Of a stretch of 64,000 nt of DNA, positions 1 to 64,000 are shown piece after piece. Origin of the DNA: Bacteroidota bacterium (lineage in GTDB: Bacteria > Bacteroidota > Bacteroidia > UBA4408); contig CAUJCU010000017.1 in assembly GCA_963169745.1 (NCBI GenBank), positions 1 through 64,000 on the forward strand, given 5' to 3'. The notes below the pieces were generated by a model, which was not told where the DNA came from, searched no databases, and saw only the letters and a list, made by a program, of their open reading frames with translations. Every line of letters begins with the position of its first letter. The stretch's first letter is position 1. Position numbers and translations under genes: made by a program.

Positions 1-1623
1 AGTGCTACCGGATGTGACAGTATCGTTACCTTAGACTTAACCATTAATAGCTTTGTTACGGGCACCGATGTTCAAACGGCTTGCAACACCTTTACCTGGA
101 TTGATGGTGTTACCTATAACGCGAGCACCAACACGCCAACTTTTACTTTAACCAGTGCCACCGGTTGTGACAGCATCGTTACCTTAGACTTAACCATTAA
201 TAGCTTTGTGACAGGAACTGATGTTCAAATGGCTTGCAACACCTTTACCTGGATTGATGGGCTTACTTACACGGCCAGCACCAATACCCCAACCTATACC
301 ATAGTTGGAGGAAGCACTACCGGTTGTGACAGCATCGTTACCTTAGACTTAACCATTAATAGCTTTGTGACCGGAACTGATGTTCAAACGGCTTGCAACA
401 CCTTTACCTGGATTGATGGGCTTACTTACACAGCCAGCACCAACACCCCAACTTTTACCATAGTTGGAGGAAGCACAACTGGTTGTGATAGTATCGTTAC
501 CTTAGACTTAACCATTAATAGCTTTGTTACGGGTACTGATGTTCAAACCGCTTGCAACACCTTTACCTGGATAGATGGTGTTACCTATACCGTGAGTACC
601 AATACCCCAACCTATACTTTAACCAGCGCTGCAGGTTGTGATAGCATTGTTACCTTAGATTTAACCATTAATACCTTTGTGACAGGAACTGACGTTCAAA
701 CGGCTTGCAATACCTTTACCTGGATTGATGGGGTTACTTATACCGCGAGTACCAACACCCCAACTTTTACCATAGTTGGAGGAAGCACTACCGGATGTGA
801 CAGTATCGTTACTTTAGACTTAACTATCAATACCTTTGTGACCGGAACCGATGTTCAAACCGCTTGCAACACCTTTACCTGGATTGATGGGCTTACTTAC
901 ACAGCCAGCACCAACACACCAACCTATACCATAGTTGGAGGAAGCTCTACTGGTTGTGATAGCATAGTGACATTAGACTTAACCATCAACAATACTGTTA
1001 CCGGCATCGATGTTCAAACAGCAATATTTTCCTACACTTGGATTGATGGAATTACTTATATGGCCAGCACCAACACCCCAACTTTTACCATAGTTGGAGG
1101 AAGCACTAGCGGATGCGACAGCATTGTGACGCTTAATCTGACTATTATTAACACTGTGACTGGTACAGATGTACAGATTGCTTGTGATTCATTTACCTGG
1201 ATTGATGGCATAACCTATACAGCCAGCACAAATATACCAACATTCACATATGTAGGAGGTAGTGTATTAGGGGCTGATAGTGTTGTTACACTCAATCTAA
1301 CAATTATTAATTCTGTAATCGGAACAGATTTCCAAACGGCTTGCAATGCATTTACTTGGATAGACGGAAATACATACACGGCCAGCACGAATAGCCCAAC
1401 AATCACTTTAACCAGTGCAGCCGGTTGTGACAGCATTGTGACCTTAGACTTAACCATCAACAATTCAGTTACGGGTACCGATGTTCAAACGGCTTGCAAC
1501 AGCTTTACCTGGATTGATGGAATTACCTATACCACTAGTACGAGTGCACCATTATATACTTATTTAGGTGGAGCATCAAGTGGTTGTGATTCAATTGTTA
1601 ATCTTCAATTAACAATAAATAAT
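1..1623 (+). repeat. Coding tandem repeat array, 153/159-bp units
   Basis: Units start at about 55, 208, 367, 526, 679, 838, 997, 1156, 1315 and 1468, after a partial unit at 1-54. Spacing is either 153 or 159 bp, so the frame is kept. The length difference comes from two alternative unit tails, TLTSAxG (short) and IVGGSxxG (long). The first six units are nearly identical in DNA: units 208 and 367 differ at about ten positions by eye. Units from 997 onward are clearly more diverged. Each unit normally has two cysteines. Confidence 0.93.
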
Positions 1624-3285
1624 GCATCAACAAATACTATTAACGCACAGATATGTTCAGGAAATACCTATCAGCTACCTGACGGAACCACCGTAACAAC
1701 AGCAGGTACATACACAACTACTTTAATAAATAGTGCTGGATGTGATTCTGTTATTTCCACATTACTTTCAGTAATACCATCAAGTTATGATACTATATAT
1801 GGCCAAGTATGTAACGGTCAGCCTTATATTCTACCTAATGGAACTATCGTAAATAATATAGGCACTTATGATGTCTTGTTTATTAATTCATTAGGTTGTG
1901 ATAGCGTAGTAACTACAATTTTAACTTCAGGGGCTAACTTAATTGCTACTGTACAGATTGCTTCGAGTCCTGCGGGCCCAATTTGTGCAGGTATTCCGGT
2001 TACATTCACAGCTGGTTCCATCAATGGAGGAAATAATCCAACATACCAGTGGTTTTTAAATGGTGTTGCTGTTCCTGGCCAAACTATGAATGAGTTTACA
2101 GCCTTTAATTTAGCAGATGGTGATCAAATTTATGTTGAAATAATTTCAAATGAGCCATGTGTAATAAATAATCAGGCGACTTCCAACATAATTGTACAAG
2201 AAATTACCGAGGTACTAACAGCGGCAGTAAACATTATAACAACTCAGGCTTTCCCGGCTTGTTCCGGTTATCCTATTATGTTTACAGCTACTATGATTAA
2301 TGGAGGATCAAGTCCCGCTTATCAATGGTATGTTAACGGAATTCCTGTAAATGGGGCTACAAACGATACGCTAATTATTGACAATTTGAGTAATAATGAT
2401 ATTATAACATTGAATGGCTACTCTTCACTTCCATGCATTAGCAATGAAGTGGCTTATTCAAATAACATAGTGGTAACATTAATTCAAAGTATATCTCCAA
2501 GCATTTATATCACATCAGACGATACTATAATTTGTGAGCAACAGTCTGTAACTTTTATAGCTCATATTTCTGGACAGGGATCAAGTTCTGTTGTGTATAA
2601 CTGGTTTATAAATAATAATTTAATTAGTACTACCTCTGATAATACATTCACTTTTAATGAATTTAATAATCTTGATAGTGTTACATGCCAGTTGGTTTCA
2701 TCTTATGTTTGTGTAAATCCTCCTATTATATTGTCTAATCCAATTAAAGTGGTGGTTAATCAAAATCCTCTTATTGATATGATAAACTATCAATACTTTA
2801 CGAATATTTGTGATACGGTGAATTTAATAACCTCAACAAATGTAATTAATCCTATATTTAATTGGCATTCAGATGCCTATCTGTCATGCAACGATTGTAT
2901 TGATCCGTTTTCTAATACAACTACTGATACTACCTGGTATTTTGTTACTGTAACTGATAAAACAACTGGCTGTTTTAACCAAGATTCTGCAATTGTTTAT
3001 CTAAACCCAGAGCCTGAAGCATTTGTTCCTACAGCATTTAGCCCGAATGGTGATTTTAATAACGACATATTACAAGTTAGAGGTAATTGTATAAAGAAAC
3101 TAACTTTCAAAGTTTATGACCGTTGGGGTGAACTTGTATTTACTTCTTTCAAACTTTCTGAAGGGTGGGACGGAACTTTTAAAGGGAGTCCTGCTGCATC
3201 TGATGTGTATGTTTATATACTTGATTACGTTTTGTACAACGATAAAATCATACACCAAAAAGGAAACGTTACACTTATCAGGTAA
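1..3285 (+). CDS. T9SS type B (gliding-motility C-terminal) repeat surface protein, 5'-truncated
   Basis: The reading frame is open from the first base of the window, so the true start lies upstream; 1094 residues are visible. From the N-terminal side there are one partial and ten full copies of a 51 or 53 residue unit (TACNTFTWIDG...GCDSIV). Two diverged relatives with CSGNTYQLPDG-like and GCDSV motifs follow, then about three Ig/PKD-like domains with YQW and YNW strands. The last ~90 residues match the gliding-motility-associated type B sorting domain (FSPNGDFNND, VYDRWGELVF, WDGTFKG). It is therefore expected to be exported by Sec, moved across the outer membrane by T9SS and shown on the surface as an adhesin or cell-wall-like filament. 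The ligand is unknown. It converges on mpl with 38 bases between the stop codons. Confidence 0.9.
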   Translation, partial: SATGCDSIVTLDLTINSFVTGTDVQTACNTFTWIDGVTYNASTNTPTFTLTSATGCDSIVTLDLTINSFVTGTDVQMACNTFTWIDGLTYTASTNTPTYTIVGGSTTGCDSIVTLDLTINSFVTGTDVQTACNTFTWIDGLTYTASTNTPTFTIVGGSTTGCDSIVTLDLTINSFVTGTDVQTACNTFTWIDGVTYTVSTNTPTYTLTSAAGCDSIVTLDLTINTFVTGTDVQTACNTFTWIDGVTYTASTNTPTFTIVGGSTTGCDSIVTLDLTINTFVTGTDVQTACNTFTWIDGLTYTASTNTPTYTIVGGSSTGCDSIVTLDLTINNTVTGIDVQTAIFSYTWIDGITYMASTNTPTFTIVGGSTSGCDSIVTLNLTIINTVTGTDVQIACDSFTWIDGITYTASTNIPTFTYVGGSVLGADSVVTLNLTIINSVIGTDFQTACNAFTWIDGNTYTASTNSPTITLTSAAGCDSIVTLDLTINNSVTGTDVQTACNSFTWIDGITYTTSTSAPLYTYLGGASSGCDSIVNLQLTINNASTNTINAQICSGNTYQLPDGTTVTTAGTYTTTLINSAGCDSVISTLLSVIPSSYDTIYGQVCNGQPYILPNGTIVNNIGTYDVLFINSLGCDSVVTTILTSGANLIATVQIASSPAGPICAGIPVTFTAGSINGGNNPTYQWFLNGVAVPGQTMNEFTAFNLADGDQIYVEIISNEPCVINNQATSNIIVQEITEVLTAAVNIITTQAFPACSGYPIMFTATMINGGSSPAYQWYVNGIPVNGATNDTLIIDNLSNNDIITLNGYSSLPCISNEVAYSNNIVVTLIQSISPSIYITSDDTIICEQQSVTFIAHISGQGSSSVVYNWFINNNLISTTSDNTFTFNEFNNLDSVTCQLVSSYVCVNPPIILSNPIKVVVNQNPLIDMINYQYFTNICDTVNLITSTNVINPIFNWHSDAYLSCNDCIDPFSNTTTDTTWYFVTVTDKTTGCFNQDSAIVYLNPEPEAFVPTAFSPNGDFNNDILQVRGNCIKKLTFKVYDRWGELVFTSFKLSEGWDGTFKGSPAASDVYVYILDYVLYNDKIIHQKGNVTLIR

Positions 3286-3323
3286 AAATTAATCGAATTA
3301 ATTTACTTGATTAGAATTTAGGG

Positions 3324-4685
3324 TTAATTATAAAGCGTTTGGGCCAAAGCCGTATAATCCAACCCGTCAAAATTGCCCGAGCTCATCATCAATAGGTTAC
3401 TATTAGAGATAGGAGCCCTTGTTAGAAATGATTTTAACTTATTGATTTCAGTAAAGACATGAATTTTTTTACTTAAAGAAAAAGCAATCTCAACTTGATG
3501 CTCAGACACCTCTTTTAGTTTCTTATGTGCTAAAGTATGCGGATTGAAATAAACAACAGCAATATCGGCAGCATCCATAGCACCTTTATACTCTAATAGA
3601 AATTTTTCGTTTAAGCTACTAAACGTATGCAGTTCCATGCAAGCAATGAGCTTCCTATTAGGAAATTGTTCTTTTACGGCTTCTGTTGTGGCTTTTAATT
3701 TAGATGGCGAATGTGCAAAATCTTTAAAAAAAGATGAGTCATTAGTTTGGCAAACAAGTTCTAAGCGCTTTGCTGCACCTTCAAAAGAAATTATAGCTTC
3801 ATAAAACTGAGAACTGCTAATATTTAAACTTTCACACACCATTCTGGCCCCATTCAAGTTTATTAGATTATGAGTGCCAAAAATCTTTAATGGGATTTCA
3901 TGTCCGTTATAAATAATATATGTAACTCCTTCTTTAATCTTGTATTCAGGATTTTGGTATGGCACAACCTTAATATCTTTTCTGCAATGAGAGGCAATAC
4001 TTTCAACTTCAGCGTCAGCACACATATAAATTAAAGTCCCATTTTCAGTAATTAGATCTACAAATATTTTAAATTGTTCTTTATAATTTTCAAAAGTTGG
4101 AAATACATTGATATGATCCCATGCAATACCACTGAGCAGTGCAATATTAGGATGATATAAATGGAACTTTGGCCTACGATCAATAGGAGAGGAGAGGTAC
4201 TCATCGCCCTCAACTATGGCAATTGATGCCGACTCAGAAAGTTTAACCATAGTGTCAAATCCAGTTAATTGAGCACCTACCATATAATCACAGTCAATAT
4301 GATGATAGTTCATAACATGCAGAATCATGGCTGTAATGGTAGTTTTTCCATGGCTCCCGCCAATTACAACACGAGTTTTATTCTTAGTTTGTTCATATAT
4401 ATATTCTGGGTAGGAGTATATTTTTAAACCCAGCTCTTTAGCTCTGATTAGTTCGGGGTTATTTTCACGGGCATGCATCCCTAAAATTACAGCGTCAATA
4501 TTAGAACTTAATTTATCTGGAAACCAACCTACAGCTTCCGGTAAAATTTCGGCTCTTTTTAATCTTGAAAGAGAAGGCTCACTAATTTCATCGTCAGAAC
4601 CTGAAACTTGATACCCTTTTTGGTGCATAGCTAATGCTAAATTGTGCATGGCGCTCCCACCAATGGCTATAAAATGAATATTCAT
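3324..4685 (-). CDS. mpl: UDP-N-acetylmuramate:L-alanyl-gamma-D-glutamyl-meso-DAP ligase (Mpl)
   Basis: This cytoplasmic Mur-ligase-family enzyme reattaches the recycled murein tripeptide to UDP-MurNAc, saving peptidoglycan fragments. The N-terminal Rossmann-like part starts IHFIAIGGSAMHNLA, typical of MurC/Mpl. The ATP loop GSHGKTT is at residues 110-116, and the central and C-terminal ligase domains follow, ending in a SSGNFDGLD segment characteristic of Mpl. The length of 453 aa is normal. The gene stands alone, convergent with the T9SS gene and divergent from the MBL-fold hydrolase. DapF, also in this window, makes the meso-DAP that such peptides contain. MurC is the nearest alternative, but the N-terminal and C-terminal signatures favour Mpl. 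Confidence 0.9.
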   Translation of the reverse strand: MNIHFIAIGGSAMHNLALAMHQKGYQVSGSDDEISEPSLSRLKRAEILPEAVGWFPDKLSSNIDAVILGMHARENNPELIRAKELGLKIYSYPEYIYEQTKNKTRVVIGGSHGKTTITAMILHVMNYHHIDCDYMVGAQLTGFDTMVKLSESASIAIVEGDEYLSSPIDRRPKFHLYHPNIALLSGIAWDHINVFPTFENYKEQFKIFVDLITENGTLIYMCADAEVESIASHCRKDIKVVPYQNPEYKIKEGVTYIIYNGHEIPLKIFGTHNLINLNGARMVCESLNISSSQFYEAIISFEGAAKRLELVCQTNDSSFFKDFAHSPSKLKATTEAVKEQFPNRKLIACMELHTFSSLNEKFLLEYKGAMDAADIAVVYFNPHTLAHKKLKEVSEHQVEIAFSLSKKIHVFTEINKLKSFLTRAPISNSNLLMMSSGNFDGLDYTALAQTLYN

Positions 4686-4801
4686 TATATTAACTACTAA
4701 ATGTTTAAAACATAGCTAACGTACAACATAAAAACTTTACATAAATGTTCATCTTTACGAAGTTTCAAACAAAGTATAGTTAATCTTTAAAGTAAAACTC
4801 G

Positions 4802-5641
4802 ATGCAATTACATGCAATCCATGCTGGAATGTTCAAATTAGATGGAGGAGCTATGTTTGGTGTAGTGCCAAAAACAATATGGAACAAGCTGAACCCTGCT
4901 GATGAGAACAATATGTGCTCCTGGGCAATGCGCTGTTTGCTTATTGAAGATGGAAATCGCCTTATTCTCATTGATAATGGAATGGGGAATAAGCAAGAGG
5001 CTAAATTTTTTGGACATTATTATTTACATGGCAATTATTCTTTAGAGAAATCGCTTCAAGAAAAAGGGTTTTCAATAGAAGATATTACAGATGTTTTCCT
5101 AACCCACTTGCATTTTGATCATTGTGGTGGAAGCATTGTACTTAATAAAAGTAAAAACATACTAGAACCGGCCTTTAAAAATGCTATTTACTGGAGCCAT
5201 AGTGAACATTGGGACTGGGCTGTTCATCCAAATGCCAGAGAAAAAGCTTCTTTCCTTAAAGAAAACATATTACCAATACAAGAAAGCGGACAGTTGAAAT
5301 TTTATGATATAGAAAGTAATTTCTCTAATAATTTCACTGTTGAAATAGTAAATGGCCATACCCAAAGTATGATGTTACCTTGTATAAAATACAAAAGTTA
5401 TAAGGTATTATTTGTTGCAGATTTATTGCCCTCCATAGCACATATTCCAATCCCATTTGTGATGGCTTATGACACACAGCCTTTGTTAACTCTAAAAGAA
5501 AAAGAAACTATTTTAAATAACGGAGTTGAAAAGAACACTGTTTTATTTTTTGAACATGATCCCTATATTGAATGTTGTAATTTAATTAGAACCGAAAAGG
5601 GAATAAGACCTCATGATACTTTTAATTTGAGTGTTTTATAG
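4802..5641 (+). CDS. MBL-fold metallo-hydrolase
   Basis: A 279-residue metallo-beta-lactamase-fold protein. The metal motif is THLHFDHCGG with H102, H104, D106 and H107. Further metal ligands are plausible in the NGHTQSM and FEHDPY segments. There is no signal peptide, so it is cytoplasmic. The layout (long N-terminal strand region, then HxHxDH near residue 102) resembles the lactonase/YtnP-like hydrolase branch, but the substrate cannot be told from sequence. It is divergent from mpl across 116 bp and about 190 bp upstream of the pseudo-receiver gene, so it is probably transcribed on its own. The ATG at 4802 is the first in frame and gives a normal family N-terminus. Confidence 0.85.
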   Translation: MQLHAIHAGMFKLDGGAMFGVVPKTIWNKLNPADENNMCSWAMRCLLIEDGNRLILIDNGMGNKQEAKFFGHYYLHGNYSLEKSLQEKGFSIEDITDVFLTHLHFDHCGGSIVLNKSKNILEPAFKNAIYWSHSEHWDWAVHPNAREKASFLKENILPIQESGQLKFYDIESNFSNNFTVEIVNGHTQSMMLPCIKYKSYKVLFVADLLPSIAHIPIPFVMAYDTQPLLTLKEKETILNNGVEKNTVLFFEHDPYIECCNLIRTEKGIRPHDTFNLSVL

Positions 5642-5827
5642 GTTCAATCAAAAAATTCATCGAATTTGAAAGATTAAGGCTTAAGCAAAAAAACATAGTT
5701 ATGAATATTCAATTGCAAAGGGTAAACAGATAAAATTAACATATAAAAAGAAAATGATTAATCTCCCACTAAGCTCGTTTGATATAATTTTTATAATTTT
5801 TTGCAATTTTTTTATTTTATTTGGCTT

Positions 5828-6211
5828 ATGGAATTAAAGGAACTTAAAGAAAAGAAAGTACTTGTAGTTGAAGGTGATTTTATAAATTCGTATATTTTAA
5901 AGCAATATTTAGATAACGATTTTAAAATGCTGTACGCCAAAAATTCATTTGAATTTGAGAAGATTATGAATGCAAACACCATTGACTTGGTGTTGTTAAA
6001 CACCCAATATACAAGTTACGAATTAAACCCTAACGAACTAATTAAATACATTAAAAATAAAGACAAAGAAAATCATATAAAAATAGTTGCCTTAAAGCAT
6101 AATAATGAAAATACAAGTAACTTGCTTGAAAAGGACTGCAATGGATTTATGGAAATGCCACATTGCAAAGATGAAATACTAAAAAAAATAATTGAAATAC
6201 TTAAAAACTAA
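5828..6211 (+). CDS. Degenerate receiver-domain protein (pseudo-receiver)
   Basis: About 127 aa, made of a single CheY-like fold. The start is taken at ATG 5828, because this places KKVLVVEGD at the usual strand-1 position; an upstream in-frame ATG at 5801 would add nine hydrophobic residues. All three phosphotransfer residues are altered. The phospho-acceptor Asp is Asn (LVLLN, N58), the Thr/Ser switch is Lys (IVALK, K90), and the conserved Lys-Pro is Met-Pro (MEMP). The acidic pair is reduced to E-G-D. It therefore should not be phosphorylated in the usual way and may work by binding or by mimicking one fixed state. It resembles the intact receiver that follows (YAKNS in both), suggesting an old duplication. 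The partner is unknown. Confidence 0.8.
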   Translation: MELKELKEKKVLVVEGDFINSYILKQYLDNDFKMLYAKNSFEFEKIMNANTIDLVLLNTQYTSYELNPNELIKYIKNKDKENHIKIVALKHNNENTSNLLEKDCNGFMEMPHCKDEILKKIIEILKN

Positions 6212-6306
6212 ACTGTCAAAACTGTCTTGTCCCTTTGAAACTCGAAGATGCAGCAAGACTTTTGTTCGTAATTATATAATGTTTATTTACAATAAATTTT
6301 AAATTT

Positions 6307-6720
6307 ATGGACGATATTTTACAAACTAAAGCAATTAACTCATATGGAAACAATACAGGATTGACTGTATTAATGGTTGAAGATGATTATATAAATATTT
6401 TTATGATGCAGCGTCTTTTTGAATCTATATTTAATATTACATACGCTAAAAATAGTTCAGAAGCACTAGTCTTTTTAAATCAAAATGTTTACGACTTAGT
6501 ATTAATGGATATTAATTTAGGTGAAGAAGGGGTTTCAGGTGTTGAAATTCTAAAACAAATGAAAACGGATAATAGGCACACCAGTACAAAAGTATTTGCT
6601 GTTACAGGATATGTGAAAGAAGGCGACAGAGAAAAATACATAAATCTTGGATTTGACGAACACTTCCCAAAACCACTGGCAAAAGATATGCTCATACAAG
6701 CGATTCAAAAGTTCTTCTAA
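6307..6720 (+). CDS. Stand-alone response regulator receiver (CheY-like)
   Basis: 137 aa, one receiver domain and no output domain. The catalytic set is complete: acidic triad E25-D26-D27, phospho-acceptor D68 in LVLMDIN, switch T100 in AVTG, and K122 in FPKP. A phosphorelay or histidine kinase elsewhere would be its donor; none is encoded in the window. It lies 95 bp downstream of the degenerate copy and may share its transcript. The 18-residue N-terminal extension before the first strand is polar and looks unstructured. Such single-domain regulators act through protein contacts, so the target cannot be read from sequence. Confidence 0.88.
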   Translation: MDDILQTKAINSYGNNTGLTVLMVEDDYINIFMMQRLFESIFNITYAKNSSEALVFLNQNVYDLVLMDINLGEEGVSGVEILKQMKTDNRHTSTKVFAVTGYVKEGDREKYINLGFDEHFPKPLAKDMLIQAIQKFF

Positions 6721-6870
6721 AAAAATATTTATAATATATTTTTATTCTTTTCCTGTTTATATTTACAATTTAATTTTGATTTTTTAGTGAATAAAAAATT
6801 GTACAAAAATTTGCCTATTTATTGTCAATATATTATCTTGTTCAAAAATTAGCTTTTTATTTATAGAGTA

Positions 6871-7233
6871 ATGATTGAATTTAAAGAAAAAATATATGAA
6901 GTTCTTCAACAAATGAATTATTCAGTAGGCGAATTAGCTGAACATTTAGGTATGACGCACGATGAACTTAGCTTTGCTATTGAAAATAAAAAGGTTGAGC
7001 TTAGAACACTAGAAAATATTTCTAAAGAGCTTCGAATACCACTCTATAGTTTTTTTGATAGCGAAGATTATGTACCCGTAAAAAGAAATAATGAAACACC
7101 TTTTTATATCAATAAAGCCTCTCAAGACATAGTTGATGCATTGCAAAAGGAAAATTCAATGTTAAAAAACGAATTAGAAAAATTAAGATTACAATTAAGT
7201 TCCTGTCAGAATAACGTAAATATGAATTTATGA
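6871..7233 (+). CDS. XRE-like helix-turn-helix protein with C-terminal coiled coil
   Basis: 120 aa. Residues ~1-65 look like a five-helix HTH of the lambda-repressor/XRE type: helix 2 VGELAEHLGM, turn, helix 3 HDELSFAIENKKV, then LRTLENISKEL. A linker (residues 68-90) and a heptad-rich tail (IVDALQKENSMLKNELEKLRLQL) follow, likely for dimerisation. A DNA-binding role is expected but not proven. The stop codon overlaps the start of the next gene (ATGA at 7230-7233), so the two products are probably made together. This is a regulator-plus-enzyme arrangement. Confidence 0.75.
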   Translation: MIEFKEKIYEVLQQMNYSVGELAEHLGMTHDELSFAIENKKVELRTLENISKELRIPLYSFFDSEDYVPVKRNNETPFYINKASQDIVDALQKENSMLKNELEKLRLQLSSCQNNVNMNL

Positions 7234-8432
7234 GAAGATGTATCAACAGCAACATCAACAGAATACTTTTAACACCGGTTGTGTGCTTGGTAGCTCTTGC
7301 TTTATTGTTTGCCTGTTCTGATAAAAAAGGAAAAAGAATTGTTATAAAACCGCAAGCTGTAGCTAAAGAAGATTCTGTATTTAAACAAGAGCAAGTGTAT
7401 GTAACTGCACGTACAAACATTGTTGATTCTTTCTTTACTTCGATTAATAAAAATCATGGATTTAATGGTGCAGTTTTAGTTACTGACAGCAGTAAGATTA
7501 TCTATAAAAAAACTTTTGGATATGCTGATTTTTCAACCAAAGAACCCTTAACCGAGCTCTCCATTTTTCAACTTGCTTCTGTATCTAAACAATTTACTGC
7601 CGTAGCAATAATGATGCTTTATGAAAGAGGACTGCTAAGTTATAATGATGAAGTGACTGATTTTTTTCCTGATTTCCCATATAAAGGTATAAATGTCCGT
7701 ATGCTTCTCACGCATCGATCAGGGCTTCCCAATTACACGTACTTTTGCGAAGAGTATTATACCAATAAAAATGTTGCTTTAACCAATTTTGAACTAATTG
7801 ACTTAATGGTTAAACACAAGCCTCTAGTTTATTTTCCACCAAACAGAAAATTTAATTATTGCAACACCAATTATTGTATCTTGGCGGCTATAGTCGAAAA
7901 AGTTAGTCAAACTCCATTCGCTGATTTTATCACAAATCATATTTTTAAACCTTCCGGAATGAACCATTCCTTTATTGGCTTTACAAACCAACCGGGTTTT
8001 GCAAAACTAATAGTAAATGGTTATGATGAAAACAACAAACCTATAAAATGGGACTATATGGATGGAATATTGGGAGACAAGGGAGTGTACAGTTGTATCG
8101 ATGATTTGAACAGATGGGATAAAATTTTATATACCTCAACTTTAGTAAAAGAAAGTACTCTAAAAGAAGCCATGCAACCTGGCAGTAAAGATATGATAGG
8201 TTCTCGAAATTATGGTTTTGGATGGCGTATAAAGTTTTTGGAGGATAAAACACCTTTATATTATCACGGTGGGTGGTGGAAGGGTTATAACACCTATTTT
8301 ATGCGAAATCCCAAAGAACATAGCTCAATCATTATTTTGAGTAACAAAGTAAATTGGAGCTTTAATGAAATTACTTCTTTTATTCCCCAATTTTATAATC
8401 AAAAATCGGACTCAAAAGGAGACCCTATTTAA
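7230..8432 (+). CDS. Serine hydrolase lipoprotein, beta-lactamase class C / penicillin-binding-like family
   Basis: 400 aa. A hydrophobic leader ends in a lipobox (LFAC-S, C29), so the protein should be lipid-anchored in the envelope. The serine-hydrolase triad motifs of the AmpC/EstB/DD-peptidase family are present: S117-V-S-K120, Y210-C-N212 and H346-G-G348 in place of KTG. An HGG third motif is common in esterase-like and peptidase-like members, so substrate could be a D-amino-acid peptide, an ester or a beta-lactam. I would not call it a resistance gene. It overlaps the HTH gene by four bases (ATGA). Confidence 0.87.
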   Translation: MRRCINSNINRILLTPVVCLVALALLFACSDKKGKRIVIKPQAVAKEDSVFKQEQVYVTARTNIVDSFFTSINKNHGFNGAVLVTDSSKIIYKKTFGYADFSTKEPLTELSIFQLASVSKQFTAVAIMMLYERGLLSYNDEVTDFFPDFPYKGINVRMLLTHRSGLPNYTYFCEEYYTNKNVALTNFELIDLMVKHKPLVYFPPNRKFNYCNTNYCILAAIVEKVSQTPFADFITNHIFKPSGMNHSFIGFTNQPGFAKLIVNGYDENNKPIKWDYMDGILGDKGVYSCIDDLNRWDKILYTSTLVKESTLKEAMQPGSKDMIGSRNYGFGWRIKFLEDKTPLYYHGGWWKGYNTYFMRNPKEHSSIIILSNKVNWSFNEITSFIPQFYNQKSDSKGDPI

Positions 8433-8487
8433 TTATCCTTGATTATTGTTGTCAAGAATAAAAAATCTAAAAATTAATAATACGTAT

Positions 8488-9009
8488 ATGAGCATTAGAA
8501 GACCTTTTAACTTTAAACAGTGGATTGATGATAATAGGCATTTGCTTAAACCCCCTGTTGGGAATAAAGTAGTTTATGAAAACACCGAATTTATTGTTAT
8601 GATAGTAGGTGGCCCTAACTCTCGTAAAGATTATCACTACAATGAGAGCGAAGAGTTTTTCTATCAACTGGAAGGGAATATTACCGTAAAAATTCAGGAA
8701 AATGGGAAGGCAGTTGAAGTTCCAATAAGAGAAGGTGATGTATTTTTACTGCCTCCAAAAGTTCCGCATAACCCCATAAGAGGAGCACATACTATTGGCC
8801 TTGTTATGGAGCGTAAGCGCAGGGAGAATGAAAAAGACGGATTACTTTGGTTTTGTGAAAAATGTAATAATAAGCTATTTGAAAAATACTTTTCTCTGAC
8901 CAATATTATGACTCAGTTTCAAGAAGTTTTTGAGTATTTTTATTCAAGTGAACACACTACTTGTAAACAATGCGGGCATAAAATGTCATCTCCTGAACCT
9001 CTTAAATAG
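8488..9009 (+). CDS. haaO: 3-hydroxyanthranilate 3,4-dioxygenase
   Basis: 173 aa cupin. It opens the ring of 3-hydroxyanthranilate to 2-amino-3-carboxymuconate semialdehyde (ACMS) in tryptophan/kynurenine catabolism. The iron ligands fit H50, E56 and H94, matching the spacing of the characterised bacterial enzyme. R46, R98 and E109 fit the substrate-binding set. The C-terminus carries the rubredoxin-like pairs CEKC (123/126) and CKQC (159/162) of the bacterial subgroup. The ATG at 8488 gives the family start MSIRRPFNF; the longer frame begins only with TTG. The ACMS decarboxylase gene follows after 17 bases, fitting stepwise degradation. Confidence 0.93.
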   Translation: MSIRRPFNFKQWIDDNRHLLKPPVGNKVVYENTEFIVMIVGGPNSRKDYHYNESEEFFYQLEGNITVKIQENGKAVEVPIREGDVFLLPPKVPHNPIRGAHTIGLVMERKRRENEKDGLLWFCEKCNNKLFEKYFSLTNIMTQFQEVFEYFYSSEHTTCKQCGHKMSSPEPLK

Positions 9010-9026
9010 TTTCGTGAGAAGGCTTT

Positions 9027-10037
9027 ATGTTAACCATAGATATTCACACACATATCTTACCTAAAAATATACCTGATTGGAAAAGCAAATTCGGGTATGG
9101 AGGATTTATTCAATTGGAACATCATCAACCATGTTGCGCCAAAATGATTCGAGATGATGGCAAGTTTTTTAGAGAAATTGAAGAAAATTGTTGGAATCCA
9201 GAGGCAAGAATCAAAGAGTGTAATCATCATGAGGTACACGTACAAGTGCTCTCAACTGTGCCCGTAATGTTTTCATACTGGGCAAAACCACAAGATACTG
9301 CTGATTTAGCTCATTTTTTAAATGAACACATTGCTCAAATTACCACACAATACCCTAAGCGTTTTATTGGCCTCGGAACGGTTCCTTTACAAAACACACC
9401 ACTGGCAATAAAGGTGCTGGAAGAGTGTAAAAGTATGGGTTTAAAAGGTGTACAAATAGGAAGCAATGTCAATCAAAAAAATTTAGATGACCCTTCATTT
9501 TTTGATTTCTTTGAAGCTTGCCAGAACTTAGGTATGGCCGTTTTTGTACACCCTTGGGAAATGATGGGACAAGAACACATGCAAAAATATTGGTTACCTT
9601 GGTTGGTAGGCATGCCGGCTGAAACAAGTCGTGCCATTTGTGCACTTATTTTTGGAGGTATAATGCAACGATTGCCGGGTTTGCGTATTGCTTTTGCACA
9701 TGGTGGAGGAAGTTTTCCGGCAACTATAGGACGTATCGAACATGGATTTAATTGTCGCCCCGATTTAGTGGCTGTAGATAACCCAGTGAATCCTCGTGAG
9801 TATGTGGGCAAATTCTGGTTTGATAGCCTTGTTCATGATGAGCAAATGCTTCAGTTTTTAGTAAATTTTGCCGGAGCAAACCGTGTGGCATTAGGAAGTG
9901 ATTATCCCTTCCCATTAGGTGAAAATATACCCGGAAGTTTGATAAAGAAAAGTGATTTCCCAAATACAATAAAAGAGCAATTATTGCACAAAGCCGCATT
10001 AGATTGGCTCAATCTCGACAAATCTATGTTTATTTAA
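9027..10037 (+). CDS. 2-amino-3-carboxymuconate-6-semialdehyde decarboxylase (ACMSD)
   Basis: 336 aa amidohydrolase-fold, zinc-dependent decarboxylase. It converts ACMS, the product of the preceding gene, to 2-aminomuconate semialdehyde. This diverts it from spontaneous closure to quinolinate, the NAD precursor. Metal and active-site residues are visible: H7-T-H9, H175 (VFVHPW), H225 (AHGGG) and D292 (GSDYPFP). The length equals that of Pseudomonas ACMSD. A good ribosome-binding stretch (GAGAAGG) precedes ATG 9027. Its presence directly after the dioxygenase argues for degradation rather than NAD synthesis. Later pathway genes are not in the window. Confidence 0.93.
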   Translation: MLTIDIHTHILPKNIPDWKSKFGYGGFIQLEHHQPCCAKMIRDDGKFFREIEENCWNPEARIKECNHHEVHVQVLSTVPVMFSYWAKPQDTADLAHFLNEHIAQITTQYPKRFIGLGTVPLQNTPLAIKVLEECKSMGLKGVQIGSNVNQKNLDDPSFFDFFEACQNLGMAVFVHPWEMMGQEHMQKYWLPWLVGMPAETSRAICALIFGGIMQRLPGLRIAFAHGGGSFPATIGRIEHGFNCRPDLVAVDNPVNPREYVGKFWFDSLVHDEQMLQFLVNFAGANRVALGSDYPFPLGENIPGSLIKKSDFPNTIKEQLLHKAALDWLNLDKSMFI

Positions 10038-10038
10038 T

Positions 10039-10806
10039 ATGTTGAATTTATTTTATCGAGAATCTGGTGTTGGACCTCCGCTGCTTATTTTACATGGCCT
10101 CTTTGGAAGCAGCGATAATTGGGCATCATTAGCAAAAAAGCTGGCCGAAAATTATCACGTATTTTTGATAGATCAACGTAATCATGGCCAATCGCCACAT
10201 ACCAATGAATGGAATTATTCCTTGATGGCGCAGGATATTGAAGATTTTTGTATTCAAAGAAAACTTTCCAATGTGTTTATTGTAGGTCATAGTATGGGCG
10301 GTAAAACACTTATGAGACTTGCTGAACTGTATCCGGAACGAATTCATAAAATGATGGTAATTGATATTGCTCCTCGTTATTATCCTGTACACCATCAAGT
10401 TATTTTGAATGCATTAAACTTGGTTAATTTGAATGAAATTTCGAGTAGAACCCAAGTTGATGAAGTTATTAAATCCTATATTCCAGATGTGGGGACTAGA
10501 CAGTTTTTGCTCAAGAATTTATTTTGGAATAGTTCAAATAAGCTGGCTTGGCGCTTTAACTTAAAAATTATTACCCAGTATATTGAAGCAGTTGGTGAAG
10601 CAACACCTCAAAATATAAGCACAACTTGCAGTATTCCAACACTTTTTATAAAAGGGCAAAATTCAGATTACATTAATGCCGCTGACTTGGAACAAATAAA
10701 GAAATCATATCTTCAGGCTGTTATTAAAACCATACCTCATGCAGGCCATTGGATACATGCCGATAACCCTGTTGCGCTATGGCAAGCTATGCGCGATTTC
10801 TTTTGA
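10039..10806 (+). CDS. Alpha/beta hydrolase, YbfF-like esterase
   Basis: 255 aa. The oxyanion/cap start LHGLFGSSDNW, the DQRNHGQSPH block and the MVIDIAP block are the marks of the YbfF acyl-esterase branch. The nucleophile is S85 in GHSMGG and the catalytic His is H237 in HAGHW. It is cytoplasmic. It begins one base after the ACMSD stop, so it is co-transcribed with the kynurenine genes. A direct role in that pathway (for example on formylkynurenine or a 2-aminomuconate derivative) is only inferred from position. YbfF homologues otherwise hydrolyse short acyl esters and thioesters. Confidence 0.85.
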   Translation: MLNLFYRESGVGPPLLILHGLFGSSDNWASLAKKLAENYHVFLIDQRNHGQSPHTNEWNYSLMAQDIEDFCIQRKLSNVFIVGHSMGGKTLMRLAELYPERIHKMMVIDIAPRYYPVHHQVILNALNLVNLNEISSRTQVDEVIKSYIPDVGTRQFLLKNLFWNSSNKLAWRFNLKIITQYIEAVGEATPQNISTTCSIPTLFIKGQNSDYINAADLEQIKKSYLQAVIKTIPHAGHWIHADNPVALWQAMRDFF

Positions 10807-10847
10807 AAAAGATGGATTACTTTGAGTTAAAAAGTTTAGGGCTGTTT

Positions 10848-11300
10848 TTACATCCACATTATAAACTTTGAGTTGTCAATATACGTTGATTTGCCTTCAT
10901 CAATTAGCAGCATGATTCCATCTATTAATAACAGAAACCCACATCCACTAAAGGTTACACAGTATAAAACTATTATTTTCCCGGCTTGATTTCCGGTTCC
11001 TAAAATTAGACGATGAATTGGAATTAACCACCCAACACCTAAAAAGTAAGAAGCTAGTGCTACAATACCGGCAGTTAATTGGGTGTTATCATTATTATCA
11101 ATTTTCCCATCAAGAGGTGAAACAAAATTTGTAAAGGCCTGTTCTATTGAAACATCTTCGGCAGATGAAAAAAGCTGATCCACTAATTGATCATCAATTT
11201 TGTATGATTTGTTTAGACTGTTATCAGCATAAGAAAAACCAAAATTTATAAATGAAAAAATGAAGAACAGAATGGCAATTGATTTTAATTTAAATTTCAT
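10848..11300 (-). CDS. TM2-domain membrane protein
   Basis: 150 aa. An N-terminal signal-like hydrophobic segment (residues 5-25, ending near YADN) is followed by a polar stretch. The C-terminal half is a TM2 domain: two hydrophobic helices with GWLIPIHRLILG leading in and LLIDGIMLLID closing. TM2 proteins are small membrane proteins of unclear role. The gene converges on the hydrolase and diverges from the TPR-like gene. No catalytic motif is visible. Confidence 0.75.
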   Translation of the reverse strand: MKFKLKSIAILFFIFSFINFGFSYADNSLNKSYKIDDQLVDQLFSSAEDVSIEQAFTNFVSPLDGKIDNNDNTQLTAGIVALASYFLGVGWLIPIHRLILGTGNQAGKIIVLYCVTFSGCGFLLLIDGIMLLIDEGKSTYIDNSKFIMWM

Positions 11301-11378
11301 AATTAAACCGCTTTAAGATAAATTTTAAAGTAATAAACAATAAGTTCGCACCGCAAACAATTGACAAATTTAAAAAAA

Positions 11379-12281
11379 ATGAAAATTAATGCCTATTTAT
11401 TAATTTTTTTTTCATTAAACTTAATGCACAAAGCCCATGCTCAAGAAATGCAGCATATAACGGCACAAGTGTTTGATCTTTGTTATCAACTTAAATTGCA
11501 ATCTGCCGATAGTGTATTGAATAACATCAGCTTTGAGATGAAACAAGAAGATGAAACTATGTATTACCTTTTAAAGACACACCTGCAATGGTGGAAAATT
11601 ATTAGTGGCTTAAATAATAAACAAAATCAAGATAATTACTATCAATGCATTGGAATAGCAGAAAGATTATATCAAAAAGGCACACAAAACAACTACGAAC
11701 AATGGTTTAAAGGCATCAGCATTTATGGATATTTAGCTCGAATAGATGGCTTAAATAAAAACTATATAAAAGCCTTTTTTAACGTAAGAACTTGCCTTAA
11801 GCTTCTCGAAAAAAGCTTCGGATATGAAGCCAAATATCCTTTCTTTTATTTTACTACAGGTTTGTATAATTGCTATATGGCTACGGCTTCGAGTGATTAC
11901 CCTATACTTGCTCCCTATTTAAGGTGGTATCCATCAGGAAACAAATTGTTGGGTATTGCATATTTAGAGAAAGCAACCAACAGCGAAAACAGATATATTA
12001 GTAACGAGGCTCATTATTTTTTAATGAAAATATTTATGGACGACCAGATTTATAATAAGGCCTTGCAACATGCTCAAATTTTGACAGACAGATATGAAAA
12101 AAATGCCGTATTTTTGTATTATCAATTTTGTATTTATCTTAAAATGAACAGAATTGCTGATGCCAATTTAAAAGCACAACAGCTTTTGCAAAACCTAAAT
12201 AGCAATTCTCAAATTAATAAGGTGCAGGTAGCACATTTTAACCTACTTATTCAGCAGGAGTTGAAAAATAAGAAAAAGTAA
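11379..12281 (+). CDS. Exported TPR-like protein of unknown function
   Basis: 300 aa from ATG 11379; the longer frame starts with TTG 11361. A signal peptide is clear (MKINAYLLIFFSLNL...HAQE). The mature part is all-helical, with repeated amphipathic pairs such as YFLMKIFMDDQIYNKALQHAQ and YYQFCIYLKMNRIADANLKAQ that look like degenerate tetratricopeptide repeats. There is no enzyme motif, and I do not recognise a named family. The stop overlaps the start of the GlcD-like gene (TAATG at 12279-12283), so the two are translationally coupled. Confidence 0.7.
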   Translation: MKINAYLLIFFSLNLMHKAHAQEMQHITAQVFDLCYQLKLQSADSVLNNISFEMKQEDETMYYLLKTHLQWWKIISGLNNKQNQDNYYQCIGIAERLYQKGTQNNYEQWFKGISIYGYLARIDGLNKNYIKAFFNVRTCLKLLEKSFGYEAKYPFFYFTTGLYNCYMATASSDYPILAPYLRWYPSGNKLLGIAYLEKATNSENRYISNEAHYFLMKIFMDDQIYNKALQHAQILTDRYEKNAVFLYYQFCIYLKMNRIADANLKAQQLLQNLNSNSQINKVQVAHFNLLIQQELKNKKK

Positions 12282-13684
12282 TGACAAATTATAAGAAAAT
12301 TACCGAACAAGATATTCATTTTTTTACCTCTTGCTGTGGTGTTGAGAACGTTCTTACAGATTCAGAAAATTGCCAAAAATATGGCCAAGATCATACAGAA
12401 GATTTAATGTATCCTCCACAGGTTGTTGTAAAACCTGTACAAACTGAACAAGTTGCTGCTCTATTGAGCTATTGCAATCAACATAACATTACGGTTACTC
12501 CTCGTGGGGCTGGCACCGGCTTAAGCGGAGGAGCATTACCCATTTATGGCGGCTTGTTGATAAGCATGGAAAAATTTAACCGAATCATAGATATTGATAA
12601 AAAAAATCTACAAGTTACAGTTGAACCGGGTGTTATTAATCAGGTTTTACAAGAAGAGTTGGCTCAGTTTTCACTGTTTTATCCGCCCGATCCGGCCAGT
12701 AAAGGAAGTTGCTACTTAGGTGGTAATATAGCACATTGCAGTGGTGGGCCTAGAGCTGTTAAATACGGTGTTACTCGTGATTATGTACTTAATTTAGAAG
12801 TGGTTTTACCTAACGGAAAAATAATATGGACGGGTGCAAATACACTAAAAAATAGTACAGGTTATAGCCTTACGCATTTAATGATTGGGAGTGAAGGCAC
12901 TTTGGGAATTGTAACTAAAATTGTTTTCAAACTAATTCCTTTACCGCAGCATAATGTATTATTGCTGGTTCCGTTTTACTCGGCCGAAAAGGCCTGCGAA
13001 GCAGTTGCCCAAGTTTTTTATAGTGGTATTATTCCAAGTGCAATGGAGTTTATGGAGCGTGATGCTATTGATTGGGTATTAAAATATATCGAACACATTT
13101 CAATACCTGTTGAAGATAGGGTACAGGCTCATTTGCTAATAGAATTAGATGGAAACAATTTGGAGCAACTTATGCTGGAGGCTGAGAAGCTGACCGAAGT
13201 ACTTAGTTGTTTTGAATGTGGTGAAATATTATTTGCTGAAAACGAAGCTCAAAAAGAAAATTTATGGCATATGAGGCGAAATGTTGCTGTAGCTGTTAAA
13301 AACAATTCTGTTTACAAAGAAGAAGATACCGTTGTAAAACGTGCAGAATTACCGACACTCCTACGAGGTGTAAAGCAAATTGGCAAGAAATATGGATTTC
13401 AGTCTGTTTGTTACGGTCATGCAGGAGATGGCAATTTGCATATCAATATCATTAAAGGTTCATTATCTGATGATGAATGGAATAACAAAGTACCCCTGGG
13501 TATTAAAGAAATATTTGAGCTGTGTGTAAAATTAGGGGGTACTATTAGCGGAGAGCACGGCATTGGGCTTGTACAAAAAAAATACTTGCCAATAGTTCAA
13601 AGTCAAATCCAAATTGAACTGCAAAAAGGAATTAAGAAAGTGTTTGACCCAAATAATATACTAAATCCGGGTAAAATATTTTAA
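12281..13684 (+). CDS. FAD-linked 2-hydroxyacid oxidase/dehydrogenase, GlcD family
   Basis: 467 aa of the vanillyl-alcohol-oxidase/PCMH flavoprotein fold. The FAD-binding part has PRGAGTGLSGG (residues 74-84), VEPGV, DPASKGSCYLGGNIA and GSEGTLGIVT. The C-terminal substrate domain ends with GHAGDGNLH and GEHGIGLVQK, the glycolate/D-lactate dehydrogenase signature. It oxidises a 2-hydroxyacid such as D-lactate or glycolate and passes electrons on. There are no GlcE or GlcF partners nearby, so a stand-alone D-lactate-type dehydrogenase is more likely than glycolate oxidase. Confidence 0.88.
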   Translation: MTNYKKITEQDIHFFTSCCGVENVLTDSENCQKYGQDHTEDLMYPPQVVVKPVQTEQVAALLSYCNQHNITVTPRGAGTGLSGGALPIYGGLLISMEKFNRIIDIDKKNLQVTVEPGVINQVLQEELAQFSLFYPPDPASKGSCYLGGNIAHCSGGPRAVKYGVTRDYVLNLEVVLPNGKIIWTGANTLKNSTGYSLTHLMIGSEGTLGIVTKIVFKLIPLPQHNVLLLVPFYSAEKACEAVAQVFYSGIIPSAMEFMERDAIDWVLKYIEHISIPVEDRVQAHLLIELDGNNLEQLMLEAEKLTEVLSCFECGEILFAENEAQKENLWHMRRNVAVAVKNNSVYKEEDTVVKRAELPTLLRGVKQIGKKYGFQSVCYGHAGDGNLHINIIKGSLSDDEWNNKVPLGIKEIFELCVKLGGTISGEHGIGLVQKKYLPIVQSQIQIELQKGIKKVFDPNNILNPGKIF

Positions 13685-13796
13685 AATTTAACACTTACAT
13701 TCTTATCCTTAATTTTCATTTTTCTAATTTATTAAATATTAATTCAGGTTATTCATCTTAGCCCTAAAAAAATTTCTGTTTTTGATAAAAAAGTAT

Positions 13797-13804
13797 TAAT
13801 TTTG
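13797..13804 (+). promoter_or_regulatory. -7 promoter element for rpsA
   Basis: TAATTTTG matches the Bacteroidota -7 consensus TAnnTTTG. No TTG lies at the ideal -33 distance. Transcription would start near 13810, leaving a leader of about 90 bases before rpsA. That is long enough for S1 autoregulation, though no specific fold was proven. Confidence 0.55.
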
Positions 13805-13898
13805 CACTCCTTTTTAATGAAAGGTAAATAAAAACTATTGTTAAACCCCCTTCTGTGTATTTCAAAAATAAACACAGGATACAAAACAAAAAAAAGTC

Positions 13899-15704
13899 AT
13901 GTCAACACATGAAAAATCTATTCCAAATGCTGATTTTAACTGGGACGCTATTGGAAAAAAATCACAAAATTACTCGGCAGAAGAACGTTTAAAAATGGAG
14001 GAAATGTATGGCAGTACATTGAATTCTGTTACCGAACACGATGTTATTGATGGAACTGTAGTAGCTGTTACACCTAAAGATCTTTTAGTTAACATTGGCT
14101 ACAAATCAGACGGAATTGTGCCATTAAATGAGCTTCGTTACAATCCAGACATTAAAGTTGGAGATAAAATTGAAGTTTATGTAGAAAGTCAAGAAGATAA
14201 AAGCGGTCAGTTGTTGCTTTCACATAAAAAGGCACGTGCACTTCGCTCTTGGGATCGAGTTAATGAAGCCTTAGAAAAAGAAGAAATTATAAAAGGATAT
14301 GTGAAATGTCGTACTAAAGGAGGGTTAATTGCCGATGTGTTTGGTATTGAAGCGTTTCTTCCAGGCTCTCAAATTGATGTAAAACCAATAAGAGACTATG
14401 ATGTTTATGTAGGTAAAATCATGGAATTTAAAGTGGTTAAAATCAATAAAGAGTTTAAGAACGTTGTCGTTTCTCATAAAGCTCTTATTGAAGAAGAATT
14501 AGAACAACAAAAGAAAGAAATTATTTCGAAATTAGAGAAAGGTCAAATTTTAGAAGGTATTGTTAAAAATATTACTTCCTATGGCGTGTTTATTGACCTT
14601 GGAGGTGTAGATGGTTTAATCCACATTACAGATCTTTCATGGGGGCGTATCAACCATCCGGAGGAAATTGTACAATTAGATTCCAAAATAAATGTTGTTA
14701 TCCTTGATTTTGACGATAGTAAAAAACGTATAGCTTTAGGTTTAAAACAATTAACCCCTCATCCATGGGATTCTCTTGATGCAAATTTGAAGGTAGGTGA
14801 CAAAGTAACTGGAAAAGTTGTGGTTTTGGCTGATTATGGTGCATTTATTGAAATATTACCGGGTGTTGAAGGATTGATTCACGTATCAGAAATGAGCTGG
14901 AGCCAACACTTAAGAACCGCACAAGACTTTATGAAAGTAGGAGATACAGTAGAGGCTGAAATATTAACACTAGACCGCGAAGAGCGAAAAATGTCATTAG
15001 GTGTAAAGCAACTTTCAACTGATCCTTGGACTACGGTTATTGATAAATATGCTATAGGAACTCAGCATACTGCTACGGTACGTAACTTTACTAATTTTGG
15101 AATTTTTGTTGAATTAGAAGAAGGTGTTGATGGTTTAATTCATATTTCTGATTTATCATGGTCTAAGAAAATTAAACACCCTTCAGAATTCTGTAAGATT
15201 GGTGACACCATTGAAGTTAAAGTACTTGAAATGGATAGTGAAAACCGCAGATTAAGTTTAGGCCATAAACAATTGGAAGAAAACCCATGGGATGTATTTG
15301 AAACTGTTTTTGTTTTAGACTCTGTTCATACTGGAACAGTAATGCAAATTATTGACAAAGGTGCAGTTATTGCTTTGCCTTATGGAGTTGAGGGCTTTGC
15401 TCCAACCCGTCATTTACAAAAAGCTGATGGTTCTTCGTTAAAAGTTGACGATCAAGCAGAGTTTAAGGTGTTGGAGTTTAATAAAGAAGGAAAGAGAATT
15501 TTAGTTTCTCATTCTAAAATTCATGACGATGCTGCTGCGGTTCAAAAAGCTTCCGATGCCGATGAAAAAAAATCAGCCGAAAAAGCAGAGAAAAAAGCTG
15601 TTAAGAAAGTAAAAGAAAGCATTGAAAGAACAACCTTTGGCGACATTAGCGCTTTAAGTGAACTGAGAGACGAAATGCAAGAAAGCGAAAAGAATAAGAA
15701 ATAA
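13899..15704 (+). CDS. rpsA: 30S ribosomal protein S1
   Basis: 601 aa with six S1 OB-fold domains in tandem, each ending in a basic QL or SHK-type strand: about residues 48-113, 128-194, 213-281, 298-368, 385-455 and 473-538. The charged Lys/Glu-rich tail is typical of Bacteroidota S1, which is longer than the 557-residue E. coli protein. It binds mRNA at the ribosome and helps start translation where Shine-Dalgarno sites are weak, as most are here. It is monocistronic, with a promoter element upstream and a strong terminator directly after. Confidence 0.95.
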   Translation: MSTHEKSIPNADFNWDAIGKKSQNYSAEERLKMEEMYGSTLNSVTEHDVIDGTVVAVTPKDLLVNIGYKSDGIVPLNELRYNPDIKVGDKIEVYVESQEDKSGQLLLSHKKARALRSWDRVNEALEKEEIIKGYVKCRTKGGLIADVFGIEAFLPGSQIDVKPIRDYDVYVGKIMEFKVVKINKEFKNVVVSHKALIEEELEQQKKEIISKLEKGQILEGIVKNITSYGVFIDLGGVDGLIHITDLSWGRINHPEEIVQLDSKINVVILDFDDSKKRIALGLKQLTPHPWDSLDANLKVGDKVTGKVVVLADYGAFIEILPGVEGLIHVSEMSWSQHLRTAQDFMKVGDTVEAEILTLDREERKMSLGVKQLSTDPWTTVIDKYAIGTQHTATVRNFTNFGIFVELEEGVDGLIHISDLSWSKKIKHPSEFCKIGDTIEVKVLEMDSENRRLSLGHKQLEENPWDVFETVFVLDSVHTGTVMQIIDKGAVIALPYGVEGFAPTRHLQKADGSSLKVDDQAEFKVLEFNKEGKRILVSHSKIHDDAAAVQKASDADEKKSAEKAEKKAVKKVKESIERTTFGDISALSELRDEMQESEKNKK

Positions 15705-15719
15705 CTCTTTTTCAAAAAC

Positions 15720-15755
15720 AAAAAGCCCGACAAATAAGTCGGGCTTTTTGTTTTT
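15720..15755 (+). terminator. rpsA intrinsic terminator
   Basis: A perfect 12-bp stem (AAAAAGCCCGAC at 15720-15731 with its complement at 15738-15749), loop AAATAA, then a T-rich run (GTTTTTATAG). Confidence 0.93.
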
Positions 15756-15972
15756 ATAGGAATAAACAGCATTATAATAAGCTGAATTGTGCTCCTCTTA
15801 TGCAAATTAGAAGAAGAGTCCTAAAAAGTAAGGACATAGCATTGACTTTTCAAATTATAAATGAGATTGAGAATAGCTTTTCTTTACTTTTTTTCAGCAT
15901 TTAGAAAATCATAATATTCCATAAATACTAATGCTAAAAGACTGAAAATATGTTAAGTGCAAAGCAATTCGC

Positions 15973-16003
15973 TTGGGTGTTAAAAAGCATGTAGGTATTT
16001 TTG
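15973..16003 (+). promoter_or_regulatory. -33/-7 promoter for the NlpC/P60 gene
   Basis: TTG at 15973-15975, a 20-base spacer, then TATTTTTG at 15996-16003, a full match to the Bacteroidota promoter. Only four bases (CATC) separate the -7 box from ATG 16008, so the transcript would be leaderless or nearly so. Confidence 0.7.
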
Positions 16004-16007
16004 CATC

Positions 16008-16535
16008 ATGATGAGAATACTATCTTTTGTTTTGTGTTTATTGCTTTCTGTAGCGGCCTTCGCTAATGGACTCCCCACAAAAGATAAAAGTCACCCTATT
16101 TCTGCAGAAGATGCAGTGTCTTTCATACGCAGCCACCAAATAGACCCCGATTCATGCTATATTGATTTATATAAGAATATTGCTTCATTAGTTGGAACGC
16201 GTTATCGATATAGTGGCCGAAACGCTGATTCGGGATTAGATTGTAGTGGTTTTGCAAAGATTATTTACAACAAGGTTTTTAAAATTCAATTAAATGCAAG
16301 TTCTGCATCTATATTTACACAAACACAGGCACTATCAAAAGAAGAACTTGAAATTGGAGATTTGGTATTTTTTAAGATTAGAAAAAATCGCATTTCGCAT
16401 GTTGGTATTTATCTGGGTAATAACAAATTTGCTCATACTGCCGTAAAAGGCGGTGTGCGAATTGACAGTCTCAATACACCTTACTACAAACGTACATTTT
16501 ACAAAGGGGGAAGAGTTTCAGAAACTTCACAATAA
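16008..16535 (+). CDS. NlpC/P60 family peptidoglycan endopeptidase
   Basis: 175 aa. A signal peptide (residues 1-20) sends it to the periplasm. The NlpC/P60 papain-like domain has the catalytic Cys in LDCSGF (C79), the catalytic His in SHVGIYLG (H131) and a third polar residue at FAHTAVKGGV (H143). The family cuts gamma-D-glutamyl-meso-DAP bonds in wall peptides. No SH3 or LysM targeting domain is present. Two ATGs stand side by side (16008 and 16011); the first is used here. It is preceded by a very close promoter. Confidence 0.92.
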   Translation: MMRILSFVLCLLLSVAAFANGLPTKDKSHPISAEDAVSFIRSHQIDPDSCYIDLYKNIASLVGTRYRYSGRNADSGLDCSGFAKIIYNKVFKIQLNASSASIFTQTQALSKEELEIGDLVFFKIRKNRISHVGIYLGNNKFAHTAVKGGVRIDSLNTPYYKRTFYKGGRVSETSQ

Positions 16536-16621
16536 AAATTCTGAAACAAAATATCACTTTCAATCCAATATTTTTGTGTAATATCTTTACCTTAGTGCCA
16601 CAATAAATATAATTGGTCATT

Positions 16622-17125
16622 ATGGATACTACTTTGTTAATGAATCATCAAAAAATGCAGCAAAAGCTTACTCGAATGGCTTATGAGCTGTTCGAGAACA
16701 ATCATCAAGAAAAAGAAATTGTACTGGCCGGTATTGCACAAAGGGGTTACATTATGGCTCAAAGGATAAAGCAAATATTGCAAACATTCTCTACTCAAAA
16801 TATTATCCTTATGGAATTAAAGGTAAATAAAGAGGAGCCTTATCTGCAGCATAACAGCCAAAAGGCTATAGACCCAAACATTTTTAAAGATAAAGTTGTA
16901 GTGGTTGTTGACGATGTTCTGAATTCAGGTAAAACGCTTATTTATGGCGTAAACTGTTTTTTACATGCTCCCGTAAAAAAAATAATGACTATGGTTCTTG
17001 TTAACCGTAACCATAAACAATATCCACTTAATGCCGACATAGTTGGCTTCCCTTTAGCTACTACTTTAAAGCAAAATGTTCGCGTGGTTTTTGAAGAAAA
17101 TAATGATGCGGCTTATTTAGAGTAG
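16622..17125 (+). CDS. PyrR-like phosphoribosyltransferase
   Basis: 167 aa from ATG 16622; the longer frame starts with TTG. Type I phosphoribosyltransferase fold with the PRPP loop VVVVDDVLNSGKT (residues 93-105), AGIAQRGY near the N-terminus and VLVNRNHKQYP as in PyrR. PyrR is a uracil phosphoribosyltransferase and, in Gram-positives, a pyr attenuation regulator. Regulation is unproven in Bacteroidota, and no pyr genes are adjacent. It lies 38 bases upstream of hutU, probably in one transcript, with no evident pathway link. Confidence 0.8.
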   Translation: MDTTLLMNHQKMQQKLTRMAYELFENNHQEKEIVLAGIAQRGYIMAQRIKQILQTFSTQNIILMELKVNKEEPYLQHNSQKAIDPNIFKDKVVVVVDDVLNSGKTLIYGVNCFLHAPVKKIMTMVLVNRNHKQYPLNADIVGFPLATTLKQNVRVVFEENNDAAYLE

Positions 17126-17163
17126 TTACTTTTTATTTCAACTTATTTTAAATTATTAGAAGA

Positions 17164-19185
17164 ATGGATACGGATGTGAAACAATTTCAAGAAGCTATTC
17201 TTGCGGGCATTCCTCATACTATACCACCTGTTGTGGAGTACGACAAACTGGTAAATCATGCCCCAAAAAGAAAAGATGTTCTTAATACAAACGAAAAAAA
17301 ACTGGCACTTCGAAATGCTCTTCGCTATTTTGATGCTAAGCTGCATGCTGTATTAGCCCCCGAATTTGTGCATGAACTCAAAACCTACGGGCGAATTTAT
17401 ATGTACCGTTATAAACCGGCATATAAAATATATGCTCGACCTATAGCGTATTACCCTGCAAAGTCAAAGCAGGCAGCTGCTATAATGCTAATGCTGCAAA
17501 ATAACTTAGATGATGCTGTAGCGCAGCACCCACATGAGTTAATTACTTACGGTGGTAATGGGGCTGTTTTTCAAAATTGGGCACAGTATTTACTTACTAT
17601 GCAGTATTTAGCTAACATGACTGACGAGCAAACTCTAGTATTATACTCCGGCCATCCTCTCGGACTTTTTCCATCTCATAAAAACGCGCCTCGCGTTGTT
17701 GTTACTAACGGAATGATGATTCCGAATTACAGCAAACCGGACGATTGGGAAAAATATAATGCTTTAGGTGTTACACAATATGGGCAAATGACAGCAGGTT
17801 CCTTTATGTACATTGGACCACAGGGCATTGTGCACGGAACAACAATTACGGTGCTTAATGCCGCTCGTATGTACCGTCAAAGAAATACAAGCCTGCATGC
17901 TCATGATTTGTTGTTGTTTGTTACTGCAGGGTTAGGAGGTATGAGTGGCGCACAACCTAAAGCGGCTCGAATTGCCGGAGTTATTAGCATTACAGCAGAA
18001 ATTAACCCAAAAGCAGCCGAAAAAAGACACCAACAAGGATGGGTAGATAAGTTATGTTATACCTTAACCGAAGTGTTTTCAGAAGTTGAGAATGCACGTA
18101 AGCAGAGGCTTCCGATTTCTATTGCCTATATTGGAAATATTGTTGATTTATGGGAGTATATTGTAGCATCAAATCTCAAGGTTGATTTGGGCAGTGATCA
18201 AACTTCGCTTCATAACCCTTGGGCAGGTGGTTATTATCCGGTTGGATACACCTACGAAGAAAGTAATAAGTTGATGGCCGAAAAACCGGAAGAGCTTAAA
18301 AAAGCAGTACAGCAAACATTAGTGCGTCATGCTCACGCCATAAATAAATTACATGATAAAGGAATGTATTTTTTTGACTATGGAAATGCCTTTTTACTTG
18401 AAGCATCAAGGGCGGGGGCTCAAGTAGTGAATAATGACGGTACGTTTAAATACCCTTCTTATGTTCAGGATATATTAGGCCCTATGTGCTTTGATTATGG
18501 TTTTGGCCCTTTTCGCTGGGTGTGTACATCAGGGAAATCTGACGATTTAATGACTACCGATATGTTGGCAAAACAAGTTCTTGAAAACTTATACCAACAT
18601 GCCCCCGATGAAATTAAACAACAGCTTAGCGATAATCTTACCTGGATAAAAGCTGCCGCTCAAAATAAATTAGTTGTTGGTTCTCAGGCACGTATTTTAT
18701 ATGCAGATGCCGAAGGAAGAATGAAAATAGCACAAGCGTTTAACGAGGCCATAGCCTCTGGTAAAATTTCGGCTCCAGTTGTTTTAGGGCGCGATCATCA
18801 TGATGTTTCAGGAACTGACTCTCCGTATAGAGAAACTTCTAACATATATGATGGGTCTAGCTTTACGGCTGATATGGCTGTACAAAACTTTGTAGGAGAT
18901 GCCTTTAGAGGGGCTACTTGGGTTTCGCTTCATAATGGCGGTGGAGTAGGGTGGGGCGAGGTTGTAAATGGAGGATTTGGAATGGTTTTGGATGGAAGTT
19001 CTGAAAGTGAACAGAAATTAAATAGTATGTTATTTTGGGATGTTAATAATGGAATAGCTCGTAGAAGCTGGGCTCGCAATAAGGAAGCTATTTTTGCCAT
19101 AAAGAGAGAAATGGAAAGAACACCTCAACTAAAAGTTACACTGCCTAACCAAGTTGAAGACTCCATAATTGATACATTATTTTAA
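17164..19185 (+). CDS. hutU: Urocanate hydratase
   Basis: 673 aa, the long form usual in Bacteroidota rather than the ~556 aa proteobacterial form. It uses tightly bound NAD+ to hydrate urocanate to imidazolone propionate in histidine breakdown. Recognisable blocks are LYSGHPLGLFPS, GPQGIVHGTT, GLGGMSGAQPKAA and the C-terminal SLHNGGGVGWGE. No hutH, hutI or hutG is adjacent, so the pathway is scattered. The ATG at 17164 follows AGAAG, a fair ribosome-binding site. Confidence 0.95.
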   Translation: MDTDVKQFQEAILAGIPHTIPPVVEYDKLVNHAPKRKDVLNTNEKKLALRNALRYFDAKLHAVLAPEFVHELKTYGRIYMYRYKPAYKIYARPIAYYPAKSKQAAAIMLMLQNNLDDAVAQHPHELITYGGNGAVFQNWAQYLLTMQYLANMTDEQTLVLYSGHPLGLFPSHKNAPRVVVTNGMMIPNYSKPDDWEKYNALGVTQYGQMTAGSFMYIGPQGIVHGTTITVLNAARMYRQRNTSLHAHDLLLFVTAGLGGMSGAQPKAARIAGVISITAEINPKAAEKRHQQGWVDKLCYTLTEVFSEVENARKQRLPISIAYIGNIVDLWEYIVASNLKVDLGSDQTSLHNPWAGGYYPVGYTYEESNKLMAEKPEELKKAVQQTLVRHAHAINKLHDKGMYFFDYGNAFLLEASRAGAQVVNNDGTFKYPSYVQDILGPMCFDYGFGPFRWVCTSGKSDDLMTTDMLAKQVLENLYQHAPDEIKQQLSDNLTWIKAAAQNKLVVGSQARILYADAEGRMKIAQAFNEAIASGKISAPVVLGRDHHDVSGTDSPYRETSNIYDGSSFTADMAVQNFVGDAFRGATWVSLHNGGGVGWGEVVNGGFGMVLDGSSESEQKLNSMLFWDVNNGIARRSWARNKEAIFAIKREMERTPQLKVTLPNQVEDSIIDTLF

Positions 19186-19275
19186 AAATGCATCAGGAAT
19201 AGTTTAACTTTTAAAGTAAAAAAACTGAATAAAAAAACAAGGGATCAATGTTTTAAGCAATACTTCGAACAAGCA

Positions 19276-20331
19276 CTAAGGCATTGCTGGAATATTCTTT
19301 GCGTCTTGAGGAACTTGTCCTTTAAGTGTAGTTAAAAAGGTTTTAATTGAGCTCACTTCACCTTCATTTAATTCTTTATTTAACTGCAGTTTTCCCATTA
19401 ATTTAATGGCCGTACTGAGCTCAGCTACGCTTCCATCATGAAAATAAGGGTGTGTTTCGGTAATATTTAATAATGAAGGAACTTTAAATATAAATTTATC
19501 TGTTTCCTTTTTTGTTTGTTCCATAAGTCCCAAATCTTCAACTTTACTTCCTGTTAGTTGCGAATAATTATTACCAATTAATGGAAATTTTTGAAGCATT
19601 TTTCCTCCTAGAGTATAGCTACTGTGACAAGTAATACAACCCACATTAATAAAAGTTTCAAGTCCTTTTTTCTCATCCTCATTTAATGCTTGCTTATTAC
19701 CGTCTAAATATTGATGAAACTTACTCGGTGTAGCTAATGTTCTTTCAAAAGCACCAATGGCATCTCTTAAGTTTTGATAGGTAATAGGGTTTGATGATTC
19801 AGGAAAAGCTTCGCTAAATAACTTTTTATAGCCAGAAATACTTTTTAATCTGTCTTCAACAAATTTTTCGGAAGGCATATTCATTTCAACAGGGTTTAAA
19901 ATAGGCATCCCGGCTTGTTCTTCCACATCCTTTGCGCGTCCGTCCCAAAATTGCATACTATGAAAAGCAGCATTCAAAACCGTTGGTGAATTTCGGTTGC
20001 CATGCTTTCCTAAATCACCTGCACTAGTAGCTAAATTGTCCACTCCAAAGGTTTCTAAATTGTGGCAGGTATTACAGCTTTGGGTATTGTTCTTAGAAAG
20101 CCTTTTATCATAAAATAAAGTTTTACCTAGTAAAATCTTAGCTACACTTAGTTTTTGATTTGCAGAGTCTTTTGGAAAAGGTTGAAAGTAAAGCAATGCC
20201 TTTTCAAAAAGTGTATCTTTGGCTTCAGTAACGGTTTGAGGTGCCTCGTTTTTATTGCTATTACATGAAGTAAAGATAAAAATAACAGTTGCCGTTAAAA
20301 TTGATAATTTGAAGAGCGATTTTACTTTCAT
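19276..20331 (-). CDS. Di-haem cytochrome c peroxidase family lipoprotein (CcpA/MauG-like)
   Basis: 351 aa. The lipobox FTSC (C23) predicts a lipid-anchored envelope protein. Two c-type haem sites are present: CNTCH (86-90) and CITCH (232-236). The family reduces hydrogen peroxide with electrons from a small cytochrome, or in MauG-type members modifies proteins. The block HNLETFGVDN after the first haem and the C-terminal HPYFHDGSV region fit the peroxidase branch. It is convergent with hutU and monocistronic. Confidence 0.9.
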   Translation of the reverse strand: MKVKSLFKLSILTATVIFIFTSCNSNKNEAPQTVTEAKDTLFEKALLYFQPFPKDSANQKLSVAKILLGKTLFYDKRLSKNNTQSCNTCHNLETFGVDNLATSAGDLGKHGNRNSPTVLNAAFHSMQFWDGRAKDVEEQAGMPILNPVEMNMPSEKFVEDRLKSISGYKKLFSEAFPESSNPITYQNLRDAIGAFERTLATPSKFHQYLDGNKQALNEDEKKGLETFINVGCITCHSSYTLGGKMLQKFPLIGNNYSQLTGSKVEDLGLMEQTKKETDKFIFKVPSLLNITETHPYFHDGSVAELSTAIKLMGKLQLNKELNEGEVSSIKTFLTTLKGQVPQDAKNIPAMP

Positions 20332-20365
20332 TTCTTGTAGTTAAATAAGATTTAAATTAGAGCTG

Positions 20366-20373
20366 CAAAAATA
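20366..20373 (-). promoter_or_regulatory. -7 element for the cytochrome c peroxidase gene
   Basis: On the minus strand this reads TATTTTTG, an exact TAnnTTTG match, about 35 bases before the start codon. No TTG was found at the usual -33 distance. Confidence 0.5.
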
Positions 20374-20522
20374 GTAAAATAATGTTCAATTATTTTTTAA
20401 TAAATAATTTCAATAATTTTTATAGTGTATTGGTAATATTAATGCTGTTATAAAACAATCATATACTTTACTATTTATTTTGAAAGGAATGTGTTTAATT
20501 TGTACTCATTATTTATAAAACT

Positions 20523-21728
20523 ATGAAAAATGCTTATATAATTGATGGGGTGCGAACAGCAATAGGAGGTTTTGGTGGTTCTTTATCACCTGTTAGAACC
20601 GATGATCTTGCTGCCCATGTATTAAAAAGTTTAATGCTAAAGAATAACACTGTTGATCCTTCGGCAATTAACGAAATAATAATGGGGTGTGCGAACCAGT
20701 CAGGTGAAGATAACCGTAATGTAGCTCGTATGGCTTTGTTGTTGGCCGGGTTACCGTATAGTATTACAGCCGAAACAGTGAATCGCTTATGCGCATCTGG
20801 ACTTTCAGCAGCAATAGCGGCCTCAAATAATTTAAAACTAGGTGATGCTGATTTATCCATTGCCGGAGGCGTAGAAAATATGACTCGCGGTCCTTGGGTT
20901 ATGCCTAAGGCTTCGACCCCTTTTGGACGCGATCAACAACTTTATGATAGTAGTTTTGGTTGGCGCTTTATCCACCCTAAAATGAAAGAACGCTATGGTA
21001 CAGAAGCAATGGGTGAAACTGCAGAAAACTTAGCGGAGCTCTATAAAATATCTCGCGAAGAACAAGATGAATATGCTTTTAATAGCCAAAAAAAGGCTGC
21101 AAGAGCGCAGCAAAAAGGGCGATTTGCAATTGAAATAGCTGCTGTTGAAATACCCCAAAAAAAAGGTGAAATTAAAATATTTAAAGATGATGAATTTATC
21201 AAAAGTGGTACCAGTCTCGAAATCTTAGCTAAGTTAAAACCCGCCTTTAGAAATAACGGTACTGTAACTGCCGGAAACGCTTCTGGTCTTAATGATGGAG
21301 CAGCGGCTATACTTCTGGCTTCTGATGATGGAATAAAACAGCATGGATTAAAACCGTTAGCACGAATTGTTAGTTCAGGAGCTGCTGGAGTTGAACCTCG
21401 TATAATGGGTATTGGTCCTGTAAAAGCATCAGAAATTGCATTAAAAAAAGCCGGACTAACGTTAAATCAAATAGATATTATTGAGCTAAACGAAGCTTTT
21501 GCAGCCCAAGTATTGGCTTGCACACGTGCAATGAAAATAGATGACCATGACAAACGATTAAATCCTAACGGAGGAGCAATTGCTTTGGGGCATCCTTTGG
21601 GAGTAAGCGGGGCCAGAATACTGTTCAGTGCTGCTTTAGAATTACATCAACAAAATAAAAAGTATGCTTTGGTTACCATGTGTATAGGAGTTGGGCAGGG
21701 CTATGCTGCGGTTATTGAGCGTTGTTAG
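20523..21728 (+). CDS. Acetyl-CoA C-acyltransferase (thiolase)
   Basis: 401 aa cytoplasmic degradative-type thiolase that splits 3-ketoacyl-CoA with CoA. The acylated cysteine is C90 (NRLCASGL). The other active-site motifs are [16 protein letters not shown] (active-site His) and the C-terminal CIGVGQG cysteine. Sequence such as [15 protein letters not shown] and the length fit the PcaF/FadA branch. It could serve fatty-acid or branched-chain/aromatic degradation, but no FadB partner is adjacent to decide. Confidence 0.92.
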
Positions 21729-21994
21729 TTAATTTCTTCAAAATACAAGAGCCATAAGATTAGGGTAAGCTTTTCAAAACACCAAATGTGAAGAACTTTA
21801 TTTCTCTTTTTTAGATTAAGTCAAAATCTTTTTTGAAAAGTAAGCTCTAAAATACTTCATTGATGTAAATAAAAGTATGTATTAAATTATAGTACATAGG
21901 CCGTGTTAATTTTGTTTTTCTGAGCGTATTAATATTAACATTTTATCGTTAAACAATTGCTTATTTACTTCAATCCCAAACAACAGAAAACTAT

Positions 21995-22002
21995 TAGCTT
22001 TG
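21995..22002 (+). promoter_or_regulatory. -7 element for the patatin gene, four bases from ATG
   Basis: TAGCTTTG matches TAnnTTTG and is followed by TAAT and then ATG at 22007, so the predicted transcript start falls at or within a few bases of the start codon. No TTG lies at the -33 position. Confidence 0.5.
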
Positions 22003-22006
22003 TAAT

Positions 22007-24316
22007 ATGAACTCTTTTTATTACGCATTGCTAAAGCTTATGGCAGTTTGTTTCGTTGTTGTACAAACAGTACCTGTGGCTTCGGCTCAAAAAGTTGGCG
22101 TAGTACTTAGTGGAGGCGGAGCAGATGGTTTGACTCACATAGGCGTTTTAAAAGCTTTAGAAGAGAATAATATACCAATTGATTACATTGCCGGTACTTC
22201 CATAGGTTCTTTAATTGGAGCTTTATATGCATCAGGTTACTCACCTGCTCAGATGGAGAAAATGGTTACTCAGGAAAGCTTTAAAAAATGGGCTGTAGGT
22301 GAAATAGAAGATAAATATGTTTATTATTTTAAAAAGAGGGAGAGTGATGCCTCATGGATAAATTTCAAATTCTCATTAGATACTTTAATCCAAACTTCAT
22401 TGCCTACAAATTTTATTTCACCGGTTCCGGTTGATTTTGGTTTGATGGAGTATTTTGCACAAGCAACAGCTACATGTAACGAAAATTTTGACAGTTTATT
22501 TGTTCCTTTCAGATGTGTGGCTGCGAACATAACAGATAAAAGAGAAGCTGTTTTTTCAACCGGTGATTTGGGGCAAAGAGTCCGGGCTTCTATGTCTTAT
22601 CCCTTTTATCTTAAAGCCTTAAATATTGACAATAAATTGTATTTTGATGGGGGCTTATACAATAATTTTCCCATTGATGTAATGTATAATGATTTTAAGC
22701 CTGATGTTATCATAGGAAGTAATGTATCGGAATCATTAAAAGCACCCGATGAGGACGATCTTATATCGCAAATAAAAAGTATTTTTATTAATAGAGGCAA
22801 CAGTACTATACCACCGGTTAAGCTTATAGTGATTGAACCTAAAACCGGACTATCAGGGTTATTTAACTTTAATAACGCACAACTATTAATTTCCGAAGGT
22901 TATGAATCATGCATGAGTAGCATAGAGGAAATTACAGCGTCTATTCCGAGAAAAATGAATAAAGATGAATTAAATAAAAAAAGGAAATATTTCATTGAGT
23001 CAGCGCCCATACTTGTTTTCAATCAAACAGAGGTGAGTGGATTAAATAAAAAACAAACATTTTATGCCAAAAAGTTATTAGGCTTAGAGAAAAATAATAT
23101 TATTTCAGTTAGTGACTTGAAATCTAAATATTTTCGATTAGCAGCCGATCAAAAAATAAAACAAATATACCCTATTGCAAAAGTTGATGAACGAACGGGA
23201 TATTATAAACTTAACTTAAAAATTAAAAAAGAGAAAGATATACTACTTTCGTTTGGGGGGAACTTTTCATCTCGCCCAATAAATGCTGCTTATATTGCTG
23301 GTCAATATAATTATCTGTCAAATATTGGTATTAGTATTTTTGGAAACAGCTACTTTGGCCGCTTTTACGGCTCATATATGTTAAAGACTAGATTTGATTT
23401 TCCATCAAAATTTCCATATTACTTAGAGCTTTCATTTACTCGAAACCGCTGGGATTATTTTAGAAGTAGTACCGCTTTTTTTGAAGAGTCGAAGCCTTCG
23501 TATCTGGTTCAAAATGATAATAGCCTTGATTTAAGCGGGGGAGTTCCGGTTAAAAATAAATCAAAATTAATTGCCGGTGCAAACACTGCTAATTTGTATG
23601 ATCGCTATTATCAAACTAAAGTGTTTTCTCAAAAAGACACTACCGACAGAACAGATTTTTACATCATTTCTCCTTATATATTTTATGAACGCAACACATT
23701 AAACCGAAAACAATTTGCTAATTCAGGCACGTATTTGTTGTTAAAGTTTCGTTATGTGGCAGGCAATGAAATAACTGCTCCAGGAAACACAACTTCAGGA
23801 CAACTTTTTGAAACGGCCTTTCACGAATGGTATCAAGTCAGACTGTTTTACGAAAATTATTTTAAAAGAAAAGGAAGAGTTCGTTTAGGTTTTGCCACTG
23901 AGACCTTGATTTCTAATCAAACTTTTTTTGCAAACTACACCGCCTCAATTTTGGCAGCACCTCAATATAATCCTATACCTGAAGCACAAACATTTTTTCA
24001 GGAAAACTTTCGGGCACATAACTACACCAGTTTTGGCTTAAGGCATATTCTTAATATTTTCAATAATTTAGATTGGAGAACCGAAGCTTATATCTTTCAG
24101 CCCTACCAGTCAATTAAAAGAGACGCCAACCAGAAACCCTATTATTTTAGCACTGTATTTCATAAAAGAGATTTTATAGCTTCAACAGCTCTTGTATATG
24201 AAACACCATTGGGGCCATTAAGTTTAAGCTTTAATTATTATAGTGCCACCGAGAAACCATACAGTTTATTATTCTCTTTTGGTTATATTATGTTTAATAA
24301 AAGAGCGTTAGATTAG
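22007..24316 (+). CDS. Patatin-like phospholipase with C-terminal outer-membrane barrel (PlpD-like)
   Basis: 769 aa. A signal peptide ends near ASAQK. Residues 30-300 form a patatin lipase domain with nucleophile S65 in GTSIG and its partner D214 in FDGG. A POTRA-like linker is followed by a C-terminal beta-rich region (residues ~410-769) of the Omp85/D15 barrel type. This is the type Vd autotransporter-like layout. The oxyanion loop reads GGGADG at 36-41, where patatins usually have Arg or Lys after GGGx; here it is Asp. Activity is therefore not certain. It ends three bases before a convergent gene. Confidence 0.87.
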   Translation: MNSFYYALLKLMAVCFVVVQTVPVASAQKVGVVLSGGGADGLTHIGVLKALEENNIPIDYIAGTSIGSLIGALYASGYSPAQMEKMVTQESFKKWAVGEIEDKYVYYFKKRESDASWINFKFSLDTLIQTSLPTNFISPVPVDFGLMEYFAQATATCNENFDSLFVPFRCVAANITDKREAVFSTGDLGQRVRASMSYPFYLKALNIDNKLYFDGGLYNNFPIDVMYNDFKPDVIIGSNVSESLKAPDEDDLISQIKSIFINRGNSTIPPVKLIVIEPKTGLSGLFNFNNAQLLISEGYESCMSSIEEITASIPRKMNKDELNKKRKYFIESAPILVFNQTEVSGLNKKQTFYAKKLLGLEKNNIISVSDLKSKYFRLAADQKIKQIYPIAKVDERTGYYKLNLKIKKEKDILLSFGGNFSSRPINAAYIAGQYNYLSNIGISIFGNSYFGRFYGSYMLKTRFDFPSKFPYYLELSFTRNRWDYFRSSTAFFEESKPSYLVQNDNSLDLSGGVPVKNKSKLIAGANTANLYDRYYQTKVFSQKDTTDRTDFYIISPYIFYERNTLNRKQFANSGTYLLLKFRYVAGNEITAPGNTTSGQLFETAFHEWYQVRLFYENYFKRKGRVRLGFATETLISNQTFFANYTASILAAPQYNPIPEAQTFFQENFRAHNYTSFGLRHILNIFNNLDWRTEAYIFQPYQSIKRDANQKPYYFSTVFHKRDFIASTALVYETPLGPLSLSFNYYSATEKPYSLLFSFGYIMFNKRALD

Positions 24317-24319
24317 CTT

Positions 24320-24745
24320 TTATCGTGTTACTTCTTTAATAATTTTACCTTCCATGTTGTAAAACGTCCAAACGCCTTTTGGAACATCATCTACATAATT
24401 GCCATCAATTTTTTTGACTCCATTTTCGTAATACACATTACTTATGCCGTTTCGTAAGCCTTTTGTGTATTCACCACGACTCCATAACTTTCCGTTTTCA
24501 TAAAAATAACTCCAGTCGCCTTCTCGTTTTCCATCTTTAAGGAAGCCTTTTAGTTTTATGTTCCCATTACTGTAAAATTCTTGATAAAGGCCATTTACCG
24601 TATCCGATTCAATAGGTTTGTAGGATGGTACCGGGTTCATTTTTTGTGCTGTATCAGGAGTGTTTTTCGAAGATTGCAAATTACAACTACATGCACATGT
24701 GAGTAATAGAACAAACAAGGGGATATAAAAATACTTTAATAACAT
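24320..24745 (-). CDS. MORN-repeat (YwqK-type) lipoprotein
   Basis: 141 aa. A hydrophobic leader runs into a cysteine cluster (TCACSC, C17-C21) containing the likely lipidation site. The rest is four MORN_2-type repeats of about 23 residues (YSNGNIKLKG, YENGKLWSRG, YENGVKKIDG, YNMEGKIIKE). This repeat class is often labelled YwqK antitoxin, but that name comes from one Bacillus system and should not be read as a function here. It lies 12 bases after the prenyl synthase gene and is probably co-transcribed. Confidence 0.83.
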   Translation of the reverse strand: MLLKYFYIPLFVLLLTCACSCNLQSSKNTPDTAQKMNPVPSYKPIESDTVNGLYQEFYSNGNIKLKGFLKDGKREGDWSYFYENGKLWSRGEYTKGLRNGISNVYYENGVKKIDGNYVDDVPKGVWTFYNMEGKIIKEVTR

Positions 24746-24757
24746 ATTTGTATGCGG

Positions 24758-25729
24758 TTATTGGCTACGCTCTGTAGTATATATAACTAATTGCTGTAGG
24801 GAGTTTCGAGCTTCATTTTCTGGAAAATGTTTTAATATTTCTATTGCTCGTTTTCGGTAATCAAGCATAACATTTTGTGCATACTCAATACCACCACTTG
24901 ATTGCACAAAGTCTATAACATATTTTACTTTTTCAGGATTGTTGTTGTTGTTTTTTACAATATTAATTAACTTTCTTTTTTCAAAAAAAGACGCTTTATT
25001 TAATGCAAATATTAAAGGTAAGGTCATTTTTTGTTCTTTAATATCAATCCCTGTAGGCTTACCAATGTCACCTGAGCCATAATCAAATAAATCATCTTTT
25101 AATTGAAAGGCAATACCGGTAAGTTCGCCAAATAATCGCATTTGTTCAACTTGATCCGCACCGGCCTTAACACTTTGTGCTCCTGAGGCGCAACAGGAGG
25201 CAATTAATGAGGCCGTTTTTTGTCGTATTATTTCAAAATACACATCTTCGCTTATATCAAGCTTTCGTGCTTTTTCAATTTGAAGTAATTCGCCTTCGGC
25301 CATTTCACGAACAGCATTAGATACAATTTCAAGCAAATCGTACTCTTTATGCTCAACAGAAAGAAGCAAGCCCCTCGACAATAAAAAATCACCAACCAAT
25401 ACTGCAATTTTATTTTTCCATAAAGCGTTAACAGATAAAAAGCCACGTCTTAAATTACTGTCATCAACCACATCATCATGAACAAGTGAAGCCGTGTGTA
25501 GAAGCTCAATTAAAGCAGCTGCCCGAAAAGTCGATTCCGAAGGTTTTTCAAATACTTTAGCCGAAAGGAACACAAATAGAGGGCGTAATTGTTTCCCTTT
25601 ACGTTTAACAATATAATGTGTTATTTTATCTAATAACGGAACATTGCTTTTCATAGATTGTTTAAACTTTTGTTCAAACTGATCTATTTCGTTTAGTATT
25701 GGAGCCTTTATTTGTTCAATTATTCGCAA
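24758..25729 (-). CDS. Long-chain polyprenyl diphosphate synthase (IspB-like)
   Basis: 323 aa trans-prenyltransferase that builds the isoprenoid tail of menaquinone by adding IPP units. The first aspartate-rich motif is D85-D86-V-V-D89 and the second is KDDLFD (D212, D213, D216). KGKQLRP and GEL-type helices are present. The start is TTG at 25729: no in-frame ATG exists upstream, and the first internal ATG (residue 26) would remove the conserved leading helix. A -7 promoter element lies 22 bases before it. Confidence 0.92.
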   Translation of the reverse strand: MRIIEQIKAPILNEIDQFEQKFKQSMKSNVPLLDKITHYIVKRKGKQLRPLFVFLSAKVFEKPSESTFRAAALIELLHTASLVHDDVVDDSNLRRGFLSVNALWKNKIAVLVGDFLLSRGLLLSVEHKEYDLLEIVSNAVREMAEGELLQIEKARKLDISEDVYFEIIRQKTASLIASCCASGAQSVKAGADQVEQMRLFGELTGIAFQLKDDLFDYGSGDIGKPTGIDIKEQKMTLPLIFALNKASFFEKRKLINIVKNNNNNPEKVKYVIDFVQSSGGIEYAQNVMLDYRKRAIEILKHFPENEARNSLQQLVIYTTERSQ

Positions 25730-25751
25730 ATAATAAATTTTTGATTGCCGC

Positions 25752-25759
25752 CAAAAGTA
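25752..25759 (-). promoter_or_regulatory. -7 element for the polyprenyl synthase gene
   Basis: The minus strand reads TACTTTTG, an exact TAnnTTTG match. It gives a leader of about 19 bases before the TTG start. No -33 TTG was found. Confidence 0.5.
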
Positions 25760-25799
25760 AGGAAAAGAACTCTTTAAATAAATATAATTAAAGAATAAA

Positions 25800-25827
25800 A
25801 AAGGCTGTAATTTTCATTACAGCCTTT
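25800..25827 (-). terminator. Intrinsic terminator after the DUF2795 gene
   Basis: A perfect 11-bp stem (AAAGGCTGTAA at 25800-25810 with its complement at 25817-25827) and a 6-base loop. Reading leftward on the minus strand it is followed by TTTTATTCTTT. It separates the DUF2795 gene from the prenyl synthase promoter. Confidence 0.88.
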
Positions 25828-25848
25828 ATGAAACATTGTTCAGGGTAA

Positions 25849-26070
25849 TTAATATTCATCTTCATTAAAGAAAAAATCTTCTTTTGAAGGGTAATCAGGC
25901 CAAATATCCTCAATGGACTCATATATATCTCCCTCATCTTCTATTTCCTGAAGATTTTCTATAACCTCCATAGGAGCGCCAGAGCGGATTGCAAAATCTA
26001 TCAATTCATCTTTTGTTGCAGGCCAAGGTGCATCTTCAAGATTTGATGCCAATTCTAGTGTCCAATACAT
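25849..26070 (-). CDS. Small acidic DUF2795 protein
   Basis: 73 aa and strongly acidic (many Glu/Asp, NEDEY end). The core DAPWPATKDELIDFAIRSGAP is the DUF2795 signature, a short domain widespread and highly conserved in Bacteroidota, with no proven function. There is no signal peptide or membrane segment. It is monocistronic with its own terminator. The strong family conservation makes the start at ATG 26070 secure. Confidence 0.85.
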   Translation of the reverse strand: MYWTLELASNLEDAPWPATKDELIDFAIRSGAPMEVIENLQEIEDEGDIYESIEDIWPDYPSKEDFFFNEDEY

Positions 26071-26190
26071 AAATTTGTAATTTAATTTTTATTCCAGTTA
26101 ATTTTAATTTCGCGCGAAAATAAAAAAAAAATAGAAACTACATACACTAATTTTATGAATACCGTTGTTGACAACAAGATTTATAAAAAA

Positions 26191-27246
26191 TTAATCAATC
26201 CAGTCGGCAATAAATAAATTTGTGTCTCTGGTACCGTGGTTGTTTCGGTTAGACGAGAAAATAAGTTTTTTCCCATCAAAACTAAACATTGGAAAAGCAT
26301 TGAAAATACTTTGATTGGTAATTTGCTCTAAGCCACTTCCATCAGTATTAATGAGATAAAGTTGAAAATCATAACCTCTTGCTGAGTGATGATTAGAAGA
26401 AAATAATATTTTTTTACCTGATGGATGGAAAAATGGAGCCCAGTTTGCTTTCCCTAATTGTGTTATTTGTTTGATGTCAGAACCGTCAACATTGCATGTG
26501 TAAATTTCCATATTGGTTGGGGCTACAAGCCCTTGACTTAACAAATCTTTGTATTCTTTAATTTCTTCTTCCGTTTTAGGGCGTGAGGACCGGAATACTA
26601 ACTTTTTGCCATCAGGAGAGAAAAATGCTCCTCCATCATAACCTAAACCAAACGTAATTTGTTTTTGATTTTTTCCATCAATATCCATAGTCCACAACTC
26701 TAAATCGCCAGTACGGTCAGAGGTAAAAACAATCTTATCACCTTGGGGTGATACAGTTGCTTCGGCATCATAACCCGGTGCATTTGTAAGTTTTTTTACA
26801 ATTTTGCCACTTAAATCGGCTACATAAATATCAAAACTATTATAAATAGGCCATAAATACTTATGGTCTTGCCGTGGTGCTGGCGGAGGGGGGCATTCTT
26901 TTCCGGATTCATGTGTACTGGCGTATAATATGTGTTTCCCGTCTTTTAAATAATAGGAGCAAGTGGTACGTCCATTACCGGTGCTGATTAATGAAGGTCG
27001 GTAATTGGTGTCCTTAGCGGCTTTTTCAATATCCAAGTCAAATATCTGATCACAGGCTAAACCCCACTTAGCGTTATTCGATTGAAAGGTTAGTTTTTTA
27101 TTATCATAACTAAAATAAGCTTCGGCATTGTCACCGCCAAAAGTAAGCTGTTTAAGATTTTTTAAATGTTTTTCGCCTATGTTTTGGGCTTCTGAAATTC
27201 CGGTTACTAACATAACTAATGCAATTATTTTCTTCATATTTTTCAT
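26191..27246 (-). CDS. Exported TolB-like beta-propeller (PD40) protein
   Basis: 351 aa with a signal peptide (MKKIIALVMLVTGISEAQ; a second ATG three codons on is equally possible). The mature part is a series of PD40/WD40-like blades with repeated FS-x-DGKKLxFxS and SPQGDKIVFTSDR patterns, about six blades. Such propellers usually bind other envelope proteins. No peptidase domain follows, so it is not a complete DPP-IV type enzyme. It is divergent from the T9SS cargo gene across 71 bp. The ligand is unknown. Confidence 0.83.
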   Translation of the reverse strand: MKNMKKIIALVMLVTGISEAQNIGEKHLKNLKQLTFGGDNAEAYFSYDNKKLTFQSNNAKWGLACDQIFDLDIEKAAKDTNYRPSLISTGNGRTTCSYYLKDGKHILYASTHESGKECPPPPAPRQDHKYLWPIYNSFDIYVADLSGKIVKKLTNAPGYDAEATVSPQGDKIVFTSDRTGDLELWTMDIDGKNQKQITFGLGYDGGAFFSPDGKKLVFRSSRPKTEEEIKEYKDLLSQGLVAPTNMEIYTCNVDGSDIKQITQLGKANWAPFFHPSGKKILFSSNHHSARGYDFQLYLINTDGSGLEQITNQSIFNAFPMFSFDGKKLIFSSNRNNHGTRDTNLFIADWID

Positions 27247-27293
27247 ATTTTTTGGGCAAATTTTATAATTTAAAATAGCAACTCATAATTTCA

Positions 27294-27301
27294 TAACTTT
27301 G
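27294..27301 (+). promoter_or_regulatory. -7 element for the T9SS type A cargo gene
   Basis: TAACTTTG, an exact TAnnTTTG match, ends 16 bases before ATG 27318. No TTG was found at -33. Confidence 0.5.
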
Positions 27302-27317
27302 TCAAAATATTGTCATA

Positions 27318-28397
27318 ATGAAAAAAATATTTATTCTCTTTTTTGTTCTTGTTTTTGGGCATGGTACTTATGCCCAGTCACTAGAGTACATTGATTTGCC
27401 GGTAAGTGGTGAACAATGGACAGAATACCGTGATACACTTGCTACTGGTTTTGTAATTACACCCTCAGCAGCTGGGCAAATTTGGGACTATTCTAGTAGT
27501 TTTACGGTACACAAAACAATAAATTATGCTTTTCAAAATCCGGCTGGAGCTCCAAATAGCATTGACACCATTTATCCGCAGGCTAATTTGTATTACCCTG
27601 ATGGGAATGCTGATGAACACCACTTTCTTCGGATAGATATTGATGGTATGTATGAAAGTGGGATATATAGCAACACAGGCTACAATGTGTATAACCACAT
27701 TGTTCATGCAAAAAAATTTCAACCCGAAAAATTATTGTTGCCTGTTCCTTTTCAGTTTGCAAATGTTGTACAAAACACCTCAAATTTTGAGTATGTATTT
27801 CCTGACACAACACTTTTACCTACTGCATTAATAAGAGTTACCTATTCTACATTTCAGGATTTTGAAGCAGAGTCGCAAGGCCAACTGACTACACCTTATG
27901 GTTATTATAATAATGTTTTGCGTTTACGTTTAATGCGTACTGAAAACACACTTTTAGAAATTGATAGTTTTGCTTCAGGAAATTTTACTTATTTTACAGA
28001 AATAAACTACCCCACTAAAAATTCTTATTTATGGGTTAAAAGTGGGCCTAACTGTGTTGTTATGTCAGCACAGTTAGACGAAAATAATCAGATGGTTTCT
28101 GCTAGCTACTATGCCGCTCAAAGCGTGGTAAACACGAAAAACAATACACTTCAAAGCTCGTTAAATGTATTTCCCAATCCGGCCTCTGAAACAGTGCATA
28201 TCTCAAATAATAATAACACGATTACTCGAGTTCGTGTTTTTGATATTTTGGGTCGAGTAGTATATGCCCCTAATGTGGTCGAAAAAAGCGCTGAAATACT
28301 GATTGATACCAAAGAGTGGGAGACCGGCACTTATTTTTTACAGGCTATTGATAAAAATAATCAAACCCTTAGAACTAAGCTTGTTATAAATAAGTAA
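27318..28397 (+). CDS. T9SS type A sorting-domain protein of unknown function
   Basis: 359 aa. Signal peptide (MKKIFILFFVLVFGHGTYAQ), then ~250 residues of beta-rich sequence that I cannot assign to an enzyme family. The final ~75 residues are the type A sorting domain: NVFPNPASETVHI, VRVFDILGRVV, WETGTYFL and TKLVINK. The protein is expected to be secreted by T9SS, then released or anchored after the tail is removed. It converges on the CpsB-like gene with 11 bases between. Confidence 0.87.
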   Translation: MKKIFILFFVLVFGHGTYAQSLEYIDLPVSGEQWTEYRDTLATGFVITPSAAGQIWDYSSSFTVHKTINYAFQNPAGAPNSIDTIYPQANLYYPDGNADEHHFLRIDIDGMYESGIYSNTGYNVYNHIVHAKKFQPEKLLLPVPFQFANVVQNTSNFEYVFPDTTLLPTALIRVTYSTFQDFEAESQGQLTTPYGYYNNVLRLRLMRTENTLLEIDSFASGNFTYFTEINYPTKNSYLWVKSGPNCVVMSAQLDENNQMVSASYYAAQSVVNTKNNTLQSSLNVFPNPASETVHISNNNNTITRVRVFDILGRVVYAPNVVEKSAEILIDTKEWETGTYFLQAIDKNNQTLRTKLVINK

Positions 28398-28408
28398 AGA
28401 GAAATTAA

Positions 28409-29158
28409 TTAAAGTTTCGAATTAAGTAATTTACCGGACTCTACCAACTTGTGTGTATAGGGTTCACACAGAGCAAGTTCTAATATGTTGAGATGGTTTG
28501 TATGATGACAATCAGAACCAATAAAATCAACCATACCTAAGTCAATAAGTTTTTCTGCAATTTTTTTTGCTCCGGGTGAGTAATACCCAGTTAATGAATT
28601 GACGTTTATTTGAAAAAAAACCTCTTTGTTCTTTAAAGTTTCGTATCGATTGAAGTTATTATACCAAAAAGGATAACGTTCGGGATGTGCCAAAATAACT
28701 TTATATCCAGATGTTTGGAGCTCAAAAATAACTCCGTCTAAATTATCCGGTTCGTTCAAGTAACTAACTTCCATTAGCAATAAGTTATCTCCAAACGTTA
28801 ACATCTGCTCATTTTTAATTTTGCCATTAAAGTCAAAGTCCAGATAATATTCGGCAGCTGCTTCCATTGGCATGTCAATATTTTGACGTTTCAGTTCTTC
28901 TTTAACTAATAACAGGCCTTTATTGATGATCTCCGGTGTATTACGGTAAAAGTCACTCATAATATGCGGAGTAGTGATTAATTTTTTATATCCTATTTCT
29001 TTTAGTTTTCTGACTAGTGAGATACTGTCATCTAATGTTTTGGCACCATCATCAATACCCGGTATGAGGTGTGAGTGCATATCGGTTAAAACCAAAGTTG
29101 AAATATCAATGGGAGGTAATTTTTTGTGACCACCAAAAAATTTCTGAAAAAAACGCAT
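28409..29158 (-). CDS. CpsB/YwqE-type PHP tyrosine-protein phosphatase
   Basis: 249 aa of the PHP fold. The metal ligands begin with TDMHSHLIPGIDDG (H28, H30) and continue with TTPH, HPER and SDCHH. The family removes phosphate from BY-kinases that control export and polymerisation of surface polysaccharide. No BY-kinase or Wza homologue is in the window. It is the last gene of a four-gene operon (galE, rfbB, WbpP-like epimerase, this gene), starting six bases after the epimerase stop. Confidence 0.88.
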   Translation of the reverse strand: MRFFQKFFGGHKKLPPIDISTLVLTDMHSHLIPGIDDGAKTLDDSISLVRKLKEIGYKKLITTPHIMSDFYRNTPEIINKGLLLVKEELKRQNIDMPMEAAAEYYLDFDFNGKIKNEQMLTFGDNLLLMEVSYLNEPDNLDGVIFELQTSGYKVILAHPERYPFWYNNFNRYETLKNKEVFFQINVNSLTGYYSPGAKKIAEKLIDLGMVDFIGSDCHHTNHLNILELALCEPYTHKLVESGKLLNSKL

Positions 29159-29164
29159 TATAAT

Positions 29165-30178
29165 TTATTTGTTGTAAAATGTTTCTTTAAACCAGTCCAT
29201 CGTAATTTTAAGCCCCTCTTCCATTTTAACTTGAGGGGAGTAACCTATATATTTTGCAGCACTAGAAATATCTGCTAAAGAGTCACGAATATCACCAGGT
29301 CTAACTTCACGATGTATGGGCTCAGCCTCAGAGTTAGCTATTGTTTTAAGTATATGAAATAAATTATTTATAGATATTCTGTCGGATACGGCTATATTAA
29401 ATACCATTGGGTGCCCCTCCATTTTAGGGGCAAAAAGTGCTTTGATATTTGCTTCAACAGCATTTTTAACAAAAGTAAAATCACGCGTTTGTTCGCCATC
29501 GCCATTAATGTAGGCCGGTTTGTTTGAAAGTATGGCATCCATAAACAGGGGAATGGCAGCTGCATAAGGCCCTGATGGGTTTTGACGTGGCCCAAAAATA
29601 TTAAAATAACGAAGCCCTGTAATTTCCATTTGATATGTTTTTGCAAACACATTGGCATAAAGTTCGTTTAGGTATTTTGTAACAGCATAAGGTGATAAAG
29701 GATTTCCAATTTTAGATTCCTCTTTAGGGAGTGCTTTACTATCGCCATATACTGAAGATGAACTGGCATAAATAAAGCGTTTTACCTTGGCATCACGGGC
29801 AGCCACCAACATATTTAAAAAACCATCTACATTTACCATGTTGGTAGCAATAGGGTTTTCAACGCTGCGGGGCACCGAACCCAAAGCAGCTTGGTGCAAC
29901 ACATAATCAACATTCTTACAAGCCAAACGACAATCTTCTATTGAGCAAATATCTCCCGTAATAATTTCTAAGTTTTTATAGTTTTTAAAAAGTTCTAAAT
30001 TAGATGCGAATCCGGTTGCATAATTATCAAGTACGATTACTTTACCTGCCTGATGGTGTAATAAATACTCTACAAGATTTGAACCTATAAATCCAGCTCC
30101 TCCGGTTACTAAAAAATTTAGGTTATTTAAAGGTAATGGGTGGTATATTTGGTTGTAGATTGTGTTAACGTTTTGCAT
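29165..30178 (-). CDS. UDP-N-acetylhexosamine 4-epimerase-like SDR (WbpP/TviC type)
   Basis: 337 aa from ATG 30178; a longer frame from ATG 30220 would overlap rfbB by 56 bases and add 14 unconserved residues. Extended SDR fold: NAD loop TGGAGFIGSN, LDNYATG, catalytic Ser region YASSSSVYG and Y-x-x-x-K in SPYAVTK. The LDN-(F/Y)-ATG block after the first Rossmann unit and the YFNIFGPRQNP block are those of WbpP-type UDP-GlcNAc/UDP-GalNAc epimerases. It likely makes an amino-sugar for O-antigen or capsule. It overlaps rfbB by 14 bases. Confidence 0.82.
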   Translation of the reverse strand: MQNVNTIYNQIYHPLPLNNLNFLVTGGAGFIGSNLVEYLLHHQAGKVIVLDNYATGFASNLELFKNYKNLEIITGDICSIEDCRLACKNVDYVLHQAALGSVPRSVENPIATNMVNVDGFLNMLVAARDAKVKRFIYASSSSVYGDSKALPKEESKIGNPLSPYAVTKYLNELYANVFAKTYQMEITGLRYFNIFGPRQNPSGPYAAAIPLFMDAILSNKPAYINGDGEQTRDFTFVKNAVEANIKALFAPKMEGHPMVFNIAVSDRISINNLFHILKTIANSEAEPIHREVRPGDIRDSLADISSAAKYIGYSPQVKMEEGLKITMDWFKETFYNK

Positions 30179-31238
30179 ATTGTTCTGTATAATATTCTTT
30201 GTATGCTCCTGAGGTAACATTGTTTAGCCATTCTTCATGCGACAAGTACCAGGATACTGTTTTCTCTAATCCTTCTTCAAATTTTAAGCTGGGTTTCCAG
30301 CCCAATTCATTTTGTAACTTTGATGCGTCAATGGCATATCTCAAATCGTGCCCTGCTCGATCTTTCACAAAAGTAATAAGCGATGCCGAGGTTCCTTCAG
30401 TACGGTCTAATTTTTTATCCATAATCTGACATAACAAATGTATTAAATCAATGTTTTTCCATTCGTTATTTCCCCCTATATTGTATGTAGAGCCTATTTT
30501 CCCTTGATGAAAAATACAGTCAATAGCGGCTGCGTGATCCTCAACAAACAGCCAGTCTCGTATATTCTCACCTTTTCCATATACCGGAACAGGACGCATA
30601 TTTTTAATATTATTGATGGCTAAGGGAATAAGTTTTTCGGGGAAATGAAAAGAACCGTAATTATTTGAGCAATTGGAAATTACCACAGGCAGTTTATAGG
30701 TGTCAAAATAAGCTCTAACAAAATGATCGGATGATGCTTTACTGGCTGAATATGGACTGTGTGGGTCGTAAGCTGTTTTTTCGGTAAAAAGTCCTTCAGC
30801 GCCTAAGCTGCCATAAACCTCATCGGTACTTATGTGGTAAAATTTTTTGTTACTTACGGGGTTGTCTATATTTGCATTCCATATTTTCTTGGCTGCGTTT
30901 AATAAGTTAACCGTTCCTATTACATTAGTCATAACAAACTCTATAGGGTTGCTAATGCTTCTATCCACATGCGATTCGGCAGCCAAATGAATTACACCGT
31001 CAAACTGATATTGTTCAAATAAATTTAGAACAAAGGTATTGTCAGTAATATCACCTTTAACAAAATTATAATTGGAAAAATCTTCAATATCTTTCAAATT
31101 GGCCAAATTTCCGGCATAGGTTAACTTGTCTAAATTAACAATGGTGTAATCAGGATATTTTTTAACAAAAACACGTACCACATGAGAGCCAATAAACCCT
31201 GCTCCACCGGTAATTAAAATACAACTTTTTTTAGTCAT
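30165..31238 (-). CDS. rfbB: dTDP-glucose 4,6-dehydratase
   Basis: 357 aa extended SDR. NAD loop TGGAGFIGSH, AAESHVDRSI, the HISTDEVYG dehydratase signature, YSASKASSDH (catalytic Tyr/Lys) and NCSNNYG. It makes dTDP-4-keto-6-deoxyglucose, the branch point to dTDP-rhamnose and other 6-deoxysugars. RfbA, RfbC and RfbD are not in the window. It overlaps galE by eight bases and the epimerase by 14, so translation of the operon is coupled. Confidence 0.94.
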   Translation of the reverse strand: MTKKSCILITGGAGFIGSHVVRVFVKKYPDYTIVNLDKLTYAGNLANLKDIEDFSNYNFVKGDITDNTFVLNLFEQYQFDGVIHLAAESHVDRSISNPIEFVMTNVIGTVNLLNAAKKIWNANIDNPVSNKKFYHISTDEVYGSLGAEGLFTEKTAYDPHSPYSASKASSDHFVRAYFDTYKLPVVISNCSNNYGSFHFPEKLIPLAINNIKNMRPVPVYGKGENIRDWLFVEDHAAAIDCIFHQGKIGSTYNIGGNNEWKNIDLIHLLCQIMDKKLDRTEGTSASLITFVKDRAGHDLRYAIDASKLQNELGWKPSLKFEEGLEKTVSWYLSHEEWLNNVTSGAYKEYYTEQYAKR

Positions 31239-32274
31239 CTTGTTTCATATTTAATTCGTTAAGCTTTAACTGCCAGTTCCATGCCGTTTGTAACATATTA
31301 TCAAGGTTTCTCTGTGCTTTCCAGCCCAATTCTTTATTTGCCCATTGGGTATCGGCATAAACTTTCTCAACATCACCACTTCTACGCCCTGTAATTTCAT
31401 AGTTTAATTTAACTCCGGTAACGTTCTCAAAAGTTTGAATAGTTTCCAGTACGGTATATCCATGACCGGTTCCGAGGTTAAATACTTCGTAATTTTTTTT
31501 GTTTTTCTGCTGTATCAATCGTTCTATGGCTATCACATGGGCTTGGGCTATATCCACCACGTGAATGTAATCTCGCACACAACTACCATCTTTAGTGTCA
31601 TAATCACTTCCAAATACCAACAATTTTTCTCTTATCCCAACTGCAGTTTGAGTAATCATAGGCACTAAATTATTTGGAGCTCCAATAGGAAACTCTCCAA
31701 TCAAAGCACTTTCATGTGCACCAATGGGGTTAAAATATCGTAATGATATAACTTGAAGGGGCGAGGTAAAACACACATCTGCTATTATTTGTTCTGCAAT
31801 TTGCTTGGTTTTGCCATAAGGTGATTCGGGTAGCTTCAATGGTGCATTTTCAGAAACCGGGAGTTTGTCGGGCTGGCCGTAAACTGTACAAGAAGAAGAA
31901 AAAACAAGATGATTGATTTGATTGACTTTCATAGCCTCTAATAAATAAATAAGGCTTACGATATTATTATGGTAGTACAAAAGTGGGTTATCTACCGATT
32001 CGCCCACAGCTTTAAGGGCTGCAAAATGAATAATTGCATCTATGTTTTTTTCTTGTTCAAAAAATTGTGATAAAGCATTTTTATCACATAAATCAAAGCA
32101 GTAAAATTGGGGCAGTTTCCCTGTTATCTCTTTTACTTGCTGTAATGTGTTGGCGTATGAATTATTTAAGTTGTCAATAACTACTACTTCATAACCTTTT
32201 TCAATAAGTTCCACTAAAGTGTGAGAGCCTATATAACCCGTGCCTCCTGTAACCACCACTTTCGCTTTAGCCAT
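31231..32274 (-). CDS. galE: UDP-glucose 4-epimerase
   Basis: 347 aa extended SDR that interconverts UDP-glucose and UDP-galactose. NAD loop TGGTGYIGSH, VIDNLNNS, FSSSCTVYGQP, YGKTK (catalytic Tyr/Lys) and RYFNPIGAH are the classic GalE blocks. The length is normal. It is the first gene of the surface-sugar operon and has a -7 promoter element ~29 bases upstream. The setting suggests it supplies galactose for polysaccharide rather than Leloir catabolism. Confidence 0.94.
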   Translation of the reverse strand: MAKAKVVVTGGTGYIGSHTLVELIEKGYEVVVIDNLNNSYANTLQQVKEITGKLPQFYCFDLCDKNALSQFFEQEKNIDAIIHFAALKAVGESVDNPLLYYHNNIVSLIYLLEAMKVNQINHLVFSSSCTVYGQPDKLPVSENAPLKLPESPYGKTKQIAEQIIADVCFTSPLQVISLRYFNPIGAHESALIGEFPIGAPNNLVPMITQTAVGIREKLLVFGSDYDTKDGSCVRDYIHVVDIAQAHVIAIERLIQQKNKKNYEVFNLGTGHGYTVLETIQTFENVTGVKLNYEITGRRSGDVEKVYADTQWANKELGWKAQRNLDNMLQTAWNWQLKLNELNMKQDD

Positions 32275-32302
32275 ATCGTTTCCTTATAATAATTTGAACC
32301 CA

Positions 32303-32310
32303 CAAATATA
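32303..32310 (-). promoter_or_regulatory. -7 element for the galE operon
   Basis: The minus strand reads TATATTTG, an exact TAnnTTTG match, giving a leader of roughly 25 bases. No TTG was found at -33. Confidence 0.5.
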
Positions 32311-32534
32311 ATAATTGAAATGATGTTCTAAGTATAGTGCGTTTAAGAAAACGTAATGGGCGATTTTATTTTTAGGAATATTTACTTATTGAAGAACGAA
32401 ACGCTTTATTCTTTGTAAAGTGTGCGTTAAATTAAAAGCTTAGTTATAGCAAAAATGAACAACCTGGTGCAAAAAGCAATTACGGGTATTATAACGATTG
32501 AATGAATAAACACTTTACAAGTTGTAACCCTGTT

Positions 32535-35318
32535 TTACCGCATACAAATAGGAGCATAAGGGCATTTTGCGCACACATCCCTATTTTCTGTTTGTTTATA
32601 TACCTTGTTTTTACTAAAAAGATCATTTAAAAGTTGCAATAGGTTATGCTCGAAACCCTCCATCAATACATTAAATTCAGAGTTGTAACTTAAAGGAATT
32701 AAACCGGTACTAATTTTCTTTAAATGGTATATTCCGGCTGTTACCGATGGTTTGTGGGGTTGATTTTTTTGAAATAAAAAAATATAAAATAGCAATTGAA
32801 AAGCGTAGTCCTTTTTAGTATCCAGAAATGCATCTTCAACTTGCTTCAAACTTAGATTTGTGGATTCAACTTTTCCGGTTTTATAATCAGCAATGCGAAT
32901 GCGTTGATTGTATAAATCAACTCGGTCAATTGTGCCCTTAAATTTAATATCGCCAAACTGTGTTTGAAGCTCGGCTTCAAACTCTTGCTCTGTGTTTAGT
33001 ATTTTAATAGTTGATTTATTTTTAACTTCTTGAATTTCCTTTTTTAGAAAGCGATCTATAATTCTAACAGCTGTATTAATAAACAAATAACCTTTTCCTG
33101 TATCGGATATATGGTGCGGATTTAGTTTGTTAAATGTATTTTTTGTTAATTCTGCTAATTGCGAATAGGTAAAACTTAAATCAGTTTCTGTAAGTATTTT
33201 ATTTTGTAAAGGTTCGTAAATATTTTTTAAAACTTCGTGTATTATACTCCCCACAATATTAGCTTGAATTTCGGGGTCTGATTCTAAAAACTCTTTAATT
33301 TGTTCAATATATTTGAAATAATACTGCAATGAGCAATTCTTGAGACTAATAAGTGCTGTTGCAGAAAAACTCAATTTTGCAAGTTTTTGTATGCTTTCGG
33401 GGCTTTGCTTAACTTGAATAATAGGAGGATTTTGAATATTTATTTGGGACAGTTTTACAATGCGCGAAACCAGATTAATTTGTTTGTTTATTTGCGGAAG
33501 TTCTACCTCCAGTTGTGTAATAAACCTTGATTTCTCACCACTGCCAAATGCATCTGTTTCGGTATTGTAAAGCAAATAAACATTTTCGGCATATTGAAGT
33601 AAACGGTAAAAATGATAAGCATAAACCGCTTCACTTTCGTTATACGTGGGTAACTTAAAGGTCCTTCGTATTTCATAGGGAATAAAAGAGCGGGCTGTGT
33701 TTTTGCTTCCTGGCAAAATTCCTTCATTTACATCAGTAATAATGATATTTTTAAATGCCAGCATTCGTGTTTCCAGCAATCCGGTTAGTTGAATATTTTT
33801 AGTACTATCACCAATAAATGGAATATTTTCTGTTTGAAGTTGCTGTTCTATGAGATACAACAATGTTTCAGCATTTTGAATAATACAATCCTCTGTGCTG
33901 TAAAATGTATTCTTAATGTTTTCAATAATCAAATCATAAGATTGAACCTGAGCCCCCATGATTTCGTCCTGAATTTGTTTTGAAAAATTCCTTAATTTTT
34001 GATTTATTTTTTTCCAAAATGAAAGTATTGCAAATGTTTTACCTTCTGTTGCTGAACATTCTTTAAAAATCCAAGCTATAGAAGAGCAATGATGGGTGTT
34101 TAACAAATTACAAAAGTCATTTAATGAATATGTGATTTGACCCGATGACAATAATTCATTACTCAGCTGTTTTGAGTCGGGCATTGTTTCTGTATCAAAC
34201 AGACCCTTGCAATAGGGGTGGTTTAAAAAAAGGTATAAGTGTCTGTTAAGGTATTGTTTTTGATGCGAATTTACGTCATTCAACAAATTCACTACTATAC
34301 GGTATAGGCTGTGTAGGGGTAAAAAATTTAGAGGATAACCCATTGAAATATTTATGTTCCCTTCAGGTAACTGATAAAGTAAGGGTAGGAGTAATTCTTC
34401 TTGAGCTGGTATTAAGGCCGTAGCATCACTTTGCTGCATCATATATGATGATGCAATTTCACTTGCTTGTGCAGCTTGCATCATACTTTTGGGAGCTCCA
34501 ATGATGCTGATGTTCTTTTTTGTATTTTTGAAATTATCGGTAATAAAAAATTCATTGCGTGTAAATTTGCTCCATTTGTCTTGATAATGCCTAATGAAAC
34601 GTCCTGCTTCTTGTTTTTTGTCATCTAAATAATAGCTGTCAGCTTCCCAGTATATTTTACCCTGCTCATTGCTTAAAAAGTATTCAATTATCTGTTCTTC
34701 CGAAACACTTAATGCATTAAATCCTGCAAAAATAACTTGATGCCATGGCGATTTAAATGAACTTTCATAAACGGTTTGGGCAGCCTTTCGGTAAATCATT
34801 CCACGATACCCAACATGGTCTTCATGCAACGATTCACGTAGCTTGCTATATAATTCAGGCAGTAATTTCCAGAATTTTAAATATTCCTGCTGAAGCTGGG
34901 TTAAATCTTGTTGTCCAAGATTCCATAACTCAAGGGCTTTAATATCATTGATATATGAAAATAAATCAGATGTGGATACCATATACATATCTACATCATT
35001 AAAATCAGCAATTAACATAGACCACCATTTTATGAAATCATCAAAACTATCTGCATGCTCTTGCAAGGTAGCTTTATAAATTTCATACAAACGTTTAGCG
35101 GTAATATGTGTTGGAGTCTGTTTTAGTCCACTTATTTCTTGTACAAAATCATCAATGGTTAATATTTTAGGAAACCAAATGGGGTTTTGAATATTTTGAG
35201 CTAATTTTTGCTGTATAAATACAATTGGTCTTTTATTGGGTAAAACAAATAAAGGCTCCTTTCCGGCTTGTATTTCCGAATGAATTTTGGTGCATAAAAA
35301 ATCAATAAAAGAATCCAT
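32535..35318 (-). CDS. AddB-like PD-(D/E)XK nuclease protein
   Basis: 927 aa. The C-terminal third carries a RecB-type nuclease: GSIIHEVLK, GTIDRVDLY, ADYKTGK (D...K of the active site) and QLLFYIF. An iron-sulphur cluster is likely from the early Cys (NCSLQYY) and the terminal CAKCPYAPIC set, as in AddB. The N-terminal ~600 residues look like an inactivated helicase fold (FVLPNKRPIVF, no Walker A lysine). It would act in double-strand-break resection with an AddA-like helicase, which is not in the window. It starts 13 bases after the saccharopine dehydrogenase stop. It could alternatively be a stand-alone nuclease. Confidence 0.85.
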   Translation of the reverse strand: MDSFIDFLCTKIHSEIQAGKEPLFVLPNKRPIVFIQQKLAQNIQNPIWFPKILTIDDFVQEISGLKQTPTHITAKRLYEIYKATLQEHADSFDDFIKWWSMLIADFNDVDMYMVSTSDLFSYINDIKALELWNLGQQDLTQLQQEYLKFWKLLPELYSKLRESLHEDHVGYRGMIYRKAAQTVYESSFKSPWHQVIFAGFNALSVSEEQIIEYFLSNEQGKIYWEADSYYLDDKKQEAGRFIRHYQDKWSKFTRNEFFITDNFKNTKKNISIIGAPKSMMQAAQASEIASSYMMQQSDATALIPAQEELLLPLLYQLPEGNINISMGYPLNFLPLHSLYRIVVNLLNDVNSHQKQYLNRHLYLFLNHPYCKGLFDTETMPDSKQLSNELLSSGQITYSLNDFCNLLNTHHCSSIAWIFKECSATEGKTFAILSFWKKINQKLRNFSKQIQDEIMGAQVQSYDLIIENIKNTFYSTEDCIIQNAETLLYLIEQQLQTENIPFIGDSTKNIQLTGLLETRMLAFKNIIITDVNEGILPGSKNTARSFIPYEIRRTFKLPTYNESEAVYAYHFYRLLQYAENVYLLYNTETDAFGSGEKSRFITQLEVELPQINKQINLVSRIVKLSQINIQNPPIIQVKQSPESIQKLAKLSFSATALISLKNCSLQYYFKYIEQIKEFLESDPEIQANIVGSIIHEVLKNIYEPLQNKILTETDLSFTYSQLAELTKNTFNKLNPHHISDTGKGYLFINTAVRIIDRFLKKEIQEVKNKSTIKILNTEQEFEAELQTQFGDIKFKGTIDRVDLYNQRIRIADYKTGKVESTNLSLKQVEDAFLDTKKDYAFQLLFYIFLFQKNQPHKPSVTAGIYHLKKISTGLIPLSYNSEFNVLMEGFEHNLLQLLNDLFSKNKVYKQTENRDVCAKCPYAPICMR

Positions 35319-35331
35319 TTATATATTTATG

Positions 35332-36669
35332 TTATTCTATTTCAAGTTCCTTTTCTTGAAAGACGATTCCATATTGCGACAATTCATCCAAAACAGGTTG
35401 ATACAATTCGGGCATAACAGGAATTTGAACACCTCTTAATTTTATTTGACCATTAATTATTTTTCGCACCATAATAGCCATGGGCAGACCAACTGTTTTT
35501 GCCATAGCCGTTTTATCACTGTTTTCGCCTAACACAACAAGAGTGCTTGTAATTTGCTTTTTCTTTTGACTCGAATTTTTATACTCAAAAATATGCTGCA
35601 TCACTACCATATCTTTATCTTGTGGTTCCAGCTTCCATTTTTCTTCCAGCAATTTTTGTAAAATAACTGCCGGGCTTGCTTTTTTCAAACCAATTACTCG
35701 ATTTTCTAAAATTCCTGTCCACTGAATCATCTTTACTATTTCGTCATTCGTTTTTTTATTTAAAAAAAGACACAAGCTTTCTTCTAAATTTTGCCCTTTA
35801 ATTGGCAAAAAAGCAGAAAAAAAGTCAGCATAGGTGTAATTTTCTAATAAATCAATTTCAAATGAATCATCAGTAAGGCCAAGCATTACAAAGACATTCC
35901 AGGCCTCGCAATAGGGGTGCTGTCTTAATGTACCGCGAAGAATGGTAGCCACATTTTCAATACCATAAACCTTACGATAGCTTAGGCTGTCACGATTCGC
36001 ATAAGCATCAAATTTCCCATATCCATCCACTTCAATAATTTCAGCAGAGGCAAACAGTCGCTGGTAAGGTAAAAATTTATAACCACCATTTTCTAAGTAT
36101 TGAGCGGTACTTTGCCCGGCCACTATAACATTGCGCGGATTCCACGAAAACTTATACCCCCAAGGATTCGAATTACTTTCGGGCGCTACTAAACCACCAC
36201 AGTAAGATTTGAATGAATAAAGTGTTCCTTGTTTTTCCTTAATTTGGTCAATAATATGCATGGCCGACATGTGGTCAATACCCGGGTCAAGCCCTGTTTC
36301 ATTAAGTAATAGTACGTCTTGCTGCAAAGCTTCGTTATGTAAAGCACTAATTTCAGATGAAACATAGGAAGCTGTAACTAAATGTTTTTTTAAACGAACA
36401 CAATCTTTAGCCACAGGCATGTGCATAAATGCCGGAAGCATTGAAATGACCACATCGGCATCACGAATGAGATTTTCACGTTGGTCATTGTCTTGCATAT
36501 TAAATGAAATAACCTTGCTATGTGGCCTATTTTGAGTTTTTTTTAAAGCCGATTGTATATCTAAGTCGGCTACAGTTAGTTCATAAGAGTCTTTAACAGC
36601 GTGTTGTAACAAATAGTCTATTAAATATCCGGATGATTTTCCGGCTCCTATTAATAATATTTTTTTCAT
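35332..36669 (-). CDS. Saccharopine dehydrogenase family protein
   Basis: 445 aa. Rossmann NAD(P) loop LLIGAGKSSGYL at the N-terminus, then ISMLPAFMH, LLNETGLDPGIDHM, SYCGGLVAPESNSNPWGYKFSWNP and a C-terminal saccharopine-type domain. These fit saccharopine dehydrogenase (L-glutamate forming), which links lysine and 2-aminoadipate semialdehyde, and so suggest lysine degradation. No LKR or aminoadipate genes are near, so the direction is inferred. It is transcribed first in a pair with the AddB-like gene. Confidence 0.85.
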   Translation of the reverse strand: MKKILLIGAGKSSGYLIDYLLQHAVKDSYELTVADLDIQSALKKTQNRPHSKVISFNMQDNDQRENLIRDADVVISMLPAFMHMPVAKDCVRLKKHLVTASYVSSEISALHNEALQQDVLLLNETGLDPGIDHMSAMHIIDQIKEKQGTLYSFKSYCGGLVAPESNSNPWGYKFSWNPRNVIVAGQSTAQYLENGGYKFLPYQRLFASAEIIEVDGYGKFDAYANRDSLSYRKVYGIENVATILRGTLRQHPYCEAWNVFVMLGLTDDSFEIDLLENYTYADFFSAFLPIKGQNLEESLCLFLNKKTNDEIVKMIQWTGILENRVIGLKKASPAVILQKLLEEKWKLEPQDKDMVVMQHIFEYKNSSQKKKQITSTLVVLGENSDKTAMAKTVGLPMAIMVRKIINGQIKLRGVQIPVMPELYQPVLDELSQYGIVFQEKELEIE

Positions 36670-36725
36670 GTTTTAGTAGGTAAGCAAACGATGTGTTTTT
36701 ATGTGAATAAGCAAAGTATTTCCTG

Positions 36726-36758
36726 CAAAAGTACAAACGGCAGCAATAGCGTTGCAAA
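36726..36758 (-). promoter_or_regulatory. -33/-7 promoter for the saccharopine dehydrogenase gene
   Basis: On the minus strand, TTTG (36755-36758) is followed after 21 bases by TACTTTTG (36726-36733), a full Bacteroidota promoter. The leader would be about 50 bases. A second exact -7 match (TACATTTG, 36755-36762) overlaps the -33 element. Confidence 0.65.
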
Positions 36759-36777
36759 TGTATGATAAGCTCATATT

Positions 36778-37443
36778 TTAAATAAAATTTCCATCTCGCA
36801 TAACTAATTTACGAGTAGCTAAATTAGCTAATGATTCATTGTGTGTAACAATAATAAAGGTTTGTTTCATTTCTGTTTGTAATTGGTAAAATAATGCGTG
36901 CAAATCTTCGGAGTTTTTAGCATCCAGATTACCCGATGGCTCATCGGCCATAATTATTGATGGATTATTTATTAAGGCTCGTGCCACAGCAACTCTTTGC
37001 TGCTCTCCGCCTGATAGCTCAGATGGTTTGTGTGAAACACGATGACTTAAACCCAACAGGAGCAAAAGCTCTTTGGCCCTTTTTTCGGCTTCTTCTTTAG
37101 ATTTTTTTGCAATATAAGCTGGAATACAAATATTTTCGAGTGCAGTAAATTCAGGGAGTAAATGATGAAATTGAAAAACAAATCCAATTTTTTGATTACG
37201 AAATTGGGCGAGCTTGTTTTTCTGTAGCTTAAAAACATCTACTCCTTCAATATGCAAACTACCTGAATCGGCTTTTTCCAACGTCCCTAAAATATGCAAT
37301 AGCGTGGATTTCCCAGCACCTGATGCCCCAGTTATGCTTATCATTTCTCCTTTTTGAATACAGAAATCAACATTTTTAAGAACAGTAATTGAGCCTGATG
37401 AATGGTAATGTTTACTTAGGTTCTTAGCATCTAATATGGTCAT
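36778..37443 (-). CDS. lolD: Lipoprotein-releasing ABC transporter ATPase
   Basis: 221 aa ATPase of the MacB/LolD branch, which powers release of lipoproteins from the inner membrane. Walker A GASGAGKST (39-47), Q-loop GFVFQFHHLLPEF, signature LSGGEQQRVAVARAL, Walker B IIMADEPSGNLD and H-loop IVTHN. The membrane partner (LolC/E type) is not adjacent, which is common in Bacteroidota. With many lipoproteins in this window the assignment fits, but a MacB-type exporter ATPase cannot be excluded. Confidence 0.87.
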   Translation of the reverse strand: MTILDAKNLSKHYHSSGSITVLKNVDFCIQKGEMISITGASGAGKSTLLHILGTLEKADSGSLHIEGVDVFKLQKNKLAQFRNQKIGFVFQFHHLLPEFTALENICIPAYIAKKSKEEAEKRAKELLLLLGLSHRVSHKPSELSGGEQQRVAVARALINNPSIIMADEPSGNLDAKNSEDLHALFYQLQTEMKQTFIIVTHNESLANLATRKLVMRDGNFI

Positions 37444-37610
37444 GGTTAAAAAAAATCAAGCGCAAGTTATAAATAATGCTGTAAGTGCTTACCATAAATA
37501 CTGCTAAAAAAAAGTATTAAGTAATGCTTAATTAAATAATAAAGCCTGTTTTATTTATTTAATAATTGGCTTTAAACAAAATAGTTTTTTTGGTAATAGA
37601 AATTAAAAAA

Positions 37611-38047
37611 GCAGGTCTGTAAGCCGGGTTCTGTCTGCATTATGAATAAAAAAAATTACTTTTTAAAGAGTAAAAATTTTCTCATTACGACAATGCAGTT
37701 CTATCATTTATCTGCGATGTTAATTGCTCAACACCTGTATCAACCTACCCTCCACAGTTTATTTTTCAATAAATAAAGCGGGCCGCTTTACGGTTTTACC
37801 CCCAATGGTTTATTTGGTCTTTCAACCCATAAGGTTTGCCATGCAAACACAGTTACCTATGTTTCGGTGGTCTCTTACACCACCGTTTCACCCTTACCTG
37901 TTGTGTACAACAGGCGGTATATTTTCTGCTGCACTTTCTGTACTACAAAGATATGGCTTTGTAATCCTTCCCGTTAGGAAGTATGGTGCCCTATGTTGCC
38001 CGGACTTTCCTCTCTTTACCCAAGTAAAAAGCGATAGAACGACCTGC
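37611..38047 (-). ncRNA. rnpB: RNase P RNA
   Basis: Catalytic RNA of RNase P, which trims tRNA 5' ends. The two universal core strands are present on the minus strand. One is GAGGAAAGTCCGGGC (37998-38012) followed by the CATAGGGCACCATA stretch. The other is ACAGAACCCGGCTTA (37620-37634). The ends pair as helix P1: GCAGGTC (38041-38047) with GACCTGC (37611-37617). A T-rich run (TTTTTTAATTT) follows the 3' end. The ~437-base length fits a bacterial type A RNA. It lies between purC and lolD on the same strand. Confidence 0.95.
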
Positions 38048-38094
38048 GTTACAAAAGTAATTAAAAGGACTAAATTTATTAATATTTACTGTTT

Positions 38095-39036
38095 TTATTT
38101 TTTTAGATATGATATAATGGCCTCTTCAATTTCTTGTCCGATATTTTGGGTGTTGTGTTTTACAAAAGTTTGACCGGTTACTTTTTCAAACAATTCAATA
38201 TATCGATCTGAAATTTCGTTTATCCAGACATCGGTCATTTCCGGAACCTGTTGTCCTTCAAGTCCCTGAAAATTATGAGAAATAAGCCACTCTCGCACAA
38301 ACTCTTTTGATAATTGCTTTTGTTTATTACCAGCCGTTTGGCGAGCTTCATAGCCTTCTGCAATAAAATATCGAGACGAGTCGGGAGTATGTATTTCATC
38401 AATCAAATATATTTTATCCTGATATTTTCCAAATTCATACTTCGTATCAACTAAAATTAACCCTTTCTCAGCCGACATTGCTGTACCTCGGTTGTAGAGC
38501 GCTAAAGCATAATTTTCCAGTTGTTCATATTCTTTTTCAGAAACAATACCTTGTGATATAATCTCTTCACGCGATATGTCCTGATCGTGTCCTTCGGCTG
38601 CTTTGGTTGTTGGTGTAATTATGGGATTAGGAAGTTTGTCGTTTTCTTTTAGTCCATCAGGTAGTGACACACCACATAGCTTTCGTTTTCCTAATTTATA
38701 CTCCCTTGCAGCATGACCAGCAAGATAGCCGCGTACCACCATTTCAACTTTATAGGGGGTGCAATTTAATCCAATACTAACCATAGGGTGCGGAACATCA
38801 AGCAGCCAATTGGGTACAATATCACGCGTAGCATTTAAAAAGTAAGATGCTATTTGATTGAGTACCTGTCCCTTATAAGGAATTCCTTTAGGAAGCACTA
38901 CATCAAATGCCGAAATCCTGTCAGTTGCGACCATGATTAGTTTCTCGTTTTTTATATTATAAACATCGCGTACTTTGCCTTTGTAAAACCATTTTTGGTC
39001 AGGTAGTTGAAATGAACTGGAGGTGAGAACTTGCAT
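38095..39036 (-). CDS. purC: Phosphoribosylaminoimidazole-succinocarboxamide synthase
   Basis: 313 aa from ATG 39036 (MQVLTSSSF); the longer frame from 39060 overlaps dapF and adds unconserved residues. It joins aspartate to CAIR in purine synthesis using ATP. Typical SAICAR-synthetase blocks are [40 protein letters not shown] and LVDTKYEFG. The ~310 aa form is the longer eukaryote-like type common in Bacteroidota. It begins one base after the dapF stop (TAA-A-ATG), so the two are coupled. Confidence 0.94.
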
Positions 39037-39037
39037 T

Positions 39038-39823
39038 TTATATTTTAATTTTTCCTTCAAAAACTAATTGTGCTGGACCACTTAAAAAAATATCGCTGAA
39101 ATACTGATGGTTTTGTGTTTTAAAGCTAACTTTTAATGGGCCGCCCAGTGTTTTTATTTTAATTTTATATGTCGTTTTATTTTGTTGTTTAAGGGCATAA
39201 GCAATAGCTGTAGCAGTTACTCCAGTGCCACATGATAGGGTTTCGTTTTCTACACCTCTTTCGTAAGTGCGTACAAATAGACTATTACCTACTATTTCGA
39301 CAAAGTTTACGTTAATACCTTCTTTGTAATATGCCTTACTGTTTCTTATAGCCTGCCCGGCTTTAAAAACATCATTTTGTTTAACCTGATTTTTAAAAAC
39401 TACATAATGGGGCGAACCGGTGTTTAACTCAAAATACGAAGACCCTTTTTTTACTTGGCTAACATCATTCATTCTTAGAAAAACAACTCCTTGGTTATTG
39501 ATATAACCTGAGTGATGACCATCATAAGCTATAAAAGTTGTTTCTTTTTCAATTAAACCTAAAAGCGCAGCAAACGAAATAGCACAGCGACCACCATTTC
39601 CGCACATACTGCCTATATTGCCATCAGCGTTGTAATAGCACATTTCAAAATCAGCTTTTAAACTTGGTTTTAAAATAATGAGTCCGTCTGCTCCAATTCC
39701 AAAATTTCTGTGGCATAAGTGAGCAATATGCTTTTGTTTCAGTTGTAAATGACTTTTAACTCTCCCGTCAAGCATGATAAAGTCATTTCCCGTTCCATGG
39801 TATTTGTAAAAATGAAGCTTCAA
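39038..39823 (-). CDS. dapF: Diaminopimelate epimerase
   Basis: 261 aa. It converts LL-DAP to meso-DAP for lysine and peptidoglycan. The two catalytic cysteines are C74 (MCGNGGRC) and C198 (LSCGTGVTA). The N-terminus [12 protein letters not shown] is standard. The start codon is TTG at 39823: the in-frame codons back to the upstream stop contain no ATG or GTG, and the family start is fully covered. It follows the unknown membrane protein by one base and precedes purC by one base, forming a three-gene operon. Confidence 0.94.
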
Positions 39824-39824
39824 A

Positions 39825-40562
39825 CTAAGGATTATGATTTAAAATCAGGGAAATCAAATTATTGTCTTTTACTTTTTCATAACTGCTAAACGAGCTGTTA
39901 TAATCAATATTATAAACGGTTTCGTTATACTTTAGGAGCAGTTCATTTTTATAGGTAAAAATTTTAATATTTTCTAAATCGGTTAATCCGTATAATATTA
40001 TTTTGTTTTTTGAAGCTTGATAACCCTTATAATTGATAGGGCTTTTCCAAAGTTCAACGTTAATTTTTAAAGAACTGCCTTTTTTATTATCGATTTTTGT
40101 GTCGCTAATAACTGCCAAAAGTGAATCACTTTTCTCAACTTTTACGGGGTGTTCGTTATCTAAATTAATAACACTCAATTGTTTTTCGCCAATCTGTTCT
40201 TCCTTTTTTAAGGTAATATTTTCATTAATAGGAATAGTATTTAGACTATCGTATATGCTGGAGTCTGGAGCAATTGTACTTTTGGGTAAAGTTGTTGTTT
40301 CAGAAGCGTAGTTACTTGAAAGAGGAAGTTTAGTAGCAGGAGTACTCTTGCTGGTATCTTTACTTAAGGTATTTTCATTAAGTGTATTTTTGTTAGTGTT
40401 TGTGGCATAAACAATCTGTTTTACAATTTGAGGAATAAGATTTACTGAAATTTTATTTTCGTTTGTAATAACGGAATTGTAATACACCAAAATACCGCCT
40501 AAAAGTCCTCCAATAAATAAACCAATGGTAAAAAAAATGAATTTTGGTCTTTTTTCGAACAT
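39825..40562 (-). CDS. Unknown membrane-anchored protein in the dapF-purC operon
   Basis: 245 aa. One N-terminal transmembrane segment (FIFFTIGLFIGGLLGGILVYY, residues ~9-29, basic residues before it, so a signal anchor with the rest outside). A Ser/Thr/Asn-rich, probably flexible stretch (residues 50-140) follows. The C-terminal ~90 residues are more ordered and beta-rich (LKINVELWKSPINYKGYQAS, KIILYGL, YNETVYNID). I recognise no family. The stop (TAG) is one base from the dapF TTG start, which implies co-translation and perhaps a role in the cell wall, but this is inference only. Confidence 0.65.
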   Translation of the reverse strand: MFEKRPKFIFFTIGLFIGGLLGGILVYYNSVITNENKISVNLIPQIVKQIVYATNTNKNTLNENTLSKDTSKSTPATKLPLSSNYASETTTLPKSTIAPDSSIYDSLNTIPINENITLKKEEQIGEKQLSVINLDNEHPVKVEKSDSLLAVISDTKIDNKKGSSLKINVELWKSPINYKGYQASKNKIILYGLTDLENIKIFTYKNELLLKYNETVYNIDYNSSFSSYEKVKDNNLISLILNHNP

Positions 40563-40578
40563 GGCTTTAAATCAAGCA

Positions 40579-40586
40579 CAAAGGTA
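40579..40586 (-). promoter_or_regulatory. -7 element for the unknown-dapF-purC operon
   Basis: The minus strand reads TACCTTTG, an exact TAnnTTTG match, 16 bases before the start codon. No -33 TTG was seen. Confidence 0.5.
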
Positions 40587-40840
40587 AAAAAAATTACGTA
40601 TTGAATAATGAAAATAAATTGATTATTGCGTTTCTAATGCTTGAAGAAAAAAAGTTCGTTAAAACATACTTAATTACAGTACGATGAAAGAATATAGTAC
40701 CGAATAGCTCTTTTGTAGAAAAATTATAAGAACAGCAGTAAAATAGTAAGTTTGAAGGTAAATAAGAAATGAAAAATAGAAAGAAAACTCGTTTTTTTAT
40801 GACAAAAGCGATAAAATTGGTATCATTAAAAGTATTTGAA

Positions 40841-40890
40841 TAAAATTTAAAAGCCTTAGAAAGGTTAATTTCTAAGGCTTTTAAATTTTA
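40841..40890 (-). terminator. nrdJ terminator, 22-bp perfect hairpin
   Basis: The arms at 40841-40862 and 40869-40890 are exact complements (22 bp) around a six-base loop. The GC-containing core GCCTTAGAAA is followed in the minus direction by TTTTAAATTTTA, which can act as the U-rich tract. The hairpin ends 20 bases past the nrdJ stop codon. Confidence 0.88.
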
Positions 40891-40909
40891 TATTATTTCA
40901 AAATACCTA

Positions 40910-43501
40910 CTAGCCGCATTTCGAATGGCCACAACTTTTACAATTTAAGCAGCCTTCTTCATAAATCAAGCCTTTATTATCACCACAGCTTGGACAGGTT
41001 TTATCTGTTGCTTTGGTTCCATCTGGAATATACTTTTTTAAGGAACGACTAACGCCTGCTTTCCAGGTGTTTATGTTTTCACTATATAAATTCAAATTAT
41101 CAATAAGGTCCACCACTTTAGGTAAAGGCATTCCTTGGCGTATAATTCCACTTATGAGTTTCGCATAATTCCAATATTCTTTGTTGAAAGAGCGCGAAAG
41201 ACCTTGAATAGTAACACGATAGCCATCTTTATCTGTATATTCAAAATCATAGCGTTTGTTTCCATCTTCAGTTATGTTTTGAATTACCCAACCTTTTTTT
41301 ACACTCATAGGAATCACAAAAACATCTTCTGTTTTTCCAGTAAATATCTCATAAGGTTTTCCTTCTAGGAAACCAACTACAGCTATCCAATGTTCATTGT
41401 CATTCATAAAACGAACAATATCTGCTTCAAGAATTTTAGGCCTTTTAGGGGCTTGTTTTTCTACGATAGATTTATCTTCTGTTTTCTCAGTACTACTTAC
41501 CAACACTCCAGACCTAGAACCATCACGATAAACAGTAATTCCCTTTAGACCATGTTCCCATGCTTCAAGGTAAATTTTACCTACCTGCTCTTCAGTAACA
41601 GATGAAGGTAAATTTATAGTAGAGCTAATGGAGTGTGTAACATATTTTTGCACTACTGCCTGTAATTTTACACGGCTGTGCCAGTTAATTTCGGAAGCGG
41701 TTGATCCATAATATGGACTATCTTCTGGAGCACTTTTTCCACTTATTTGCATCCATTCATTTAGTTTATGATGGTAAACTGTAAATTCCTGCCAACTGTC
41801 GCCCATATCATCGGTAAAATCAACTCGTGCTTTAGGATCGTTGGTGTTAACTTTTCTTCTGCGTTTATAGCTCAACATAAATACCGGCTCAATACCCGAG
41901 CTGGATTGGGCAAGCATACTAAGAGTTCCTGTAGGAGCAACGGTGCTTATCGAAATATTTCTACGGCCATGTTGCATCATTTTGTTGTATAGGTCTGGAA
42001 ATTCTTGTTGCAACATTTGTACAAATTCTGAAGTTTGTTCAATTTCTGGATCAAAATTTTCAAACTTACCTCTTTCAATAGCCATATCTATTGAGCTCTC
42101 AAACTCAGCTTCACATTTTACACGCATAATTTTTTCTGTCGCATTAATGGCCTCCGTAGAGTCGAATTTTAAATTTAGTGCGGCTAAAGTATCGGCTAAA
42201 GCTGTAAAGCCAAGTCCTGTTCTACGACCTGTTTTCCCGGCATTATAAAGCATTTCCCATGTTTCTTTCTCAACTCTTTTTATTAATTCCGGTTCCGGAT
42301 CACTGTTTATTTTATTTAAAATACGGTCAATAGCTTCTAATTCCAAGTCAACCAAGTCGTCCATTAATCGTTGAGCTTCGTATGTGGTTTCGTAAAATTT
42401 AGTAAAGTTAAAGCGTGCATTTTCCGTAAACGGATTATCGACCATATTATATAAGTTAATTGCAATCAATCGGCAGCTATCACCTCCTTGCATAGCAATT
42501 TCGCTGCAAGGGTTTGTTGATACATTCTTAAAACCAGGATACACCGATGATGTAGAATATTTATGTTGGCGATCCCAAAAAATAAGCCCTGGCTCGGCTG
42601 TGTTATGTGCACATTTTATAATCGTGTTCCAAAGATCACGGGCACGCACTACTTTACTGTACTTTGGTTTTTCAGCATCAATTGGAAACCTATGTGTATA
42701 AAAAGTATTGTTATTAACGGCTTCCATAAACTCATCGGATAAACGAACAGAAATATTGGCACCGGTTACTTTTTTCAAATCTTGTTTCATTAATATAAAC
42801 TCTTCTATGTCAGGATGAGCTATATCCATAGTAATCATCAGGGCCCCGCGTCTTCCGTTTTGTGCTACCTCACGGGTTGTATTGCTGAAACGCTCCATAA
42901 AACTAACGGCTCCGGTAGTACTCCCGGCAGCGTTTGAAACATGCATTCCGGAAGGGCGAAGTGTAGATATATCAATTCCAACTCCACAGCGTCTTTTAAA
43001 CAATTGTGCCATTTGTTCATCGGTGTGAAATATGCCCCCATAAGAATCATAAATTTCGGGTAAAACGATGCAATTGCTTAATGAAGCTATAACATGCGGA
43101 TTACCTAACGATGACATAACACTTCCCTGAGGAATAATAGCATTAAATTTTTGGAAGTAAGAAAAAATACGCTCTTTTGATAAGAAAGACCTGCTTTGTC
43201 CATACTCGGATAATAGATTGGCTTTCCCTTCTAAAAAATTATTTGATTTATATTTTTCCTCTATTCGTGCAAATTCAGTTGCCATTCTATGGTGCATATC
43301 TTCAGGTGTCAACTCTAAAAATTCACCTCCTTTTGACTTCATAGCATACTTATTAGCCCATGTTGATGCAGCCAACTCATCTCCATTAAAATAAGCTATG
43401 GCTTCGGCCAATACAGTATTAATAGGATAAGTTACCTTCTCTTTATTTTTAGCTGTTTCTTTTTCTGCCATCTGTTTTTTTGCTATTTTTGAAGTACTCA
43501 T
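40910..43501 (-). CDS. nrdJ: Adenosylcobalamin-dependent (class II) ribonucleotide reductase
   Basis: 863 aa. It reduces ribonucleotides to deoxyribonucleotides using a B12-generated thiyl radical, with or without oxygen. Active-site features are RRCGVGIDIS, NPCSEIAMQGGDSC and the TGRRTGLGFTALAD, SISTVAPTGTLS and INLPSSVT blocks. The C-terminus has a zinc/redox-type cluster (CPSCGDNKG...CLNCKSCGHSKCG). The length and zinc tail fit the long NrdJ form. It is monocistronic, with promoter elements upstream and a strong terminator. No cobalamin riboswitch was recognised in the leader. Confidence 0.94.
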   Translation of the reverse strand: MSTSKIAKKQMAEKETAKNKEKVTYPINTVLAEAIAYFNGDELAASTWANKYAMKSKGGEFLELTPEDMHHRMATEFARIEEKYKSNNFLEGKANLLSEYGQSRSFLSKERIFSYFQKFNAIIPQGSVMSSLGNPHVIASLSNCIVLPEIYDSYGGIFHTDEQMAQLFKRRCGVGIDISTLRPSGMHVSNAAGSTTGAVSFMERFSNTTREVAQNGRRGALMITMDIAHPDIEEFILMKQDLKKVTGANISVRLSDEFMEAVNNNTFYTHRFPIDAEKPKYSKVVRARDLWNTIIKCAHNTAEPGLIFWDRQHKYSTSSVYPGFKNVSTNPCSEIAMQGGDSCRLIAINLYNMVDNPFTENARFNFTKFYETTYEAQRLMDDLVDLELEAIDRILNKINSDPEPELIKRVEKETWEMLYNAGKTGRRTGLGFTALADTLAALNLKFDSTEAINATEKIMRVKCEAEFESSIDMAIERGKFENFDPEIEQTSEFVQMLQQEFPDLYNKMMQHGRRNISISTVAPTGTLSMLAQSSSGIEPVFMLSYKRRRKVNTNDPKARVDFTDDMGDSWQEFTVYHHKLNEWMQISGKSAPEDSPYYGSTASEINWHSRVKLQAVVQKYVTHSISSTINLPSSVTEEQVGKIYLEAWEHGLKGITVYRDGSRSGVLVSSTEKTEDKSIVEKQAPKRPKILEADIVRFMNDNEHWIAVVGFLEGKPYEIFTGKTEDVFVIPMSVKKGWVIQNITEDGNKRYDFEYTDKDGYRVTIQGLSRSFNKEYWNYAKLISGIIRQGMPLPKVVDLIDNLNLYSENINTWKAGVSRSLKKYIPDGTKATDKTCPSCGDNKGLIYEEGCLNCKSCGHSKCG

Positions 43502-43577
43502 GAAAAAAATTAAATTAGAATGAATAAAAAATTGGGCTTTTGCCGTCTATAAAAGTATTGGAGTTCTAACGAAAAAA

Positions 43578-43605
43578 CAAACTTATGCCATTGACTTTTT
43601 AACAA
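43578..43605 (-). promoter_or_regulatory. -33/-7 promoter for nrdJ
   Basis: On the minus strand, TTG (43603-43605) is followed after 17 bases by TAAGTTTG (43578-43585), an exact -7 match. The leader before ATG 43501 would be about 70 bases. Confidence 0.6.
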
Positions 43606-43963
43606 GTTATTGTTAGTGTTTCTCTAAATTTGGCAGAGTGGGCAATTAGGTCATAAACAAAAATTACTCAAGAAGTTTATTAACAAAAGCCTATTAATTA
43701 ATTAAACATAAAATAGCCTGAAAATCAGGTACTTTTTTTTTTATTAGAACTTATTGATAAACCTTGTTAATGTTAAAATTGTTTTGAGGCAAAATTAAAA
43801 TGTCATTTTTCATTTTGGGAACATTTTTTTTGAAACAAAATGCATCACTTTTTTTATTTAATTTCATCAAAATGTTGAGTGCAATAATCATTCTAAAACA
43901 CCGAAAATCAATATAATATAAAATTAATTTTACTTTATGTAAACATAATTTCGTTTTTGGTCG

Positions 43964-43971
43964 TACTTTTG
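43964..43971 (+). promoter_or_regulatory. -7 element for the lipoprotein gene at 44090
   Basis: TACTTTTG, an exact TAnnTTTG match, implies a leader of about 112 bases. A TTTTTG sits only a few bases upstream, too close to be the -33 element. Confidence 0.45.
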
Positions 43972-44089
43972 TTATGTTAACGGTAGTTTTTTTATATCTT
44001 TTATACTTGTTTTTATTATAAACTAATAAAGATTACACAAAACACATAAATACATTTTTGACTAATCATTAAAAAAAACACTTAATATT

Positions 44090-45046
44090 ATGAAAAGTAT
44101 AATTAAACTATTTGGACTTGCTTTGTTAGCAATTACCCTAATTACTTCATGTAAAAAGAAAGAAGAAACTCCAGTTCTTGATGAAAAAACCAAGCAATTT
44201 AATCAAGATGCCAACGACATTAAAGCCGAATCAGATAATGCTGACAATGATATTAATAGTTCTATTAATAACTCTTCATTAGGAGGGCGTTTAAGTGTAA
44301 GTTACTCCAGCCCTTTGTGTGGGGTTACTATTGACAGTTCACAAATAGCCAATAAAATTTTGTTTTATAATTTTGATGGTGTAACCCCTTGTTTTAGCCC
44401 ATCACGAACCAGATCAGGGCAAATTAAAGTGGAACTAATTAACGGCACAACATGGTTAAGTGCCGGATCGGTTCTTAAGTTAACTTACATTAATTTTAAA
44501 GTAACACGCTTAAGTAATAATAAATCTATTACGTTTAATGGAGAAAAGACTCTTAAAAATATGAATGGAATTAATTGGTTTACTTTTTTACTGACTACTA
44601 GTGAATTTAAGTTTCAGGAACGAGCCAATAATATTCAAATTACTTTTGATAATAACGAGCAAGCTACTTGGAATTTAGCTCGTATTACAACCTGGAACTA
44701 TGTTCCGGCCAATGCAACACCAGGTATTACTTATGCTTATGTGAAATTTACAGCCAGTGGTGATACCGCTATCAATGGCGTTAGTAATATTGACTCATGG
44801 GGAATAAACAGATTTAACTTACCTTTTTACACAGAATTTCAATCTCCTTGGATATCAAATACATATTGCGGTTTCTGGCGTCCTACTTCCGGTTCTATTA
44901 AACACCAAATTGCAGGTAGCAATTTAACTTTACAGTTAGGGGTAGATCAAAGCGGAAATACCTCAACTTTATCATGTGCTTATGGTTACAAGGCCACTTG
45001 GACACCTCAGGGAGGCTCTTCACAGTCCATAGTGCTGAGTTATTAA
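44090..45046 (+). CDS. Unknown lipoprotein
   Basis: 318 aa. The lipobox ITSC (C21) followed by KKKEE predicts a lipid anchor. After a polar, Asp/Asn-rich linker (residues ~30-70, DNADNDINSSINNSS) the rest looks beta-rich, with many Thr/Ser/Asn and aromatic residues (FNGEKTLKNMNG, TWNLARITTWNY). Four cysteines in the mature domain could form disulphides. I recognise no family and no catalytic motif. It is monocistronic with a strong terminator after it. Confidence 0.75.
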   Translation: MKSIIKLFGLALLAITLITSCKKKEETPVLDEKTKQFNQDANDIKAESDNADNDINSSINNSSLGGRLSVSYSSPLCGVTIDSSQIANKILFYNFDGVTPCFSPSRTRSGQIKVELINGTTWLSAGSVLKLTYINFKVTRLSNNKSITFNGEKTLKNMNGINWFTFLLTTSEFKFQERANNIQITFDNNEQATWNLARITTWNYVPANATPGITYAYVKFTASGDTAINGVSNIDSWGINRFNLPFYTEFQSPWISNTYCGFWRPTSGSIKHQIAGSNLTLQLGVDQSGNTSTLSCAYGYKATWTPQGGSSQSIVLSY

Positions 45047-45067
45047 ATTGCTGTTAATAGTAGTATA

Positions 45068-45111
45068 AGCAAGAGCTTTTAGAGAGAAATCTCTAAAAGC
45101 TCTTGCTTTTT
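45068..45111 (+). terminator. Lipoprotein-gene terminator, 18-bp perfect hairpin
   Basis: Perfect 18-bp stem (45068-45085 with 45090-45107) closed by a GAAA tetraloop and followed by TTTT. It lies 22 bases after the stop. Confidence 0.93.
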
Positions 45112-45194
45112 CATACAATATCTCCGAAGCATAAAAGAATAAAGGAATTTTATTCAAAAAAAAATTACCAAATTTGCGCCAACACTTTTTTAAT

Positions 45195-48100
45195 ATGATA
45201 GTTACAGTACCATACGTTCCCAAAAATAAAATTAGAATAGTAACAGCAGCTTCCTTATTTGATGGCCACGATGCTTCCATAAATATTATGCGTAGAATAA
45301 TACAAGGAAGCGGTGCTGAAGTTATCCATTTAGGCCACGACCGCAGTGCTCTGGAAGTAGTAAACTGTGCTATTCAAGAAGATGCCAATGCCATTGCTAT
45401 GACTTCCTATCAGGGGGGGCACATGGAATACTTTAAATACATGTATGATTTGCTTAAAGAAAAAGGCTGTGAGCACATTAAAGTTTTTGGGGGTGGGGGT
45501 GGAGTTATTTTACCTGATGAAATTGAAGCATTGCATCATTATGGGATAGCCCGCATATACAGTCCGGATGATGGAAGAGCTATGGGCCTGCAAGGAATGA
45601 TAAACGACATGTTGCAAAAATGTGATTTTGCCATTGGCAACCATCTGAGCCGTGAAGTAGAAAATTTGAATGATCCTAAAAATATTGCACGCTTAATTTC
45701 TGCTGCCGAAAACTTCCCTAAAGAATTTGAGAAATATCATCCTATTCTTAAAAATCAAATTGACCGAAAAAATAACCCCATAATCCCTGTTTTAGGGATA
45801 ACCGGTACTGGGGGTGCAGGAAAATCGTCCTTAATTGATGAGTTGGTTCGTAGGTTTTTATTTGAGTTTAAAGAGAAAAAAATTGCCATTGTATCTATTG
45901 ATCCCAGTAAAAGAAAAACCGGAGGAGCATTATTAGGCGATAGAATAAGGATGAACAGCCTTAATAATGACAGGGTGTATATGCGCTCATTAGCAACCCG
46001 ACAAAGTAATTTGGCCTTAAGTAAACATGTTGCTGAAGCTGTTACTATTATTAAGGCGGCAGGTTTTGATTTAATTATAGTAGAAACATCTGGTATTGGT
46101 CAATCTGATACTGAAATAACCGAACATAGTGATTTAAGTTTGTATGTTATGACTCCAGAATACGGAGCAGCCACGCAGCTTGAAAAAATTGACATGTTGG
46201 ATTTTGCCGATATCGTAGCCCTTAATAAATTTGATAAAAGAGGCGCAGCTGATGCCATGCGTGATGTTAGGAAGCAATATAAACGAAATCACAAACTTTG
46301 GGATATAGAGGATGAGCATATTCCGGTTTATGGAACAATTGCTTCACAATTTAACGACCCGGGCATGAATAGGTTGTATAAGTCCATAATGGATAAATTG
46401 GCCGAAAAAACGAACGCTCCTTTAAAATCAAGCCTCCTCATTACCAAAGAAATGAGCGAGAAGATTTTTATAATACCCCCACACCGTACACGCTATTTAG
46501 GTGAAATTGCTGAAAATAACAGAGGTTATGATGTATGGGCCGAAAAGCAAGCAGCAGTAGCACAAAAACTATATGCTGTTTTACAAACGGCATTTACTTT
46601 TGCACCTGATGTAAAAACTAATGGCTACGCTACAATGGAAGCATGTTGGGAGCAAATTTTTCATACTGCTTCGGAGCAAAACAAAGAATTACTCCATTTA
46701 TTAAAGGAACAGTTTGATAAATTACTTATTGAACTGGACCCCAAAAACAAAAAGACTTTAGAAAACTTAGAACAAAAATTTCAACGATATAAGAATGAAT
46801 ATTACGTATTTAAAGTTCGTGATAAAGAGTTAAAAATTGCAACACATTACGAATCATTATCACACACAAAGGTTCCTAAAATAAGTACTCCAAAGTACAA
46901 AGCATGGGGCGATTTGCTGAAGTGGCAGCTGCAGGAAAATCTTCCGGGAGAGTTTCCTTATACCTCTGGTATTTACCCTTTTAAAAGAGAAGGAGAGGAC
47001 CCTACCCGTATGTTTGCCGGTGAAGGAGGCCCTGAACGAACAAATAAGCGCTTTCATTATGTAAGTAAAGGATTGCCGGCCAAGCGTTTGAGTACTGCAT
47101 TTGACAGTGTAACTCTTTATGGTAACGATCCCGATCACCGTCCAGATATATATGGAAAAATTGGGAATAGCGGTGTCTCGGTTTGCTGTTTGGATGATGC
47201 AAAAAAACTCTATAGCGGCTTTAATTTAGCTTCTCCCAATACATCGGTTAGTATGACCATTAATGGCCCTGCTTCCGTTATTGCTGCCTTTTATATGAAT
47301 GCGGCTATTGATCAACAATGTGAACTTTACATTAAGGAGCATGGTTTGGAAGCCGAAGTAAATAATAAAATTGAGGCATATTATAAATCTAAAGGTACAG
47401 CACGACCAACCTACCAAGGAGAGATACCATCGGGTAATGACCAATTAGGCTTGATGTTATTAGGCGTAACTGGCGACATGGTACTTCCTGCAGAGGTATA
47501 TCAAAAGATTAAAACTAAAACCCTGTCTGCTGTTCGAGGAACTGTCCAGGCTGATATATTAAAAGAAGACCAGGCTCAAAATACGTGTATTTTCAGTACA
47601 GAGTTTTCTTTACGTCTTATGGGAGATGTGCAGCAATATTTTATTGACCATAATATTCGCAATTTTTACTCCGTTTCTATCAGCGGTTATCATATCGCTG
47701 AGGCAGGTGCTAACCCTATTACCCAACTGGCATTAACCTTAAGTAATGGATTTACATTTGTTGAGTACTACCTTAGCCGAGGGATGTCAATTAATTCTTT
47801 TGCTCCTAATTTATCTTTCTTTTTTAGTAATGGTATTGACCCCGAATATTCTGTTATAGGCCGAGTTGCACGTAAAATATGGTCAAAAGCTATGAAAAAT
47901 AAGTATCATGCCAACGAGCGTTCTCAAATGCTTAAATATCATATACAGACTAGTGGTCGCTCTTTGCACGCACAAGAAATTGACTTTAACGACATACGTA
48001 CTACGCTGCAGGCTCTTTATGCAATTTATGATAATTGCAACAGCTTACATACAAATGCCTATGACGAAGCTATTACAACTCCTACTGAGGAGAGTGTAAG

Positions 48101-48635
48101 AAGAGCCATGGCCATACAATTAATTATTAATCATGAGTTGGGTTTGGCAAAAAATGAAAATCCTTTGCAAGGTTCATTTGTAATTGAAGAACTAACCGAT
48201 TTAGTAGAAGAGGCTGTACTTGCTGAATTTGATCGTATTAATGAAAGGGGAGGAGTTCTTGGAGCCATGGAAACAATGTATCAACGTGGTAAAATACAAG
48301 AGGAAAGTTTGTATTATGAAACTTTAAAAAATAATGGCTCATACCCTATAATTGGAGTGAATACATTTTTATCCTCAAAAGGTTCACCTACCGTAATTCC
48401 GGCTGAAGTTATTAGGGCTACAAAAGAGGAAAAAGAGTACCAAATATTTATGCTTGAACAGTTACACAAAACACAAAACGACAAGCAAGAGGAAGTAGCT
48501 GAACGCCTCAGAAGCAAAGCCTTTAGCAACAAAAATATATTTGAAGAACTTATGGAAGCTGTTAAATACTGCTCTTTAGGCCAAATTACAAATATTTTGT
48601 TTGAAGTGGGAGGCCAGTATAGGCGAAATATGTAA
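45195..48635 (+). CDS. icmF: Fused B12-dependent acyl-CoA mutase with G-protein chaperone (IcmF)
   Basis: 1146 aa from ATG 45195; the longer frame begins with TTG. Domain order: N-terminal B12-binding domain with the DGHDASI motif (H25 as lower cobalt ligand); a MeaB-like GTPase domain with Walker [13 protein letters not shown] (201-212), [10 protein letters not shown] and NKFDKRGA; then the substrate-binding barrel with [18 protein letters not shown] and the [13 protein letters not shown] region. This order is that of IcmF, isobutyryl-CoA mutase fused to its chaperone. The enzyme moves the carbonyl group between isobutyryl-CoA and n-butyryl-CoA; some members prefer isovaleryl/pivalyl-CoA. 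It fits branched-chain amino-acid breakdown with the E1 gene at 61-63 kb. Confidence 0.93.
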
Positions 48636-49091
48636 GAAACTTTTATCCTGTCATTTTTATAAATTGTTCCTTATCCTACTAGCGTAATTAGATGCTAAGG
48701 CGAGTTACATTTGACTTTTAAAGCTCAAACATTGATTGAACCGGGCTTCTGTATTTTATAATCAGCTTCATCGAACCTTTAAGTGAAAAATAAAAACACG
48801 AGTATTATTCGTGCTTTCGAGCAGGCATTTGTATAAAACAATACCTTGTTTTTTGAACCTACTTTGTAAAATTATTCTACATACTGATTTCGATGTCCAG
48901 CTAGAGACTTACGTTTTAAAACACTTTAAACTTTTTAAAACCAATAAACAAGATGCCTTTGATGTGAGTAAATAGTCTATGTCTAAATTACTCTTTTAAG
49001 GATAATAAAATCCGTCTAATGTGTTTGTTATATACAACTAAAAATTACATAGAATTGATTATTTTCGCATTCTTAAAAAGAACACACTTTT
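48636..49091. other. 456-bp intergenic region between icmF and valS
   Basis: No ORF with a plausible start, no tRNA fold and no strong terminator was found. A small six-pair hairpin (CACGAG/TTCGTG near 48795-48815) is not followed by a T run. The valS promoter should be at the right end; TATTTTCG at 49060-49067 is one mismatch from the -7 consensus. Otherwise I see nothing in it. Confidence 0.5.
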
Positions 49092-51755
49092 ATGATTGAA
49101 ATTCCAAAAACATATAATCCTGCTGCTATTGAAGATAAATGGTATCAATACTGGCTCAAAAAAAAGTTCTTTAAATCAGTTCCTGACAATCGTGAGCCTT
49201 ATACAATAGTAATTCCTCCGCCAAACGTTACAGGTGTATTGCACATGGGGCACATGCTCAATAACACCATTCAAGATGTTTTAATTCGGAGGGCTCGTAT
49301 GCAAGGAAAAAATGCCTGCTGGGTTCCGGGAACTGATCATGCCTCTATTGCTACTGAAGCGAAGGTAGTTAATTTACTTAAGGAAAATGGAATAAAAAAA
49401 TCAGATTTAACGCGTGAAGAGTTCTTAAAATACGCTTTTGAATGGAAAGAAAAATATGGAGGAATTATTTTAGAGCAACTTAAAAAGTTAGGTGCATCGT
49501 GCGATTGGGATAGAACCAGGTTTACTATGGAAGAAGATTTAAGCGATGCCGTTATTGAAGTGTTTATTGACTTATATAACAAAGGCCAGATATATAGAGG
49601 TGTACGTATGGTAAATTGGGATCCCTCTGGTATGACCGCAGTATCTGATGAAGAAGTAATTTATAAAGAAACTCAGGCTAAATTATATTACGTAAACTAC
49701 CGAATTGCAGATGAAGCTGGAACTCCATATTTAGATGAGACTACCGGGCAAGAAATGTATATTACCATAGCTACTACACGCCCCGAGACCATACTTGGCG
49801 ATACGGCAGTTTGTGTACACCCCGATGATGAACGTTATAAACACCTGAAAGGGAAATACGCTGTAATTCCTTTTGTGGAACGAAAAGTACCTATAATTTT
49901 CGACACGTATATAGATATGGATTTCGGTACGGGGGCATTAAAAGTTACTCCTGCACATGATATTAACGATTACAATTTAGGTTTAAAGCACCAACTCGAT
50001 ATTATTGATACAATAGCAGATAATGGTTGTATGAGTAAAGCAGCAGGTTTCTATATAGGAGAAGAGCGCTTTGTGGTTCGAAAAAAAATAGCTAAAGATT
50101 TGAAAGAAGCCGGCTTACTCCTCAAAGTAGAAGACATTAAAAATAAAGTGGGATATAGTGAGCGTACCGATGCTGTAATAGAACCCAAACTAAGTATGCA
50201 GTGGTTTTTAAAGATGGATAAAATTTCAAAACCAGCATTGGAAGCAGTATTGGAAGGTGAGGTAAAACTCATTCCTGAAAAGTTTATAAATACGTACAAA
50301 CATTGGATGGAAAATGTACACGACTGGTGTATTAGCAGACAATTGTGGTGGGGGCAGCAAATTCCGGCCTGGTATGATGCCAAAGGAAATTTTGTAGTAG
50401 CTAAAACTCATCAGGAAGCACTTGATTTGTATCGTCAAAAATACCCGAACGAAAAAATAGACACCTTAAAGCAGGATGATGACGTAGTTGATACCTGGTT
50501 TAGCTCCTGGCTATGGCCCATAAGCGTGTTTGATGGGTTTAAGAACCCACAGAATAAAGATATTAATTATTATTATCCAACAAATGATTTAGTAACGGCT
50601 CCCGAAATTCTGTTTTTTTGGGTTGCTCGTATGATTATTGCAGGTTATGAGTATAGAGGCGCAAAACCTTTTAGTCATGTTTATTTAACTGGCATTGTAC
50701 GCGACAAGTTAGGACGAAAAATGAGTAAGTCTTTAGGCAATAGTCCCGACCCACTTGATTTAATAGCCCAAAATGGTGCTGATGCAGTACGTATGGGGAT
50801 GTTACTCACATCGCCTGCAGGAAACGATTTGCCCTTTGATGTTTCTTTAATTGAGCAGGGACGAAATTTTAATAATAAGATATGGAATGCCTTTCGCCTT
50901 ATAAAAGGCTTTGAATTAGACTCAAATAAACAACAACCTGAAACTTGTGCACGAGCTAACGTATGGTTTGAAGCACGCTTTAATCAACAGTTACAAGTAA
51001 TTAATGACTTGTACACAAAATACCGAATAAGTGAAGCCTTAATGACCACGTATAAACTAATTTGGGATGATTTTTGTGCTTGGTATTTAGAAATGATAAA
51101 ACCTGACTTTATAGATGGAAATGCTTTGCCTGTTGATTCTTTAACCTACAATAATGTTATTCATCATTTTGAGAAGATGTTAAAACTCTTACACCCTTTT
51201 ATGCCTTTTATTACCGAAGAATTATGGCATCTACTAAAGGAAAGAAAAGAGGAAGATAGTATTGTTATAGCCACATGGCCCGCTGAACAAAAAATCAATG
51301 AGAAAATCTTAAACGAATTTTCTATTGCTTCTGAAATTATTCAACAAATAAGAAATATTCGAAATCAAAAGGGCTACGCGCCTAAATTAAAATTGCAATT
51401 AATTGTACAACCTAATCATAATACCTCTTTTGATACTCTTATTTGTAAATTAGCCAATCTCTCAAAAATAGAGGTTTTTAATGAGAAGCCTCAAAGTGCC
51501 TATAGTTTTATGGTGGGTACTCTAGAATATAGCGTTCCGCTTAATCAATCATTGGACATAACAGCCGAAAGACAAAAATATGAAATCGAATTAAATTATT
51601 TGAAAGGCTTTATGGAATCGGTACACAAAAAACTGAAAAACGAAAAGTTTATGGCTAATGCTAAACCAGAAATAGTGGCTAATGAACGTAAAAAAATGGA
51701 AGATGCATTAACCAAAGTTAAAATAATTGAAACACAATTAGCCCAACTGCAATAA
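49092..51755 (+). CDS. valS: Valyl-tRNA synthetase
   Basis: 887 aa class Ia synthetase. The HIGH motif is HMGH (51-54, in PPPNVTGVLHMGH) and KMSKS lies near residues 543-547. Between them is the CP1 editing domain (TTRPETILGDTAVCVHP) that removes mischarged threonine. The anticodon-binding region and a C-terminal coiled-coil arm (KYEIELNYLKGFMESVHKKL...) complete the standard architecture. It is monocistronic. Confidence 0.97.
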   Translation: MIEIPKTYNPAAIEDKWYQYWLKKKFFKSVPDNREPYTIVIPPPNVTGVLHMGHMLNNTIQDVLIRRARMQGKNACWVPGTDHASIATEAKVVNLLKENGIKKSDLTREEFLKYAFEWKEKYGGIILEQLKKLGASCDWDRTRFTMEEDLSDAVIEVFIDLYNKGQIYRGVRMVNWDPSGMTAVSDEEVIYKETQAKLYYVNYRIADEAGTPYLDETTGQEMYITIATTRPETILGDTAVCVHPDDERYKHLKGKYAVIPFVERKVPIIFDTYIDMDFGTGALKVTPAHDINDYNLGLKHQLDIIDTIADNGCMSKAAGFYIGEERFVVRKKIAKDLKEAGLLLKVEDIKNKVGYSERTDAVIEPKLSMQWFLKMDKISKPALEAVLEGEVKLIPEKFINTYKHWMENVHDWCISRQLWWGQQIPAWYDAKGNFVVAKTHQEALDLYRQKYPNEKIDTLKQDDDVVDTWFSSWLWPISVFDGFKNPQNKDINYYYPTNDLVTAPEILFFWVARMIIAGYEYRGAKPFSHVYLTGIVRDKLGRKMSKSLGNSPDPLDLIAQNGADAVRMGMLLTSPAGNDLPFDVSLIEQGRNFNNKIWNAFRLIKGFELDSNKQQPETCARANVWFEARFNQQLQVINDLYTKYRISEALMTTYKLIWDDFCAWYLEMIKPDFIDGNALPVDSLTYNNVIHHFEKMLKLLHPFMPFITEELWHLLKERKEEDSIVIATWPAEQKINEKILNEFSIASEIIQQIRNIRNQKGYAPKLKLQLIVQPNHNTSFDTLICKLANLSKIEVFNEKPQSAYSFMVGTLEYSVPLNQSLDITAERQKYEIELNYLKGFMESVHKKLKNEKFMANAKPEIVANERKKMEDALTKVKIIETQLAQLQ

Positions 51756-51925
51756 AGCTAGAACAATGGTCATGTGCATATTCGTGTAATTTTCTCTGTC
51801 CAACTTTGTGGATTTTACTTTTAATGTCAGTTTTATTGTTAACACCTAAATTGTTAATTCAAAGTGTTTTTATATATTGAATTAACCAAAGTATATTCTT
51901 TTATTTGTGTATAAAGAACTCAAAA

Positions 51926-53674
51926 ATGACGTATAAAATATCATTTCAAAACCCTCACACACAGTATATTGATATTGAATTTGAAATTGACAATATTGCT
52001 GCCCCTGAAATAGAAGTTCTATTGCCATCATGGAGGCCGGGTAGATATGAACTAGGTAACTTTGCTAAAAATATTCAAAATTTTAACGCCTATAACAATA
52101 AAGGAGAGTACTTAAAATTTAAGAAAATAAGTAAAGACAAATGGCTTATAGCAACCGGAGGAAGCTCAACAGTTACCATAAAATATAATTATTATGCAGC
52201 CGAGTTGAATGCAGGGAGTACTTGGTTAGTTGCATCTCAGTTATACGTTAATCCAATAAATTGCCTCTTGTATATTGAGCAAAAAACCGATTTACCTTGC
52301 CGTATAGAAATTACAGTTCCTAAAGACTATGAGCTGGCCGGTGCATTAAAAATTATGAATATTGATATCACTTCAAAGCATAAAGTTTTTAAAGCTATTG
52401 CTGAAAACTATGATATGCTTGTTGATACTCCTTTTATTTGTAGCCCTAGCTTACAACATAATATGTTTATACTTGATGGGGTTGAGTTTAATATATGGTT
52501 TCAGGGCGAGTGCAAACCCGACTGGCCTAAAATTATTGGTGATTTCTTTATTTTTATTAATGAACAATTTCTGGTATTCAAAACCTTTCCGGCAGATAAA
52601 TACCACTTTCTCATACAGGTATTGCCTTATCCATTTTATCATGGTGTGGAACATGCTGAGTCTACCGTTATTGCTATTGGACCTTCATATAATTTAATGC
52701 GAAAAGAGTTGTATGATGAGCTACTTGGAGTAAGTTCACATGAGCTTTTTCATACCTGGAATGTTAAAAAGATACGGCCTAAAGAAATGTTACCATATCG
52801 GTATAATACTGAAAACTATGCTACTACTGGTTATATCTACGAAGGTATTACAACTTATTATGGAGATTTAATGCTTTATCGTTCGGGCATATTTAATGAC
52901 GAAGATTATTTTAAAACCCTCACTCAACAAATTCAAAAACATTTGGATAATGCCGGGCGTTTTCATTATAGCGTGTCCCAATCATCATTCGATACTTGGC
53001 TTGATGGATACGTGCCCGGTGTTCCTAATAGAAAAGTGTCGATATATACCGAAGGTTGTTTGTTAGCTTTTATAGCCGATGTGCAAATCAGAAATCAAAC
53101 AGAAAACCAAAAAAGTTTAGATGATGTAATGCTAACCCTATACCGTGATTTTGGCGAGAAGAGAATTGGCTATACCGCTCAAGATTATCAAAAAATTATT
53201 GAAAACATAACAGGCCAAAGCTGGACCAAATTTTTTACTCATTTTGTAGAAGGAACTGAACCATACAAGGCCTTATTAATAGATTCGCTAAAATATTTAG
53301 GTCTGGAGCTTTCGGTAGTAACCTCAAAAAAAGCATACGAGTCATTCTTAGGGTTTAAAACAGTTGAACAAAATAATGAGGTAATCGTATCAAACATCTT
53401 CCCTGACTCTCTAATTGAAAAAGCAGGAATACGAATCAAAGATAAGATTATAGCTGTTAACGGATACGAGGTGCGAAATAATTTTAATGAATGGTGTAAT
53501 TATTTTTGGAATGAGCCGTTTACTTTGTCATTAATTACTGACGGAAAAATTCGTGAAATAACTATTGAACCCGCCAAAAATCTTTATTATAAAACGTATT
53601 TAGTTATAAAAGCAGATTCGATAAACGATTCACAGCGGGCTAATTACAATATTTGGTCGGGTAAAAAATATTAA
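51926..53674 (+). CDS. M61-family metallopeptidase with PDZ domain
   Basis: 582 aa from ATG 51926; the longer frame starts with TTG. N-terminal beta domain, then a thermolysin-like domain with the zinc motif H272-E-L-F-H276 and the third ligand E306 in YEGITTYYGD. A PDZ domain follows at about residues 485-565 (VSNIFPDSLIEKAGIRIKDKIIAVNG). This is the glycyl-aminopeptidase (M61) layout. No signal peptide is evident at this start, so the protein may be cytoplasmic. It precedes the Nudix gene by seven bases and is likely co-transcribed with it. Confidence 0.9.
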   Translation: MTYKISFQNPHTQYIDIEFEIDNIAAPEIEVLLPSWRPGRYELGNFAKNIQNFNAYNNKGEYLKFKKISKDKWLIATGGSSTVTIKYNYYAAELNAGSTWLVASQLYVNPINCLLYIEQKTDLPCRIEITVPKDYELAGALKIMNIDITSKHKVFKAIAENYDMLVDTPFICSPSLQHNMFILDGVEFNIWFQGECKPDWPKIIGDFFIFINEQFLVFKTFPADKYHFLIQVLPYPFYHGVEHAESTVIAIGPSYNLMRKELYDELLGVSSHELFHTWNVKKIRPKEMLPYRYNTENYATTGYIYEGITTYYGDLMLYRSGIFNDEDYFKTLTQQIQKHLDNAGRFHYSVSQSSFDTWLDGYVPGVPNRKVSIYTEGCLLAFIADVQIRNQTENQKSLDDVMLTLYRDFGEKRIGYTAQDYQKIIENITGQSWTKFFTHFVEGTEPYKALLIDSLKYLGLELSVVTSKKAYESFLGFKTVEQNNEVIVSNIFPDSLIEKAGIRIKDKIIAVNGYEVRNNFNEWCNYFWNEPFTLSLITDGKIREITIEPAKNLYYKTYLVIKADSINDSQRANYNIWSGKKY

Positions 53675-53681
53675 AGCATCT

Positions 53682-54119
53682 ATGTATAATATTAGAGTGT
53701 ATGGAATTCTTATTGAAAACAAATCATTGCTCTTGAGTGATGAGTACTATAAGGACACTTACATGACTAAGTTTCCCGGAGGCGGGCATGAAGCAGGGGA
53801 GAGCCTGCCCGATTGTTTAATTAGGGAATTTATAGAAGAATTAAATATGGAAGTGAAAATACTAAGTCACTTCTATACCACCGATTTTTATATTACTTCA
53901 CACTTTAACAATAACGAGCAGCTTATCTCTATATACTATTTGGTTGCTCGCACTTCAAACACAAGTATTAAAACAAGCACTAAGAAGTTTGATTTTGAGC
54001 CGGTTCATGGGGCGCAAAGCTTACGCTGGATAGCTTTAAGTAGCTTGTCGGAAAATGATGTTACTTATCAAATTGACAAAAAGGTTGTTGAAATGTTGAA
54101 AAAAATCTCAGCTAATTAA
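53682..54119 (+). CDS. Nudix hydrolase
   Basis: 145 aa. The Nudix box GGHEAGE...REFIEELNM starts at G34 and holds the metal-binding R48-E49 and E52-E53. The usual glycine after EExx is Asn (N55), a tolerated change. It hydrolyses a nucleoside-diphosphate-X bond, but the substrate cannot be assigned. It starts seven bases after the M61 peptidase stop. Confidence 0.87.
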   Translation: MYNIRVYGILIENKSLLLSDEYYKDTYMTKFPGGGHEAGESLPDCLIREFIEELNMEVKILSHFYTTDFYITSHFNNNEQLISIYYLVARTSNTSIKTSTKKFDFEPVHGAQSLRWIALSSLSENDVTYQIDKKVVEMLKKISAN

Positions 54120-54163
54120 GAAATGTATAAAAATATTAAAAGTAAAATTCGTTTATTTGTAAT

Positions 54164-54838
54164 ATGAAGTTAACTTTTTTACAAACGATATTTCTTGGAA
54201 TAACGCTTGTCCTAGTATATTCGTGCGCCCCCACACGCTCTGTTTTACCTTTGTGCTATAAAGAAAATTTAGTAAGCGCATCGGTAGGCGGTCCAATGAT
54301 ACACTATGGAAAAACGATTACTCCAATTCCCTTTACCTCAATTACGTATTCTCGAGGTTTGAGCGACACCAATACTGTTTTTGCATCCTTTTATCCAACG
54401 GCTGCTTTATTTGGAACATATCAAATGGAAGTAGGTTTAAATCGTTACATTATTAATAACGATTCTGCTAAATATGCTGTAACTATTACACCATCACTAA
54501 ACTTCATGAAAAGAGACTCCCTAAATAAGTTCTACCCACAAATAGATGTGAACTACATAAAAAGAAGTGCCTTGCATGATAATTATTTTTATGCAGGATT
54601 AAGTAATTGGTTTGAACCGGCAACCAAAAAAATAAATGGCGAAAAACAATCTAATTTATGGTTTCCAAGCCCACAAACAGGATATGTGTGGAACACCAAA
54701 AAGGGATTTATGTTTCAGGCAGAGTTCAAGTATCTTGTTCCGTTTAAACGAAATGATTACGGACCTGTTGAATATGTTAAGCCTTTTATTCCTTACGGTG
54801 GCATAGGTATTTATTTTGGCGCAAGCTATAAATTTTAA
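54164..54838 (+). CDS. Outer-membrane-type lipoprotein of unknown function
   Basis: 224 aa. The leader ends at the lipobox YSC (C21). The rest shows alternating hydrophobic strands (SVGGPMIHYG, TSITYSRGL, FASFYPTAALFG, YAVTITPSLNF) and ends in YKF, as in small outer-membrane barrels, so it may be a lipid-anchored barrel or barrel-like protein. No named family was recognised. TTTG-TAAT precedes ATG, a near match to the -7 element. It lies four bases before the next gene, with which it is probably co-transcribed. Confidence 0.72.
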   Translation: MKLTFLQTIFLGITLVLVYSCAPTRSVLPLCYKENLVSASVGGPMIHYGKTITPIPFTSITYSRGLSDTNTVFASFYPTAALFGTYQMEVGLNRYIINNDSAKYAVTITPSLNFMKRDSLNKFYPQIDVNYIKRSALHDNYFYAGLSNWFEPATKKINGEKQSNLWFPSPQTGYVWNTKKGFMFQAEFKYLVPFKRNDYGPVEYVKPFIPYGGIGIYFGASYKF

Positions 54839-54842
54839 AAGC

Positions 54843-55778
54843 ATGAAAAATAGTATAAGAATTTCCGCTTTTTGTATTGTACTTACTTTTGCGCTTAGTT
54901 CGTGTAAAAAGAATTTAAACGATAACTTGTTTAATCCTGATAAGTTAACAGAATACAAATTAGAGAACTACGGAGGAACAGTTGATTTCAGGCTTAATCC
55001 TGATTACGCTATTCCAGACTCTTTAGTGCATGTTTTTCCGATATACTCAAAAACTGAATCTGAAACAGATTCTGTAAAAATTTGGGCAGTGTATATAGGC
55101 CAAATTAAAAAGAATTCAAGAGGTAAAGAGTACATTGCTAACGACTCTGTTTTTGTTTACTTTCATGGAAATAAGAGCCATATCGATTTTTATTGGCAAA
55201 GAGCAAAATTACTTGCCCATACAGGAGGTAAGCTAAAATTTGGAGTTCTTATGATTGATTATAGAGGATACGGAATGTCTGAAGGAAAATCAACCGAAGA
55301 AACCCTATATGCCGATGCTATGGCAGCAGTTAATTGGGTTAAAGAAAGAGGGGTAAAAAACCAGCGATACGGGATTTATGGCTTTAGCTTGGGATGTGCA
55401 GCTGCAACTTATGTTACTTACAATATGCCCAATAATTACAAACCCTTTTGTATTGCCCTTGAGGCCCCGTTTGCCTCTGTCGCCACTTTAGTAAATGATG
55501 GAGCAGGATTAAATATAGACCCATTATTTTTTTCAACTTTCAAATGCGATAATAATTTTAGAATAAAATATATTCAACAACCATTTTATTGGATACACGG
55601 AAAAAAAGACAAATTTATTCCTATTGAAACCAATGGTGAGGTGTTGTTTAAAAACTATACCGGTACTATTTCTGAAGCCGAGAGAGTTGAAGGAGCCGGC
55701 CATAGCGATGTTCCACAAACATTAGGCTTTACCACCTACAATCAAAAACTATACTCCTTTACAGGAAGAAGAAAATAG
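54843..55778 (+). CDS. Alpha/beta hydrolase lipoprotein (BEM46/ABHD-like)
   Basis: 311 aa from ATG 54843; the longer frame starts with TTG and overlaps the gene before. Lipobox ALSSC (C21) followed by KKN. The catalytic triad is visible: S182 in YGFSLG, D256 in GKKDKF and H287 in GAGHS. The oxyanion loop is FHGN (residues 108-111), and MIDYRGYGMSEG follows. This is the serine-hydrolase branch of BEM46/ABHD13-like proteins. The substrate is unknown and it faces the envelope. It is coupled with the upstream lipoprotein gene. Confidence 0.87.
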   Translation: MKNSIRISAFCIVLTFALSSCKKNLNDNLFNPDKLTEYKLENYGGTVDFRLNPDYAIPDSLVHVFPIYSKTESETDSVKIWAVYIGQIKKNSRGKEYIANDSVFVYFHGNKSHIDFYWQRAKLLAHTGGKLKFGVLMIDYRGYGMSEGKSTEETLYADAMAAVNWVKERGVKNQRYGIYGFSLGCAAATYVTYNMPNNYKPFCIALEAPFASVATLVNDGAGLNIDPLFFSTFKCDNNFRIKYIQQPFYWIHGKKDKFIPIETNGEVLFKNYTGTISEAERVEGAGHSDVPQTLGFTTYNQKLYSFTGRRK

Positions 55779-55796
55779 AAAATTGTTCGTACGTGC

Positions 55797-55821
55797 AGAC
55801 TTCAAAAAATTGAAGTCTTTC
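55797..55821 (+). terminator. Terminator after the hydrolase lipoprotein gene
   Basis: A 9-bp perfect stem (AGACTTCAA at 55797-55805 with its complement at 55810-55818), loop AAAA, then a short TT run. It lies 18 bases after the stop. Confidence 0.7.
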
Positions 55822-56043
55822 ATCAACTAATTGTATCTGTTTTTAAAAGTATTTGCACTTTACAACAATAGAGCTTATTCCCTTTTTTAATACGAACAAG
55901 CTATTAAACCTTAAATTTTTATTGTTTTATAAGTTATTGATTTGTGCAATACCTATACCCACAATCGCTAATATTTCATATTAGAATACAATGCAAAAAG
56001 TTAAAGAGAAATATTTTGTGATGGCAAGAAAATACCCGTAATT

Positions 56044-56970
56044 TTATTTTCTCCTTTCATTAAGGAGCTTTATAAAAGCAGTATTAAAAAGAGTAACTCC
56101 GCTTTGATTCAAATGATGCGAATCGTAAAAATGCAAGCTGTCATTTAAAGATAACTTGGTATTAAAGTTAATATAATTTCCTTGAGTGCTTAAGGTACTG
56201 TCAAAAACAGCAATATTTGGGTAACTGGAATATAAATTAGGACTTACGGGAGCAAAAACCAATAGCAAATCTATATTGTTTTTCTTTATCTCGTCTAAAC
56301 ATTTTTTAAATGCTTCTGTTTGTTTTTTCTGAAAAACTACAGGCGTTTTATTAATTTTTTCAGGATGGTAAAAGCTCATTTTTCGCTCTACAAAGCCTCC
56401 TGAAATATAGGTATCTCCATCAATTTCTGAGGCTTCGTGAAATGATTTATTTAAGCCCAACCAATCAGATTCGAAGCCATATATAAGTGCATTATAGGTT
56501 TTAATGTTATTTACTTTTAAAGCCATTTCAACCGAGTAACAGTCATTTTTATCATTGGCAATAATATCTAATGAAGATTCAACTCCGTCTGATGAGAAAG
56601 AAATGGGGTTTACTTCAAATACAATAAGTTTAGGGTGTATGGTTTTTAAATATCTTTTTAAAAGTATATAAGTTTGAATAGGGGTTTGAGAACTTGACCC
56701 CAAATTAAAAGTTTGAAACCCGTTGGCTTTAAATATTCTCGTATCAAACCCACGGTAGGCATGCGATGACCCCACAAATAGGACATCAACATTTTGGTTT
56801 ATTTTTGCTTCCTTAATACGACTAAACATGTGTCCATAAGAACCAATTTTATAGGTAAGATTGGGCTTTAGAATGTAAGGGAAACTATGTTGCCAAACAA
56901 CAAGAGCAATACCGTAAATCAAAATTGCAAACAGGATAAAAACAAATGATTGCAAAAGATATTTCTTCAT
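56044..56970 (-). CDS. SGNH-like protein paired with an MBOAT acyltransferase
   Basis: 308 aa. One N-terminal transmembrane segment (residues ~6-26), the rest probably periplasmic. The SGNH-hydrolase pattern is seen in the block I nucleophile VLFVGSSHAYRG (S68/S69), FNLGSSSQ, the N-containing FEVNPI, and the final D283-S-H-H286 (FYDSHHLN). The gene begins nine bases after the MBOAT stop, the same pairing as AlgI with AlgJ/AlgX and other O-acyltransferase systems. It probably completes transfer of acyl groups to a surface glycan. The exact glycan is unknown. Confidence 0.8.
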   Translation of the reverse strand: MKKYLLQSFVFILFAILIYGIALVVWQHSFPYILKPNLTYKIGSYGHMFSRIKEAKINQNVDVLFVGSSHAYRGFDTRIFKANGFQTFNLGSSSQTPIQTYILLKRYLKTIHPKLIVFEVNPISFSSDGVESSLDIIANDKNDCYSVEMALKVNNIKTYNALIYGFESDWLGLNKSFHEASEIDGDTYISGGFVERKMSFYHPEKINKTPVVFQKKQTEAFKKCLDEIKKNNIDLLLVFAPVSPNLYSSYPNIAVFDSTLSTQGNYINFNTKLSLNDSLHFYDSHHLNQSGVTLFNTAFIKLLNERRK

Positions 56971-56979
56971 ACGGAATAA

Positions 56980-58431
56980 TTAAAATTGAAAATAAATAAA
57001 AGGAGTTTCGTTCGTTGTCATATACATACCAATAGCAAAAAGAATTAATGAGTAAAACAAATATCTTACCGGCCTTTTCCAACGCAAACCTATTTTTTGA
57101 ATTGCATATTGATCTTCACGACCTAACCATTCTATCCCTAAAAATACTATAACAAGCATTAATGTTACCACCGCTTTCTTCATCCAATCAAAATCAGGAA
57201 TTTGAAATAACGATTTTGAAAAAATACCTCCAATATAGCTAACAGCATGACTAACATTTTGAGCTCTGAAAAATATCCAAGCAAAAACGGTTAAGATAAA
57301 AGTACTACTCATGGTCCCTATTTCTTTTAAATTAGGGAATAACTTTCCCTGAGCTACAATTTCTATATTGGTTCTATTTCGTTGTGTGAGTAAAAGAGGC
57401 ATAAAGTATAAAGCATTTAGGGCACCCCAAATAATAAAAGTCCAGTTAGCCCCATGCCAAAATCCGCTTACAATAAAAATTATAAAAGTGTTTCGAACTT
57501 TCATAAGCGTGTTACCCTTGCTTCCACCAAGCGGAATGTAGAGATAATCACGAAACCATGAAGAGAGTGAAATGTGCCAGCGTCTCCAAAATTCGGCAAT
57601 ATCACGTGAGAAATAAGGGTAGGCAAAATTTCTTAATAAATCAATCCCAAATAGTCGGGCTGTACCTAAAGCTATGTCAGAATAACCTGAAAAGTCACCA
57701 TAAATTTGAAAAGTAAAAAACAATGCCCCTAAAACCAAAGTACTTCCAGAGTAATGGGCCGAATCGTTGAAAATAAGATTTGCAAACTCAGCACAGTTGT
57801 CGGCAATCACTATTTTCTTAAACAAACCCCAAAGTATTTGCCGCATCCCGTCAACGGCTTGCGAGTAGTTAAAAATACGCTGTTTTTTAATTTGTGGTAA
57901 CAAATGTGTTGCCCTTTCAATAGGGCCTGCAACAAGCAATGGAAAAAAGCTTACGAACACGGCATATTCTACAAAGTTTCTTTCTGCTTTAATACGTTCT
58001 TTATATATGTCAATAACGTATGATAAGCCATGGAATGTGTAAAAAGAAATACCTACCGGCAAGATAACTCTTAAAGTCCATGGGTTAACATTAAAGCCCA
58101 GGGTTGTCAAGGCTTCTGAAAACGATTCAATAAAAAAGTTATAATATTTAAATACACCTAAAAATCCTAAATTCACGATGACGCTTAACAAAAACCAAAA
58201 TTTTCGTTCTTTTAAATTTTTTGATTCACACATCTTTAAGCCGGTATAGTAATCCAGCACCGTAGAGAACATTAATAAAAACAAAAAACGCCAATCCCAA
58301 CAGGCATAAAAATAATAACTTGAAATTAACAGCAACATATTTTGCAGCCCCAAATTTCTTTGCGTAACAAACCAATACAAAAAGAATACTAGGGGTAAGA
58401 AAATAAAAAAATCAATAGAGTTAAAAAGCAT
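56980..58431 (-). CDS. MBOAT-family O-acyltransferase (AlgI/DltB-like)
   Basis: 483 aa with about eleven hydrophobic segments. The MBOAT signature is clear: RRWHISLSSWFRDYLYIPLGGSKG, then GFWHGANWTFIIWGALN with the invariant catalytic His. It passes an acyl group across the membrane to an acceptor glycan. It sits between a small two-helix protein upstream and the SGNH-like protein downstream on the same strand, forming a three-gene module. Confidence 0.93.
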   Translation of the reverse strand: MLFNSIDFFIFLPLVFFLYWFVTQRNLGLQNMLLLISSYYFYACWDWRFLFLLMFSTVLDYYTGLKMCESKNLKERKFWFLLSVIVNLGFLGVFKYYNFFIESFSEALTTLGFNVNPWTLRVILPVGISFYTFHGLSYVIDIYKERIKAERNFVEYAVFVSFFPLLVAGPIERATHLLPQIKKQRIFNYSQAVDGMRQILWGLFKKIVIADNCAEFANLIFNDSAHYSGSTLVLGALFFTFQIYGDFSGYSDIALGTARLFGIDLLRNFAYPYFSRDIAEFWRRWHISLSSWFRDYLYIPLGGSKGNTLMKVRNTFIIFIVSGFWHGANWTFIIWGALNALYFMPLLLTQRNRTNIEIVAQGKLFPNLKEIGTMSSTFILTVFAWIFFRAQNVSHAVSYIGGIFSKSLFQIPDFDWMKKAVVTLMLVIVFLGIEWLGREDQYAIQKIGLRWKRPVRYLFYSLILFAIGMYMTTNETPFIYFQF

Positions 58432-58488
58432 AAATAAATTGTTTTTTTATAGTCTATGGAAAAAGTGCTGTTTTTGAATGAGCATATA

Positions 58489-58677
58489 TTACAATGATTT
58501 TTTTCTTCTTATTATTTCAAAAATTACAACTGTTAGTAGTGAAATAAAAGCAGTTCGAAAATAACTTATTATATTTACCTGTGGATAATAAAGATGCACA
58601 GCTTTAGTAATCCCAACTATAATTATAAATAGGAGAAGCCACAAAAGCAATATTCTTAAAATAATCCCAAATTTCAT
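58489..58677 (-). CDS. Small two-helix membrane protein
   Basis: 62 aa. Two transmembrane segments (residues ~5-25 and ~39-55) joined by HLYYPQVNIISYF, with a basic C-terminus RRKKSL that should face the cytoplasm. No family recognised. It is the first gene of the MBOAT module (57 bases before MBOAT), and a -7 promoter element lies upstream. It may be an accessory to the acyltransferase, but that is inference from position. Confidence 0.6.
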   Translation of the reverse strand: MKFGIILRILLLWLLLFIIIVGITKAVHLYYPQVNIISYFRTAFISLLTVVIFEIIRRKKSL

Positions 58678-58720
58678 GAACAGTAAACTATAATATCAAA
58701 AATCAGCTCAATAAATCGGG

Positions 58721-58728
58721 CAAATGTA
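58721..58728 (-). promoter_or_regulatory. -7 element for the MBOAT module
   Basis: The minus strand reads TACATTTG, an exact TAnnTTTG match, ~43 bases before the small-protein start. No -33 TTG was seen. Confidence 0.5.
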
Positions 58729-58912
58729 CTAAATAATAAAAATTTAATTATACTTGGTATTTTTATTGCCAAATAATAGAGTTCTAACTTCTTATACACT
58801 TTATAACAAAGTACCTCTTGCTGAATTTTTAATATTAAAATAAGTTTATAATTTTAAATGTGTAAGTAAAAAAATAATTTTATATTTACCCAAATTGAAC
58901 GATAAATCTATT

Positions 58913-59683
58913 ATGAGACTGAAAATTGTGGCCGGAAATTGGAAAATGAACAACACAAAACAAGAGGCTGAGGATTTAATTACAAAAACACTGAAACATG
59001 CTGCAAACGTTTCAACTCAGCAGCTTGTAATATTTGCTGTGCCATTCCCATATTTGCAACAATCAGTCATTTTAACACAAGGTAACAAAGGCTTTGCAGT
59101 AGCTGCCCAAAATTGTGCTTCGCATGCTAAAGGTGCATACACCGGTGAAGTATCAGCAGCTATGCTGGCATCTCTTCAAATTACGTATTGTATTGTTGGG
59201 CACTCTGAGCGAAGAGTAATTTACAAGGAAAATTCAGATGACATTATTAAGAAATGTAGTTTGCTTCTCGAACATCAAATTAGCCCAATTTGGTGCTGTG
59301 GAGAAAGCATAGATGACCGCAAAAATGGAAATTATTTAGATATTATTGAAAATCAACTGGAACATGAAGTTTTTAAATTATCGGAAGCTTCATTTGCAAA
59401 AGTAATTATAGCATACGAGCCCATTTGGGCAATTGGCACAGGGCTTACAGCTAGTGCTGATCAAGCTCAGGAAGTGCATCAATTTATTCGAAAAAAAATA
59501 GAAAAAAAATACAGCTCAGAAATGGCTAACAAAATACCTATCTTATATGGTGGGAGCTGTACTCCTGAAAATGCAGGAGAACTTTTTGCACAAAAAGATA
59601 TTGATGGGGGGTTAATTGGGGGGGCATCATTAAAAGCAGATTCCTTTGTTAAACTCATATCCAGAATGAATGAACTATATTGA
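58913..59683 (+). CDS. tpiA: Triosephosphate isomerase
   Basis: 256 aa from ATG 58913; the longer frame starts with TTG 58895. Glycolytic TIM barrel that interconverts dihydroxyacetone phosphate and glyceraldehyde 3-phosphate. The catalytic residues are K11 (GNWKMN), H97 (VGHSERR) and E169 (AYEPIWAIGTG), and the phosphate loops include LYGGSC and GGLIGGASL. It overlaps prmA by 14 bases. Confidence 0.96.
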   Translation: MRLKIVAGNWKMNNTKQEAEDLITKTLKHAANVSTQQLVIFAVPFPYLQQSVILTQGNKGFAVAAQNCASHAKGAYTGEVSAAMLASLQITYCIVGHSERRVIYKENSDDIIKKCSLLLEHQISPIWCCGESIDDRKNGNYLDIIENQLEHEVFKLSEASFAKVIIAYEPIWAIGTGLTASADQAQEVHQFIRKKIEKKYSSEMANKIPILYGGSCTPENAGELFAQKDIDGGLIGGASLKADSFVKLISRMNELY

Positions 59684-60506
59684 ATACACATTTAAAGTAA
59701 CTCCTAAACATCCTTTTTCCGACATTTTAGTAGCACAATTAGCTGAGTTCGGTTTTGAAAGTTTTGTTGAGAATGATGATGGAGTAGTTGCCTATATTCA
59801 AGAATCGGAACATAAGCTTGATGTATTGAATCATATTGACATTATTCAAAATCCGGAAGCGTGTACCATTACAAATTCGTATAAATTAATTCCTACGCAA
59901 AATTGGAATGCCTTGTGGGAAAGTAGTTTTAGTCCCGTTAAGATTGGAATGGAATGTATGATTCGAGCCCCCTTTCATGAAAAACCGGCAGGCTTTAAAT
60001 TTGATATTGTTATTGAACCCAAAATGGCTTTTGGAACAGGACATCATGATACGACCATGCTCATGATTCAAGAAATTTTAAAACTAAGAATGGATAGAAA
60101 AAGGGTTTGTGATATGGGATGTGGAACCGCTGTTTTGGCTATTTTAGCAGCTAAAATGAATGCCGAAAAAATAGTTGCCGTTGATAATGAAGAATGGGCT
60201 TTTAAGAATGCTATTGAAAACTGCACCGTAAACCATTGCCAACAAATATGGGTACTGCATGGCACTGCCAATGCCATTTCAAATCATAGCTTCGATTACA
60301 TTTTTGCCAATATAAATAAAAATGTTTTGTTAGCCGATATGGAAATATACTGTAAACACTTGAGTATGGACGGCCGACTTTTGCTAAGTGGCTTCTTTAA
60401 ACAAGACGTATTGGAACTAAGAAAAAAAGCAGAATCGTTAAAACTTACTTTACTCTCTCAAAACGAAAGTAATGATTGGGCTTGTATTGTTTTTGAAAAG
60501 AAATAA
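59670..60506 (+). CDS. prmA: Ribosomal protein L11 methyltransferase
   Basis: 278 aa SAM-dependent methyltransferase that trimethylates ribosomal protein L11. An N-terminal ferredoxin-like substrate domain is followed by the Rossmann methyltransferase: GTGHHDTTMLM, CDMGCGTAVLAI (SAM loop), AVDNEEWA and ANINKNVL, the last a PrmA signature. The start at ATG 59670 overlaps the tpiA end by 14 bases, which implies coupled translation. The tpiA-prmA pairing is common in Bacteroidota. Confidence 0.94.
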   Translation: MNYIEYTFKVTPKHPFSDILVAQLAEFGFESFVENDDGVVAYIQESEHKLDVLNHIDIIQNPEACTITNSYKLIPTQNWNALWESSFSPVKIGMECMIRAPFHEKPAGFKFDIVIEPKMAFGTGHHDTTMLMIQEILKLRMDRKRVCDMGCGTAVLAILAAKMNAEKIVAVDNEEWAFKNAIENCTVNHCQQIWVLHGTANAISNHSFDYIFANINKNVLLADMEIYCKHLSMDGRLLLSGFFKQDVLELRKKAESLKLTLLSQNESNDWACIVFEKK

Positions 60507-60589
60507 TAACGAACCTATTTACACAACGTATTTTAACTCAAAAATCGTATCTGATAAATACAAATTCTATACCTAAAAATTGAAATAAA

Positions 60590-61081
60590 ATGGGAATAAA
60601 TGCTGCAATTTTGGCCGAAACTTTAAAGGAGTTAGAAGGCACAAAAAAGATGATTGAACGAATCGATATGAAACATGCTGACTGGTCTCCACATACGAAG
60701 TCAATGTCAATAAAAAATTTAGCAATTCACATAGCAGTTTTGCAATCTTGGTTTGGAAATGCTTTTAAAAAAGAAGTATTTGACTTAAAAACAGATTTTG
60801 TGCCTGTCGAATTTAAAAGCTTTAAGCAACTTTCTGAAGTTATGGAAAACCAAATAAAAGAAAATATTAGCTTTATAAACACGGTTTCTGACGACTTTTG
60901 GGAAAAAGAGTTTACGTTTAAAATGGGGGATAGAATTATATTACAAGCACCTAAGAAAGTAATGTACCGTTATATGATTATGAATCACTTAATTCATCAT
61001 CGTGGACAATTAAGCCTCTATTTGAGAATACTCGACATATCGGTTCCTGGAATGTATGGCCCTTCGGCAGATGAAAAGTAG
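60590..61081 (+). CDS. DinB-like (DUF664-type) four-helix protein
   Basis: 163 aa, mostly helical. Metal-binding histidines typical of DinB-like proteins are seen in NLAIHIA (H48) and NHLIHHRGQLSLYLR. Family members are thiol-dependent or metal-dependent enzymes of mixed roles, so no specific substrate is assigned. It lies 83 bases after prmA and ends in a shared bidirectional terminator. Confidence 0.87.
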   Translation: MGINAAILAETLKELEGTKKMIERIDMKHADWSPHTKSMSIKNLAIHIAVLQSWFGNAFKKEVFDLKTDFVPVEFKSFKQLSEVMENQIKENISFINTVSDDFWEKEFTFKMGDRIILQAPKKVMYRYMIMNHLIHHRGQLSLYLRILDISVPGMYGPSADEK

Positions 61082-61118
61082 TATTAAACAAGAAGGCCAT
61101 ACGCCTCCTTGTTTAATA
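61082..61118. terminator. Bidirectional terminator between the DinB-like and E1 genes
   Basis: Arms at 61082-61097 and 61103-61118 pair over 16 positions with one A-C mismatch and a five-base loop. The AT-rich outer stem (TATTAAACAAG) supplies a T-rich 3' side in both directions. The hairpin includes the E1 stop codon (61113-61115). Confidence 0.8.
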
Positions 61119-63203
61119 TGATAATAAATAGGCTAATCGCTCTTTTACTTTTTCGGCATTAGGAAGCATAGTATGTTCTAAGGTTGCATTTAAAGGAATT
61201 GCCGGTAAATTTTCTGCACCAATTACTTCAACTGGCGCATCTAAAAAGCGAAAACACCAACTTTGAATACGACCAGCCAACGACTGTGCAAATGAATTAT
61301 GACTTGGTTCTTCAGTAATAATGAGTACCTTGCTGTGAAGCTTCACTCTTTCAATGATGAGTTTTTCATCTAACGGGAATAAAGTTCTTAGGTCCATAAT
61401 TTCAACCTGATCAGAAAATTCTTTTGAAGCACTTTTTGCCCAATAAATTCCCATTCCATAAGCTATTACTAAAACGCTCCTGCCTGATTCAACCTGAGCA
61501 ACAGAGGCCTCTTTTACTATTCTGGCCTTGCCTAAAGGAATGATATAGTCTTCATCAGGCTCAACTGTTTTGGCATCTTCTGTTCCTTTTATTTTACTCC
61601 AATATAAGCCTTTGTGTTCCAACATTACAATGGGGTTTGGATCATAATAAGCAGCTTTCATAAGCCCTTTTAAATCAGCCCCTGTACTTGGGTAACAAAC
61701 TTTTATGCCCTTTATATTTAACAATACAGACTCTACACTACTGCTATGGTATGGGCCTCCGCTTCCATAGGCGCCAATAGGCACACGAATAATGCAGCTA
61801 ATAGGCCATTTACCGTTACTTAAATAGCAAGAGCGACTAACCTCTGTAAATAACTGATTTAAACCAGGCCAAATATAATCTGCAAATTGCACTTCAACTA
61901 TTGGCTTCAGTCCGGAAATACTCATTCCAACGGTGCTTCCAATAATAAAAGCTTCCATTATAGGAGTGTTAAAAACACGATTTTCACCAAATTTCTGTGC
62001 TAAGGTGGCAGCTTCACGAAATACACCACCTAAGCGAGCTCCTACATCTTGGCCATAAAGCAAACATTCTTTATGTTTACTCATAAGTTCTTTGATTGCA
62101 AATAAAGCACTATCAACCATTACAGTCTTTTCCCTATTTTCAGGGCTTCGTTCTCCCGCTTCTTCTACAATAGGAGTAGGGGCAAAGTCATGTGTGTATA
62201 AATCTTCTGGCAAGGGATCGGGTGCTGCTAAAGCTTTCTGAAAATCATCTTTTACCCGATTTTGAGCTTCAGCTTCAAGAGCATGTAGCTTATGAATATC
62301 AATTCCTTCAATAATTAACTGCTTTTTTAGTCTCGGAAAAGGGTCTCGTTTTTCAGCTTCTTCTAAATCGTGTCTGTACCACTCTTTGCGAACTCCGCTG
62401 GTGTGATGGTTTAATAAAGGAACTCTAGCATGAAGCAGCATGGGCCTGCGTTCAGCCCTAATAATACCTAACATTTCTTGCACAACTGTATAGCTGCGTA
62501 TAAAGTCAGTACCGTCTATACTTCTTACCTCAAGTCCTTTAAATCCCTTAGCATACTCGGCAGCATCTTGTGCCTTTATTTCAGTGGCATGAGCCGATAT
62601 ATCCCATTCATTATCCTGAACTAAATAGAGTATAGGAAGTTTTTTTAAGACTGCCATTTGAAAGGCCTCAGCCACTTCTCCTTCAGTAATAGAAGCATCT
62701 CCCAAGGAGCACACAACAACCGGAAACGGCTCGTTAGGGTTAAGCAAAAAGCCTTCTTTTTCTTTATACTGTATGCCCATAGCTATGCCCGTTGCCGGAA
62801 TTGCTTGCATTCCTGTAGCTGAGCTTTGCATAGGAATTTTAGGCATATCCTCTCTGTTAAGGCTTGGATGAGAGTAATACAAGCGCCCTCCCGAAAAGAT
62901 ATCATCACGTTTAGCAAGCAATTGTAACATCAGTTGGTAGGGTGTTATTCCAATACCAAGCAAAATGCTGTCATCACGATAGTAGCAACTTAAATAATCC
63001 TGTGGTTTAAGTTGCAGCCCTAAAGCTAATTGAACTGCTTCATGTCCGCGGCTGGTTGCATGTACATATTTTGAAGTTATTTCCCTATTGTCTTCATAAA
63101 GCACGGTCATTGCTTTAGCAGTACTCATTAATTCATAGGCCTTTAGCATGGTTTCTGTCGAAACACTTTGATGGGGCTTTTTTATCACACTATCCAAAGG
63201 CAT
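61113..63203 (-). CDS. Branched-chain 2-oxoacid dehydrogenase E1, fused alpha and beta subunits
   Basis: 696 aa. Residues ~15-350 form the E1-alpha thiamine-diphosphate domain (SRGHEAVQLA, GDASITEGEVAEAF at 168-181, QDNEW at 196-200). Residues ~360-696 form the E1-beta half (YGQDVGARLGGVFREA, VEVQFADY, HSSSVE, ITEEPS). The fusion is typical of Bacteroidota. The enzyme oxidatively decarboxylates 2-oxo acids from Val/Leu/Ile, or pyruvate in a looser reading, with E2 and E3 encoded elsewhere. The TPP motif reads GDA...DN rather than GDG...NN. With IcmF it suggests branched-chain amino-acid use. Confidence 0.92.
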   Translation of the reverse strand: MPLDSVIKKPHQSVSTETMLKAYELMSTAKAMTVLYEDNREITSKYVHATSRGHEAVQLALGLQLKPQDYLSCYYRDDSILLGIGITPYQLMLQLLAKRDDIFSGGRLYYSHPSLNREDMPKIPMQSSATGMQAIPATGIAMGIQYKEKEGFLLNPNEPFPVVVCSLGDASITEGEVAEAFQMAVLKKLPILYLVQDNEWDISAHATEIKAQDAAEYAKGFKGLEVRSIDGTDFIRSYTVVQEMLGIIRAERRPMLLHARVPLLNHHTSGVRKEWYRHDLEEAEKRDPFPRLKKQLIIEGIDIHKLHALEAEAQNRVKDDFQKALAAPDPLPEDLYTHDFAPTPIVEEAGERSPENREKTVMVDSALFAIKELMSKHKECLLYGQDVGARLGGVFREAATLAQKFGENRVFNTPIMEAFIIGSTVGMSISGLKPIVEVQFADYIWPGLNQLFTEVSRSCYLSNGKWPISCIIRVPIGAYGSGGPYHSSSVESVLLNIKGIKVCYPSTGADLKGLMKAAYYDPNPIVMLEHKGLYWSKIKGTEDAKTVEPDEDYIIPLGKARIVKEASVAQVESGRSVLVIAYGMGIYWAKSASKEFSDQVEIMDLRTLFPLDEKLIIERVKLHSKVLIITEEPSHNSFAQSLAGRIQSWCFRFLDAPVEVIGAENLPAIPLNATLEHTMLPNAEKVKERLAYLLSY

Positions 63204-63231
63204 AATTTTTTTAGTTTATGTTTCAGAAATA

Positions 63232-63266
63232 CAAAGGTAAAGGTTTATTTAAAAATCGAAACACAA
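63232..63266 (-). promoter_or_regulatory. Promoter for the fused E1 gene
   Basis: The minus strand reads TACCTTTG at 63232-63239, an exact -7 match. A TTG at 63264-63266 lies 24 bases upstream, slightly beyond the usual spacing. The leader would be about 25 bases. Confidence 0.5.
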
Positions 63267-63364
63267 TTAAATAAGACAAATAAAGCTGTTAAACGAAAAA
63301 GAAAGGCTCTCTTTACGTGCTGCAATATTTAAAGCAAAATTCCGTTATTTGCAGCAATTATTCT

Positions 63365-64000
63365 ATGTACAAAAGGTTTAAAATTTTCATTCTTTTTTTT
63401 GTGTCGCTTTTATATGTAAGTATTTCAGCAATGGCGCAAAAGGCTGTAATTAAAGGATTTATACAAGATAAAAACACTCATAAGCCGCTTTCTGAAATAG
63501 CTGTTTCAATTCAAGGTTTACCCGATTTTGTTTATAGTGATTCTACGGGTTACTATGTGCTAACTGTACCTGCAGCAGTTGATATTTTTATTATAGTAAA
63601 CCATATTGGATACAAAACAGTAACCCTAGCTAAGCGCTTTACTGAAGCCTCGGTTAATGAACTAAATTTTTCTTTAGAAAGTAACATAAAAAACCTACAC
63701 GTAGTTCAAATCGAAGATAAGCAAACCCGAGCATCTACTTTTACCCGTATTGATCCGAAACTTGTTTTTTCACTTCCGGCTACGGGTGGCTTTGAAGCCA
63801 TTTTAAAAACACTTCCCGGAGTGTCATCTAATAACGAATTAAGCTCACAGTATAATGTTAGAGGGGGCAATTATGACGAAAATCTGATTTATGTAAATGA
63901 TATTGAAATATATAGGCCTTTTCTAGTAAGAAGTGGACAACAAGAAGGTTTAAGCTTTATTAATTCCGATATGGTGTCATCTGTTTTGTTCTCGGCTGGT
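63365..64000 (+). CDS. TonB-dependent receptor, 3'-truncated by the window end
   Basis: 212 codons are visible from ATG 63365 and the frame stays open at the window edge. Signal peptide (MYKRFKIFILFFVSLLYVSISAMAQ), then a carboxypeptidase-regulatory-like beta-sandwich (residues ~27-110, VIKGFIQDKNTHKPLSE, YSDSTGYYVLTV). The plug domain begins near residue 125: LPGVSSNN, YNVRGGNYDENLIYVNDIEIYRPF. The barrel lies beyond the window. It is divergent from the fused E1 gene. The substrate is unknown, and no SusD partner is visible on this side. Confidence 0.9.
   Translation, partial: MYKRFKIFILFFVSLLYVSISAMAQKAVIKGFIQDKNTHKPLSEIAVSIQGLPDFVYSDSTGYYVLTVPAAVDIFIIVNHIGYKTVTLAKRFTEASVNELNFSLESNIKNLHVVQIEDKQTRASTFTRIDPKLVFSLPATGGFEAILKTLPGVSSNNELSSQYNVRGGNYDENLIYVNDIEIYRPFLVRSGQQEGLSFINSDMVSSVLFSAG

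Follow-up and report, generated by a model that had tools for sequence, protein, structure and literature searches.

A stand-alone pseudo-receiver encoded beside an intact single-domain receiver in two genomes of a Bacteroidota genus

INTRODUCTION

FixT and Osp are single-domain receivers that lack the acid pair, are not phosphorylated and inhibit kinases, as reported in PMC9430884 and PMC7078487. Osp binds the transmitter domain of CckA and inhibits its kinase activity (PMC9430884). Both proteins have been described in alphaproteobacteria, where their kinase targets are known. More generally, pseudo-receivers are estimated at about 6% of bacterial receivers in section 4 of a recent review (PMC12632262). 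According to section 7 of PMC4395418, Asn is the second most frequent ALR replacement of the phosphorylated Asp (16%), and a first acidic residue kept with the second lost is the common ALR pattern; the same article reports that the Lys position is still basic in 70% of ALRs.

Some pseudo-receivers are encoded, or work, with another regulator. Section 19 of the review (PMC12632262) describes CmrT of the CmrRST system and the WhiI-BldM pair, which controls genes. CmrR and CmrT are OmpR-family regulators. Within the Bacteroidia, a further point of comparison is what we term split hybrid kinases, in which a lone receiver gene comes after a kinase gene. Our searches of openly licensed papers showed no description of a stand-alone pseudo-receiver that forms a pair with an intact single-domain relative. 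Here, we describe such a pair.

RESULTS

Two receiver genes with unequal active sites

The window, by which we mean the whole 64,000-nucleotide stretch analyzed, belongs to a genome that is 99.96% complete (G000); three congeners (G001, G002, and G003) were compared with it. The features of the locus are as follows.

3324..4685, minus strand: Mur-ligase family gene, which we take to be Mpl-like; shared-locus marker
4802..5641, plus strand: MBL-fold hydrolase gene, best NCBIfam match YtnP (179.8 bits; cut-off 425); shared-locus marker
5828..6211, plus strand: pREC, ATG start, 127 amino acids, stand-alone pseudo-receiver
6212..6306, plus strand: gap between pREC and REC, 95 bp (12 bp in G002)
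6307..6720, plus strand: REC, 137 amino acids, intact single-domain response regulator with E25, D26, D68, T100, and K122

Alignment sets E15-G16 of pREC against the acid pair E25-D26 of REC, and N58, K90, and M110 at the Asp, Thr, and Lys positions. Only E15 is kept; the phosphotransfer residues are gone from four of the five conserved positions. A first-pass annotation had named three of these losses (N58, K90, and M110) and had called the downstream copy intact (D68, T100, and K122). Our check of coordinates, frames, and residues bears out the losses, the three REC residues are in place, and G16 is a fourth loss beyond those named. By alignment, G16 stands in place of the one acid-pair residue that contacts the metal directly, a role described in PMC12632262 (section 7). 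Among the four changes, G16 and N58 alone are common to the pREC orthologs of G000 and G002; position 90 is Lys in G000 and Pro in G002, and position 110 is Met and Arg, respectively. With its metal and phosphorylation positions replaced, pREC is probably unphosphorylatable.

According to Pfam, neither pREC nor REC has an output domain. A pattern search of the 95-bp gap between them found no terminator-like site, only a weak hairpin before a T-rich stretch, and 29 of 200 shuffled sequences folded as well or better (z = -1.18).

pREC retains a receiver fold. The Pfam Response_reg model matches it at 27.9 bits (E = 2.9e-6), slightly under the curated cut-off of 30.2, and matches the G002 ortholog at 18.5 bits and REC at 70 bits. 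An AlphaFold model, built from a four-row alignment of the window and L061 proteins, has a pLDDT of 79.5 and the strand-helix order of a receiver, with five strands and five main helices. Foldseek listed 50 matches for this model among solved structures, every one of them a receiver or a protein with a receiver in it; VIA-align Z reaches 18.5, and the CikA pseudo-receiver stands at rank 22 among those listed. The fold pattern that the first reading of the locus had seen in pREC is thus upheld by the Pfam match, the model, and the structural matches. Recognized as a receiver by sequence and by fold, and having lost key phosphotransfer residues, pREC is a pseudo-receiver: a lineage-specific example of a class already known.

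How does pREC compare with the described systems? Like FixT and Osp, it consists of one receiver domain with no output domain and a disabled active site, and by analogy with them it would be expected to remain unphosphorylated. Unlike them, it has lost only one residue of the acid pair, whereas Osp and FixT have lost both. Osp, for its part, keeps the phospho-accepting Asp (D51) that pREC lacks. The four-Cys Fe-S motif of FixT was also considered and rejected: the pREC cysteines are C104 and C113 in G000 and C57 and C125 in G002, and none are aligned. FixT and Osp have known targets in another phylum, whereas pREC is a Bacteroidota gene with a putative kinase target.

The Asn in place of the phosphorylated Asp, a fold recognized by Pfam, and the acid pair with its first residue kept and its second lost all match the ALR pattern. 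The former Lys position departs from the basic residue of most ALRs in G000 (Met) and conforms to it in G002 (Arg). What sets pREC apart from PsR/ALR proteins in general is that it stands alone as a protein and forms a pair with an intact single-domain relative. Being encoded beside another regulator recalls CmrT and WhiI, but those systems consist of OmpR-family regulators or control genes, whereas neither member of the present pair carries an output domain.

The pair is conserved at the same locus in a congener

We find an ortholog pair at the same locus in G002 (49 to 52% identity; pREC ortholog L037, L061), with the gene order of G000: Mpl-like gene, hydrolase, pREC, REC. pREC is therefore not a chance open reading frame. 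G000 itself has no second copy that we could find, the next match being REC. REC orthologs are present in both G001 and G002. In G001, the Mpl-like gene, the hydrolase, and REC are present and pREC is absent, with an unrelated gene in its place; tblastn detected no pREC remnant in the 500-bp stretch between hydrolase and REC (best E = 0.21). None of the four genes has a match in G003 at the thresholds used. The missing block may reflect a gap in that assembly, which has 270 contigs, and since the Mpl-like and hydrolase genes also lack a match there, loss of the pair cannot be judged in that genome. Thus, the pair occurs in two of four congeneric genomes, or two of the three that can be judged.

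The gene in pREC's place in G001 (L102, 12139-12387) encodes a separate protein of 82 amino acids without an assigned function. It has no Pfam or NCBIfam match; related sequences occur in 23 of 60 genomes, G001 included, and in neither G000 nor G002.

Wider searches returned no further pREC ortholog. The family search (eight genomes) found one only in G002, and profile searches of 395 class and 395 phylum genomes added none. These two sets are even draws from larger groups, overlap each other, and both include G000; in them, as in the search for REC relatives, at most the best 10 candidates per genome were scored. The two pREC orthologs score 236 and 255 bits against the profile, and other sequences about 54 or less. 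Outside G000, the phylum matches are receivers of hybrid kinases or receivers behind kinases, at 47 to 54 bits versus 236 for pREC. In five other genomes outside the genus, the class search matched receivers that, by eye, have Asp at the site. A pattern scan of genome contigs confirmed the G002 contig alone. Weaker matches (E of 0.001 or less), taken as a bulk count, occur in 21 of 60 genomes. The co-occurrence in Bacteroidota that the first-pass annotation had suggested checking was seen in two of four congeneric genomes and in no other genome sampled.

Several observations from these searches stand on their own. One phylum match at 49 bits, a 719-amino acid hybrid kinase (L189, G688; receiver at residues 512-630), carries Asn in place of the phosphorylated Asp (LILINLILSG). 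In the family, L104 to L106 are further tandem single-domain receivers; by eye, they have Asp and are of a different type. As for a viral origin of pREC, no relative was confirmed in viral contigs. In the window, downstream of REC, 6871-7233 encodes a small protein whose matches to Cro/C1-type HTH models are weak and fall below cut-off; this gene does not adjoin REC in G002. Upstream, 208-3285 holds a large repetitive open reading frame in which a unit of about 53 amino acids (VTGTDVQTACNTFTWIDG...) recurs several times in nearly identical form, as counted by eye.

pREC is very probably maintained by selection

Between G000 and G002, pREC has pS 0.91 and pN 0.29 over 125 codons, compared with 0.77 and 0.26 for REC, 0.70 and 0.17 for the hydrolase, and 0.69 and 0.22 for the Mpl-like gene. 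We quote no dN/dS ratio for pREC because its synonymous sites are saturated. The frame is nevertheless open in both genomes that carry the gene. In a neutral simulation (substitutions only, starting from G000 pREC, 500 replicates per distance), 11% of frames stayed open at 0.1 substitutions per site, 0.8% at 0.25, and 0 of 500 at each of 0.5, 0.8, and 1.0. Open frames at saturated synonymous divergence make decay unlikely, and pREC is very probably maintained by selection rather than decaying. The first-pass annotation had argued for retention under selection and had named stop codons as a sign of decay. The former gains support from the open frames, the substitution pattern, and the simulation, and the latter are absent from the pREC frame of both carriers.

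A duplicate caught before its frame breaks would explain several features: the C-terminal third is poorly conserved (8 of 36 residues), the former Thr and Lys positions drift, and G001 lacks the gene. Set against these are the two open frames at saturation, the failure of any simulated frame to survive the larger distances, and the first 89 residues, where pN is 0.18 and pS 0.98. We consider a duplicate of this kind very improbable, and pseudogene decay was rejected on the open frames and the substitution pattern.

Constraint on pREC is lopsided

The N-terminal part of pREC is under purifying selection. Identity between the two orthologs is 57 of 89 residues (64%) in positions 1-89 and 22% in positions 90-127 (Fisher P = 2.6e-5, with the split at 89 picked after the alignment was inspected; a split at 64 gives 0.62 versus 0.41). 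The C-terminal part is more relaxed (pN 0.55, pS 0.74). REC shows no such drop, with identities of 0.64 (residues 19-99) and 0.74 (100-137). All pREC conservation figures come from one sequence pair, G000 and G002. By element, identical residues in pREC are 10 of 11 in α1, 5 of 5 in β2, 8 of 11 in α3, and 4 of 5 in β4; the REC counts are 8 of 11 in α1, 3 of 5 in β2, and 5 of 11 in α3.

This pattern bears on the conjecture of the first-pass annotation that pREC could be a decoy or dimer partner of the active copy, and on the idea that pREC binds REC directly and so shifts REC's phosphorylation or output. Such a heteromer is favored by the two genes lying side by side in the same order in each genome that has pREC, and by the precedents of WhiI with BldM and, as proposed, CmrT with CmrR (PMC12632262, section 19). 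Those precedents, however, regulate transcription, and Pfam shows no output domain here. Nowhere is pREC less conserved than at its α4-β5-α5 face, through which receivers usually dimerize: 2 of 6 identical residues in α4, 0 of 2 in β5, and 2 of 13 in α5, counts that come from a single gapped pair whose alignment is uncertain in this region. In REC, the same face has 5 of 8, 5 of 5, and 7 of 12. A dimer partner would be expected to conserve the face between orthologs, as REC does and pREC, in the one pair compared, does not. The lopsided constraint, with no drop in REC, therefore argues against a classical α4-β5-α5 partner. Moreover, G001 retains REC in the absence of pREC, so pREC is not an obligate partner of REC. 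Direct binding of this kind is, on balance, rather unlikely.

The conserved α3 and β4 could instead point to a phosphorylation-independent binding or localization module that acts outside two-component signaling and shares the REC locus by descent only. FrzS offers a precedent on the α3-β4-α4 side (PMC12632262, section 19), and α1 of pREC differs from that of REC. However, α1-β2 is conserved besides α3, α4 is not, and pREC adjoins REC in both genomes; we regard a role outside two-component signaling as unlikely.

REC resembles detached receivers of hybrid-type kinases

In a 58-row tree, pREC falls among single-domain receivers of the REC type (93/77). In a 37-row tree (5 pREC/REC rows, 18 receivers from outside the genus, and 14 of the 58 earlier rows, the rest being omitted), a clade of pREC and REC is neither supported nor rejected: it costs 0.59 log-likelihood units (p-AU 0.466). 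The placement of pREC is unsure because its branch is very long, and an origin by recent tandem duplication of REC is neither shown nor rejected by these trees.

Within the class, REC has relatives in 17 genomes outside the genus at an E of 1e-20 or less. Twelve have a histidine kinase gene immediately upstream, one is fused to such a kinase, and four are without, as counted with a kinase profile built from few sequences. For three of the kinase-less relatives (L163, L169, and L177), one neighbor each was scanned with Pfam; the neighbor of the fourth (L168) is aldehyde dehydrogenase-like by eye. Because its relatives lie mostly behind histidine kinases, the best reading of REC is that of a receiver detached from a hybrid-type kinase. 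Its intact active site and its sequence group fit the receivers of split hybrid kinases, but no kinase adjoins REC in G000, G001, or G002; in the two genomes with the pair, pREC stands upstream instead.

That arrangement allows a further reading, in which the detached receiver lost its kinase neighbor in this genus and gained a pseudo-receiver in the kinase's slot, the two genes forming a two-protein switch. REC would keep the switching half (β4-α5) and pREC the docking half (β1-β4), and neither would carry a DNA-binding output. We think a switch of this design improbable.

Among REC's relatives and other receivers, further site and gene arrangements were seen. The kinase upstream of one relative (L166, G063, 1992-3343) is divided between two frames that overlap, through either a frameshift or an error in sequencing. 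Two orphan receivers branch with REC (90/86 in the tree) and have similar neighbors: L177 (G237, 1456-1884), with Glu at the phospho-Asp position (LIEI) and an E-S acid pair, and L169 (G327, 1486-1887), with Asp kept and an E-N acid pair. Judged from residues read by eye, these are further site-residue losses in REC's receiver group. Also by eye, L163 (G125, 1498-1857), which has no kinase neighbor, pairs E-N with a retained Asp. In L174 (G090), a tandem pair of single-domain receiver genes (915-1343 and 1471-1950), both with Asp, comes after a kinase gene. A second atypical receiver in this genus, with an N-S acid pair and Asp kept by eye, is found in G000 (L128, C21:121827-122216) and G002 (L143).

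DISCUSSION

We tentatively propose, by analogy with FixT and Osp, that pREC is a phosphorylation-independent modulator of the kinase that serves REC. Like REC, pREC would belong to the class of detached receivers of hybrid-type histidine kinases. It would act without phosphorylation through its conserved β1-α1-β2 and α3 parts, and would compete with, or inhibit, the kinase that phosphorylates REC, as FixT and Osp do with FixL and CckA. We infer the kinase target, the inhibitory sign, and co-expression of pREC with REC.

α1 is a kinase-docking side of receivers, and in known complexes the β5-α5 loop contributes to the contact with the kinase as well. The recurrence of the same pair, in the same order and beside the same two genes in G002, favors the modulator reading, as do the conserved α1, β2, and α3 of pREC, its place among REC-type receivers in the 58-row tree, and the kinase genes ahead of most REC relatives. 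Against it, the β5-α5 loop of pREC is not conserved, and pREC is dispensable, as its absence from G001 attests. A partner in common with REC is also called into question by α1, which reads SYILKQYL in pREC and IFMMQRLF in REC; because these helices differ, the two proteins may have different partners.

There is no kinase gene at the locus: on contig C17 of G000, the HATPase_c match closest to it lies at 115.8 kb, and the matches listed include none on C46 of G001 or C1 of G002, where the locus is found in those genomes. We compared 12 stretches, out of 21 HATPase_c matches in G000, and did not find a partner kinase among them; when the kinases that partner two relatives are used for comparison, the best match among the 12 is a hybrid kinase encoded on a different contig.

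How bacterial pseudo-receivers are switched on and off is still a mystery, in the words of a 2025 review (PMC12632262). The system described here is one lineage-specific case, seen in two genomes, and it is minimal: a single pseudo-receiver domain with no output domain, beside one intact receiver. The congener G001, which has REC without pREC, provides a natural contrast. pREC is perhaps a brake or modulator on the signaling route of REC, and the two proteins together would permit a clean test of the FixT/Osp type of inhibitor model in another phylum.
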